Assembly: GCA_947184155.2 (NCBI GenBank) | Contig: CAMXCT020001786.1 | Coordinates: 26,959 to 90,958, forward strand | Reading direction: 5' to 3' | Length of the DNA: 64,000 nt | DNA from: Cladocopium goreaui | Lineage: Eukaryota > Sar > Dinophyceae > Suessiales > Symbiodiniaceae | In this document: one piece after another, positions 1-64,000 of the stretch | Numbering within the stretch: the stretch's first letter is position 1 | How the letters are laid out: each line of letters begins with the position of its first letter | Position numbers and translations under genes: made by a program | Notes under the pieces: generated by a model | Seen by the model: only the letters and a program-made list of their open reading frames with translations | What the model was told of the DNA's origin: nothing | Databases searched by the model: none

Positions 1-713
1 GATGTTACACACACACACACATTTCTGTTCATGAAATTCCCTGTGGCTGACTTGATTTTCTAATGCCAATCTTTATTAGTTAAAGTTATAGTTAAAGCAT
101 GTTAAATCCAGATACATTAAGTAATTTAACTCTCATTCCAGATGAATCCCCCAGTTCATCCCCAATGACCCGCATCCCTGAGCTCCCCTGCGCCATCGCG
201 CGTAGAGTCGTCCTTCGAACGCCACCCTTCCGGCAGAATCGCACACAGCCGGTGAAGGTGGGGGCGCACCTGAGGGCAATATGGGCATGGGATGGTGGTG
301 CCCCAGTGATGTGAACCTGACTTTATATAAGGGTGATGTTTTTTTTGTTTTTTTTTCCCAGTCTGGGGCAGTTTTCCTTGCTATTTGCTACATATTGGTG
401 CTAAAATCTCTGATTTGCGTGTTATTTCCTGCATTTTGGAGCCAAAATCTCTGATTTGCGTGCTATTTGCTGCATTTTGGAGCTAAAATCTCTCTGATTT
501 GTGTGCTTTTTGCTGCGCTGTTGAACTAAAATCTCTCATTTTGTATAGCTGAAGTCGCAAATTTGGGTGGTTAAAATCGTAAATTTGCACGATAATTGCA
601 ACATTTTAGTTTTCACCAATTTTCCCCATGGTTTTCAACGATGTCTGGATGGTTTTCATCGCTTTCTTGATCGTCTTCAATGATCTTTCCGTGGTTTCAA
701 AGATTCTTTGTTT
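1..713. other. No gene seen; AT-rich flank with about 50-bp repeats
   Basis: A short ACAC run opens the window. Between about 390 and 545 a unit of about 50 bp recurs three times (…TCTGATTTGCGTG…TGCATTTTGGAG…). The same sequence recurs in inverted orientation at about 11505-11600, on the far side of the telomere-like array. Open frames here are short and not protein-like. Confidence 0.5.
345..560 (+). repeat. Left arm of an inverted repeat flanking the telomere-like array
   Basis: The stretch holding TTTTCCTTGCTATTTGCT and the GCATTTTGGAG units matches the reverse complement of 11505-11600, imperfectly but clearly. The two arms bracket the telomere-like minisatellite and the retrotransposon inserted in it. 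They may be the ends of an older, larger element. Confidence 0.55.
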
Positions 714-1203
714 CTTCTAGGGTTCTTGAGGGTTTAGGGTTTCATTTAGGGTTTCTTTAGGGTTTCATTGAGGGTTTCTTTAGGGTTTCATTGAGGGTTT
801 CTTTAGGGTGTCGTTCAGGGTTTCTTTAAGAATTCTTTTAAGGTTTCTTTAGTGTTTCATTTAGGGCTTCTTTAGGGTTTCATTTCGGTTTTCTTTTAGG
901 GTTTCATTTCGGGTGTCGTTTAGGGTTTCTTTAGGGTTCTTTAGGATTTAATTTAGGGGTATCTTTAGTGTTTCATTTAGGGCTTCTTTAGGGTTTCATT
1001 TAGGGTTTCATTTAGGGTTTCTTTTGGGTGTCGTTTTTGGCTTCTTTGGGATGTGATTTAGGGTCTCTTTAAGGTTTCATTAAGGGTTTCTTTAGGGTTT
1101 CTTTAGGGTTTCATTTAGGGTTTCTTTAGGGTTTCTTTAGGGTGTCGTTTAGGGTTTCTTTAGGGTTCTGTAGGATTTAATTTAGGGGTATCATTAGTGT
1201 TTC
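714..1203 (+). repeat. Interstitial telomere-like minisatellite, left half
   Basis: Degenerate repeats of TTTAGGGTTTC and variants (TTTAGGGTTTCATTTAGGG, TTTAGGGTGTCG) run for about 490 bp. They are built on the TTTAGGG telomere motif, but the spacing is irregular and they lie inside the contig. The array stops at the copia insertion and resumes after it with the same phrases. Confidence 0.85.
1199..1203 (+). repeat. Target-site duplication GTTTC, left copy
   Basis: GTTTC directly precedes the TG that opens the 5' LTR. The same five bases follow the CA that closes the 3' LTR. Five bp is the expected size for Ty1/copia integration. Confidence 0.9.
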
Positions 1204-1392
1204 TGTGAATCTAGGGCCAGTGAATCGACACGTCAACTCATTTACATTCACAATTCAATCGACTGCTGTGTGCAGCGTGGGTGCGGCCCAAGCGGGCCCT
1301 GTGCTACTGGGCGAAGCGTAGCAAAACAGCAGAGGTGCGCTGTTTGCTAGTTGACGTAGGTTGGTGCTGCCACTGCAGTTTGTCGCTCTGCA
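1204..1392 (+). repeat. 5' LTR of the copia element
   Basis: 189 bp, TG...CA, read as identical to 10579-10767. It should carry the element promoter and the start of the transcript. I see no clear TATA box. Confidence 0.93.
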
Positions 1393-1393
1393 G

Positions 1394-1405
1394 TGGTAGC
1401 GGAGC
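1394..1405 (+). promoter_or_regulatory. Primer-binding site (initiator-Met tRNA-like)
   Basis: TGGTAGCGGAGC begins two bases after the LTR. It resembles the complement of the 3' end of eukaryotic initiator tRNA-Met (TGGTA.C.GAG), the usual copia primer. The tRNA identity is inferred, since the host tRNA is not in the window. Confidence 0.7.
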
Positions 1406-1434
1406 ACAAGCTCCTACCTTTGGGTGTTAGAGCC

Positions 1435-2632
1435 ATGGCGGCTCGTGTGCCGTCGTCGCACGGCAGTCTTGACGGTGATCCTGCTGAAGGAGGTGAAGGT
1501 TTCAGACAACCGGCTGCACCGACAGTGGAGCCGGAGGATGACCCGTTTGACTCTGACGAGTTTCGGGAGTTCCTGAGAGAACGTCGGTTACGAGGAGGTC
1601 GACGAGCCGAAGTGGGAGCAGTTCATGCCCGACCTGTTGGGCGATCGGCGAGACGACCAGAGGATGATAGCGATGATGACCGTCCCAACCGTGGAGGTGG
1701 CGCCGGACAACCACCAGAATGGGATGGGGTGAGCCAGACCTTTCAGGATTGGCTCATCAAGTGCAAGCTTTGGCTGGCGACAACCAAAGCAAAACCCAGG
1801 ACACAGGGCCCCCTGATTCTCCAGAGACTCTCAGGGGCACCTTTCCAGGCCTTCAAACACTGGGCCAAGGATGCGGCGTGGCTGAACAATGAGAATGGAG
1901 GTTCAGCCCTTCTTGAAGCCATGAATCTACCTGAGAACTTTGGTGAAGATCGAGAAGAAGATCTCTTAGCCTCGCTTTCCAAGATCACGTATCACATGAA
2001 GCGAGGGAAAGATGAGTCCTTGAGGGGATTTTGGTCAAGATGGGAAGAAGCCTTACGGAAGATCCGAGAGCACCAGGTGATCCTCCCGGACAAGTACATC
2101 GGGTTTCTTCTTATTCAAGCTCTTGGACTTGGAGATGCTGACATCAAGAGCCTACTCTCATTCACTCGGGGGTCGATCATCTCGAGTGAGGAGTGAGGTC
2201 AGAGAGTGGGCAAGGAAACACGAGATGAAGCTGATGGCGAAGGATGTCGGCACAGAGAAGGATCGGAAAGGGACTTCTGCCTCGACGAGATCTACGGCGG
2301 GGCACTACTTCATTGAGGATGAGCACGCGGCGGAGGAGATCAACTTGATGGAGGACGCGCTGAACGAGCTCTACTCCGAGGACGCTGAGTATGAGGAGGT
2401 TGACTCGTCCCAGGTGCCCGAGGACGAGATTCTCGACGAGCACGAAGTGGCAGAGGTGCTGAACACCATGATCCAACGCAAGAAGACATTCGTCCAAAGC
2501 GCAAAGATCAAAAAGGCCAAGGAGCTTGCACGTGGGTACGGGAACTGGAAGAAAACTCCAGCCGGGTCTTCGGCCAGCTCTGGGGGGACAAGCCAAATGT
2601 CTGTTACCGGACGCTTGAAAGGTGGCAACTAA
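1435..2632 (+). pseudogene. Copia gag (capsid region), frameshifted
   Basis: The start is ATG at 1435 in a good context (GAGCCATGG). The protein opens acidic and arginine-rich, then has a capsid-like core (WLIKCKLWLATTK, about 1750-1790; LGLGDADIKSLL, about 2125-2160) typical of copia gag. Frame 1 stops at a TGA just after 2195. Homologous-looking sequence resumes in frame 2 (VREWARKHEMKL). A 4-nt tandem duplication around GAGTGAGGAGTGAG explains the shift. The second frame then reads an acidic segment to a TAA at 2630-2632, which lies at the left end of the nested insertion. The ancestral gag very likely ran on into the zinc knuckle beyond 3495. Confidence 0.85.
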
Positions 2633-3494
2633 TCCCTTCCTCCTAATACTAAACGTCCCCCTAATACTAAAAACAGGCATCCATCTCCAATTTCCGAAAA
2701 TTTCAGTTTGGCCAATTTGACTTTTAATTGATCCCCTTTAAAAAACAATTTAAAAATCAACCTACCATTTGTGGGTTCTCCCCCCTAATACTAAAAACTA
2801 GTTCACCCCGGGGTGTTTAGTATTAGGGGGGCCTAGTCCCAATCCCTCACTCCAAGCTGCCTGGCTACTCTAGCAATTAGGGGTAAGCTTCGAACTGCCA
2901 TTTTTGGCAATATTTTAATTGCGTTATATAAGGAAATTTAATTGATTTTGAGATCGGAAAAAATAGTTTTTAGTATTAAGGGTTTTAATTTAGTATTAGG
3001 GGTAAGCTTCGAACTGCCATTTTTGGCAATATTTTAATTGCGTTATATAAGGAAATTTAATTGATTTTGAGATCGGAAAAAATAGTTTTTAGTATTAAGG
3101 GTTTTAATTTAGTATTAGGGGTAAGCTTCGAACTGCCATTTTTGGCAATATTTTAATTGCGTTATATAAGGAAATTTAATTGATTTTGAGATCGGAAAAA
3201 ATAGTTTTTAGTATTAAGGGTTTTAATTTAGTATTAGGGGTAAGCTTCGAACTGCCATTTTTGGCAATATTTTAATTGCGTTATATAAGGAAATTTAATT
3301 GATTTTGAGATCGGAAAAAATGGTTTTTATTATTAAGGGTTTTAATTTAGTATTAGGGGTAAGCTTCGAACTGCCATTTTTGGCAATATTTTGGTTCCCT
3401 AATAATAAATACCCCCCTAATACTAAAAACTACCTGCCGTGTTTTGTATTAGGGGGGGGAGGGGGGGGGGTTTAGTATTAGGAGGAAGGGATTA
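2629..3494. mobile_element. Nested TIR insertion (MITE-like) inside gag
   Basis: About 866 bp bounded by perfect 25-bp terminal inverted repeats (2630-2654 and 3470-3494). CAA on both sides is a possible 3-bp target duplication. The ends are packed with repeats of CCTAATACTAAAAAC and its complement. It has no coding capacity, so it must rely on another element's transposase. Removing 869 nt joins gag to the zinc knuckle in frame. An alternative reading as an intron-forming element is given under findings. Confidence 0.8.
2884..3390 (+). repeat. 119-bp tandem repeat, about 4.3 copies
   Basis: The unit starting TAAGCTTCGAACTGCC recurs at 2884, 3003, 3122, 3241 and 3360, exactly 119 bp apart, and the last copy is partial. 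Copies are nearly identical, so amplification was recent. Each unit holds a small palindrome (TGCC-ATTTTT-GGCA). Confidence 0.93.
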
Positions 3495-3495
3495 C

Positions 3496-4495
3496 AAGAT
3501 GTCTTTGGAGGCTCTGAAGGCTACCAGCCGCTGCTCGAAATGTGGACAAGTTGGACACTGGCACAAGGATCCCCAGTGCCCAAAGAACCAAGGCCGAAAG
3601 ACCACCCAGGAGGCCCACTACATGGAGAAGGACAGCCAGCCTACGGACACCGAGGAGGCGATTTTCTGCGGCTTCATGGAAAAGGAGGTCGAGAAGCAGG
3701 ATCACTACGACCTGGTTGAGCCCTACGTTGACTTCGCTGGTGATGAACTACGACTTCCTCCTGCAGATCGTCTACTGAGTGATTTGAGCTCTCACGAGCC
3801 ATCGACCGCACCCGCGACCAATGCAACGGCTTCCAATTCGGAAGATCGTCTTTTTGGATTTGAACCGGCCGATATCGGCGCATACATGTCCGACAGCCCA
3901 CTGACGGAAGGTTTTGGTTGTGATTTAGGTGTTGGTTTGGGGGTTGGTTTGAAAGCTGTGAACCGTGAAATCTTTTGGAGTGAGGGAGTTGGAAATCCCG
4001 GTAACCCGAAACCCCATGAAGACCTCTGTGGGACTATTGACACCGGATGTCAAAGGATGGCAATAGGTTTGGCCACTTTGAGGAGACTTCAATCAGCTAT
4101 GCCGAATGACATGGAGATTGGGACCATCAAACAGGAATATCGTTTCAAGTCGGTTCATGGGACATCCAGTACAACACATGTGGCAACTATTCCGACTAGC
4201 TTGGGGAGACGGGGAAGTATTCTGAAACCGGCTATTTTTACTGGTGACCATTCTGAACAAGCTCCATTTCTGATTTCTCTACCATTTCTCATGGCATGCC
4301 GAACCGTCCTGCACCTAGATCCTAGTCGTGGCCTTAGAGCGTATTTCAAGAAATTTGGGTTCTCAGTTGATCTTCATATCGGACCAACAGGAGCACTCAG
4401 AATCCCTCTCACGAATTTCACGTCGAAACAATTGAAACATCTTAGAGAAACTCAAGCGGAAGTTTTGCAGAGCCAAGCCGAGTTTGAAGTGTTGA
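3496..4495 (+). pseudogene. Copia zinc knuckle and aspartic protease
   Basis: Frame 1. A retroviral-type knuckle CSKCGQVGHWHKDPQC lies at about 3532-3579, with six residues between the His and the last Cys instead of the usual four. An acidic spacer follows, then the protease signature GTIDTGC at about 4031-4050 (catalytic Asp in DTG) and a hydrophobic region to about 4450. The frame is lost near 4495, where an A-run (TTGAAAACC) has probably gained one A. Sequence resumes in frame 2 as KPQLLAETRV. Confidence 0.85.
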
Positions 4496-5494
4496 AAACC
4501 ACAGCTTTTGGCCGAGACTCGAGTGACCCCGGCGCCTGCGGTGCTAACTCCGTTGAATCTGCAGCCCATGGAGAGCAACAAGCGTGTGCGTACCGAGCCA
4601 CCGGAGTGGAGCACACCCGGAGGAGCTTGGTCCAGAATGGTGCTCAAGCTGCTGTTCCTCATGACCCGCATGAGCACTCTTCTGATCGGACTACTTCTTG
4701 GCCGAGACCTTCGTGGCCCCGAGGAGATGACCAACCAGGAGATGAGGGAGCGCAAGAAGCAACCATTCAGTGTATGGCCTCTCACAAAGAAGCTCGAGGG
4801 CACGCTGTCAGAAGTAGCGGAATCGGACTGTGGATTCAGCATGGTGTCCAACAGCCCGTCGAGGGTTTCGAGCACTCCATCCCCACTGGCTCTGGACATC
4901 GACTACTACATGGACCAGAATGTGGAGGGGAAGCACCCGGTCTGCGAGCACGACGAGATCTGCGATCTATGGATGTGCCGGAAGCAAGGGAGGAACTTCC
5001 AACGGATGTTCTGGCGGTGCCCACTCCCGATCGGGCGCCAGTGCCAGATGTTCCAGTGGTGCGCCCATCAGCCTCACTGGGAGGGACCGAACCAGGCGAT
5101 TCAAGCCGGACGCAGCCCCAAGCCCATGGAGAAATCCCCCTCGACGAGCGCCTCTCGACCTCCCAAGCCGCCGACGACGCGAACTTCCAGCAGCCCGGTG
5201 GCTCCAACGACCCCATCTGGAGAGGAGGAGACGGAGATTCAGGCCCAGTGCAATCATCTGGGTCCCAAGTGTCGACAGGGAACCAACGGCTTCAGGGAGA
5301 AGGTGTCGTGCATGCAGTGTGGCAAGGTCTTGGTGGATCGAGCACGCAGCAAGCAGGAGATGGAAGAGCGTGCGGAGATTCGCAAGGAAAAGAAGGCCAG
5401 CGGAAGTGCGTCGACGAGCTCTCCGGGATCAAAGGAGAAGGGGGATGCAACCGACATGGAGGAGTTCCTGGAATTCCAGAAGTTCCGCGAGTGA
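4496..5494 (+). pseudogene. Copia pol spacer with GRF-type zinc finger
   Basis: Frame 2. After a variable linker, a GRF-like finger lies at about 4945-5065: Cys pairs around CDLWMCRKQGRNFQ and CQMFQW, with the GR.F and C..F.W signature of nucleic-acid-binding zf-GRF domains. A Pro/Ser/Thr-rich linker follows, then a second Cys/His-rich segment (CNHLGPKCRQG, SCMQCGKV; about 5248-5330). The frame ends at TGA 5492-5494 (EFQKFRE stop). Downstream homology is in frame 3, so another shift lies between about 5490 and 5560. Confidence 0.75.
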
Positions 5495-5559
5495 CGTCGC
5501 CAGCAGAAGAAGCCGGATGGTCCGAGCTGAGTCCAGAAGAAGAAGACTGGGCATCAAAT

Positions 5560-6440
5560 CCAATGTTGAGCAAATCTGCCAAGCGCGCCTGCTTTCAGGC
5601 CCGACTATGTGGAAGGAACTTATGAATTTGCTCCGTACAGCGCCGACTGAAGTCCAGTCAGCGGGATTAGAAAAGCTCAGGAATTCAGCCTTCAGACATG
5701 GCCAATCGGCGGTGTCCAACAAAAAGGCATTGTCGCTTTATGCTACCCTTCTCGACCGAGATGAAAAGTCAACCAGAGTTGTGGCCGAGCTGTATAATCC
5801 AGAGAGGTTCAAGGGAGAGGCAAAAAGACAAGGTTTGATTCCAGGACAGGCTTTTGACCTGGACTTAGGACATGATTTGTTGGACCCTCACATGCGTAAC
5901 GAGGTTAGGAGTTATGTCAGAACTGTTAAACCCGGACTTGTCCTGATTTCACCCCCCTGCAAATGGCACTCCATCCTTCAAAACTTAAGACCCTTTGCTG
6001 ACCGATCCCCGGAAAAACAACAGGAGTACTTGCGTAACCTGATTCAAGCTAAGGTGTTACTTAGGTTCGGAGTTGAAATTGCTAAGGAAGTGGCCAGTTA
6101 TGGTGGCTACTTTGTCTTCGAACACCCTGTCACATCTAAGGCATGGTCCGACCGAGTTCTACAACAACTGATGATGCGAGAGGACGTGGTCCTTGCCAAG
6201 GGCGACCAATGCATGTTCGGACTGCAATCCAAAACTGGAGTTCCGAGAAGGAAGTCTACAGGATGGTGCACTAACTCCAGCGAGATTGCGGAGATGCTGA
6301 CGGTCAAATGCGATGGCACTCACGAGCACGACATGATCATTGGCAAGGACGGCTCCGAGAACAAGTCCACACAGGCGCAAAGATATCCTGCAGGATTGGT
6401 CCAGGCCATTATCAAGGGCTACAAGAAACAGATTCGAGAG
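5560..6440 (+). pseudogene. Cytosine-methyltransferase-like domain inside copia pol
   Basis: Frame 3, uninterrupted. Between protease and integrase lies a domain with the landmarks of C5-cytosine methyltransferases: a beta-strand then ISPPCKWHS (about 5947-5973; PPC holds the catalytic Cys in that family), FVFEHP (about 6112-6129; position of the ENV Glu motif), VPRRKSTGW (about 6240-6267; position of the RxR motif), and a C-terminal helix RYPAGLVQAIIKGYK. A clear SAM-binding motif I is not obvious (candidate AFDLDLGHDLL, about 5850-5880). Capture of DNA methyltransferases by dinoflagellate retrotransposons is known from the literature. Whether this domain is active, or only a relative with another role, cannot be judged here. 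Confidence 0.6.
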
Positions 6441-6699
6441 GAACTCTTGCGTGTTGAGTTCTGCCGGATTGACCATCTTCTTCAAGATTGTCTCCATCTT
6501 CAGCGGATCCAGAATGAGTTGGTCCCAACCGAGCACCTCATCTCTGACTTTGACATCATGACAGCCGAGCACGAGACCGATGAGGAGCACGAGGATTCCA
6601 AGAATGACGAGATGCCTGACGATGAGGAGATCTCGGAGGAGCCGGAGACGGTTGAGGAGCCGGGAGGAGAGACAGAGGGAGCAGAGAACCCGAAATACA

Positions 6700-7216
6700 C
6701 GTATCTTCCGAGAGAACGACCGTTCTCCCTGCCCCAGCTGGTCAAGCGAGCTCATGATGGACTTGGGCATCCTGCTAACGATCGATTGGTCCGGATTCTC
6801 CGACATGCCGGTGCTAGTCAAGAGGCGATCAGGCTGGCCCGAGAACACAAGTGCGCTGTTTGCGCAAGGCATGAGAAGGTCAAACCACCCCGACCGGCCG
6901 CACCACCTAGAAACTGGCAGGTCAACCAGGTGGTCGGAGTGGACACTGTTTGGCTACCCACTCTGGGTAAGAAAACCAAGATGGCGCTCAACATCGTTGA
7001 CTGGGCCTCCAGGTTCCAGATGGTGATCCCTTTACAAAGCCATACACCAGCCGCAGCTCGAAAGGCCTACTTACAATGGCTCAGATTATTCGGACCACCT
7101 GAACGAGTCTACGTTGATTTGGGCACCGAGTTCAAGGGCACTTTCATGTTTGGCAGCGAGGTGGATTCAACGTACTATGAGCCCGCTTCACTGGAGATGC
7201 CAACTCAGAGGGGCCG
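6700..7216 (+). pseudogene. Copia integrase, N-terminal part
   Basis: Frame 3. An HHCC zinc-binding module (HDGLGHP ... CAVC, about 6750-6870) precedes the catalytic core: first Asp in VVGVDTVW (about 6930-6955), second Asp in VYVDLGTEFKG (about 7110-7140). The frame is lost near 7216, just before the expected catalytic Glu. That Glu appears in frame 2 as ITERAGKAF. A 5-nt insertion around GGGCCGGGC would explain it. Confidence 0.85.
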
Positions 7217-10200
7217 GGCATCACGGAACGAGCAGGCAAGGCTTTCAAAGAGGTTTTCTCTCGAGCGTTGGAGCACCACACTTGCAGCGATGAGTCGGAG
7301 TGGCACAACTTGGTCGACATTACGATGATGACCTGCAATCGACTGATGAACAAGTCTGGATACAGCCCAATCCAGAGGGTGCTTGGATATTCCCCTCGAG
7401 TTCCCGGAGGACTACTGACCGGTGGTGGAGGAGACTTAGCAACTTTGGGGAAACTCAGTGCAGGAGACCTTGCCATCCAGAATGCGCAGGACATGCGACT
7501 CGCTGCGGCGCGAGCATTCCATGAGGCTGATTGCTCTCAATCCTTGCGCAATGCTCTACATGCTGGACCTCGACCTCGACGAGAATTCGAAGCGGGCCAA
7601 CTGGTATATTTCTGGCGAAAGGGGATGGAACGAGCGCTCAAGGACAAGCCAATGTTTTGGCGTGGGCCAGCAAGGGTGATCCTCACCGCCATGCCGACTA
7701 CGGTCTGGATATCCTATAGGGGCTGTATTGTCAAGGCCGCTCCAGAACACCTTCGACACGCCAACGACGAGGAGCAGCTTTCACTCTCGGGATGGATCGA
7801 CGACATCACCAAGACGAAGGAGGAGATCGAACAACAACCAAGGCGAGGATACGTCGACCTGACCCTGGAGGAGATCCCCAATGAGGAGGAACGACAACAA
7901 GCTCTCCCGGATCCAGAGGCTCCCCGACTTCGACTACGACAGAAAACCGCCGCGGACAAGGTGGTCAAGAGAAGCTCACCGGACGAATGGAGATACAATC
8001 CGGCTACTGGTGAATTGATCCGAATCCACTACAACCTCAGAAGAGCCAAGTTCAGACCGACCGAAGAGCTGGCAGGTTGCCCCGTACGCCTTGAGGAGAT
8101 TGACAATTGGAGGAAATCGGTCATGAAAACTCCAGATGGCCTGATGATGGATGAGGAAGAAGATGAATGGAATGGAGATGGGCCGGAACCGGATACCCTG
8201 GAGGATTGGGTTGGACGAACCTATTTTCGCCTGAAGGAGAACGTAGAAGGAGCAGCCCCAGAGTTCGAACGCATCGTTCGGCCCAGAACGGACGAACCAG
8301 CGGATCGGGCAGGAATGAACGAAGAGGTAGAAGGGGGGAACGAGATAGCTCCGGAACAAGAGGATACCCAAGTGGCTACCGGCGGGGAGGACGCAGATAC
8401 CAGAGCTTCAGAATCAAGGACAAGATCCCTGCCGGAAGAGGAGGACACAGAGGATCGACCTTCAAAGAGGATGAGAACAGAATTTTTGGAGGTATATTTA
8501 CAATCCCTGGAGAAGGCCATGATTGCAAAGCTCAAGAAGGAGGTTAGCTATAAGAACATGACTGCCGAGCTGAAGACCAAGTTCGACAAGGCCATCAAAC
8601 GGGAGGTGCAGAACAACATCGACTCGGGAGCATATGAGATCCTGGACAGATCTGAGTCGGAACACATTCGACGTACAAAGCCGGACAAGATAGTCCAGTC
8701 CCGATATGTCCTGACTGAGAAGGGAATCGAAGCCGAGGATGTTGAGAAGGCCGAGTTTGAAGGAGTACTGATCTCCAAGGAAGGAGATTCCAGCAAGAAG
8801 GCAAAAGCCCGACATGTGATGAAGGGATTCAGCGAAGAGAACTCGGAGTACTTAGAGGTGACTACCCCGCAAGTGGGACGAGAGACGGTCCTATTCACCC
8901 TGCAGCTATTGGCCAGCCTCAAGTGGATGCCTGGCTACCTTGACTTCACCCAGGCGTTCCATTCAGGAGACGAACTCCAGAGGGAAATATATGCAGAACT
9001 TCCTCATGAAGGACTTCCCGGATGCCATCCGAGACAACTTCTACGACTACGAAAGTGCTGTTATGGACTCCTTGATGGTCCCTTTCAATGGTTCAGTCAT
9101 TTGCAACGGATCTTGGTTCAGGAGCTGGGATATGAAGCAAGCACTACGGATCCCTGCCTATTTCTCCTGTTTGGAGAAAACCGGAGGTTACGAGGAATCA
9201 TCTCTGTTGCCACCGATGACCTACTACATGGAGGAGATCAACTACACTGGGAGAAGATGCAATGGTTAAACAAAAACTACAAGCTCGGGAAGTTCAGTCA
9301 AGGAGATGGCAGGTTCGTTGGCAAGGAGATCAAGATGCAGGAGGACGGCGGCATTCTCATACACCAACCGCTGTATACGAAGGAGAAGGTCAAAGAAATT
9401 CCTATCTCTCGAGATCGGAAGAGCCGGAAGTTCACCCTATGCAACAAGGAGGAGATCACACAACTTCGAGGACTTCTGGGATCACTTGCATGGTTGAGTA
9501 AGGAAACGAGGCCGGACTTGGCAGGTAGAACAGCGTTGCTCCAACAGAGCATGCCACAGCCCTACATCCAGGACCTCTTGGACGCGAACGCTTTGGCGAG
9601 AGAAGCTTTGCGGTCCCCATCGACCGGGATCCGGATCCAGCCCATACCACCTGAACGACTTAGGGTTGGTACCATCACCGATGCGTCCTGGGGTAACGTC
9701 AAGCCTGACTTCCACGACGAGGAGGACAAGGACTACTGGCTGGAGACAGCCAGCAGCTGGATCAGAGTGCATCGACAACCTCGTCGACTGAAATTCCACC
9801 CTGGTGCTGCTCCCGGAGGACCTGATCTCTACGAGATACAGAACCACCGAGTGACGGAGTCCGACGATACGCAGCACACCGACCAATGGAACCATCGAGA
9901 CAGTCAACTTCCAATTGGTGATCAGCCCTGGCGGGGTCGCACGACATTCTACAAGAAGAAGGCCGAAGCAGGTAAGAAGGAGGTGATCAATGAGAAGTTT
10001 TTACAGAATCAACGACTCGCGAGCCAAGGAGGATATATCACCTTCTTCTATGATTCGCAGATGGAAGTGGAGGAGGCCGCATTCCCAATTTCAATTATCA
10101 CTTGGAAGAGCTACAAGGTCAAGCGGTGCACGGTGAATACTTTGTCTGCGGAGTGCCAGGCGATGATTCAAGGAGTCGGATCACTTCATTGGATCCGCGC

Positions 10201-10567
10201 CCTTTTGGAGGAGAGCAGAGGAACTATACTACGACTGGAAGACTGGGAACAACAAATAGCTTCCACTCCCTTCATTGCCATCACCGACTCCAAGAGCCTG
10301 TACGACACGGTGTCGAAATGTCGCAACACGGCTTCACATATTAGTGACAAAAGGACTGCAATTGATGTCACTATCCTCAAATCTGATTTCAAGAAAACCC
10401 AGGGTCAAATTAGATGGGTGGAGGGTAGCCGAATGGTTTCTGATTCTCTTACGAAAAAGATGAGCGGTTCGTTTTTGAGGTCTGTCATGGAAAAAGGTCA
10501 GTGGTCGCTGTCGGAAAGAGGGTTCCAAACACAGGAATCCACAATCCTTTTAGTGTCGATTCAATAG
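7217..10567 (+). pseudogene. Copia integrase C-part, reverse transcriptase and RNase H
   Basis: Frame 2, open for about 1100 codons to TAG at 10565-10567. It starts with the integrase Glu region and GYSPIQRVLGYSPR, followed by a basic and acidic linker. Reverse transcriptase: SRYVLTEKG, the Asp of motif A in LDFTQAFHSGD (about 8938-8970), and motif C as VATDDLLHGG (about 9206-9235), where copia elements usually have YVDD or xVDD. RNase H: TDASW (about 9677), AECQA (about 10150), ITDSKSLYD (about 10282) and a late Asp in DKRTAIDV. This 3' half is unbroken. Confidence 0.93.
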
Positions 10568-10574
10568 AGAGTGG
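10566..10574 (+). promoter_or_regulatory. Weak polypurine tract before the 3' LTR
   Basis: AGAGAGTGG lies four bases before the 3' LTR. It is the only purine run in the expected place, and it is short for a plus-strand primer. Confidence 0.45.
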
Positions 10575-10578
10575 CCGA

Positions 10579-10767
10579 TGTGAATCTAGGGCCAGTGAAT
10601 CGACACGTCAACTCATTTACATTCACAATTCAATCGACTGCTGTGTGCAGCGTGGGTGCGGCCCAAGCGGGCCCTGTGCTACTGGGCGAAGCGTAGCAAA
10701 ACAGCAGAGGTGCGCTGTTTGCTAGTTGACGTAGGTTGGTGCTGCCACTGCAGTTTGTCGCTCTGCA
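10579..10767 (+). repeat. 3' LTR of the copia element
   Basis: 189 bp, TG...CA, apparently identical to the 5' LTR. It is followed by the GTTTC target duplication at 10768-10772. Confidence 0.93.
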
Positions 10768-11195
10768 GTTTCATTTAGGTCTTCTTTAGGGTTTCATTTA
10801 GGGTTTCTTTTGGATGTCGTTTTTGGCTTCTTTGGGATGTCATTTAGGGTCTCTTTAAGGTTTCATTAAGGGTTTCTTTAGGGTTTCATTTAGGGTTTCT
10901 TTAGGGTGTCGTTTTTGGCTTCTTTGGGATGTCATTTAGGGTCTCTTTAAGGTTTCATTTAGGGTTTCTTTAGGGTTTCTTTAGGGTTTAATTTAGGGTT
11001 TCTTTAGGGTTTCATTTAGGGTTTCTTTAAGGTTTCTTTTAGGGTTTCATTTAGGGTTTCTTTAGGGTGTCACTTCGGTTTTCTTTTAGGGTTTCATTTC
11101 GGGTGTCGTTTACGGTTTCTTTAGGGTTTCTTTTAAGGTTTATTTGAAGGTTTCTTTAGGGTGTTGTTTAGGGTTTCTTTAGGTTTTCTTATTGA
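10768..11195 (+). repeat. Interstitial telomere-like minisatellite, right half
   Basis: It begins with the second GTTTC target-duplication copy and continues the TTTAGGG-type phrases of the left half. Its variants include TTTGGGATGTCATTTAGGG. It fades out near 11195. Confidence 0.85.
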
Positions 11196-11339
11196 TGGTT
11201 TCGCTATTTTCTTACAACAGCATGCATACAAGCTCCTATACTCTATGTCTGTAGTTTTTGTGCAGTTTACACGAAATATATATATATATATGCAATGTAT
11301 TACATGAAATGTTATATGCACCCCTACAATACTAAACCC

Positions 11340-11600
11340 AACAGACGCCAAGAGCCAAGTGAAGTGAACGGCCAAAACAAAAGCCAAGTGAAACCAAAAC
11401 CAAGAGCCAAAAGCCATGAGCCATGAGCCATAAGCCAAGTGAAGCCAAGTGAAGCCAAGTGAAGCTAAGTGAAGCCAAAGCCAAAAGCCAAAAGCCAAGT
11501 GGGCACGCAAATGGGAGATTCTAGCTCCAAAATGCATGCAAAACACAGATTTTAGCTCCAAGATGCAGCAAATAGCAAGGAAAGCTGCTCCAGGCTGAAA
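11340..11600 (-). repeat. AGCCAAGTGA short tandem repeats and right inverted arm
   Basis: AGCCAAGTGAA and AGCCAAAAGCC units recur from 11340 to 11500. From about 11505 to 11600 the sequence is the inverted counterpart of 345-560 (GCAAATAGCAAGGAAA here, TTTCCTTGCTATTTGC there, with a few mismatches). Confidence 0.6.
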
Positions 11601-11659
11601 AAAAATAATAGTAAAACAAATATATATATATATGTATATATATATATACCCTCCTTTAT

Positions 11660-11692
<33 letters not shown>

Positions 11693-14600
11693 GTTTATAT
11701 TATATATATATCTACCATAAAAATAAAACCGTATAGAACCTAGTTGTTGGTGTTGTGTTTGCCAACTTAGCGGTTCCGAACTGGGGCACTACCTGGTAGG
11801 AATACCCTTAAAAGCAGGGACCCCTGAAAGATTCTTAAGTTGGTTTCAAAAATGTTAGATCGATGTGGGTGAACTGGGATTATAGCAGATATATCTTTAG
11901 TTGGATAGGTTATAAGCTAGTCCACACTGGGGGGTCCATCTTGTATCCCATCCTACTATACATGCTGGTTGATAGCGAATGTTTTGTGGTTGATACCGGA
12001 ACTCCTATTTGGGATGTTTGCTATGAGCCCCAAATCGTTAGCTACTGTTTATCAGTGGGTGTGTCATGGACGATGTGACTGGGTGACTGGATGCGCCTCG
12101 GCTTGGGAAGGTGACTGGAATTACCCAGCTGTTCTGAACATAGTTGTGGTCGTCCCATGTTGTCCCGTTGGCGATTTCAAATTCACATATTGACCCCTCT
12201 GGAGCCCCTTTGATGGGAAATGTTAAAAGAAAAATGCGATGACCACAGCACAGTTGGAATCGGCATCCGAACTGTCTGGCAGGTAAAGCTTGGGGTCTAA
12301 AAAAGTGGCCTGAAGGCATGTACATTCACAACTGTGACCAGCTGGCCCCAACATCTGTTTTGTTTTTACGGCTATGGGTCGGGGTCGAAATTTAGGTCAA
12401 GAAAGATGATTGGTACATATATTACATCATAATACTACTATTTGCTGGGGATCTCAAAAGGATAGAGTTGTGAAAAGTCAGGAAACCTGCTTTGTTGTAC
12501 TCTCCCACCCTTCCGGGTACCCAGTCCGCCGACAACAGGCAAGTCCAGTCCGAACAGTCCGAACAGTGCGGACACCGTTCAGACTTGCCGAGCATTGCAA
12601 TTGGAGTTTCACCTGGTTTACCCTCTGGTAATTTGACATAAATATGTAAAATATTGGAAAATCACTACTTTTTTAAGGTATGTCAACTTGCAGTATCAGG
12701 ACGTTACCCCGTCCTATAGATTTCACAGACTGAAATCAGCTTTGGGATCGAAAGTTGTAGCCAATTGGTGGGCCCATCATTCTGCAACCCCCCGCAACAG
12801 CCGAGAGGCAACCATGCTCCATAGGCCACACAGGCCAGAAATAACCAGATCTCAGCTGTTGCAACAGAGGGTTGGTTTCTCGAAAACTGCTTGGGGAACC
12901 CTGGCAGGAATCATTTTTCTGGTAGAACCCCCTATTTTTTTTAATACATCATGCCTAACTCAATGCTAGATAGGCTATCAACGCAAGTGGATGGATAGAC
13001 TGCAGTGACCGTTGTAAGCCCCATCTTACACATTTTTAGGAGGTCCTTCCGCAAGTCAGAGGACTTTAATAATTGGGTCCATGCTCAACCGGCTCAACCT
13101 GGACTCAAATCTTGAGTTTGCTGTGTCGTGTGGTTTGTTTCCCTACGAATCCAAGTAAGGTAACCCGCGAATTGGACCTTAAATAATATATGGTTCAAAA
13201 TCTATGAGTCCTGGAGCGATGTAGGCCTTGCAAAGGTTACAAAGATAAGAGGGTGCGTACCACATTTGTTGTAGTGGTTGTATAGATAGCACTAGAGATA
13301 ACTAGTCACTGACTAGATTAATTATGAAGCCGTATTGTCCGTGGTGTCCTTTTGGAGTTGTCAGATTGCACTTGTCAATCACTGACTCATGAATTTCAAT
13401 GCTCATCTAAAAAAACATTTTATCATGTTATCCAGTAGCGGCCAAGCGTTTCAGTCCAACGGCCAATGGAGCCGACTTGACTCTGTGGTCCCTGTGCCCA
13501 TGACTACAAGGTGGTGCCCAAGTTATGCTGGATCATAAACTCCAGGAATTCATATATCTACCATAAACATCCATAAACCATAGCAAACCTAGTTATAAAA
13601 TGTTCCAAACCAACTTTGCTATCTAGGAGGTCCCACCTTGTAACATCACCTCTGGTTGCTTACGACCCCTCGCCTTTTTCTCACGACGGCTCAAGCGTGA
13701 CTCGAACAATGCCCAGTTCAGCGTTCACATAATTTCTCGCTAAAAGCGACTGTTCGTTTCACGGTGGGATCCCATTTAAACAGCTACAATGTACGCCCAA
13801 ACAACTCACCATCACTTCTGCCTCTAACATTAAGTCACATGTATTCTAGTTATACGCTATACCTTGAACATGTACTGAACCCATCGATTTTGGTTTAAAT
13901 CCACATATTTCTCGTTGAAATTGCAGTGGTTCCGGTTTCGTCTCCACGGTTGCCTTCGTCTAAATAAATATGGGGTACCCGATTCCATCCACTGGTGAAT
14001 CATCACGTAGCCTATGAAAATATGTTTTTTTTTTGGGTGGACGATCCCCGATCTTCATACACACATCCCACATTTAACAGAGGTCACCTGGGCTCAACGG
14101 TCAACTGGGCATTGTTTACTTGGTAAAGTCCAAAAGACCTTGGGCCACGTCTTCCACGGCCTTGGCCTCTTGGAAGATGTACCAGTCACAATCCAACGCC
14201 TGACCCGGGTTAGCGGCGGAGGATGACAAAACAGATGGCCATTTATGGCCATGAAAAATGGTGGAATGATAAGTCACCATCAAATTTGGGTACCCTACTT
14301 TGAGACAAACCGACCTGTGATGGAAACTCCTATTATTTGATAGTAATGCTATGTAATGCTACCTAGCTACAGGTCACTTGACCTTGGTATTATAGTTACC
14401 CGAAAATCGTTTGAGTTTATGAAATTTGCTGGGATCGATCAATGTTCATCTCAAAGCCAGTCCAGTTTTATGCCGAATGGCCACCAAATAACTTCCACGA
14501 TGAGAACTCCCCAGGTTTGCCGGTTCAATTTCTAGGTTTTGTTTGTGTCGATGATTTAATTTCCATGTTTCATGGCTCAATATGCCTCAATCCCACTTTT

Positions 14601-15200
14601 TCATGCTTAAATCATCTTGAATTTCCATGTTTATTGCCAGGTAAAATCAAGTCTCTCCCCTTCAGAAACCAGGCCTGGACCTTGGAGCGACTCCTACACG
14701 CTGAGATTTGAAGCCATGAGTCCAACGACTCGGCGCTAATCTTGGTCTTCATCTTGTCGTGTCCCTCCTACGGAGGTTCCCGACCAGCCAAGGCTACGCA
14801 TGTTGTACATACTGTAGGCATACCAGGACCGCACAAGGCGGCGGCAGAAGTTTCCAAGATAGGAACCTTATAGGTGAGTTGTTGTGCTTCGTGGATGGCG
14901 GGGCGAACTGGTGGACCGAAGGGTGCTTGACGCACGTTAACACCTGTTCCCTTTCCGTCCTAAACCCAAGACCCTTCGCACCCCAGCCCCGTTTTTCAAC
15001 CGCGATGGACGCCGAGTGTTGGAAAAAAAAGGCTTCCCACCGATCCTTAAAAAGCCCCTCTTATGGGGCACGTGTCCCGCAAGAAAAAAAAGTACACTCG
15101 GAGGAGAACCTCACGCGTGACGCTAAGTTTAAAAACGAACACGCCCTCGCCAGGCACCCGAAGGTGACAGCGCTGCCTCAGTGGCGTAATCATCTGTTCA
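11600..15200. other. No convincing gene; mixed low-copy sequence
   Basis: A palindromic TA-rich patch lies at 11610-11715. The rest has near-average composition, with only short open frames in all six phases. I saw no domain, splice-consistent exon chain, tRNA or rRNA. A terminal exon of the thioesterase-like gene could lie in its right end, but I could not find it. Confidence 0.4.
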
Positions 15201-15218
15201 TGCATCCACTTGAAGAAT

Positions 15219-15539
15219 ATGTCGTTGGAGTGCGAGAAAGGGGAGCTGACAGGAGAGGAGAGAAGTGCAGCTCAAGCTGGGCAAGAGAAGAGCGACGATG
15301 ACAATGAAAGCGAAGATGAAGCACAGAAGAGAGAAGAGAGCAAGGAGAGTGAGGAGGAAGAAGAAATAGATGATGAGAAGAGTGCCAGTGAAGATGACGA
15401 AGGTGATGAAAGTGACGAAGACGAAGCGAAAGAAAGCGGCAAAGAAGAAGCAGGACATGTGAAGGTGAACAAGCAGCTTCCGCAAACTCTGCAAATTGCG
15501 AGTGTGAGATCCAAGGTGGCGTTGCATCCAAATGCATAG
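15219..15539 (+). CDS. Acidic Glu/Asp-rich ORF, doubtful
   Basis: About 107 codons from ATG 15219 to TAG. It is dominated by E, D, S and K (runs such as ESEEEEEIDDEKSASEDDE) and ends in a less biased tail (QTLQIASVRSKVALHP). It could be a small nuclear acidic protein or a last exon. It could equally be chance reading of a purine-rich GAA/GAT tract. The surrounding genes run on the other strand, which argues against it. Confidence 0.25.
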   Translation: MSLECEKGELTGEERSAAQAGQEKSDDDNESEDEAQKREESKESEEEEEIDDEKSASEDDEGDESDEDEAKESGKEEAGHVKVNKQLPQTLQIASVRSKVALHPNA

Positions 15540-16240
15540 TCAAGTTGCACCTTTAATCAAACTTGGTAACAGGTTTGTTTTGCTAATGAAGGCAAAGGAG
15601 CTGGAGGGCAATGAAATTTTTTGACTGCTGTCTGTGAGGAAGCCTTTTTCTTCCCATTTTCTTTACTTTTTCCTCGCCGCTATCCCGCTGCGGGCCCCGC
15701 CTCCACCACGATCTTTGTAGTCATCGCGCCTGTCTCCGCACTCGCTGCCTTCGCGAGCCTACTTTTTGACCCTCGGAGCCACAAAAGATTGGAAATGCGA
15801 AGTGTTTCGCCGTTTTTTCTACCTTTTCGCGCGCATTGCTCTTCTTTCTACTGACTCTTTCTCTTCTGACTTTTTCTCTTCTCTGACTGCTCTAACAACT
15901 GTTGCTGCATCTGTCCATAAGTTGGAAGTGTGACTTCTAAATTTCCTTAGATGATATAGACAAATAAATATAAACATAACTCATGTATTACTCATGTAAT
16001 TATATGTAATTATAAGATATTATAGACGTATTTACAGCATCATATCTAATACTTAGATAGCTGTAGATTCTAGATTCATTTCCTCTACAAACATTGCGAT
16101 CATTGGTGTCGAACCAGGCAACTCATGGCAACTCAGGGGGTGTTACCATTCAATCAAGGTTCTTTTCTGTAGATTCCTTTGAACCAGTTCCATTCAGTTC
16201 CACTATGAACATCAGCTACCCGAGCTGCTCACCACCCTCA
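15540..16240. other. No gene seen
   Basis: A C/T-rich stretch at 15630-15900 is followed by an AT-rich stretch at 15950-16080. Only short open frames occur, with no recognisable motif. Confidence 0.4.
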
Positions 16241-16241
16241 C

Positions 16242-16300
16242 CTCTGCCAGCAAACATCATTTTGTGGGCTATCAACCACTCACCACCATACGGGGTTGGT
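16242..16300 (-). CDS. Candidate short exon, possibly 3' part of the thioesterase-like gene
   Basis: 59 nt with strong signals: acceptor AATTTTCAG|A and donor GCAGAG|GTGAGG. The open frame reads PTPYGGEWLIAHKMMFAGR. Its entry phase (2) does not match the exit phase I assign to 16819-16772, so it is not joined to the model. A His lies where the last catalytic residue could be, but there is no GGHFF motif. Confidence 0.3.
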
Positions 16301-16771
16301 CTGAAAATTGGCTACCCCGCAATTCTATCTGCCCCAGCAAAATGGCAGACATATTCTGAATTTTGGGACAAAACCAACTGATGTTTAAAGCACTTGACCA
16401 GGACGGGGAAACGAAGAAAAATGAAGACCTTGGCCAGTCAAAGCGATGGCGAAGGTCTTCATGGCAAGTCTGAAAACAGCTCTTAAATCATCGTTGATCC
16501 ACTGGTCAATAATTCATGATCTTACCCATCAAAATATTCTCTGGTTGAATCTTTTTGGGGGTCTACCGGCCCCAGTTTCAGACACGCACACACACATCTG
16601 TGAATCCGCTTTGGAGAAAGTAGAGAGCAAAGGGTGTTGGGGGTGGCAACAATTTCCAGAACGCAGATGAATTCGCACGGCGGAGGCGGAGGATGATGTA
16701 ATATGATATATATATATATACATATACAGATAATGATATATGCTGATCACAAGCCGAGCAACAGCTACAAC

Positions 16772-19159
16772 CCAGCTGCAATTGTAGCCCCAAACTTCAG
16801 CCATCTCGAGCTGGGGAATCTGGGGAGAATGTTGTTTCCATCGCCATAAGCCATGAAAACCCTCCCCAAGTCACAAAAAAAACCTCTGCATGGACCCTGT
16901 CCTTGGTGCCGTAGAAGACCAGCACAGGGCATTTCAGTGGACCCAAGGAGGGGTCGAATTTATAGTTCTCCTCCAGCTTGCAGTCTGCGGTGATCACTGG
17001 CACGAACCTTGGGTCCACTGAAACGGAAAGAGCACCCGCACCTGGCCGGATTTCGGGAATATGTTGCAATAAACTCTGTATACCATCTTTTTTCCCGGCA
17101 AGTATCAGTGTTATATCAGTGTTTCCTCTAGATGCTCCAAAACAAATTGGGTACAGGTTGTTCCACAAAATCGATTTGAACTCTACAAAAGGTGACGTCT
17201 CCCAATCGACCCTGCCATGCTTTGCGATTCCCATTGTCGAATTTGAAGTTCATTCGATTCCCGTTCAAGGTAAATACTGCTAGACCAAATGTGGCATACT
17301 AAGACACCACTGGTGTGTTCACAAGAGGCAACCCATCAAACACGTCCATCAAAATGTGATCGTACCAGTACCACCAAGTGTGCAACCTGCGTTGGGCAAC
17401 ACCTCAACGTCTTGGGCCTGCCAAGGAGCATTTTCTTCATGCCAGGATCCTGCAAAATGAACTCAGTTCCCCCCTTGTCTTTCAGCATCTTTTCAAACCT
17501 GAGATTGAGAAGGTCATTCAGGTTTGCAAGCCCCAAGAAGAAGGGTTGATGGTGGTGAAAAAACTCGTGCATACCATGTATACATATCATCATGGATGGA
17601 TGGATGGATGGATGGATGGATGGATGGATAGACAGACGGACGAATGGACGGACGGACGGATGGATGGATCGATAGACAGACAGACGGACGGACAGACAGA
17701 CAGACAGATAGACAGACAGATAGATAGATGGATGGATAGATAGACAGATAGGCAGGCAGATAGATAGATAGATAGATAGATCGATAGATAGATCGATGGA
17801 TCGATGGATGGATGGATAGATAGATAGATAGATCGATCGATCGATCCACAGATCCATAGGTGCATAGGTCCATAGGTCCATAGATAAAAAGATCGATTGA
17901 TCCATAGATCCATAGATCGATAGATCGATAGATCCATATCGATAGATTGATAGATCGATAGATCGACCGACCGATCGATCGATAGATGATGAAATAGACA
18001 GGCAGATAGATAAATAAATAAATAAATAGATAGATAGATAGTCAGATAAGTAGATAGATAAATAGGTAGGTAGAGAAATAGATAGACAGACACACAGACA
18101 CATAGATAGATAGATGTGCTAGAGTCATAAAGTCACAGAGAGTCATAGAGAGTCATAGCGAGTCAAAGAGATTCATAGAGACTCATATAGAGTCATATAG
18201 AGTCAAATAGAATCATATAGAGTTCTAAAGAGTCATATAGAGATAGGAAGAGATAGATAGAGATAGATAGGGATAGAAAGAAATAGATAGGGATAGATAG
18301 AGATCAGTAGAGGTAGGAAGAGGTAGATAGAAATAGATAATGATAGACAGAGATAGGTAGAGAAAGATAAAGATAGAGAGATATAGAGAGAGAGAGAGAG
18401 CCTGAGATAGTTAGACATAGATACAGATAGATAAGAGATAGATAAGAGTTGGATAGAGATGGACAGAGATAGATAGAGATAGATAGAGATAGACAGATAA
18501 AGATAGATAGAGATAGAGATAGAGATAGAGATAGAGATAGATAGATAGATAGAGATAGAGATAGAGATAGAGATAGATAGATAGATAGATAGAGAATAGA
18601 TGTAGATGTAGATAGAGATAGATAGAGATAGATAGACCGAGATAGATATAGATAGAGATAGATAGAGATAGATACAGATAGATACAGATAGATAGAGATA
18701 GATAGAGATAGATAGAGATAGATACAGATAGATAGAGATAGATAGAGATAGATAGAGATAGATAGAGATAGATTGAGATAGATAGAAAAAGATAGAGATA
18801 GATAGAGATAGATAGAGATAGATACAGATAGATAGAGATAGATAGAGATAGATAGAGATAGATAAAGATAGATTGAGATAGATAGAAAAAGATAGAGATA
18901 GATAGAGATAGATAGAGATAGATACAGATAGATAGAGATAGATAGAGATAGATAGAGATAGATAAAGATAGATAAAGATAGATAGAGATAGAGATAGATA
19001 GATAGAGATAGCTAGAGATAGATAGAGATATAGATGTAGATAGAGATAGATAGAGATAGATAGAGATAGATAGAGATAGACCGAGATAGATAGAGATAGA
19101 TAGAGATAGATAGAGATAGATACAGATAGATACAGATAGATAGAGATAGATAGAGATAG

Positions 19160-19194
<35 letters not shown>

Positions 19195-22100
19195 CAGATG
19201 GATAGATAGACAGATAGACAGATAGACAGATAGACAGATAGACAGATAGACAGATAGACAGATAGACAGATAGACAGATAGATAGATAGACAGATAGACA
19301 GATAGACAGATAGACAGATAGACAGACAGACAGACAGACAGATAGATAGATAGATAGATAGAGAGAGATATATATATATGGAGAGATGTAGAGATGTAGA
19401 GATGTAGAGATGTAGAGATGTAGAGATGTAGGGATAGAGATTGATAGGGACGTAGAGATTTAGAGATACAGAGATATAGAGATATAGGGATATGGAGATT
19501 TACAGATAGAGAGATATGGAGATATAGAGATATAAAGATATAGATTTGGAGACGTCGTATGTGACTATGTAGGCATATCAATATATCGTATGTATATATG
19601 TGCATATACATCTTATACATTTAATACTATTGTAATAGTATATATATATAACATTATATAACATATTATTATTATATATAGACGTGTACATCATCAGGGC
19701 ATATATCATACATCATGCACTTGTCATGCACTTGTCATTTTTGATCATTGACCACCAAGCAGATCCATGTTCCACCAAGGTGAGCAGTGCACAAAATCAG
19801 CCCCATCAACTCACCATAGGTGATCCAGTTGAAAAGCCGGTGCTGAGTTGTCAACAGGTGGTATACAGTTTATGGTCATCCATCCCATACAGGGGAATTC
19901 CAACAATCGCACTGGGTATATAAATCCCTATGGCTTGATGAGGATCCCCCAAAGACTGGGTATCCAATCCAACTTGCTCACCGTGTCAGGTGTATCTCGG
20001 TTGATAAGGAAATTGTAAGTATCATATCCCCATCTTTCAAGGGAAGTTTGATATAAGCATCAAAATCCCCAGGTCTTAAGGGCTCCGGGTTCTAATATGT
20101 TTCTCATTAGTTTTGATCAGTTGACATCCCACTTAGCTAAGGTTCATAAAAACCATCAACAATCAATTGAAAAAAAAAAAAAACATAGTTCAAAAAAGAA
20201 AAACATTGTACTTACAATAGCATCAAAATGAAATCTCCCAATATCCTAACTCTTCAAGGTTTGTTACACTCAACTTTGAGAAATCATGTTTTAAGGCTCA
20301 GTTCCAACATGTTCCAACATGTTCCAATCATCAAAAGCAGCCAGGAAATTGCCGATCAAATCATGCTGACATGTCCAGCCTTACAGGTTTCCCGGCTTCC
20401 CCGGCTCAGTAGTTCATCATCCCCAGGTATATTTGGAGGGCTACCCTTTGGTAAACATACAAAAAACTATGGACAAATCACCATTTTTTCGTGGGAAAAC
20501 TCACTATAAATGGCCATTGTCCATGGCTAACTCTTAAATTACCATACTCCATTTATATCCATAGAAATAGTTTTTATGTTCCCATTAAAAATGGTGGATC
20601 TTTCCATCGTTTTTTCTATGTTGACCAGGCCGGGTAGCCAGTGATTTGACCAAGGCACTGCGCCTCGTTGAGCCTTCCCAGCCCCTGGTTCCGCGGCCAG
20701 GTGGGACCCTCGGCCGACACCGCCACGACGCCCAGGGGGCCCAGCTCCAACTGCTGGAGCCGCCTACGTTTTTCGGGGAAAAAGCTGGGAAAACCTCGGG
20801 GAAAGTGGAATTCTTGGAGGAAAAACTTGGAGTATCTGGCAGAAAACCTAGAAAATGATGAGAAAATGAATGGGAGCCAAGGAGTTTTGGCCCAAACAAT
20901 GTGGAGTTGTGTGTGATAGAACATGCGAGTTCACCAACAAATGCTGAGAACTCAGCCGTTGTGCGAATGAAACAGTGTAGTCCATGTCCATGGATCGTAG
21001 GAATTACTCATCGGGATGACCATCATCATGATCATAGTCATTCATCCCTCCAAATCAGACTGGGACTTCATGCCTTGCTACCTCCATCGCCAAAATGGAA
21101 CCAAACGAAAAGCCTGGCGCATCGGCACCGAGGGATACGGCGAACATGTTTTACACACATTTTTCCGGGTTCTTCGATCACTCAAAAATTTGAATTCCGC
21201 GAAAATCGGATCACATTGTCACATTCTTACATGGTAATGATATAATTCTGATGTATGCAAGATTGCCGGGAGAGTCTTCGTTTTTTTTGCGGTCGGCCAC
21301 GACCATGCCAAGTGTTTGGTGGGCACCGAATCCATGTACAATTGGTGTCTCCCGAATCAATCATTGCGAACCCGCCGAACACATTCATTCAGTGCTCCAT
21401 GCCTCTCAACCCTCTCAACCCAAGGTTGATGGCGATGGTTGCTGATGATTTACCCTCGGATAATCAAACACAGCCAGCTCCCGCGCCTAGAAACATCACT
21501 GGCAGCCCTCCTTTCAGAGCTTCCTATCAGATCCGAAAGAAATGGGAGACCCGGAGAGGTAACTCGGTCACATCGCCCTGGAAAATGTCCCATTTATAGA
21601 CCATTTATGATGATTTACCTTATTTGATCTTATTTGTAGATGATTTACTAAGGATTGCCATGATCGATGGCTATGTGAAAGTTTACTGGAGGGTACTTGG
21701 GAGTACATCCCTTTTTGATCCTTTTTGTGGGTAGGAATACGGTAGGAATCATTTTGAGCAAGTAGAGTCTCAAGTGATTGGAGAAAGCTTACAGGTGCCT
21801 CAAGTCTGAAACGGAGTCTACTGAAACCAGCTTGTCGAAGGTCGTGTCAGTGCATTTTGTGGCATGTTTACTATGATTTACCATGATTTACCATGATTTA
21901 CCATGTTTATGTTGAGGAAGTTCAAGGTAAAGTTACTCCGTGCTCCGAGAAGGTCCGGATCGCCTCAAGGGCCGTGGCAATGTCCTTGACGTATGCGTCG
22001 CAATCCTTGGTGGATGGAGCATGTGGCGGAAACCCATAGCTAGGTGAACGTTTTCTGTAGACTCTTTGCCTAGGACCTCAAAAAAAAGGGCCGGAATTCA

Positions 22101-23271
22101 GGTAGGTGTCCTGACACATGGTAACCCCCATGATGCTGGTCAATCAGAATCTCCGCATGATTTCAAACGAAGATCTAGACCAAGGTGACCCGTGAATGGT
22201 GAATCGTGCTAACTCTCCCAGATAACGCAGTCCGCTGAGTCAGGGAATCGAGATACGGGCCATGATTGGTCGGTTTCTCCACTCATAACATCTTATGACA
22301 TCCCTTAAAGCATCTTATAGGAGGATAAAATGATATAAAATCCATTATCATGAAATTCTGACGTTAATGTTTATAGATCATCTATTCATCTATCCATCTA
22401 TCCATCTATCCATCTATCCTATCTTATCCCGCCCTATCTTATCCTACCCTATCTTGTCTGATCATATCTTATCTATGTACAAAATTTACATATTATAGTA
22501 TAATAGAATATTAAATCATATTATATTATATTAGGTTTCATATATTATATTAAACATTATATACTATATATTATAGTATATTACATATTATATATTATGT
22601 CATATATCAAATATCATATATTATGTATCATATATAATATTATATATTATATATTATATTTAATATCATATATATTATATTATATAGTATATATTATATA
22701 GTATATATTATAGATTATATATTATATATTATATTGTATATATTATATTGTATATGTTATATATCATATGTTATATATTATATATTATATATTATATATT
22801 ATGTAACATATATTATATATTATATTTTATATATTATTCATTATATATTAAATATATGTTATATATTATATATTATATATTATATATTATATATTATATA
22901 TTGTATATTGTATATTATATATTACTAGTTATATATGTTATTACTTTATATTATATTCGATTATGGTATATTATAGTGTATCACATAATATTATATTATA
23001 ATATATTTTATTATACATAATATTTTGTATTATATTATATCATATCATATTATATTATATTATATTACATTATATTATATTATGTGATATTATGTCAGTA
23101 AGCATCTTACGGTCATTTTCACGACCATCCCATCTAAAAAAATCTCTCCCCCACCTGGCTTGACGGCCACAGCTGCGGAGTTCAAGGGATCTTTCATCCG
23201 CCTGCCGCGGCCTGGATAGCTCACCTCAGGCGGTGTTCCAGCATTTATATGTATGTGTATATATATATATA

Positions 23272-23303
<32 letters not shown>

Positions 23304-23360
23304 TAGATAGATAGATAGGTAATTAGATGGAAGAGAGAGAGAGAGAGATAGACCGATAGA

Positions 23361-23396
<36 letters not shown>

Positions 23397-25273
23397 TAGA
23401 TAGATAGATAGATAGATATTATCTACTGAAAACACTATGTTATCTACTTGATGGTTGGGCTTTAACTGTTTTAACCATCCACCATCGTGTTTTTTTTGAG
23501 ATTTCATGGTGATTTTTGATGGTTTCAAATCACTATTGATGGTGTTGTTTCCCATGTATGACTTGAATTACCTGGTAATGACTTAACAGTTTGCGAACTG
23601 GAAAATCACCATGTTTAAATTCCGCAAAAAATGTGACTAATTTGTGAAGCCAGGTCAAGGCACCTCAAATTGCTCCCAATCTTTCAACAACTCTGACCAC
23701 CTGGCGCCGTGGCCAGGTCAGCGTGTCTTCATGGCAACAAAAACACGATGGATCCCCTGTCTGTTGGTTTATGATTGGGCATGGTAATTTCATCGTCTGT
23801 GGAAAATGGCCCAGTTCCCTTCGATGATTTACCGAAAAAGTCGCAAACTGAAACGAATTGCCAGAGGCTACCCTGAATCCGGTAGATTATCATCATGTGG
23901 CCCCTATTAAAACTGCTATTTGAAATTTGGCTTTGGAGGTGTGTATATATATATATATACCAATAATGTTCATACACATCCAAATTATATCAAGTTGGTT
24001 ATATTTGTGCGTTCCACTCATTTCCCAAGATGATCTTTGAATCTATTCCCATATCTGATAATATCCCCATTCCTGGGGATGTGCCTAATTTTTCAACCGA
24101 TACTCAGATTGTTGATCATATATCTCACAAATTCCCAATTGACCACTTTTCAATGATTATTATCCCCATTCAAAATGGATAAACATCCCTCGTTTACAAT
24201 ATGGGGGGGGTCCTAAAACAGGGCTAACCCCAAATCCCCCAGTTATCATCCATTTATAGATGGGATTTTCCCTGAAAACCATCCAGCGAGCTTGGGAATC
24301 CCCATTGGATTTTCCGCGCCTGCCGGGTGCTCTCTGGAAGTTGTGCGCTGAGCCTTGTCCCCCGCGATTGCCGGTCCAGGAAAAAATCACCAGACGCCTC
24401 AGCGGGAAGCGTCTGGAGTATCTCAAAAAACAAACGATTTTTGTCCAGGAAAACTTGACATGTCAGAAGCAAAAATAAGGGTGATTGAAACTATCAAGAC
24501 ATTGGGACTTTGATAATTTTAGATATGTTACCTTTAAAAACTGAGATTTAAAAAGTAAACAATTTCGATTTCGCCAAATGTGGATTCTGAATTCTACCAT
24601 CAAAAGGTTGTATCTGATCAATAGTTGGGATTTAATTAACCAACAAAATTGGCCGTTAACAAGCAAATGGTGGGACTTGACAAAGAAAACATGGCATCGA
24701 AAAGTTGGATTTCACCAACAAACACAGCAAAACCTCTTGGGAGTCATCTTTGTACCCTGAGAAAGTCCACGAATTTTGGTACCATAGGAGTGAGATCTAC
24801 CACTTGTTTAGGGACTGAATCATTTGGAATGAAAACAATCAACACAAATGGTCCACCAATTGCTCCCAGGTTTGGCTTGGTGGTTTGGACCAGGAATTCC
24901 CAACCAAACCACCGGGTGCCAAGAGGAACTGCTTCAATGGGAAATTCACCAAATTTGATGATCTTCCCGGCTGCAAAAAAAAACAAAATCGCGATGATTT
25001 TGCATAAAATCGCCAGGCTGAGGCACCCTGTGGCCTCCGGATTCGCCTTGCCTCGGCTGTGTGGGAGGTTGACTTCTGCTGGCTACTTAGAGGTCACGAA
25101 AAATGCTGAGATTTTCCAGGGCAGTCAAAACTTAAGACCCAAATAAGCGTAACTGATGGCTTTGCCCAGGAACTGGCCTTTTCAGGATGTTCAACAGACC
25201 CCTGTTCAGTCCCAACTGGGCTCAGCGAGCCCAAGCGCGTCAACCAAGGTGTAGTGCCAGTGGCCGCAGTGCC
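16772..25273 (-). CDS. Type II thioesterase-like alpha/beta hydrolase (multi-exon)
   Basis: Hand-built exons, all phases consistent: 25273-25217 (tentative), 25075-25027, 24353-24324, 22039-21937, 21348-21327, 21113-21067, 20753-20626, 20440-20385, 17017-16896, 16819-16772. The joined protein matches the type II thioesterase plan (hydrolysis of acyl groups from carrier proteins of polyketide or peptide synthases). It has a first strand NLPHSRGKA (family PHAGGSA), AQLPESTR (family QLPGRE.R), a helix [12 protein letters not shown], the nucleophile elbow [16 protein letters not shown] (Ser in GFSFG), VVAVSAEGP (family VSG..AP), [11 protein letters not shown] (family RADF.L.E.Y), and [12 protein letters not shown] with the catalytic Asp. 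The final His (usually GGHFF) was not found, nor a secure start codon, so both ends are open. Three exons are only 22-47 nt. The large intron at 17018-20384 holds the GATA array. Confidence 0.65.
17590..19380 (+). repeat. GATA/GACA microsatellite, about 1.8 kb
   Basis: Long runs of GATA, GACA and GATAGA with local variants (ATAGAG, GATGGATG), lying in an intron of the thioesterase-like model. The minus-strand frames reading [12 protein letters not shown] here are repeat artefacts. Confidence 0.95.
22480..23095. repeat. TA-rich tract (TATATTA units)
   Basis: Over 600 bp of TATATTATAT permutations. It lies between exons of the thioesterase-like model (24324 to 22039), so it is intronic if that model is right. 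Confidence 0.9.
23262..23420 (+). repeat. GATA/GACA/GAGA microsatellite
   Basis: GATAGATAGACAGACA runs and a short GAGA block, similar in type to 17590-19380. Confidence 0.93.
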
Positions 25274-25883
25274 CTGAACATCAACGGAGATGCTGCTGAA
25301 GATCACCGTTGAACCATGAATATCTTACCTTGAACTGGTTTAACTATGAAAAAGTTTGGATAGTTAGTCAATGGATTGGTTGAAGAGGAAACATTAGCCG
25401 GAAACCATGGTGTTTACACAGATAATAGATAGTTCCTGTAAATTCTCACATCATCCAATTCTGGGATAAATCTAAAAGGGTTCAACAGGATCTAAGACGA
25501 ACCCCATGGAGGAAAATGATACCCCCAGTGTCATAGTTTCCTACTCAAGTTTCCTAGTGGAATGGCCTCTGGCTCAACTGGTAGCTTTCTTGGGAAGTCT
25601 TGGCGTGCCTCACACATCAGTCCTTGTTGAAGCCAACCAGCATGTGCTCTACTCACTAGGATGAATTGTCCGAAGAGGTTGAAAATCTGACAGCTTCAAA
25701 GCCCCCGGTAACTTTGGCTTGTGAACCAAATGGTTTTGAAGGGGACCAGTGCAAGTACTAAGGTAAACCAAATATGGGGATAGATAGGGTATATACTTTT
25801 TGGAGGGATTTGCATCTGAAAGTGTGCAAGGAAACATCCCTGGCAAAATCACCAGTGAAGCCCCAAAATCCCCAAAGTTGGAC

Positions 25884-27169
25884 CTTCTTCATGGAAGGAT
25901 AGCCATCTTCCAATTGCTCAAAGTCAGGCAGCACGACCTGGCACACGGCCAGGATTTTTGTTTTTTGGTTCCAAGCTTCCAAAAAAAGGTTCCAAGAAAA
26001 ATGTGAGAAAAAGGGTTCGAAATGGGGACGTGATCCACCAAAATGGACCTTAGGACCTAGAATTCGTGGCCGCCATGGTCTTAAAAGCTCAAGGCAAGGC
26101 ACAGCATGTTCGCTACGGATTCATGTTGGTGATATCCCCGTGTGTGTTGTTTACACCCTATCGGAATCAAACCTTTCATGGTTTCCTCCTTTTTAAACCT
26201 CCTTTCCTGCAGCTTTTTGAGGAAGTCCAAAGCCCTTTGGCTTGCGATCTTTGCAAACCAACTGCTGGAAATGATGGACAGATGTTCCGCGCAGTCCCGT
26301 CCATTGTTGATGCAAATCCTCGGTCACATTAATAAATCTGTGGCTGATCCATCTGTTTTATCCATACTGAAAATTGGTGATTTGTTATGGGGGACACCAA
26401 AATCATTTGAATCATCCAAATTGTTGGTCGTGTTTATTGAGGAAACCAATTCTTGAAAGTTACATATATATATATACACACATAGAGCCAGCAATCATCT
26501 ACTTTTACTGCCGGAGAGCAAATTCAACAACCTCCTCATCCTTAACAGTTCGGTCACCAAGTCTCGAAGATGCGCGAATGTTTAGGTGCCCTTCATTGCT
26601 TCCTGGCAGGCTGATACCAGCCACCAGCCACTAGCCAAACTTGATCTCACCATATTTGTCGTGCAACATCCTAATTAGGTTTGCTTAAATTTCCCATGTT
26701 TGCATCTCCAAAGTCATGGAGATATTTTGATACTCAAAATCATGCACCCTCAACAAATTGCTACAAAGAATTACCGATTCCAGTGGGCCCATTGGTCCCC
26801 TACTTTTTAAGCCAAACCCACGTCAGAAACCAAACCCTTCCACTTGCGTCATCTGTGATCAATCCGAAACCTAGGACAGCATTTTTCTCAAATGTTGCAG
26901 TCACTCTCAGATCATCATGATGTTATGTCAGTGGTCTTATTTCCATTCTATTCCCATGGCCCCATGGTATCCTCAGAACTGTCCCAGTTTTGGGCGCCTC
27001 CACCCACGTCCCACCATGGGATCAGCATGGCGTCGCGGCACTGCTGCTGCGTGGGGCCGTCGTAGCGCTTCAGCCAGTGGCGACCGCGGTCCGCCGAGGA
27101 AAACCAGAGGCGCGGCCAGAAGTAGGGCTCAGCGAGGCGACGAAAGTCGGCAGGCGAATAGTCGGGCAC
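25884..27169 (-). CDS. Unassigned exon group between two hydrolase-like genes
   Basis: Four exons with good signals: 27169-27004 (acceptor TTTGCACTGCAG|G, reads PDYSPADFRRLAEPYFWPRL and on), 26602-26512 (GC donor; GHLNIRASSRLGDRTVKDE), 26264-26207 (SWFAKIASQRALDFLKKLQ) and 25937-25884 (VVLPDFEQLEDGYPSMKK). Phases agree from the first to the third. The link to the fourth needs a GA donor. The encoded segment is rich in aromatic and charged residues and matches no family I recognise. It may be the C-terminal part of the hydrolase gene to its right, the N-terminal part of the thioesterase-like gene to its left, or a gene of its own. Confidence 0.5.
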
Positions 27170-27689
27170 CTGCAGTGCAAATGACCAGGTCTATATATAT
27201 ATATATTATTTATTTATTTATTTATATATATTATATATATATATATTATTTATATATATATACATTTATATCAGGAGATTGTTCATGGATCTATAGTGTT
27301 TTATTGATGGGTTTAGAAACCAAATTGGTTTATGATGGATATGGTGACCCTCAGGAAAGGTTTAGATGATCTGTTAGGATTGGATTTTACTTTCCTGCAT
27401 CTTTTTCGGGTGTTTTTTTTAAAATATATCTGCAGTTCCTCGTAGATGGGTTTATAAGCCGAATATGACACTTGCTGAGCCGCAATAGTCATTGGATTGG
27501 CGCTGCTGGCATTTTTTACTGTTGAATTCCCCGTATTCCCATATTTCATGGGAATGACCATGTTTTATTACAGATTATTCCTCAAATCATCTAAATGATG
27601 TAAGCAGAACTGTGGTAAGAGGTCATATGTCAATAAGTAAGACGGGTAAATCCCACTTGCAGATTTGGTGTATCAGATGTACTTGTTCA

Positions 27690-28880
27690 TACTATTGTAT
27701 GTATGTAATGTAATGTTATGTAATGTAAAATAACGTTACGTAATCTAGTGTAATGTTATGTAATGATATGTAATGGTATGTAATGTAATGTTATGTAATG
27801 TAATGTTATGTAATGGTATGTAATGTAATGTTATGTTATGTTATGTTATGTAATGGTATGTTATGTAATGTGATGTCATGTAATGTTATGTAATGTAATG
27901 TTATGTAATGTAATGTTATGCATTGTAATGTAATGTTATGTAATGCAATGTTATGTTATGCTATGTATGTTATGTAATGTAATGTCATGTAATGCAACGT
28001 TATGTTATGTTATGTCATGCAATGCAATGTTATGTAATGTCATGTAATGTAATGCAATGTTATGTTATGTAATGTAATGCCATGTTATGTAATGTAATGT
28101 TATGTAATGTAATGTTATGTAATGTAATGTAATGTAATGTTATGTAATGTAATGCAATGTAACGTAATGTAATGTAATGGTATGTTGTGTAATGTGATGT
28201 TATGTAATGTAATGTAATGTAATGTTATGTAATGTTATGCATTGTAATGTAATTTTATGTAATGCAATGTTATGTTATGTTACGTTATGTATGTAATGTA
28301 ATGTCATGTAATGCAATGTAATGTAATGTAATGTCATGTAATGCAATGATATGTAATGTTATGTAATGTAATGTAATGCAATGTTATGTTATGTTACGTT
28401 GTGTAATGCAATGTTATGTAATGTAATGTAATGTAATGCTATGTAATGTAATGTCATGTAATGCAATGTTATGTAATGTAATGTAATGTAATGTAATGCC
28501 ATGTAATGTAATGTCATGTAATGCAATGTTATGTAATGTAATGTAATGCTATGTAATGTAATGTCATGTAATGCAATGTTATGTAATGTAATGTAATGTT
28601 ATGTCATGTTATGTAATGTAATGTCATGTAATGTAATGTCATGTAATGCAATGTTATGTAATGTAATGTTATGCATTGTAATGTAATGTCATGTAATGCA
28701 ATGTTATGTAATGTAATGTAATGTCATGTAATGCAACGTTATGTAATGTAATGTCATGTAATGCAATGTTATGTAATGTAATGTAATGTAATGCTATGTA
28801 ATGTAATGTCATGTAATGCAATGTTATGTAATGTAATGTAATGTAATGTTATGTCATGTTATGTAATGTAATGTTATGTA
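27690..28880 (+). repeat. Pentanucleotide satellite (TAATG/TTATG), about 1.2 kb
   Basis: Uninterrupted runs of TAATG, TTATG, TCATG and GCAATG permutations. Higher-order repeats of about 50-60 bp are visible from 28430 onward (CATGTAATGCAATGTTATG blocks). Confidence 0.95.
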
Positions 28881-29224
28881 TACATACACACAAGTCAGAA
28901 GGGCCATTCGGACGGTGGCAGGGGCATTTAGTGGAGGTTATGGACCATTGAGGTTTGACCAATCACTGGGTTTTATCCCATTTAGAACTGGGATAAAGAC
29001 CATACAAACCAGGCTTTACCAATTCACATTATAAATTGGGTTCCTCAGCATGTATCATGACGCATATTATATATATATATATATGGATGAAGTAAACATG
29101 TATTCAAGAAAATGATCCGCGGAATTTCAATTCATAGGGCTGGCAACTAAGAGTGGCAAGGGGAAAAAAAACAAAGATCCCAGCTCATAAGCAGAATGAC
29201 TAGACTCCAGTTGTGAGGCTGTGC

Positions 29225-32200
29225 CTGGTTTCTGACTGGAATGCACGGGACCACAGATGACTTCACAAAAAACACCGCCTGGAAGGGAGACCTCTGGCAA
29301 CTTCGGGTGGGACTGAGACAACAGTGATCCGCTGCATCTACGAATGGCGCCGTGATGCATGGAGAAGAGCCATAGAACCACAAGGCCATGGCCCCTATGC
29401 TCGATACACAATTATCATTTAGACAATGCACATATCATGTACATATCATTTACATATCATGTAGACAATAAATACAGATTGTACATATCATTTACAGAGC
29501 TGAACTATGTACAGAAGATCTATCCCACTCCGTTACCCTACAGGTCACCCACCGCAGACGCACCTGCGCCTCTGGTAGCATCGCACTCAGCAGGGTATCG
29601 CCAAAGAGGGCGACCACCAGACGGATCATCCCAGTCAGCATCGAAAACAGCGGAAACACCGTGAAGCCCATCACTGCATCGGCAGAAGACAAGCTATCGC
29701 ACATATTGCAGCCTGGCTGGGAGATTCATCCCGGGGAAAAAGTGATCACAAGAAAACCCAAAGCATATAAGGATATAACATGATATACCCGAACCATATA
29801 AGTCATATAAGGATATAACTACAAAAGGCTCTTTATCCATGAGGATGGATCAAGAACGGAAATCCCAAGTCCCAAGGTTGTCAGGATCTTAGGGATCTTA
29901 AAATATCCATCACTGGTGGTGATAATTTTGACTCATCCCCTCCCAGCAAAAAAAGAATATGCACCGCAAAAAGTAACATAGACCCTTCTATACAATGACT
30001 TAAAATTTAGGGGTTGGAAGACTACCTTCCTCTTGGCATGGATGCTAAATCACCAGCACCAGTCTTGGCTCATGAAGTCCCCATGCTTGCAGGTAAATCC
30101 AATTGTTGCGCGTGAATTCCTTGTTGGGGAAATCCCCCAATGGAGAAAAATAAGAGAAAAACTACACAGGGGTTAATAAATGTCCTGTTTGGGGGATTTT
30201 GAATATCTCTCCCCATAGTTGGGTGATGTTCAATTTAGGACATGACCAACCCCTGCTACAGGTGGTTCAAAAAAAAAAATGGTCGCCTGTCTGGCCACAC
30301 CAGCTGCCATCAAATCCGAGCACCAGCAGGTTCGGGTAGAGTTCCCCATAGTCCACTTTGAAGCTGCAGGCCGTGAGGTGTCCACGGCTGTGTCCTCTCA
30401 TGATGTCTTTCTGGGATGCAATTTACTACCATGTACCTGGTTGTGGAAATATCATATAGGGTTCTTACGCCTCTATATTTATGAAAACCAATCCCAAGTT
30501 TTACCTGCACGTTGATAAGCTCCCCCTGGTTTGCTGTTTTTCTTCGGTCCTCCCACCACAAGCTGCCAGCTGGTTGACCCTGGAAGCTGGCCGTAGCGCC
30601 TGAGCTCGCTGCTCAGCACCGAAAGCATGGCCCAGGCATCCTGTTTGAAGCCCATATGGCCCGCCAACTTTTCCTGACCTCCGGCGAAGGCTGTGGACTC
30701 TGTGGACAAATGGGATCCAGGAATCCACAAAGTTGATTGGATCCATTGGACAAAACTACATGTTTGGTTCTCCATGTTTTAGCCCAGCCACTTAAGCCCA
30801 TGCCCATGGGGTCATAGATGCAAACACGCGTGGCTCTTGCCATTGCCTCTTGTACCAAGAGCAACGTGCCTGCAGATGCCATGAACCTTGGAGTTTCAGG
30901 ATGAAACTCATGATTTCCATGATAAAATGGGCCCAGAACTGGAGATCCCAAGTTGACCTACCATGAGGATCTCTCTCTCTCTCTCTCTTCCTCTGTAGAT
31001 ATGTCTACATGCATATTTATGCTATAATATAATATTATATATATATATCGAATAAATTTCATAATCATGCACAATTCCCCTTTTTGCAGATTCCTATCCA
31101 TCATATCCGCTGTTTCTTGTTGTTTCGTCTACATGTCCTCAGCTTTTCTACCCCCCACCAGAGGAAGCACAAACCTCGACCAAAGAACCCAGGTTCCAAA
31201 ACCACGATGGAGGAATTGGGCTCGCCCAAACCTCCAGCTGGTGCCACTCTTCAGAGTGGAGCTGCTGAATATTTTCCAGGTATGAAATGCCAAAAATTCT
31301 CGGGATAAACGCGTGAAAAATGTGAAAATATGTCAAGTCCAACTTGTTCTTTCTTTTCGGAAGAGTAGTACAATGTGGTATACATCCTAGGAGTTTCCTA
31401 CAACTTCAAAGTAGTCGTGGTGAGCTGTTTTTGCCCATGCTCCAGTTGTCAAACGTTCCAGCAGCCTAATCAGTGCCATCCTGAAGTTGCCAAATTATAG
31501 TAGGTGCCCCGCACAAAAAAAGGTCTTGGCTTAAAATATAGCCGATTTCCCGCAAACAAAACACTGATTATGTACCAACCTACCATTTGCCAAAGGTTTC
31601 GAAAAAAAATGCCTGCCACCGGTGGATTCTGCATGGTCTCTGATGATCTTGGCTGATGATCTTAGCTGAACTTCGTGCCCAGGAACACCAGTAGGCGATG
31701 GAAGGCTCGGAATCACTCCAGCTTGGAACGGGGCTGGAGGCATAGATGAAGCATCCAATAATTTGGGATAGGAATGAGATGCACAACAGGATGGCCATTG
31801 AAACACCACAAAAATTGCATGCACACGAGACTTTGCTGGAACTCGTGCAGCAACTTTTGTGGCTGCTTGCATCTTCTTCGGTGTCCGTGTCGTGTCCTAA
31901 GCGTTCATGGTGCACAACGAACCAGCTTTGGCAACGGTCGCAGGGCGCAAAGAGCATCTGTAGCATCACGATGCAGAAGAAGATGAAGCTGAAGATCACG
32001 TCTGATCCTGCAACATGATGTCAATTTGGGTATGTCAAGAAAAAATAAGAAATCGGCTGCCAAGGGACCCACATGATGTGTGTGTGTGTGTTCCCCATTT
32101 CCACATGTTTGAATTCGCAGCCTACCTATAGCTTCGTTTTCGGCCTCCTTTTGGTGCCACTCCCGGAAAGCTTGGAATTCCAAGTTGACCATGCGTTTCT

Positions 32201-34739
32201 GGTCGCTCTCTCCCCAAACATTGAAGCAAATGTTAAAAATGGCTCCTTCATCAGCCTCCATTTTTTGGGAGATTTCAGAAGTTGAAGCAGCCAACAAAAT
32301 TAAAGTGCCCAATTGGTGTTTCTGAAGTTTCCAGGTAGACCCTTCCAGTGCTTCCGATCGCCTCAGATCTTGAGTCCCACCCTGCCATCCCCACTTATGG
32401 TTGTTGATGGAATCACTTCGTGGATTGTGAATTAAAGTATCAAATCCCAATATAATCCCTTATCTTCCAAGTTATTGCCCAATCTTAAGTTCACAGTCAG
32501 TTAAAAAGTTATGAAACGGTAGAAATATTCAAAGAAAGTAGCAAATGAGATGATAATAGTATTGGATAGACTATATCAACATTATAAGTCCCACAACATG
32601 CATATTATATCGTATCTGTGTATGTATCTATGTATGTATGTATGTATGTATGTATGTATGTATGTATGTATGTATGTATGTATGTATGTATGTATGTATG
32701 TATGTATGTATGTATGTATGTATGTATGTATGTATGTATGTATGTATGTATGTATGTATGTATGTATGTTGTATGTATGTTGTATGTATGTATGTATGTA
32801 TGTATGTATGTATGTATGTATGTATGTATGTATGTATGTATGTATGTATGTATGTATGTATGTATGTATGTATGTATGTATGTATGTATGTATGTATGTA
32901 TGTATGTATGTATGTATGTATATGCCGTATATGCCGTATATGCGCATAAAATTAACCCCCCGAAAAATAGCCCTTCATCACCCGGACGTTGCCGCAGGTG
33001 CCGAGCATCGGAGGTCTCCATTCGCAAGGCCCCTGCTTTGCAGGACCAGAGCAGCCAGCAACGTTCCCAGAGCCAGGAAAGCGAAGCAGAGCCGCAGGTA
33101 ACGCCAGTGCCTGCCACTTCCGGGGGCCCTCGGCCGGCCCAAGGTGTCAAACATCTCACCATGTTTTCCGACAAACAAAATTGGAAAGTTGGGCTTTTTG
33201 ATGTGGATTGGTTCAGCTGGATTTGGGGTTGGATGAGGATGTGTTGAATTATGAGATATATATATAATATGACATATACGGATATAATATGATATTTTGT
33301 GATCTATTATGATATTATGATGTATTATGATATATATATATATGATAATCATGATATATTATGATATGATGATGATATAATTATGATATATTGTGATATA
33401 TTAGTGTAGCGATTGTTTTACACTAGGATTTACTGCAGGGTGCCCCAAAATATGGAAAATTTGTTCCCTTACAAGTAGGGGGAACCAAAACCCCCAAGAT
33501 TTATGAACAGCGATAGGCTATCTAGATATATATATATATATACATATATATATCTTCGAATAGAAGCTGGGGTCGTCTACTTTAAAGAAACATTTCCCGT
33601 TTGTTCACATCCATCTTCCATGTCGCCCATGGCGCCTGGTGCTGCGACCAATAAACCTGGTGGAGCTTCCCAAGAGTTTCAGACAAAACCATGTATCCCT
33701 CTATGATTCAACCAGGTGGAGAAGGTAAGGACATCCTACACTTGCTGACCCCTACTAACCCTACTACCCCACCCCTTGCCCCTGTGTTTACCGACTGGAG
33801 TTGATTCTGCTGAAACGGAATCCCATTTCGAAAACGCAGCGCAGTCCATCATTTCTTCCGGTACATGCAAACTTGTTTGGGGGAGACATGTAAACGTAGG
33901 CTACGCCACGAAAAGTTTCCACCAGGTAGTTTCTTGTCAGAAAAGACTTAAGATGGGCTGTAGCTGGGCTAGCTGCTAGCTTAGCGGCTAGCCCACTTGG
34001 CCAAGAATTCTAGGATGGTGATCCAAAATTTGCAAACTACAAACCCAAAGGCCCTTGGCTGGGACTTTCACTGCATCCCAAAAAAATGGAAGCCAGGACA
34101 TGTTTCAAACAACCTACCAGCTTGGTGCATTCGTTGTTCTCACCTTCAGCGGGCCCTGGGAAGGAATCACCAAGAAGCAGAGTTTCGACGAAGCAAAGGA
34201 TCAACCTGAGGGCAGATTGGAACAATGACCATTCAACACCAATCCTGGGGCCGTTTCATGAATTTCAATGGAGTCTTTCTTGTAAATAGAAGCCTCCTTC
34301 CAACCTTCCCAATACTACCATTCGTAACCCCCAAAAAGCCAAGCGGCCAGGAGACGCTGGCCTCCAGGAACCACAGGGCGAAAAAAATCACCACCAAGAT
34401 GGTCAGCCAGACCTTTGGCGGCGCCCTTGATAGACCCCATTAAGCATGGACAAACCTGCCATAAATCATAGTTGACCTAGCTATAAAATCATAGATATAT
34501 CTGCCATAAAAAATCATAGACCCCAACTAGAACCAACCTTTGGCACCTTTGCCGCACCCCATTTGCCGCGCCACGCGCTTGTCCCTCATCAGACACGGCT
34601 GCAGCCTCTCTCGCCACGTCTTCCACGTCTTCCACGTCTTCCACCGGCTGCGGCGGGTCGGAGACGCCGATGCGGAGTCCGCCGATGCGGAGTCCATGTC
34701 CAGCCCGGCGCCAACGGTCGCCGTCTCGAGCTGTGCCAT
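29225..34739 (-). CDS. Alpha/beta-hydrolase with N-terminal membrane segments (multi-exon)
   Basis: Exons: 34739-34558 (ATG at 34739; SAS-rich, basic N terminus), 34425-34348 (hydrophobic WLTILVVIFFALWFLEA), 34205-34144 (LILCFVETLLLG), 33656-33592, 33154-32988 (hydrophobic LCFAFLALGTLLAALVL), 32368-32341 (tiny, tentative), 32255-32126, 32007-31923 (hydrophobic IFSFIFFCIVMLQMLF), 31231-31159, 30886-30789, 30699-30505, 30406-30301, 29693-29564, 29293-29225 (tentative). Phases agree within each run, but an exon is missing between 31923 and 31231. The hydrolase fold shows as SIVVLEPGFFG (oxyanion strand), RVCIYDPMGMGLSE (family D..G.G.S), IMRGHSRGHLTA (nucleophile elbow GHSRG) and NLLVLGFDGS, then a hydrophobic lid. 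The catalytic acid and His were not located, so the 3' end is open. The four hydrophobic stretches suggest a membrane-anchored esterase, lipase or peptidase. The substrate is unknown. Confidence 0.7.
32618..32925 (+). repeat. (TATG)n microsatellite, about 300 bp
   Basis: A near-perfect TATG array with two single-base interruptions near 32768-32785. All frames stay open because the repeat has no stop codon. It falls in the intron between 32988 and 32368. Confidence 0.97.
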
Positions 34740-34775
34740 TGGTGAAATCTATGCATTCTTGTTGGCAGTAGATTG
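34740..34775 (-). promoter_or_regulatory. Candidate spliced-leader acceptor upstream of the hydrolase ATG
   Basis: TGCATAG and ATTTCACCAATGG lie just upstream of ATG 34739 on the minus strand. Dinoflagellate mRNAs are trans-spliced at an AG near the start codon, so this AG is the likely 5' end of the mature transcript. Inference only. Confidence 0.35.
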
Positions 34776-35410
34776 AAGAGTGGGGAAATGTGGAGTGTAC
34801 TTAGTCTCATCTGGGTTTTGACAGATTAAAAAAACTGCTGATCGATTTAGTCTTTAAGCATTAACAGTGGGGGGTTCAACTGATGTCAGCAAGAAAGTTC
34901 CGAGTCATGATGGGAGTCTAAGCATCACACGTATGGGTCAACCATTGTTCAACCATGTTGTGCGGTGTAATGGTACCGGTAATGAGCCAGTGGCAAGTGA
35001 TGGGGTGCGGGTTTAATCCAGGGTTCCCAGCCCGGTAAAGATCAGGAAAATGTATGAAAATATCTGTTTTCCAGACATGTTTGCAGTGCAGGACATGGCT
35101 AATTTTCAGCAGAAGCGCTGCGGGAGCTGGGTCAAGATCCTCATGGAAATCATGGTCCCAAACTCGCCTATTTTTTTGGGACAGACCACCCATGTCTGGT
35201 GGGGATATTTTACTTTGGGTTTACCCTGGTTCAATGACCCAGTGGATGCTTTGACGATGCTGAGAGGTTGAATCCATAGGTGGCGATGCTTTATCTATCC
35301 ATATGCTATAATATGTATTAATATGTATGTATATATATATGTGTTATATATGTATATATACAGATCAATCCTTCTGGGACTTGGTGTCGCCACTTCGGAC
35401 ATATTCACCG

Positions 35411-38400
35411 TCAGGCCTCCTCCACTGGTGCTTGGGCAGGTTTCAGCAGTTCCTTGCCGCTGATCTTGACGCTCACCTGTTACGGGGGGCCATCATTTTT
35501 ACACATCGGCCCCTGTAAAAATGGTCCAGATCAGCTTAAAGTGTTTCATTCTAGGCATTTTTTTTGGGCAACATTATATATATATATGTATATATATTTC
35601 TGAGAAGGGTATGTTCCCAATGCTTCCCAAGTCCCCAATTCCCAGCAGAGTCAAAAGAAACATTGGAAAATTCCCAACATAGCCAAACACGAGTTGTTTT
35701 TGATACTCCGAGTAACTGATAAAGAGGGAAATATCCCATTTGAATCCTCCAAATTATAATTAATAGTGTTCCCCCGTTTTGTTCAAACCTCCAAAGTAAA
35801 CACGCCAGCAAAAACTGTCCAAACAACGGGAACGTCCTAAAACTCAAGGTCTTGTAGCTGGAAAAAAAAAAAACGGGAACATTTGGCAGTGTGTCAAAAC
35901 CTTGTACCCCTGGTGAACATCAAAATAGCTGGTAAATGGATGTTCATCCCATTAAAAATGGTATTAATAGGTATTGATCCATACCCATTTCGCCAACCAA
36001 AACGCCGGCTCCCCAACGCGTAAAGAGGCAGGCCACCCAGCCACTCTGTGGTCCGAGGCCATCGACCAACTCGTGGCCTGAGATCCACCGGGAGGACCAA
36101 ACCTTTTTTTAACCTCAACAAAAAGGGAGTCCTGGCATGGGAAAATTCAGGGAAAAAATGATGTTGATATGTTTACCATGATGTCCACTTATTGCTTGAA
36201 TACCTAGCCTGTTGCTTGGAAAAAAAAATCAAGAGTGTCCCATTTCATCATCAACAAAGAAAAGTTCTATGGCAATTCCCATATTATGAGGATGGGTCAA
36301 AACCTACGATACCAGATGATACCAGATTTGTGGGGTGGACATCCATAAAGAACAGCTATCTTGATGTTGGGCCAAGGTTTGGATCCATCGCCACATCCAA
36401 ACAGAATCCATCTCCCAAAAATGGCTGTGGATCAAAAGCCTGGTACCTTGGTGAACAGCAGAATACTTGCCATTCCCAAAAAAATAGAGGGCGGCACCCC
36501 GTGGGGGAGTGATTTTTCATTAAAAATGATGATAAAACACTGTAAATACCGATGTTTTATGCATTTGGAGGGTCTAAAACCGTAGTAAAACACACTTTTT
36601 TCATCATGATCTTGACATGAGATATACAAAAACATTGACAGGCACCAAACAAACCAAAAAAAACAAACCACTAGATGCACCAAACATCGACAGGCACCAA
36701 AAAAATCAAAAAAAACAAAAATTCCAGCAACTACTCAGAAGTGGACCCATAGTTCCTGGAAATTTTAGTTTTTTTGGTTTTTTTGGTGCCTGTGCAGGTT
36801 TGGTGCATCTAGTGGTTTGGTTTTTTTGGTTTTTTTGGTGCCTGTGCAGGTTTGGTGACTAGTGGTTTGGTTTTTTTGGTTTTTTTGGTGCCTGTGCAGG
36901 TTTGGTGACTCTGACTTCACAAAACATTGACAGGCACCAAAAAAAACAAAAAAAACAAACCACTAGATGCACCAAACATCGACAGGCACCAAAAAAAACA
37001 AAAAAAACAAACAATCCAGCAACTACTCAGAAGTGGACCCATAGTTCCTGGAAATTTTAGTTTTTTTGGTTTTTTTGGTGCCTGTGCAGGTTTGGTGCAT
37101 CTAGTGGTTTGTTTTTTTTGTATTTTTTGGTGCCTGTGCAGGTTTGGTGTCTGTGCAGGTGCTGGTGAGGTGTATGTTTGGATCTTGGCCATATTTTAAA
37201 CTTATGTTTCTACCGTTATCTTTGTAGCTATGCCACCACACAGGTTGCCTGACTTAATATTCAACAGCTTGACAAATTTCTTTGTCTCTTAAACTATTGA
37301 AATGAGACTGCTGACAAGACTCTGCAAGATAACAATGATAAACGAGATATGTACCTACTTCTTGAATTGTAACATTCCCACCATCCTTCTTATCCAGAGT
37401 GTTAGATGTGCTTGTGTTATATCCACCTATATACTGTATGCCCTTCCCACCATACTTCTTATGTAGCGCAAATGCTTCTATATACAATATATATATGTTA
37501 AGATGATATCAATCTAACAAGTTCATGAAGAAACACCTATATCTTATCAATTGCTTTTAGCAATAGAATTTCTCCATCACCTCCATCACACTAGTCACCT
37601 ATTGCTACTGTATATTCTGTTCCAAGATGTGCAGCTACCCATTCTTATGGCATGTTGTGCAGCAGATGTTTTCTGTTATGTGCTGATTGTTTGTAGTTCT
37701 TTGCAAGCCTCACAGGAAAAATTGAATCCTGCCACAAGAGTCTGTAAATGCCAGTGATTTATGACAGCATATGAGAGCCTTTGGAGGTGAACTCTATTTT
37801 TTGCTCTAAAATAACGGTTTTAAGCCCACTTTGGTCACAAAACACTGTAAATACCAGTATTTTTGACCATTTTTAGAGCAAAAATCACTCCCCCATGAGG
37901 GGCCGTTCTGAAAAAATATGGGGCATCATAATGTGTATATATATATGTATATGTATATATATATATAGTAGGTTTTGGCCCATCTCCATATCCATATATG
38001 AACTTCTGCTTTCCCATGGTTTTCCCATCATTTTCCCATCCCGCTTGGGGGTCTCCGCCCTTGAACCAGGAACGCAGCCGCTCGCCCAGCAGTTGCAGCT
38101 CCTTCACCCGAGCGCCCATGGAGAGGCGCTCCTCGCAAGCCTAGACTGACGATTTTTCATGAGATTTCACCAGGATGGGATGATTCATGGTATATTAATG
38201 GTAGAATAATAATCATCCCAGTAGTATACCAATATATCAACAATAATAATAATACAATAATAATAATAATAGTAATAGTATAATAATAAGAAGAAGAACA
38301 ATAATAATAATCATAATAATAACAAACATAAGATGACTTTTAATAATGATAATGGTATAATACTGGGATGATGATTGTGACTAATGATAGTAATAACAGC

Positions 38401-41400
38401 TAATCATGGGATGATAATCCTTGTGCAATAATGATGTAACAATGGAATAATCTCTGAATAATCATGATTCATGTGGTAATGATGCGATAATCATGGGATA
38501 ATAAAGGGATTAGTTAGTTAGAGTCCAACATGATTTACCCTCTAACTGACATAGCTACGGTATCACCCATATACATACTTTGCTTGATGTACCTATTAAG
38601 ATGGGGGTGTTCCATAGCTATGCTAAGTTTACCAGAGGCTACTGTTCAAAACCATGGGTTTCCTGTTATGTGTTGTTTCTCTTCGACCAATCTCTGGGTC
38701 TTACTGCTGTTGGGCTGCAAAGCTGAACCCATAAAAAATTAAGTTGCTCGTCAACAATATGCTCATGAAAAATAACATAATGTTGGTGGCTTCAATGCCA
38801 ATAATGTATATATATATATATATACATGTGCTCGGTATATCTGTATATTCTACAGCGCCAACCAGGTTATGTCTAAAAATATATGGATGTCATACAGATC
38901 AATTCTTGATTTGGTGCCAATCATATCAAACTTGCAGATGTTATCTGGTATATATGTTATCTATATATATATACCAAATTATATCAACATCATTTACCCG
39001 CCAGACAAGAAATCTGCTGAAAAGTCCTGATCGTTCGGATGTGTGGATGCTTTCCCAGACGATTCAAGCCACTTCCAAGGGATCACTGGGCGGTTTTCTG
39101 ATTTCCAGGATCAAATGATGTGGTTGCTACCCGCTTAGACAATGGATAAGTTCAATTCAGAAACTTCGATTCGCCATAGAAAGCCATAGTAAACTCCAGA
39201 AATCCCGTGCCTTGAAAACCTTGGCATCGTGGTAGAGTCAGGGGTAGCAATTTCAATAAAAACCTTTACCATAGCACAAACTATGACACCATGAGACAAC
39301 ATCATCCACCGTAACCCGGAAATTTTGGTGGCTGGAATATAAATCAAACGCCCCATTTAGATCCATCAGCATTCCTTTCCCAATTTGTGAGTTCTCGCAA
39401 GCACAGCATGGCACCCACAAAAGGATCGCCTTGGACGACAGCGCTTGACCTTCTCGCACCAAAATGCCGCCCTTATCAGCACCTCCAATGACCTCCGGGC
39501 AATTTCCTGGATCATCTCAAGAGGATCAACATGACATCTACTTCTATAGATGTATATATATATACATAAAGATATATATATATACATATGTATATCTATA
39601 TATATACAACTACATATATATATAATTTCATACATATCTACCTACATATATTATCATATCTTCATATGGATGTGTCTGAAAATGGTGTGTTGCTATGCAA
39701 AAATGATGCTTCCCCATCGGCTCGCCTCCCAGATCATGGCGGCTGCAGCTAGGCGGTCCAAAACACGCGAGAAATGAACCAACTGTGCCAACTGTAAATA
39801 ACAAATATCATAGTAATGATTGAAAGGTAAGTTTTATAAGTTGTTCTCTAACTTTTTTTGATGATGACATGTGACTAGTATATATGTGTTTTTATAGCAT
39901 ATGTTTCAAAGAAGCCATGATGTTCGCGGTTCTATGATCATGTCCGTCGTACGGTTTTTGGTGTCAAAAACTGGATTCGAGGCGCACCCATCCCTTTATG
40001 CTTGAGGATGTTTTTCAAGGAGTACCAGAGCCTCATTGGTTCACAATGGTTCAACTACATCCACTATGTTTCTATAGTGCCAAGAATCACCAAAATCTGC
40101 GGGTCCCTCTCCCAACTATGACTCATTTCCCGTCTGGTGAAAAGCTTCAAAACTTTGGTCCAAAAGCTGCCGCTTCAAGTTCTTCACAGCTGGTGGACGC
40201 AAAGTTAAAAAGGGTAGTGTGCCGTCCAGCTAAGGATCTTAGGCTCAGCTTCCCTAAGTTCCCAAGGGTTGAAAAGAGCGAGAAGGGAGCATTCGATTCT
40301 CATTTCACTGCGAACTCGGAAGTTGCAAATCCGTGCAACTTTGTTTCCAAGACTTCACTATGTTGAGAGACTAGAACAATGTTTGTGAGCCAGAGACTTC
40401 AGAAATCAGAGTGAGACTATCATCAAATGTTTGTTGAGGATTCCATGCTCAAACCCGGGATGTGCAAAGTGAAAATCTCATTAAACATAGTAAAAGCGTT
40501 AGTAAAACCGACTTTTCTCCAAGCGCTTCCATCGTTTTTCAGCCTCGTAAGGAGCCCACCCCCCTGTTAAAGCATGGATTATAGGTGGTGTTTAATAGGG
40601 GAAGGGGATTAGGCTTGGAAAATCAGAAGGTGATTTTAACCACCTAATTAATCAGAAAGAAATGTAGCTTGCAATGGGTCCTGCGCGAGATCAACAAGAT
40701 TTTGAGCCAGCTCAGAGAACACACTTCATCTCACTCAGATGGCCTCCCAACCACCAGAAGATGGAAACAAAATCTATGGCATGCCATAAAACAAGATTCT
40801 GTTCATTTATGCGGGGCCATTTCCTATTGTAAATAACCATGGCCATTGAGCGGCTCAGGCTGCGACCATGTTCTTTGCTCGGGATGGTGCCATGGCTGGG
40901 ATTGGAGATCTTCGACAAGCTACTGAAGTAGGGAGCTGGTTGGCTCCACCAGCAGCTGGTTGTTTCTCTCTGGGAAAAGTCATTCCTGGGAAAAGTCATA
41001 TGTTTCAATGTGATTTTGTGATTTTCACATGATTTCATGTGATATTTATTAATATGGTTCTTGAAGTCACCATCTTGTTGCTCTGCCTTGTGGGCATCGT
41101 CCCAAGCCGAGCTGCTTGCGTCACCCGGGAGGTGGGGATAGCCCCAATGGCAACTTTTTTTTGTGGAAGATGATCACAGACCACTCAAAATTTGGGGCAC
41201 CCTATCTTCAGACCAACCCACATTGCTCATTTTAGATTGGGCGCCCAGAAAAGATGTAGGGGAGATTCCATGGCAAGAAATGACCCCATCTTTCACTTTC
41301 ACTTGGCTTTGCCAGAGCCATCTTCATAGGTCACTTCATGACCTCTAGCATGTACCTTCATATAACCCCCAAAAAACTGAGGAGATCATATATCTTCGGA

Positions 41401-42593
41401 GACAAAGTCGACCAAGTTTTACGGAATCCATCATTCTCTCCACGAATTTGAATACACAAATTCTAATTCCGAGCTATTCCTGAGTTTTACCATCTTTTCT
41501 GAGCTATTTCATGGAAATATATATGGAATTCACCAAACTCTGCCTATCAAAACATGGTGAGAGTCCAACAGGCAGGTCCTGTGGAGAGTCCAACAAAGTG
41601 GCGATCCGCAGCATACCCTGCGGACTGGAGGGATATGAGGGATATGTTATTTGTTTCATTGTTTCATATCCTGGAAAAAAACTTATCTTTAAGAAATATA
41701 ATATAATATAATATAATATATATATATAATGTAGATGTATCGATGTATGGATATGTCCTACATGGGTGTAACATCTCTTCAATGACAGGACCCCACTGAG
41801 CGCCCCCATCCGCTGTGGATCCAGTGGTTCTGTTAATACTCTTCTATTACTGTTGGAGCCTGGTTAAACCAGACATGAATCTGGGGTTTTCAACCCTGCC
41901 AAGAGTTGGGGGAGAGCAATGATTTCCACTGGCGATGTTCAGGTTTGAACTCGTAAAATGAAATGGAGAGCACATCCTAATATTATTCATATATCATATA
42001 TACCAATTCTTACGAAGATACTATATAACAATAGCTGCTGAAACCATAAATCCATAGGACTGAAACGATATTTCTTGGGATTTACACCAACTATAACCAC
42101 TAGTGGTTGATAGTTGTCTCCCCACCCCCCGCCTGCACGAGCACTTCCATCGAGGCATGGTCCAAATCTAAGCCCAGCACTGAAGCCTCAAACGGCTGGC
42201 CCCAAGACCATCAGCTTCCCAAAGATTTGGACACCTCTGGAAATTTGGACACCTCTAGATTCCTGCAGATTGCTATGGGTCAAACTGAGTAGCCACCAAT
42301 ATGATTGAATTTATGCTAAGAAAGACCCATTTTGTGGGTAATTGATACCGGCTTGATTTGCGCACGCACGACACGGCCAGTCATGCCTATTTACATCAGG
42401 ATTTAGAGATTGAAACCTTCAGAAAATGTAAGCTAAAATCAGTGAAATGGAGTTGGCACTTGAGAAGTTATAGTACATAATACATCTATATATCTACTAT
42501 CTATATTGGTACACATATATATATACTATCTATACTATCTATATTGCTTTGCGCCTGGATCAGCTTGGCCCAGCTCGTCGGATCCTCCAGGAC
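35411..42593 (-). CDS. Gene ending in a GGADKGGILVREG-type domain (multi-exon)
   Basis: The 3' exons join cleanly: 39782-39713 (SRVLDRLAAAAMIWEASRWG), 39507-39431 (VIGGADKGGILVREGQALSS), 38140-38059 (RLSMGARVKELQLLGERL), 36077-36037 (HELVDGLGPQSGW) and 35476-35411 (VSVKISGKELLKPAQAPVEE, stop TGA 35413-35411). The order GGADKGGI.VR.G, GARV.EL.L.GERL, GP.SGWVSVK..GKELL is a compact beta-rich (SH3-like) module that I recall from many dinoflagellate predicted proteins. Its function is unknown. Further exons in the same direction are 42593-42555 (VLEDPTSWAKLIQ), 42186-42133 (ASVLGLDLDHASMEVLVQ) and 40922-40838 (SKISNPSHGTIPSKEHG). Their links are not fully resolved and the start codon was not found. 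Several donors are GC. Confidence 0.6.
36628..37171. repeat. Foldback repeat in two tandem copies
   Basis: Each copy (36628-36920 and 36921-37171) has arms made of CATTGACAGGCACCAAA / CACTAGATGCACCAAAC and their reverse complement (GGTTTGGTGCATCTAGTG, TTTTTGGTGCCTGTGCAGG) around a unique core (CAGCAACTACTCAGAAGTGG). The arms could form a long hairpin. Long A and T runs (GGTTTTTTTGG) pad them. Confidence 0.85.
38180..38500. repeat. AAT-rich imperfect microsatellite
   Basis: AATAATAAT runs and ATCATGGGATAAT variants. Intronic in the model that spans it. Confidence 0.7.
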
Positions 42594-42599
42594 CTGGGG

Positions 42600-43615
42600 A
42601 TGGGAGTTGAAGTGAATTTGCAATATTCTCTATCTCCAGGATGAATATATATATATATATGATTATACTATATATATAGATATATTCATTATATATATAT
42701 GATAGGTATATTAATATAGATATATAGATATATATATTCTATACAAACACCATATCCTATCGATAATGCATATAATATACAATTCTAGATGTATGTATGG
42801 GAATTACACATATACAGATATTAATGCAGTACTTATATAGAGTATGGTACTGGTATGTACATATGAACATGTGTTGATTAGAGTGTACATAATTTGTCGT
42901 TCCAATACATATGATACGTTGAAATAACCATATTATGATCTGATATAATATCATATAATATGGTATGGTATTGTAGATAATGGATCCACATACTATGTAT
43001 ATATATACATATGTATAACCATGTACATTATGTGTATATCTATGTATGTATGTATGTATATGATTATGTATATATATATATATATATGCATGCTTATTTA
43101 TATAGTATTGTATTTAATATAAATATATCTATATATAATCATATATATATGTGATTGTATATGTATATGATTATATATCATATAAATATAAAGTCATATC
43201 TATATTTATATGATTATATATAAATATATATGATTATATATACATATTATTATATATATGATTATATATGTAGGATTAAATATATGATTCTATATATATG
43301 GTTATATATGATATATATATGTGATTGTATATATATATATGATTGTATATATGATTATATATATATATATGATTTATATATATATGTGTGATTGTATATA
43401 TATATATATGATTATATATATATTTATATATATATATATGATTATATATATGATTATATATATATGATTATGTATATATTGATTATATATATGATTATAT
43501 ATATACGTATATATATATATATATGATCATATATATATACGTATGTATTATATATATATGATCATATATATATGATTATATATATATGATTATATATGTA
43601 CGTGCGTGTAGTATC
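42600..43615. repeat. TATA / GATTATATAT repeat tract
   Basis: About 1 kb of TATATATGATTATATAT permutations. No gene. It separates the 3' side of the Cys-rich gene from the next gene to the left. Confidence 0.93.
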
Positions 43616-43976
43616 GTGTATTGTATTCCGAGACCCCAGACCCTACCTCAAAGACCCTCAGAAAAAATCGCGGCCATTGCATATACAACCTTCAGCCCTT
43701 CCAACATCAGACATACCCTCTGGGTAGTTGTTGTTCATTGCATCAGTCCTGCAAGGCGGAGGGCGCAAATTCGAACTGCAATGGATCAGCTATCACTCTG
43801 TGGTTGTAGTGATTTGCTTCAATTGCTCACATGGCTGCAGGCAATTTACGTGTGTCAAAATGGCAAGCGTCTCCAAAACTGCCCCTTTTTGTTCCCAGCT
43901 TTTCGGTTGTCCTCAGACAACACGGTTTCGTTACAAGGGATGGTGTGTGAAGTCAGTGAAGCCCAACAGCTGACGT

Positions 43977-44618
43977 CTAGGAATACAACTTCTTCAGTTT
44001 CTGGAACTTCGCCATCGCCTCGTTCTGCCTGACGACGCATGCCTGGTCTCCATCGGGCCACTGATAGCCAAGACCACTACAGCATTGCCGCAAGGTTCCG
44101 TCTGGGGGCGCGTAAGCGTGTCCTTTCCCGGCAGCATATGGACTGGGAATGCGGAGGTCCATGTCGTGCAGAATCTTCCCCAATGCTTCCTCGCTTTGGT
44201 TGTTCATATCATAACTCTTCACGCAGCAACGCCAAACTGAACCAGGCCGATATCCTCCAAGGCACACAGTCTGATGCTCGCCAAAGTATCTTCCGCACTT
44301 CTGCGGTTTCTCTTCCTCCGGCTCCTTTTTGCCCAAGTATTTTTGGAATTTCCTGTTGATCAAACCCTTCTTCTTTTTCGGCTCTGGCTTGGTGTAGCAT
44401 GCTTGCCCAAGAGCAAGCTCGCAGGTTGAGGTATTCTGGTCACACACCAAGCCCTCAGCACAGCAATTCTTCTGCTCGTCTGCCTCCCACGGAGGCCATG
44501 ACGTCTCCCCACATCCGGAAGCGCACGGCTCTCCTTGTCCCGGGAGGGCCGGGAGGGAGTTCTGCACACGCCGAGCCGAGGCCATCGAGAGCAGCAATAG
44601 GAAGGAGTGCATTCTCAA
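43977..44618 (-). CDS. Secreted Cys-rich protein, 213 aa, single exon
   Basis: An intact reading frame runs from ATG 44618 to TAG 43977. The N terminus is a classic signal peptide (MRMHSFLLLLSMASA). The mature part has about 14 Cys, including three CC pairs, in the order CASGC, NCC, LVC, TC, AC, then a Lys/Glu-rich insert (KKKKGLINRKFQKYLGKKEP), then C.RYFG, VC, RCC, QCC, AC. The paired Cys and the spacing suggest several small disulphide-bonded modules. I recognise no family. It is probably secreted or at the cell surface. It lacks introns, unlike all its neighbours, and lies on the same strand. It might be a retroposed copy, though I see no spliced-leader relic. Confidence 0.75.
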   Translation of the reverse strand: MRMHSFLLLLSMASARRVQNSLPALPGQGEPCASGCGETSWPPWEADEQKNCCAEGLVCDQNTSTCELALGQACYTKPEPKKKKGLINRKFQKYLGKKEPEEEKPQKCGRYFGEHQTVCLGGYRPGSVWRCCVKSYDMNNQSEEALGKILHDMDLRIPSPYAAGKGHAYAPPDGTLRQCCSGLGYQWPDGDQACVVRQNEAMAKFQKLKKLYS

Positions 44619-44639
44619 ACTGACGGGATCTGACGGCTA

Positions 44640-45290
44640 AGTCAGCTAACTATAGATGGTGCTGTTACTTTGAGCCTCTGCGGATTCACCACTGACGTTG
44701 ACCACGCATGTTCTTCGAAGTCCTACATGATTTTTCTTTTGCGTTGTGCAGCAAAAAAAATGTGGCAAACCGCGGGTGTAACCACTGAAGCCTGGAATGG
44801 CAAACAATCATGACGCATGACAGCTTGCACAAGCAACACACGCGGTCCTCATGATGAGGACATCGGCAATGTGGCAGTTGTTCTTTTTCAGTCGTGCTTG
44901 AAGAACAGGAAAGTCAGGCTGGTCAAGCAGCCAAGATGTGCCTTATGGCCCTCCAAAACGGTTGCCATGTTGAAAAAACATTGGTGCAGGTGAGGTGTGT
45001 TTTACAAACCGTTACAAACCCAGGATCCTCATCCTCCAAGTTCTCCAAGGTCGGTTGTGGGTTGGGAATCTTCAAGGGAAAAAAAACACAGAAGGAACGG
45101 CTTGGAACTTGCTGGAATCTGTCTGATGTATTTTTTTCAGAACTCGTCATACCGTGGTGTATATGTAGTGAGATTGGTTCTGAATATGGTATGACTTATC
45201 TGAAGTGGTCCCTCAATATTTGGGTACCCTGGGTGCCCTCCCACTTTCGGCCTTTCGGTCCTCTAGAGGCTCCATGATGACCAGAAAATG
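44640..45290. other. No gene seen
   Basis: Intergenic sequence upstream of the Cys-rich gene. Short open frames on the plus strand (44894-45277) show no motif or splice support. Confidence 0.4.
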
Positions 45291-45310
45291 CGACCTGGAC
45301 GCGAGATGAC

Positions 45311-45381
45311 CGGAGGCCCTGCTGTGGCTGAGCTCCATTTCGATTCTTGCTCAGCGATTCGGACCATCCAGTCAAACATTG
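45311..45381 (-). CDS. Isolated candidate exon
   Basis: Acceptor GATTTTTCAG|CA and donor CCTCCG|GTCATC (or CCAG|GTCGC at 45295). The open frame reads MFDWMVRIAEQESKWSSATA. No partner exon was assigned. It lies on the same strand as the other genes. It may be the end of an unrecognised gene between 45 and 47 kb. Confidence 0.35.
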
Positions 45382-45979
45382 CTGAAAAATCCACAAATGG
45401 AAGATATAGAAAAATGGAGGATTTCGGGTTGCCAGATTGGCAGACATAGAGCTTAATTCTGGATAATTCTGGTTGAATAGTGGTGGTTGCTAGACCCGCA
45501 TTCCACCCCATGACTTTGATCCAACGTAGCATCGTCCATCTTCGGTGACTGTCGACTGTCGCTGATTTTTGCGGTGAAATGCTCCGTGTGTTGCGACTAA
45601 AGCCAGTAAGTACCCGGGGTGGTCCCGAAGTGGTTCGGGTTCGGGTTCGGCTGGGCGACGGCACAGGGGGGGGGTTTGCCGGTGCGGGTTCGGGGGTTCG
45701 AATGCGATCATGGTCTACAATACTGGAGTACTGGAGATCTTAAGAGGATGGCGGTATTACAGACACACCCACATTATTGAACTAAGCTATCTTGGGGAGT
45801 TCCGAAACGTTCTTTGAGTCAGTGGCCCCATGGCCGGAATGTTCCATCACACTTGTGCTGGGGTTTCTGGAATCCTTGGTGGAGGGAAGGTCACATGTTT
45901 CTGCCGAGCAGAGCATGCATATTGTTACGTGCGGAAGTCCTGTGCATCCCATATACCTCAAACACACTGAACATACATA

Positions 45980-46430
45980 TATGAGACCTAGGATGAATTA
46001 CATTGCCTTATCTTCCATTTACATTGCAGCACGCTACCTTGCACTACTTTGTATTACACTACGTTGCATAATTACCCTACTTGACATTATATACCTTACA
46101 TTACCTAGGCTGACCTTGCCTCATCTCACATTGCATTAAATTATATTCCGCTTACATCACATGACATTGCCTCACATTACCTCACCTTTCATTGCATTAC
46201 CTATTACCTAATATACCTTACACTACACTACATACCTTCCTTTACATACCTTAGGTACATCATGGTACATCACATTACCTTCCTTGACCTCACACAGTAC
46301 CTAACCTACCCAAACCTAACTTTAATACTCTACATGACATGACATTACACATTGCATCACAAGACGTTAAAATACATTGACGGTGCATTACATTGCATGT
46401 CCTGACATTACTTTCTCTTTTACATCTAAT
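45980..46430. repeat. Degenerate ACATTAC / TTACATTGC repeats
   Basis: ACATTACATTGC-like words recur irregularly for about 450 bp. No gene seen. Confidence 0.6.
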
Positions 46431-46784
46431 CTTCAGTGAGGCCGGGTTCGGATACGCTGGAGGCTCTAGGCGAAGCAACAGCACGAATTAATTCCATGAA
46501 TCGCGCCCTCCACGCGCTATTTTGAACGGCCCTGTCCTTGCTGTGTCACAGAAATACTTTACAATATTCGGAAACAAACACAAGAGGCGCTAGAGGACAA
46601 AACAAATCACGAGAGGCAGTGCAAAACATCCGGAAAAGAACATCTGCCAAAATTACTTTGTTTCTAGCCTCGTCTCCCTCGGGGCCCTTTATGGTTGCCT
46701 GAGTCTAAGGGGTTGTGTCACTAATTCCCATGAGGACAATAAGGCTTGTCCTTGCTATTTCCTTGTAGGGGTTTTGGGTTTCAG

Positions 46785-46905
46785 TTGTTGTTGGGCAGCC
46801 CAGACCAAGCGACGGAAAAGAAGTGGAAATATCAGACGAGCAGAAAGGTTTCGTGCTTATTTCGGAATCTGCTGGAGGCCAAGCAGCTTGGCCCGGCTCG
46901 CAATG
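46785..46905 (+). CDS. Candidate plus-strand exon, doubtful
   Basis: Strong canonical signals on the plus strand: acceptor TTGGGTTTCAG| and donor CGCAATG|GTAAGAG. The enclosed frame is open (KKWKYQTSRKVSCLFRNLL). It runs against the direction of all other gene models here. No plus-strand partner with matching phase was found. Confidence 0.3.
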
Positions 46906-46979
46906 GTAAGAGAACCACAACAAGAACAAGAACACGAAGAAGAACTACAGCCTACAAGATGTAAATGTGTTTGTATTGC

Positions 46980-47440
46980 GGGGGGGACCCAGGTATACGA
47001 CTTTGGTTTTGGGATCGGCTTCGGGTTCCGCTTCGCGAACGGTTTGAAACAGTGTTGTTTTTGGTTCGGGGAGGGAAGAGCAGTTGGGACTTCGGGTTCG
47101 GGATCGGCTTCGGGGTCCGCGTCGGGTTCGGCTTCGGGNNNNNNNNNNNNNNNNNNNNNNNNNNNNNNNNNNNNNNNNNNNNNNNNNNNNNNNNNNNNNN
47201 NNNNNNNNNNNNNNNNNNNNNNNNNNNNNNNNNNNNNNCGGGGGGAGGAAGCAGGTAGGACTTCGGGTTCAGGATCGGCTCCTGGTTCGCCTTCGGCTTC
47301 GGCTTCGGGTTCAGCTTCGGGTTCGGGTTCCCGCGCGGTCTTTGCGAAAGGTTTAAGTGTTCTTTTTGGGCGGGGGGGGGGAGCAGGTACGACTTCGGGT
47401 TCGGATGGGGTTCGTTATGCCCTAAAGCCCAAGTTCCAAG
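46980..47440 (+). repeat. TTCGGG / GGCTTCGGGTTC minisatellite interrupted by a gap
   Basis: GC-rich units GGTTCGGGATCGGCTTCG repeat on both sides of the N block and read as Gly-Ser in one frame. A shorter GGTTCGGG patch lies at 45625-45700. Confidence 0.8.
47139..47238. other. Assembly gap, exactly 100 N
   Basis: One hundred N, the usual placeholder for a gap of unknown size, inside a GC-rich minisatellite. The true array may be longer. Confidence 0.99.
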
Positions 47441-47530
47441 AGTGGAAATCCTCGGCTTGACTTGGTGAAATTCTTCCTGTTTCTGATCAAGTCGCTGTTT
47501 TTTGCTGGTGAAATCCTGATTGGCGCCATG

Positions 47531-49943
47531 TCACTCCAGTGCATCGACGTCCTCCATTTTTCCAGAAATTCCCCTGTCGCTGTCGCACGCTAGGAGCCCA
47601 AACGCCACCTCTCCATCCCCACTTGCGAGGCGGAGAGCCTCAGAGGGTTAAGTCATTGGGCTAGCGGGTAGCGTTTCGATCCACAATGGGTAGCCGGGTA
47701 GCCTCTGGTAAACTAACATAGCTATGGATATCACCTTTTTGGGGAAATCATCAATCAATGGGCAATTTTCCATAGCTATTATAATTTGGAGAGTATGTGT
47801 TTGCCATGTTTGGCATTTTTCTTAGAGGAATCTCATCGCCCAATCATATGAAATATTGAAATATGCCCCAAAACCTGGCTGGAATGGACTGGATTCTTGC
47901 GGGTATTGCATATCGGAGGCTAGGATCACTAAACCGGCCATTTTGGATATTTTGGTACCTCATAATTTCACAAACGATGTGATCTGAGCCAAAAGAAGTG
48001 GAAGTGTCCTTGTGACGAAACATCGGCCGAAGGACTCTTGGGGATTGAAGCAACAAAATTGGATGAGAAAGACGGATGGATTTCACCCGTAGGGGGGTCA
48101 CCAAGCAGTGGGATTTTACCCAAAACCTGATGTGGTATGAAGCACAGAAATGGGAATATATTCCAACGAAACTCGGGACGCCAGTGGCCAAACAAAGTAC
48201 AAGTGGCTCACCTTTCTGTGATCAACCCAGCTTCAACTTTTGCAGGGGTGAATAGTTTTGAGCAATATGGGGATTATCCCCAAAAAAATTGGGGAAAAGC
48301 CCCAAATCCACTGGTTTATCATCATAAATTGCCAATACAAATTGCCACAAAAATGGGGGCTTTAGCGACACACCCATATCCATGTGGCCAACCCAAACGA
48401 ATTGGTAGGTGGTTGAACGAACACCAAATGATCCAAATGGGAAGTAACCATCAACCAACTCCAGAAAACATGGTGTGTCAAAAATGGATGGTTTACTTCT
48501 ACAGTAAAACAACCCAAATCTGTGGCTTGGAGGGTACAGTTTGATCCACTGGATGGTCTCATGTCCGCCATGCAGAAACTGGCGCTGTTTCAAATGAAAG
48601 AAAATGAGACCTTGACAAAGTCCCAGAACAAGCAGATAAAACCCCCCGAAAAGGAAAGAAAAGTCAAATCCCACTAAAATAGTGGAGATATGTGGAGATT
48701 TTTCCTTAACCTGTTCTATCTTTTTGGGGGGTTGCTGATGTTGCTGGCGAAATCAGCCCTCACACAACCCGACTGGCATCCCCTGGCGATTTCAATCTGG
48801 TTGGTCTGGCCACGTGGATTGATCATGGCATTTTGATAAGGATGGGACATGAAAATGTAGACAGGATAAGACGGAACGAAACTGCTTAATATGGACTAAT
48901 ATGGACTAATATGGACTAATATGGACTAATAAGAACCTAAAGACCCTGCTTTTTTGGAATGTGGATACTTAGCAATCAAAAAGGATGTACAAATTGACAT
49001 GGGAATCTCATAACCCAAGAGGAAACGGAAACACTTCGCCGGGAAGCGATGCTCAACGCCCCGCTTGGCACAGTTCGGTCCCGCCTTGAAACCCATCTCC
49101 CTCATCCCAGCACAGGCTTGCTCCACGGAAATCCTGGCATTTCGGGGGAAGTGTGAGAAATTTGAAAAAGTCAACAACCTCTTTGGGAAAAAAGAACATG
49201 TGCGTTCTTAAAAGATTGACTTGTTGCAAGTCAACCAATCCCTCCAAATTGGATGAATGGACGGTTTGCAAAAATAGTGGATTTCCGCTGAGCCAATGAA
49301 GTTTCCTCAGCTCATCCCCTGGTCAACCTGGCAAATGGGCAAATGGCATCCTTCGGCTTATCGATCATCCATAGGCCCCCATGTCTTTCTTTAGAAAATT
49401 TAAGAAAACTTAAGAAATCGTGGGCAACTAACACTTCTTACCAGTACATTGCCTGAATGGATTGTTTTAGGACAACTAAGACTTCAATAAAACACCCAGA
49501 AACATGTGTGATTGATTGTAATTGTCTGAATCTGCAGTTGGTTCCAACCCCATTTGATGGCCGTATTCTAATAGGTGAAATGATGGTTCTGAACCGGTGG
49601 ATTTACAAGTAATATGGCAACGCCCCAATGACATGCCAGAAATGGGTCATATTACTCAACTTTAATAAGAGCTGGAAAATCCACCATTTATATACATGAT
49701 TTCCCGGGGTTCCCTGTTGTTGTTTTTTGCCATATCTGCCACGGTCAAAGCATGATATAAAGGTTATGTTCATCGCATCGTTATTGGGAATCCTTACAAT
49801 GGGACAATGGGTAATCATGTATCCCAACTATCTCCATAATATTCCCATAAAATCTGCCCATCCATCATGGTTGGTAAAACCCTCAGCGGCCGCCTCGGCT
49901 TGCTCTCAATGCGGCCACCAATCTCCGTCTCAGCGGCCGCCAT
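47531..49943 (-). CDS. Small three-exon gene, function unknown
   Basis: Exons 49943-49881 (ATG in the strong context AAGCCATGG; reads MAAAETEIGGRIESKPRRPL), 49133-49065 (acceptor ATGCCAG|G, GC donor; DFRGASLCWDEGDGFQGG) and 47638-47531 (acceptor CTCTGAG|G; ASGDGEVAFGLLACDSDRG, stop TGA 47533-47531). All phases are 0, giving about 79 residues. The middle exon is also open in another frame (ACAGMREMGFKAGPN), so its frame is uncertain, and an exon could be missing. No family recognised. Confidence 0.5.
48540..48677 (+). CDS. Candidate plus-strand terminal exon, doubtful
   Basis: After GGGTACAG| the frame reads GLMSAMQKLALFQMKENETL and a Lys-rich tail to TAA at 48675-48677. It resembles an amphipathic helix. 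It overlaps the span of a minus-strand gene model and has no partner exon. Confidence 0.2.
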   Translation, partial: FDPLDGLMSAMQKLALFQMKENETLTKSQNKQIKPPEKERKVKSH

Positions 49944-50290
49944 GGCTTGCGCCCACTGCGCACCTGTCTGGTTGATGGTGGGATTTTCACGCACCAAGAA
50001 ATGTGGATTTAGTATCAAAACGTTCAATGGATTGGTTTGAGGGAAAATCTACAGGAAACCATGGTTTTTACCGTCAAATATAGGGGTTTCCTGTAAATTT
50101 TCCCATCATCCAATTCTATGAAACGTACTTTATCAATGGGACTATGACTATGACTATATATAATGGTATAAAGACTTGGTTCTGAGTGGATTGTACAGAT
50201 GGATCCAAAATGCCATAGGCACAATCCCGGATTTTCAACCAGCAAAATCATCCGATCGCCAAGTGATTAGCGATATGGATTGTTCACCAC

Positions 50291-53200
50291 CTAACCCTGA
50301 GTGTTTTCATGTTTTTCTTTGGCACTGGGAGGCTTTTGCTGGGTAATTGCTGCCTTTGAGGCCACCCTGGCCCTAGCCGTGTTCTCCCCCTGGGTGCCAC
50401 GGGTGCCACCTTCATCCTCCGAGTCCGGCTCGTGCGCCACGGGGTTGCCTCCCGATGTCTCGGCGCGACGCCGGAGGTCTGCGAGTTCGTGGAAGTTCCT
50501 CGGCTTGGGAGAAAAACCCACAGGACAGGACAAGATTTCACCCAGCCAAACATCTGCAAAACAATGCAGTAAGGAAAAAGCATCTTAATCAGAAACATGG
50601 GACATCATGGGAATGTAATCAGCAACTGTCAGCAACTGTCAGCAACTGCACCTCATGTACGTTTGGTCAACTTTTTGTGGAAACCCATGCGCCAAGCTTC
50701 TCCAAGAGATGTTTGTCGCTTCCCGCCCTCAGTTGTCATTGGGCAGTATTACAACTGGACTTATCGAACAGTACTTGGTGCCTCATCCCACTTAGTAAGT
50801 GGGTGAAACGTGGCAAAACCGCCATTGTCACTGGACAAATCCGACTTAACCTATACTTGGGGTTGTTACCCACTTACTAAGGGTTGAATTTATTCTGGGG
50901 TCACTCCCGTAAGAAAAGTGGATGACACCACCGACCCAGGAATCCAGTTCCCCTCGTATCCATCAAGACGTTACAATCATTGATGGTTGGTAATATGTGG
51001 TACCAAAGGATGCAAAAAAAATCACGTCCTACCAATCTCCATGTGTTGCTTTCTGAAGGGTTCAAGACATGTTTTTTGCATATCACCTTTGTCTTTTGCC
51101 AGCTGCTACCTGACCAAATGTTGAGTGACCTTCAACCCCAAATATTGTGGATTCATACAGTGCATATGTGATTTCAATAAATTACATTCAGTGCATGTAT
51201 ACATATAGAAAAAGATAGAGAGAGAGATATACATACCTTACCCCCAAAAAGAACTGGACATATATACATGTGTGTGTACATACATCATATATGTAACTAG
51301 ATGTGCGTCAAAGGTTGGATTATACATCCGTAGTGGGGTCTGGTCCTCAATCATCATCAATCCATGTTCATAGTTGCAATAGCGATGAACAAATATATGG
51401 TATATACGTGTATAATATAATATAATATAATATAATATAATATAATATATATATATTATATATATTATATATTATATTATATATATTATATTATATATAC
51501 TATATACATATATATTATATTATATATAACACTATATATAATACTATATATATTATAATATATTACAATAGATGTTATATATATAATATTACATTATATA
51601 TATATTATATTATATATATATTATACATATTATATTATATATATATATATATTATACATATTATATTATATATACATATATATATATTGTATTATATTAT
51701 ATATCATATCATATCATATCATATTATATTATATTTTATTATATTATATTTTATTATATTATATATATTGTATTATATATACATTATATTATATTATACT
51801 ATATTGTATTATATCATATTATATTACATTACATTATGTTATTTTATTTTATATTATATTATATTTTTATATTCTATATATTATCATATAATATATATAT
51901 ATACATACCCAGTGCGTTTGGATTCCCATGGCATGGGATGACCATATCCCCCCCATAGCATCCAGGTGCCCAGGCGGTGCGCTCAAGGGGGGCAGGCGGC
52001 CCAGGACCACAAAGATCGTGTTGCCCTGGTGCCAGTTGTGATTTTTGGAAAATCCAGGAGGGTCCAGAAAGCAGTTGGGAGTTCAATGGTGGATTGAACA
52101 TTGAACCAAGTTTGGGATTTCAATGGCCTTAGAAATGGGGGATCACTTTTTCCTTGGTTTGTCCAGAAATCTTGATGGACCACAGCATTTCGGCATCCCT
52201 ATTTTCAGACAGCTTCCCAGTTCTCGCACCATCAAGATATGGTGGTACGGTGCTAGGGCACATGCTGTTTTGTAGATTTATGAAGATACAGCTATTGAGA
52301 TGACATGATTTAAAGCGATATGGGAGGCTGGATTCAAGAGCTCACTTTTACGTTAAATCCACTGAATTAAATTAGTCTGATTCTAAGTTTAAGTTGTTCC
52401 ATTCCACTCTCGTGTATATATATATATGTTTTTGAAAGCCATCCTGAATGACATGAATTCAAGTGTCAATTCCTAAAGGTTGGACAAGAAGAACTCCGGG
52501 CTTTTTGTTCGTTGATCAACACCGACAGTAGTACAAGGTGGTGCCCCCCCAGTTGGTTTATAACCCCATGAACTATAGATATATAATTAATAGATACATG
52601 TATGATTAAACCTGAATTCTTGGAGTAGATGTATATCTAGTATCATTAAGCATATAAATAAATGATAATGATAATGAATGTATCGTTATTGTTTTCTAAA
52701 CCAACAGTGGATAGGACCACAGCCGAGGAATAAATTCCCATCGCCTCCACTTCGAGCTGAGCAAGCCAGGCCTACGACCGCAAGGCTTGGAAACAGAATA
52801 TATATGATATGTATAAATATGTAAACATATGGATATGTATATGGATATGTAATTATATGGATATGCAGATTTATATGTATCTATATATCTATATCTATAC
52901 CTATGTGTATAGGTATGTGCAAATGTACAGTACATCACCTTTGGGTCCCCTTTTTGGATCGTTTTAGAGGCCCCTGCAGAAATTTCGGGATTTGGCCCGA
53001 AAGCGTATCAGGTAAGGGGCTGCCAAGTAGAAAGCGCCCACTTTGGCCGGCCTGGCTGGTGCAATCTGACGTGACTGGGACTCCATTCGGTGGCTGAAAT
53101 GGGCCCATGAAAGACATCATATGTCATGTCAAAATATGTCAAACACATAGGGGAATTTGGACTCAAAACCTAGAATTCATGTTGCATTTTACAAGGTTCT

Positions 53201-54772
53201 TCAAGTTTCCTTTATCGACATTGCCTTTCAAGAGGGTCTACCACTGTTTCACCAATGATACTTGCCCCGCAAGAAATGGGGAAATCTCTCAATTCCCCGG
53301 TTTTTGTGAGGGAATAGGAGTTTGTCGCCCTGAAGATGCTCTGTAGGACATCCACCATCCAAACAGAAATCCACAGATGTCGTCCTCAAAACTTGCGATC
53401 GTCCCCAAAACAAATATCACGCATCCAGCCCAAAACTAGTTCATCTTCTTCGTGTTTTCAATTTTAGGTGAAACAGCCAACAGATGCCAACGGTCTTCCC
53501 ACCTCTTTCGGGTGGAATTCAGATTCCACCACTCCTCGGAAACCTGTCACGTCCACGAAGTTTCCGGAATTGAATTGGAATGATTGGATGTTCAAATTTG
53601 TATTGCAAAAACCTTCAGGTGTTCTTGGCTTGTGTTTGTGGGGCAAAAAATGTCAACACTGACAATGATAACATATGATAATGAGAATACATCATGACAA
53701 CATATGACAACAATGAGTTTCACTCGTTAGTCCATGGGAAAAAAAGCGACATCTTCCTCATCAACTCAGCAAATCCAACTGGTGACGGCCGCGCCGAAGC
53801 GAAGAATCGAAATCATCGAATCCGTAGGACCACGTAACTTGTTGAAATCTCGGTCAATCTATATATATAATATTCACATATCTTCAAATATCTTGACATA
53901 TCTTGACATATCTTGACTGTTCTCCTCTCGCTGCTCTCTGTTCTCAATTTTGGCGCCCCAAAACTGATTCCCAAGAGGTCCTGTCTGGCCAACTGGGGTG
54001 TTTCACCGAAACGAAGACAACTCATCTCGAGTACAAATGCAATAGATTCAATAGGTGCCGTAGCAACATCAGTGGTTTTGCCAAGTCGATTCTAAGTGAA
54101 ACCGGTGATTCGTCCAAGTTCATTGGCCTCCAGGACCACCCAAAATGGTCCCTTCCCCGAGGATTTTTTGCCCGCTTCCGAAATGCGCCACACTTTCCAC
54201 AGGGGGAACAAGTCGAAAGTCGAACTGCACTTGGGGCAATTTTTAGGCTGCAGATCCACCGGAAATCACAACCCAGCATGTTGGACCTGTAAAGCCAAGC
54301 CGTACCGTATTACTTTTACTTCGCCTAGTTTCCCAGGTATCAACCATCAATCATGGTACCAGTGGTCATTCCGAAATTCACAAGGGTTTTTTTCTCTCAG
54401 AAGTCTGCTCCCTGCAGCTACAAAACGTGTTTTCGGCCTCCCTTCCCGATGAATAGGTAGTTGGGCCCAGGAACCTGCCAAATCGGTCCATTTTGGGAAC
54501 TAAACCATCCATTTGTTGGCAGCTGATCTTTTTTGACCCATCTACCGTCATCTACCCCAATTCTTGCTAGGTATCTTCCGATGTTTGCTGCTTTTTTCAG
54601 GTGCATCCAAATTGTTTCGTCATGAAATCCTCATGTTGAATCATTTTACTTGAGGGTGTCACTCCAAAGAAGACGGCCGTGGATCTGAACGCCCCAGGAC
54701 GGACGCAGCCGGTCCGTGTGAACTACTATCCATGCGGCTGTTGTCCCTCGCGTGGCCCAGTCACAGGGATTT
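50291..54772 (-). CDS. 3' part of the A20/AN1 transcript or a separate gene
   Basis: Exons: 54772-54693, 54587-54556, 54474-54427, 54247-54103 (NCPKCSSTFDLFPLWKVWRI, a CxxC pair), 53543-53503, 53065-52997 (VGAFYLAAPYLIRF), 52771-52706 (LAQLEVEAMGIYSSAVVLST), 52025-51943 (GNTIFVVLGRLPPLSAPPG), 50727-50685 and 50498-50291 (acidic, polar tail, stop at 50293-50291). The phase is continuous from 56330 down to 52025, which is why I suspect one transcript with the zinc-finger exons. One exon is unresolved between 51943 and 50727. Two stretches are fairly hydrophobic. I recognise no domain apart from the CxxC pair. Confidence 0.55.
50787..50882. mobile_element. Short palindromic element (MITE-like)
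   Basis: CTTAGTAAGTGGGT at the left end and ACCCACTTACTAAG at the right end are perfect 14-bp inverted repeats about 95 bp apart. The core is unrelated to the TA-flanked family at 56406. Confidence 0.6.
51410..51905. repeat. TATAATA / ATATTATAT tract
   Basis: About 500 bp of TATAATATAAT and ATATTATAT permutations. No gene. Confidence 0.93.
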
Positions 54773-56301
54773 CTCAAGTCATTCAGCAGCTCCGATCATG
54801 GCTTCATATCAGAGCCGATGGAATCATTGAGATGATTTACGGTAGGGGAAAATCCACAAAAAATGGTCCATCTGTAGATGTTCGATTAGAGCAATTCCAG
54901 ATGGCTCTGCAACGCTTCCAAGCCATTGGAAGAAGATATTACTTTTTAGTCATTGGATTGGAAGCAAATCATCTTCTTCCAATGACTTGCACAACAGATT
55001 GAAACTAACTCTCCGCTTGGCCATGTTTTCTGCACATCCTTGAGGGGCCATTGGTCACCGCGACAGGGCGCGTTTCCACCGGTGAGACAAGTTGCACGGA
55101 TGTAGGGCAACGAGTGTGAACGGGAAAGGCAGTATGGTACAAGTACAAGGTAGAGTTTTCCAAATGTATGATATAGATGAAGCTTATAATTTATAGCTTG
55201 TAACTTATGACCCTCAACTAAAGTGGCAACTCTCCATCAGATTGTGATATATGTACTTCTGGATAATTTGTTGAAAATACTATGTCCAATCGGATATGAC
55301 AACTATCAAACATGGGAATATGAGCCACTTGTGAGGCCTGTTGATTGAAAATGATCGATAAAGATAGGGATGTAAACCAACAAATGATCATGGATTGATA
55401 TCTAGGCTAGTGAATGCCTGGTGCGCAGATGTCGGAACTGATGGAATCGATTAAACTTCAATCAACCAACTATGACTGTGAGGAGTTCTCACGAAGTCTG
55501 GAGGTTCTTCGGGAACATCCAGATGGACAGTTTCCACCCATTGACTGGAAATTTACAAGAAGTTACAAGGGCAAAGCAAAAAGTTACACCATACCCTCAA
55601 TTGTTACTGGTATCACCAGCAATTAACCAGTTAGGTTATACCATCAGAAAGTTACAATATTATTACCCCAATTCTTCTGATGGTTTCAGTATACGGGACA
55701 AGGGTTGCAGACACGGCCTTCTGATTCTGTGATCCAAAATCTTGTTGGGTCCTGGCTAGAATCTTCATCATCTATCCTGGTCAGAAACAGAATCATGTTT
55801 TTATATGTTTTATATGCTTTATTATGTTTTATTTCTACGATGAAGTTTGATACACGCTGATACATATCCTCATATCTCTGGCAGCTTTCCCTCACCCCTG
55901 ACTGACAGTCATGGTCACCCTCTGAAAGGACACATGCGTGCATGTGACGCACGTCCGCGTCGATTCCGACGTCTTGTCTTGGGAAAAACATACATGGTCC
56001 CTGAAGTAAATCAACTGAAAGGCTGCAAAGGAAAAGGGGTGTGTTTCTTTAAGCTGGAAATGCCCATTGGTTTTTAAAGAGAAATTCCAAGAAGTTCCAA
56101 GACGTCCAGAATTGCCAGATGGTCCAAGGACTGCGCAGATTGCAAAAGGTGACATGCAATCTGCCATCTAGGGATCAATTTCAACGTCAGAAAATGAATC
56201 CTAAAATTTGGTTGGATTATCTGAATTCAACCAGCAATTGTTGAGGATTGTGTTCGTTATTCAACCCAATGTCTTTGGACCATGCAGCGCCACCGTACTA
56301 C

Positions 56302-59300
56302 GACCGCGCCCGTTGCGCGGTGTAGAGTTCCTGCGTATCTGCACCGGCAGGAAGGATTGATCAAGGTCACAAGGAACCAATCCTTCCTGGGTTGATATGT
56401 ATCTACCCTCTGGTAAACTAACATAGCTATGGAAAATGGCCCATTTATAGATGGTTTACCTATTAAAAATGGTGATTTTCTATAGCCATGTTAGTTTACC
56501 AGAGGGTAATACATTCTAATACATAGATATACACAGCATACATGTACTTTTTTTGGTTTGAGGCCGGTGGGTTGTTCCCCTAGCAACAATCCATGAATGA
56601 TGGGGTTTGGTCCAGGGCCATCCCCAACAGGCTCATGAGCTTGTTGAAAACATCCCATTCGCAGCGTTCTTTGACATCTCCGAGTTCGGGATTCCCATGG
56701 GTCCCATGGGTTATGAGAATGGCCCAAATCATCAACCAACCAGCATTTATCAACTATACCATATGTTTGATGGTGAACTGAATAAACCTGGCAATGGAAA
56801 ATGTCATATCTATTGAAGATTTTCCCAGCTGGAAACTCCATTTGTAGGGGATTTCCCATTGCTATGTTGGATTACCAAAGGGTATATAGGCCTAAATATG
56901 GCAACCATCACATCCCACAACTCCCACAACTCGTCTCGCCTTAGACTGCGGGTGCTCCACCTCCGGTTTTGTCGCTACTGTTTACTCAGTGGGAAGACGT
57001 ACATCTAGTTACAGTTTGCTTGAGAGACATGTAAAATTACGACTCGTTTCTTGGCTTTGAGATTGTTTTTTCTATGGTTTTTCTGATTGGCGGAGTGGTG
57101 GAAGTTCCGATTTGGGGTGCTCCAAGGTGCTTGACTTGTGGCTTGACAATGTGTGACCTTTGATGTGTAGAGAAAGCCCATGTTGATGAACTTTGGAACC
57201 TCCCACTTCAGGGTTTGTCCACCAACACATGTCCAAGAAACCAACAAATTTGATCACTAGATCTGCTGCATCATGATATATATATATATGTATATATATA
57301 CATATATATATATACATATATATATACATATATATATATATACATATATATATACATATATATATATACATATATATATATACATATGTGTATATATATA
57401 TATGTACGTATATATATATACATAGAGATATTGTGTAGTAGAATATGATTATATATATATTATAGAGAGTAATATTATACTGATTATATCTATTGCATTG
57501 AATTGCATTACATTATACTATACTATACGATACGATACGAATAGTGTCCTATACTATACTAGTTTACATTATATTTTATCATATTGTGTTATAATATTCT
57601 ATAGTATTGTATTATATATAATTATATATGTGTATGTACATATCATATCATAAATCATAATATACTGCTGTATACTACATCATATCACATAATTTAATGC
57701 CGTAGTATCAGTGAGGTGTAGTAAATTACATAGATATAATATATATATATGATACAGATATAGGATAGATTTGTCCAATTCTTTAAACGGATCCAATAAA
57801 AGTCGGTAGTTTTCAAACGTCGAGCACTCCAGCTTTCATGGCCTTTGATGGAGATGTTGGGGTTGTTCTTGGCCAGGATTTCTCGTCCTTTGCCCTTGTG
57901 ATCGAAGTCACAATTGTGGTCCTGCGCTGCTGGTTGAACCGCCGGATTCACCCCGTGTCGCCTGCACCCCGTGTATCCGTGGGAGTTTGTATGGCGGACT
58001 CTGTGGCAATCAAACATGGCAGAAAACGCACATCAACAACAACAACAACAAATGGAAAGAACGTGGTGGATTTTCGAGCACGCCAGGTTAGATGACAGTG
58101 GCAAAAGCCGACAGATTCCTCCAATTATAATTCATAATGATTCATAAAGAATTTGAACAAAGCCAAAAAAACAAAAAGCTGCCATCTTATGCTGATGAAA
58201 GTATGTAGAGAGACCTGATACAGTATATGGTTGTACCCATCCTGAAACCCTCTCATGGTTTCAAGAGAATCCCCGTAGCAATTCCCTATCCACAAACCAA
58301 AAACCAGTGGGTTCCTCAAACTATGGCCATTTTCCACTCGAAAACTCACATTACTTGGGTTCCTCAGGGCTTTCTGTCCCGGGTGCCGCGCCTCCGCGTG
58401 CCGGCATTTGCCACAGAAGGTGTAGCCACAGCGGCAATCGAAGCCCAACAAACCGCACCTCGTGACATCACCATGACGAAAAAAAGATGGGAACCGAAGC
58501 TACCAAAAACAAATAGATCCTAAATTATATGTTACAGAAACAAAAGGGAAAAACATAAATCAAAAATAAAATTGTAAATCATAAACTACGGAAAGGCACC
58601 AAAATGGTGTGCACCATCGCACCTAGTCGCCCTAGTCCCATGAAACCCCAGAGTCTAAGGTCCCAACTTCTTCCCGCAGTGCCAGCACTTGGTTTTATCC
58701 TGCGTCAGACCAAAACGCCATGCAGCCACAGCTCTAATCACAAGTCGCGCAAGAGTCTTCTCCTATTTCTACTGTGCTAAAGGTATGTCACATTTTACCA
58801 TAGAAATTTCATTGAAAATCCCAAAGTATATATATATATACATATGTGGACATATGTTTCTTGATGTTTCCCGTATATATTCCTTTAAATAAACTGGTTC
58901 ATATGTGTTCCCATCGTCTATGTTTTCCCCCCATTCTTCGCTCAATCCACACCTTTTGCTCTTCTCGCGGAGCTGCGACATCTGCCTGTCGCGCGGGAAG
59001 TTCTCACAGCGAAGGTGGTCAGTTCACCCATGGAATCCCCTGGTTTTCATATGGTTTTTCACCGCAAGTAGCTTGCTTCATCTGATTTCTAAGTGGGGTA
59101 GGATTCGTCCAGTTTAACTGTGGGTTGACCCACCAAGTGGGGATTTGCCGATATTTATATATCGTGTCCAACATTTTATTCACCATATTCTAACTGCAAT
59201 TTGGTCCCCGGAGAAGAGTCCTGTAGACCTAGCATTCTACTACATAGACATACACATAGACATAGATGTGTATATATATATACACATGTATCGCATACGC

Positions 59301-62300
59301 ATACACATACAAATACCGATACTTATGCATCTGCATCTACACATACACATACACTTAGACATACACATACATTTACGCATACATATGCATATGCATATAC
59401 ACATGTATATACATCGACATAGACATAGACACAAACACCAACATGTAAAGACACATACATACAGCATTGCGTTGCATTACATTGCGGTACACTACATTAG
59501 ATGACAGATTACATTATATTACATTACATCACATACGATACGTCCATCCGTTCGTACGCTTCCTCTCGGATTGGCGTCTGAAAATCTAACCTGCCCCAGT
59601 GGTGATTTTCCATAGCATCTCAGATGATACATCAACAGAAAGTCCAAGGTTAACAACCAGGGTACACAATAGCCATAGCAGCCATAGCACATTCACAGAG
59701 TGGTTGCTGAAACAAGGATCTTCCAACGGCTTCGTCTGAAAATAGGATGCCAAAAATGTCCCATGGTCATAGCTAAGCTCTTCCCCCCCAGAGTACGGCC
59801 ATAGCCCCCGCCTTGCAGATACAAAACCCCATGATACCATCATTAATCGGTTGACGCTCCGAACTCATGAAGTGGCCTCCATTGCTTCGTCAGCAGTGGT
59901 GGCAACTTTCTCCGCCTCTTCCCTCAGAAAAAAAGCGGTCTTTGGGGTGTGAGTGAGAGAATTGGGCGTCATGAAGGGACATTTCAAGTACAAACTCCCA
60001 TCCCCCTATATCATCACAAACTCCCTAGGAACGGATCCACCAAGCTGGGCCTTCAGGGGCATTGACGGCGAGTGATGAATTTGGACCAGCCATGGCCAGA
60101 GTGTCATGTTTGCGTTCCGCAAACTGCAATGGCCATTGGCGTCCGGAAATTAGTTACTGGTGCTTAGTAGGGAATTTTCGGGAATGATCCACAATCACCT
60201 CTAAGAATCATTCCATTCCCCCATTCCCATCCCCTACTAAGCACCAGTAAGATTAGTGATATCCTAACAGGAAATGATGATCAACCAGTGGATTTGGAGA
60301 TGCCCCAGGTGGCACAACGGGGCACCCAGGGCGCCGGACTTCTCTCGGGTAGCTTTCGCTTCATCTTCCTGCGGGAAAAGGATGGAAAAGGTACTGAAAT
60401 CCCAACAGAGGTCTTGGAAGCTGGACAGCTTATGACATTTATTAGAAATGAAACTCCTGAAAGGAACTTTGGGTTCCAAACCAATTGTATCTGGAAGATG
60501 ATCAGCGGAAAGCGTGATTTTTTCGGCACCGAAAAGGTGTCGTGGGGTGGTCGTCCAAACTTTTTGGGGCTGGGTTCACGACCAACTAAACACACCAGCT
60601 GGTGACTCCTATGCACCCTTTGATCACTCAAGTGGATATTCATCCCTGGGTGGTCTTGTCTAAAAACTCAATAAACTATGAATGCCGATCTTTTTGGGAT
60701 GTTCATTTGATTTTTGCCGTGCCAGGGCAAGGGCAAGTTCTTGTTGGTGAAATCCCATCAGCCAAGTCAAAAACTTGTGGGCCAAGTCATTGGTTACCTG
60801 AACCATTGGGATGATGACCTGTCCATCATTTCCATCGCTTGAAGAGATTTGAGGATATTCACTCACTACTTTTTTTCCTGGAAAGTGTTCAAATTCCTTT
60901 TTGTTGATCATGAAATCCCAATCAATCTCTGTTCATCCGGGGAACCTCCAATAAACTATGGGGATTTAGCGCCTTCAATAAGGGGCTACATCCCTTACTT
61001 CTGTTCACTATTCAAAAATTGCCGTTCCCTTCAGCTGGCCTCCTTTTTCTGCTTCTCCGCATAACACTTGGAGCCTCGGTCGTGGAAGTTGGCTAAGGGA
61101 AAGTGGTAGTGCAAAAGCAGCAAATCTCAGATGAAAATCCTCCAAAAGGAATCCTACATGGATATCACGGATGATTTTCCCATTATCACATTAAATTATC
61201 CAAGTGCACCAGAAAAAAAAAAACACAAGTTTCTGCGCTGTGACTGCCTGTGACTGACACATGTTCACACGGGCCAACTAAGATCATAATCCAAACAGAA
61301 TGATAGGTACCCGCCGGTAATTCAAGTAGCTATGGAAAATCACCATGCTTACAAAATCGGTAAATCATCTATAAATGGGCCATGGGCCGTGGCTTCCATA
61401 GCCTATGTTGCTTTACATCCTTGCTGTCTCTGGGATGGGTCAAGACTACTGGGGGCTCTGGGGCAATGGGAATGACTATGGTAATAAATTCCACAAGTCG
61501 GGATATGACCTATGAATACCTATGATTATACAAGCACTAGTAAGCATAACCACTTCATAGTGGAACTGCACACCCAAGTAGTGAGATTGCCCACGTTCTG
61601 TTTGTCTCAAGAACACTTGTGGCGAATGTGACCATCGTGACGTACATAGTTTTTGCACAGGTTCCCAAAAGTCTGATGCCATGTGCAGCCATAGCAACCA
61701 GCTATTTTGATGTGAAAACATGTGATATTTCCATATCATAACTGGTTTAAAACTGGTTTAAAACTTGAGAACTTAGCCACTAAATGGGGTAACTTACTGT
61801 AACTTAAAAAATAACTACGTCGTAACTACGTTGCCATCCCAGCTTTCCGTCAGCACTCGCGCCACGAAAAAATCCACTGGGCTTCCCGGGCAGTAGTTCT
61901 CCGTCCGCGCCGTGCCACAGAAGCCGCAGCCACCGCGGCAGGGCACGGGCGCAGCCTGTGATAACTAGTTCGTTGACATAACTTGCAAGGGATAAAACCA
62001 TAATTAATGATGATTAATGGTGATTAATCACCATAATTAATCATCATTAATCATCATTAATCATCATTAATCATCATTAATCAACACTACAAAGTTGGTT
62101 ACTGTCATACAACTTACATCTCAAACCAATGACACTAATCAATTCCTCCCTTTGGGGGGGCTTGGGGGGAGGGTAAAAACTGAAATATTTCAACAAAGGG
62201 GGGAGTTTGCAGAGGTTTATCTAAGCTAAAGTCTAGCATCCGGAGTACCTCCCCACCTGTTTTGGAAGCCCAAAACACATGTGGGTGGTATATTTCATAG

Positions 62301-63568
62301 GTGAAATATTTCTCGGAAATGTCTTGCCTTACCGCCCCCAAATATTCCAGGGTTATAGGGGGTTGATCTAATAACTTTGTAGTGTTCTAAGATCAGGATT
62401 CACCTTCAAAGGTTGGGACATTTTGGCCATGGAATGTCTTGCTGCCTTGCTTCACTGCGGAAAAAAAATGCCAAGAACCGATGGTCCCGTGGCATCCTTT
62501 GAGGTCTCTAAGTTGCTGAAAAACTTTTCGTGGGAGAGTTTAACATAAAGGGAAAATCCAATGAACCCCAAAAACACGATATATATAGAACAACAAAAAG
62601 CGCATATCAATCTAAGCGCATCGCTGCAATCCATCCCGGTAACTCTTAGTCATCTATAAAGCTATTGACCATTGAAAAGGCGATATAATCAGTATTTTCT
62701 AATGGGATAATATAGGATATATGATGAATAACCAACAAGACTATTTGGGTGTGTCTGAAAACGGGGATACCTCCCATTTCTGGTGCAAAAAAAAGAGCCT
62801 GACCCAGCACTGTCTAAGTTCGTCCAGGACCAAGGTCCCCTGACCGGCTCTTCCTCCTTCTTCTCCTCCTGCAGATGGGTTTTTTCTACCCTCTTTGCTG
62901 AGGGAATTCGCAACATTTCCCCCCGAAAAAAAAAAAAAAACGTCCAGATCTCACGCACCAAGGGTATCTAACCAGTAAGAATGAGAAGATCATCAAGATG
63001 CCGATATGACATGATCCAACCGCGAAAACAAGGGGATTTTTAGCCAGCAGACAGCTACATAAGACGTACAGCAAATCTTACCAACCAAAAGGGGGATTTA
63101 TATTATATGATATGATGTATATATATATATTAATACATATATATATGCATTTATCTGCAATAACCCAGTGAGATTGGGGACACCTCAAAGCCAGCGCAAC
63201 CTTCACGAAAAAATCCCATCAATCGATTGGCAAATCATGTGGGACATGTCATAAACCTACAGTTTGGAGATGAAATTTATCGCCCATTTATAGTAATCAG
63301 TAACATTGGGGATGGTTTATGGCATTGTCTTTACCACCTTTCCGGCTCTTGGAACTTGTCCGACTTCGAAAGCGAGAGAGCCAGGTCACCGTCTCTACAC
63401 CACAAGGTCCAAAGCGCCACAATTGGCCACTGAAAAATCACCCTAGAAACCAGCATGGAACCCCTAAAAGGAATAGCTTTGGATGATGGCCCAATTCCTT
63501 GGTCTCAGCCGCCGCTCCGCCGCTACCAGAGGCACCCTTCACCTCAGCGGAAGATGTAACACAACTGG
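56302..63568 (-). CDS. A20/AN1-type zinc-finger protein (multi-exon)
   Basis: Exons with continuous phase: 61955-61892, 61074-61040, 60368-60326, 58981-58953, 58699-58668, 58458-58392, 57921-57828, 56677-56619, 56330-56302. An upstream exon at 63568-63498 is tentative. The A20 finger reads [17 protein letters not shown] then CSKCY, the family pattern C-x3-C-x11-C-x2-C, with an intron splitting the third Cys codon. An acidic and basic linker follows. The AN1 finger then reads [25 protein letters not shown], and after one more junction [21 protein letters not shown]20/AN1 proteins bind ubiquitin and act in stress responses in plants and animals. In that family the AN1 finger usually ends the protein. 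Here two more exons ([21 protein letters not shown]) follow in phase, leading on to 54772. The AN1 His in FCxxH is Cys here. The start codon was not identified. Confidence 0.8.
56406..56506. mobile_element. TA-flanked palindromic MITE, copy 1
   Basis: 101 bp with terminal inverted repeats of about 30 bp (CCCTCTGGTAAACTAACAT... at the left, its complement at the right, a few mismatches), flanked by TA on both sides. This is the signature of Tc1/mariner-related (Stowaway-type) MITEs. Confidence 0.85.
57278..57420. repeat. TATATACA microsatellite
   Basis: TATATATACATATA runs of about 140 bp. Intronic in the A20/AN1 model. Confidence 0.93.
59240..59470 (+). repeat. ACATAC / CATACG imperfect microsatellite
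   Basis: ACACATACACATAC-type words with drift (ACATAGACATAG, CATATGCATATG). The open frames here are repeat artefacts. Confidence 0.85.
60154..60250. mobile_element. 97-bp palindromic element (MITE-like)
   Basis: TTACTGGTGCTTAGTAGGG and its exact complement close the two ends (19 bp). A weaker inner inverted repeat around GGAATGATCC / AATCATTCC suggests a near-complete hairpin. The target duplication is unclear. It lies in the A20/AN1 model between 60326 and 58981. Confidence 0.8.
61990..62095. repeat. ATTAATCATC short tandem repeat with palindrome
   Basis: ATTAATCATC repeats run after an inverted stretch ATTAATGGTGATTAATCACCATAATTAAT. Intergenic or intronic. Confidence 0.75.
62690..63497 (-). 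other. Possible 5' exons of the A20/AN1 gene; not resolved
   Basis: Two segments are open on the minus strand with plausible acceptors. About 62800-62872 follows CATCTGCAG| and reads [19 protein letters not shown]. About 63345-63412 reads [20 protein letters not shown] could not phase them with 63568-63498 or 61955. The remainder holds a TA patch near 63110-63150. Confidence 0.3.
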
Positions 63569-63832
63569 CTGCGGAAAAATGGGAATCGCACAACCACCAT
63601 GGGTTAAAAAAGGCCAAGATGGGAGTTGCCAAACAGTAAAACCGGGAAATATGTGTGTGTTTTCCGCAAGCGAAAAGTTGGGCAAAGTTGGGTCAATGAC
63701 CCTGGCTGGCAAGTCCCTCGTTCCGAATTCCTTCATTCATGAGTCACCAACAACCGAGCTAGCTACATGAAGAAACACTGAGACATCAACAAAAAAGTCT
63801 TTCGACCCAATCCAGAAGACATGGTAGATTTA

Positions 63833-63932
63833 CCCTCTGGTAAACTAACATAGCTATTGAAAATGGCCATTTATAGTGGAATTAACCATTAAAAATAGTG
63901 ATTTTCCATAGCTATGTTAGTTTACCAGAGGG
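63833..63932. mobile_element. TA-flanked palindromic MITE, copy 2
   Basis: 100 bp, with the same terminal repeats as 56406-56506, again flanked by TA. The two copies differ at several internal positions. A truncated relative begins at about 47705 (CCTCTGGTAAACTAACATAG). Confidence 0.87.
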
Positions 63933-64000
63933 TATGTAGATTTAACTTTAAAGAACGACTAGACATAGATTCATGATGATCCATGAAGATCTGATTTGGA

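Follow-up and report, generated by a model that had tools for sequence, protein, structure and literature searches.

A copia-type LTR retrotransposon carries within its pol polyprotein a domain that is very probably of C5-methyltransferase ancestry. The element (1204–10767) is complete within the window, by which we mean the whole 64,000-nt stretch of DNA analysed. The available part of PMC5890265 describes retrotransposon capture of C5-methyltransferases for LINE, DIRS and Gypsy elements, in which a PF00145 search found DNMTs, and says of LTR Copia, the most abundant retrotransposons of Symbiodinium, that they lack any DNMT domain; here the domain lies in a copia element. A methyltransferase in copia polyproteins goes unmentioned in the available parts of PMC9998398, PMC11453091, PMC6338049 and PMC7245778, and the literature searched, mostly titles and the beginnings of abstracts, yielded no earlier report of such a copia domain.

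The copia element and the place of the domain

Table 1. Features of the element and of its methyltransferase-like domain (window coordinates)
Feature	Position	Strand	Remarks
5' LTR	1204–1392	+	189 bp, TG..CA; target duplication GTTTC at 1199–1203
Primer-binding-like TGGTAGCGGAGC	after 5' LTR	+
CCHC zinc knuckle (gag)	3529–3570	+	Pfam E 0.021, under cut-off
IDTGC, protease-like motif	4036–4050	+
GRF zinc finger (PF06839)	4937–5065	+	E 8.7e-7, above cut-off; frame 4496–5494
C5-methyltransferase-like domain core	5778–6437	+	model residues 66–285 of the translation from 5583
ELYNPERF, motif I site	5787–5810	+
SPPC, motif IV	5949–5960	+	catalytic-type Cys at 5958–5960
FEHP, motif VI	6117–6128	+	Glu at 6120–6122
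DQCMFGL	6204–6224	+	conserved Cys at 6210–6212
PRRKSTGWCTN, motif VIII-like	6243–6275	+	RRK at 6246–6254; phage-family counterpart KPTDIWTN
CDGTHEH	6309–6329	+	conserved Cys and His; candidate metal site
Integrase core (rve)	6921–7136	+	E 2.5e-4, under Pfam cut-off
RVT_2 reverse transcriptase	8789–9400	+	E 2.9e-17
ITDSKSLYD	10280–10306	+	no family match
3' LTR	10579–10767	+	no difference from 5' LTR; duplication GTTTC at 10768–10772

The element shows the LTR trait of Ty1/copia, with TG..CA repeats and a 5-bp duplication at both ends, and it follows the copia order, in which a weak integrase core precedes RVT_2, both downstream of the domain (Table 1). The primer-binding-like stretch behind the 5' LTR presumably resembles initiator-tRNA, and we take ITDSKSLYD to be an RNase H-like motif. 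A reading of the sequence alone had put the domain between protease and integrase, and this place is right: the domain is preceded by a weak CCHC knuckle and by a DTG motif whose region has no Pfam protease family match, and it is followed by the integrase core and RVT_2.

In this copy the parts of the element are split over several frames. The frame of the GRF finger ends at 5494, the domain lies whole in a single stop-free frame (4818–7328), and the remaining integrase and reverse transcriptase occupy 7181–10567. Near 5580 and 7210 the reading is broken, apparently by lesions of this copy or by sequencing errors in it. By eye, the N-terminal parts of two related proteins (P0004 and P0009) resemble the window's third frame and not its GRF frame. 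A GRF zinc finger lies upstream of the methyltransferase-like domain in this copia element, and one relative (P0022) has finger and domain together in one protein.

A degenerate TTTAGGG-like minisatellite with a 23-bp period flanks the element (733–1203 and 10768–11188), which inserted into a telomere-repeat-like array. Within the element, between the gag and CCHC frames, a tandem array of a 119-bp unit spans 2876–3392 (4.3 copies, 99% alike). Elsewhere in the window are a minus-strand open frame at 43977–44636, Cys-rich with a signal-like start and no relation to the element, and an assembly gap of 100 unresolved bases at 47139–47238; neither a spliced-leader match nor an Rfam match was found in the window.

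Motifs, conservation and predicted fold

SPPC, FEHP and a basic RR had been read as standing in the order and rough spacing of C5-methyltransferase motifs IV, VI and VIII, and we confirmed this at the positions in Table 1. When set against seven canonical C5 enzymes, the distance from Glu to Lys (44) falls within their range (40–53), that from Cys to Glu (54) is longer than theirs (37–47), and that from the motif I acid to Cys (57) is shorter than in the six of the seven that have motif I (68–86). The pattern PPC..E[HNQ][PV]..[RK][RK] occurs once in the window's six frames, at the domain, and arose at such spacings once when the 298-aa domain was shuffled 20,000 times, figures that serve as a rough guide only, as the pattern was composed after the hit was known.

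Protein searches returned 7, 19 and 27 proteins including the window's own, at least 40 different ones in all; the two larger searches scored the best 7995 and 7994 candidates by shared words, respectively. The cluster to which the window's own protein belongs represents 45 member sequences. For conservation we used an alignment of 30 rows (A8), comprising the window together with 29 proteins from the set of 40 (P0002–P0041); it omits P0002 (the window's own), P0008, P0033, P0034, P0035 (C-terminal part only), and P0036–P0041, in which the domain was not seen. Eleven rows were masked at visible reading breaks, and the near-duplicate pairs P0013/P0023 and P0018/P0028 were kept. Five relatives (P0023 to P0027) on reading have the domain followed by the integrase part in one protein; here Pfam gave, under its cut-off, rve in P0024, P0025 and P0026, the integrase zinc-binding domain in P0023, and neither in P0027. 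A protein of Symbiodinium microadriaticum (P0041) matches in its integrase part, and no methyltransferase-like domain was seen when it was read. This match and the sequence-only reading make it probable that the element belongs to a dinoflagellate.

Among the rows that cover these sites, 27/27 have the motif IV Cys and 26/26 the motif VI Glu, so that the loss of Cys that would have spoken against the sequence-only reading is absent. Without masking the counts stay the same, the remaining rows being gaps (3 at the Cys, 4 at the Glu), with P0019, which is out of frame just before the Glu, entered as a gap; counted as a miss, it would bring Glu to 26/27. Around the Cys, motif IV varies to SPIC (P0005), STPC (P0025, P0026) and APPC (P0016, P0029). 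ENV is not found at motif VI, where the Glu is followed by His (15), Gln (6), Asn (3), Glu (1) or Lys (1), and then by Pro in 25/26. Nor is QxRxR found at motif VIII: Lys 224 is present in 21/21 rows, and Gln at 222 in 5/21. Thr 226 and Asn 231, like Lys 224, are each conserved in 21/21 rows, as are Cys 210 and Cys 243, with His 249 in 20/20 and His 247 in 19/20. The domain had further been described as lacking an obvious motif I. FxGxG is indeed absent, but the same site holds a different, conserved motif, [FY]NPxRF, with Asn-Pro in 25/25 rows; the Asp of FD[LI] is likewise found in 25/25.

The predicted fold is that of a C5-cytosine methyltransferase, a class I fold with C5-type topology in a single model, rather than the non-Rossmann fold that would have counted against this assignment; the structural matches listed for the model are DNA enzymes. 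PF00145 did not match the window even with E allowed up to 10, nor any of 11 relatives; Pfam, NCBIfam and PADLOC gave none for the window's domain. This blindness of PF00145 bears out the suggestion of a distinct branch. Sequence searches of the PDB gave 11 unrelated matches at E 0.77 or worse for the window's domain, four at E 1.4 or worse for A8, and nothing at E up to 1 for one phage relative. Direct profile comparison of the copia form with canonical C5 enzymes was not significant (E 0.13, and E 0.21 with shuffles equally high). Copia-form relatives were sought in viral contigs, where one search found none and another gave 73 stretches with 0 confirmed, and in prokaryote genomes, where 0 of 116 stretches were confirmed. 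A tblastn of two relatives in phages gave no match for one and, for the other, two records with DNA primase at E 3.

Probable relationship to phage methyltransferase families

Searched alone against PHROGs, the window gave only phrog_12600 (E 0.29). When the 30 rows were searched, the families matched by the most rows were the two named DNA methyltransferase: phrog_757 in 10/30, none of them the window, with E limited to 1 (best 2.5e-3), and phrog_2882 in 9/30 (best 5.3e-4), followed by phrog_12600, of unknown function, in 8/30. Among canonical proteins, L005 matched phrog_757 at 0.0036 and L006 matched phrog_2882 at 1.3e-4; L001, L007, two L008 frames and Dam matched neither family at E up to 0.01.

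A phage set was fetched by the motif KPTDIWTN, which resembles one in the domain, yielding at least 120 viral loci. Among the 120 frames listed, most of them 203–230 aa, PPC occurs in 76 and EN[PV] in 111, and 98 complete frames were aligned as a phage family. All four phage frames scanned against phrog_757 matched at 8e-31 or better, and four of five scanned against PF00145 were above its cut-off; the family as a whole matched the seven canonical C5 enzymes at E 1.3e-13.

The copia profile matched this phage family with a probability of 93% (E 3.4e-7, 149 columns), the Cys and the Glu of both lying in register. The score was 52.7, whereas 60 column shuffles reached at most 24.7, the reversed profile 12.3 and one Dam sequence 20.7; with the KPTDIWTN columns removed the score was 39.6 (E 4.4e-5). 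By part, the signal lies in motifs IV–VI (E 5.2e-7), with a weak contribution from the C-terminal part (5.6e-3); the motif I–III half alone was not significant (E 0.11). In one alignment of 10 phage and 6 copia sequences 13 columns are invariant, and C136, K144, T146, N151 and H168 are found in all 16. At motif I, where the phage form reads ELFAGSRS, the copia form shares the E and mostly the R, with AGS replaced by NPx.

When 2193 viral frames were searched with a copia HMM, six matched (E 0.0011–0.014), each of them one of the 118 that contain KPTDIWTN. The phage profile does not pick out the window's own sequence, which scored 4.8 bits among the 30 rows and, when the frames of the window were searched, 2.8 bits (E 4.4), and KPTGW.TN in viral contigs gave 15 loci, of which 0 were related when their frames were read. 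As a control, 39 of 60 phage methyltransferases sampled from the 98 outscored the best of 240 other frames. The three top frames among these others were L025 (identified through Pfam as a C5 methylase, at 33.7 bits), L018 (HPPC and ENP) and L134 (a chance KPTGW match). The L018 frame at 728 and the L025 frame at 1033–1659, the latter passing PF00145, are further phage frames that resemble C5 methylases and are without KPTDIWTN.

An adenine methyltransferase was rejected as a candidate, the single Dam sequence, which is not a Dam family profile, scoring at shuffle level. We also considered that SPPC, FEHP and RR might stand by accident in an unrelated, copia-specific domain, as might be thought because the sequence of the domain in the window matches no Pfam or NCBIfam family and nothing meaningful in the PDB. 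Chance motifs are ruled out, in our view, by the conservation, the predicted fold and the controlled profile match, which make such an accident extremely improbable.

Possible function and comparison with known systems

Of the residues discussed above, the Cys–Glu pair is a sequence feature that speaks for C5 chemistry. As these two key catalytic residues are kept in the relatives in which they can be checked, it is possible that the element marks DNA copies of itself. Judged from sequence and model, we think it rather likely that the domain keeps some catalysis, and put at just short of an even chance that it would methylate cytosine of cDNA. The reading we prefer, with about an even chance of being right as a whole, is of a mini domain from the C5-methyltransferase superfamily, related by descent to phrog_757, which would most likely still be catalytic on the element's own cDNA. 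The predicted fold, the relatedness, the invariant Cys and Glu and the place in the polyprotein are results of this analysis, whereas cofactor, base, substrate and benefit are inferred. The polyprotein would be packed into a virus-like particle and the GRF finger would hold single-stranded DNA; the Cys would attack cytosine C6, aided by the Glu, and a methyl group would be moved to C5; the integrase would then insert a marked copy resembling host DNA. The GRF finger of APE2 binds ssDNA according to the available part of PMC9900424. Own-cDNA marking, which the available part of PMC5890265 proposes for DIRS elements, would be the simplest story here.

The domain might instead be inactive, as the reading of the sequence alone had allowed: a pseudo-enzyme that no longer transfers methyl groups and whose C5-methyltransferase fold serves pol in binding nucleic acid or flipping bases. 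We regard this as less likely. C5 enzymes hold the cofactor at an Asp after strand 2, and this Asp is invariant in the copia form alongside Cys and Glu. With motif I changed, cofactor binding must differ or be lost, and the replacement of the motif I glycines by Asn-Pro, of ENV by E[HQNEK]P and of QxRxR by a single invariant Lys fits a pseudo-enzyme. So does the absence of the whole domain from one relative (P0040), in which the leader, resembling the window from 4568 on, continues straight into the pre-integrase linker; P0040 is a deleted copy or an assembly fault. However, a binding module would not need the invariant Cys and Glu, and the phage relatives too deviate from FxGxGG (ELFAGSRS), so that the copia form is not alone in having an altered motif I.

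The same catalytic motifs serve RNA in DNMT2. A DNMT2-like enzyme acting on primer tRNA or genomic RNA in the particle is a further alternative, and an RNA role was also proposed for LINE-borne enzymes in the available part of PMC5890265. We consider it quite improbable: similarity to tRNA enzymes was not found, the model's matches are DNA enzymes, and the GRF finger would point to ssDNA.

In the region that the recognition domain occupies in canonical enzymes, a metal could be bound by Cys 210, Cys 243, His 247 and His 249, a site that could be special to this branch. One Cys and one His of this region are unchanged in all of the phage and copia sequences aligned together. We give only a slim chance to a fuller scenario, in which a widespread copia lineage, probably dinoflagellate, captured a phage-type mini C5-pyrimidine-modifying enzyme, rebuilt its cofactor site (FNPxRF) and its target-reading part (the Cys/His metal module), and with the GRF finger modifies cDNA of its own, the alteration at C5 being perhaps something else than simple methylation.

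Compared with canonical C5 enzymes (M.HhaI, M.HaeIII, Dcm, DNMT1, DNMT3), the copia domain has the same predicted fold, with PPC and then Glu along it, but is without FxGxG, ENV, QxRxR (one Lys instead), a recognition domain and a PF00145 match. SymbioLINE-Dnmt, SymbioDIRS-Dnmt3 and KnitGypsy-Dnmt3, as described in the available part of PMC5890265, likewise place a C5-methyltransferase fold on algal retrotransposons, within Pol in the DIRS and Gypsy elements; compared by description, those are LINE, DIRS and Gypsy elements found with PF00145, whereas the present element is copia, invisible to PF00145 and has a phage-type relative. With phrog_757 and phrog_2882 the domain shares SPPC, E-x-P, a Cys before YG/FG, KPT..N, a His and a C-terminal P..L, and like them it has no space for a recognition domain. 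The phage proteins are free-standing, whereas the copia form lies inside pol, and their motif I reads ELFAGSRS and their motif VI mostly ENP, where the copia form has E[LIV][FY]NPxRF and mostly EHP.
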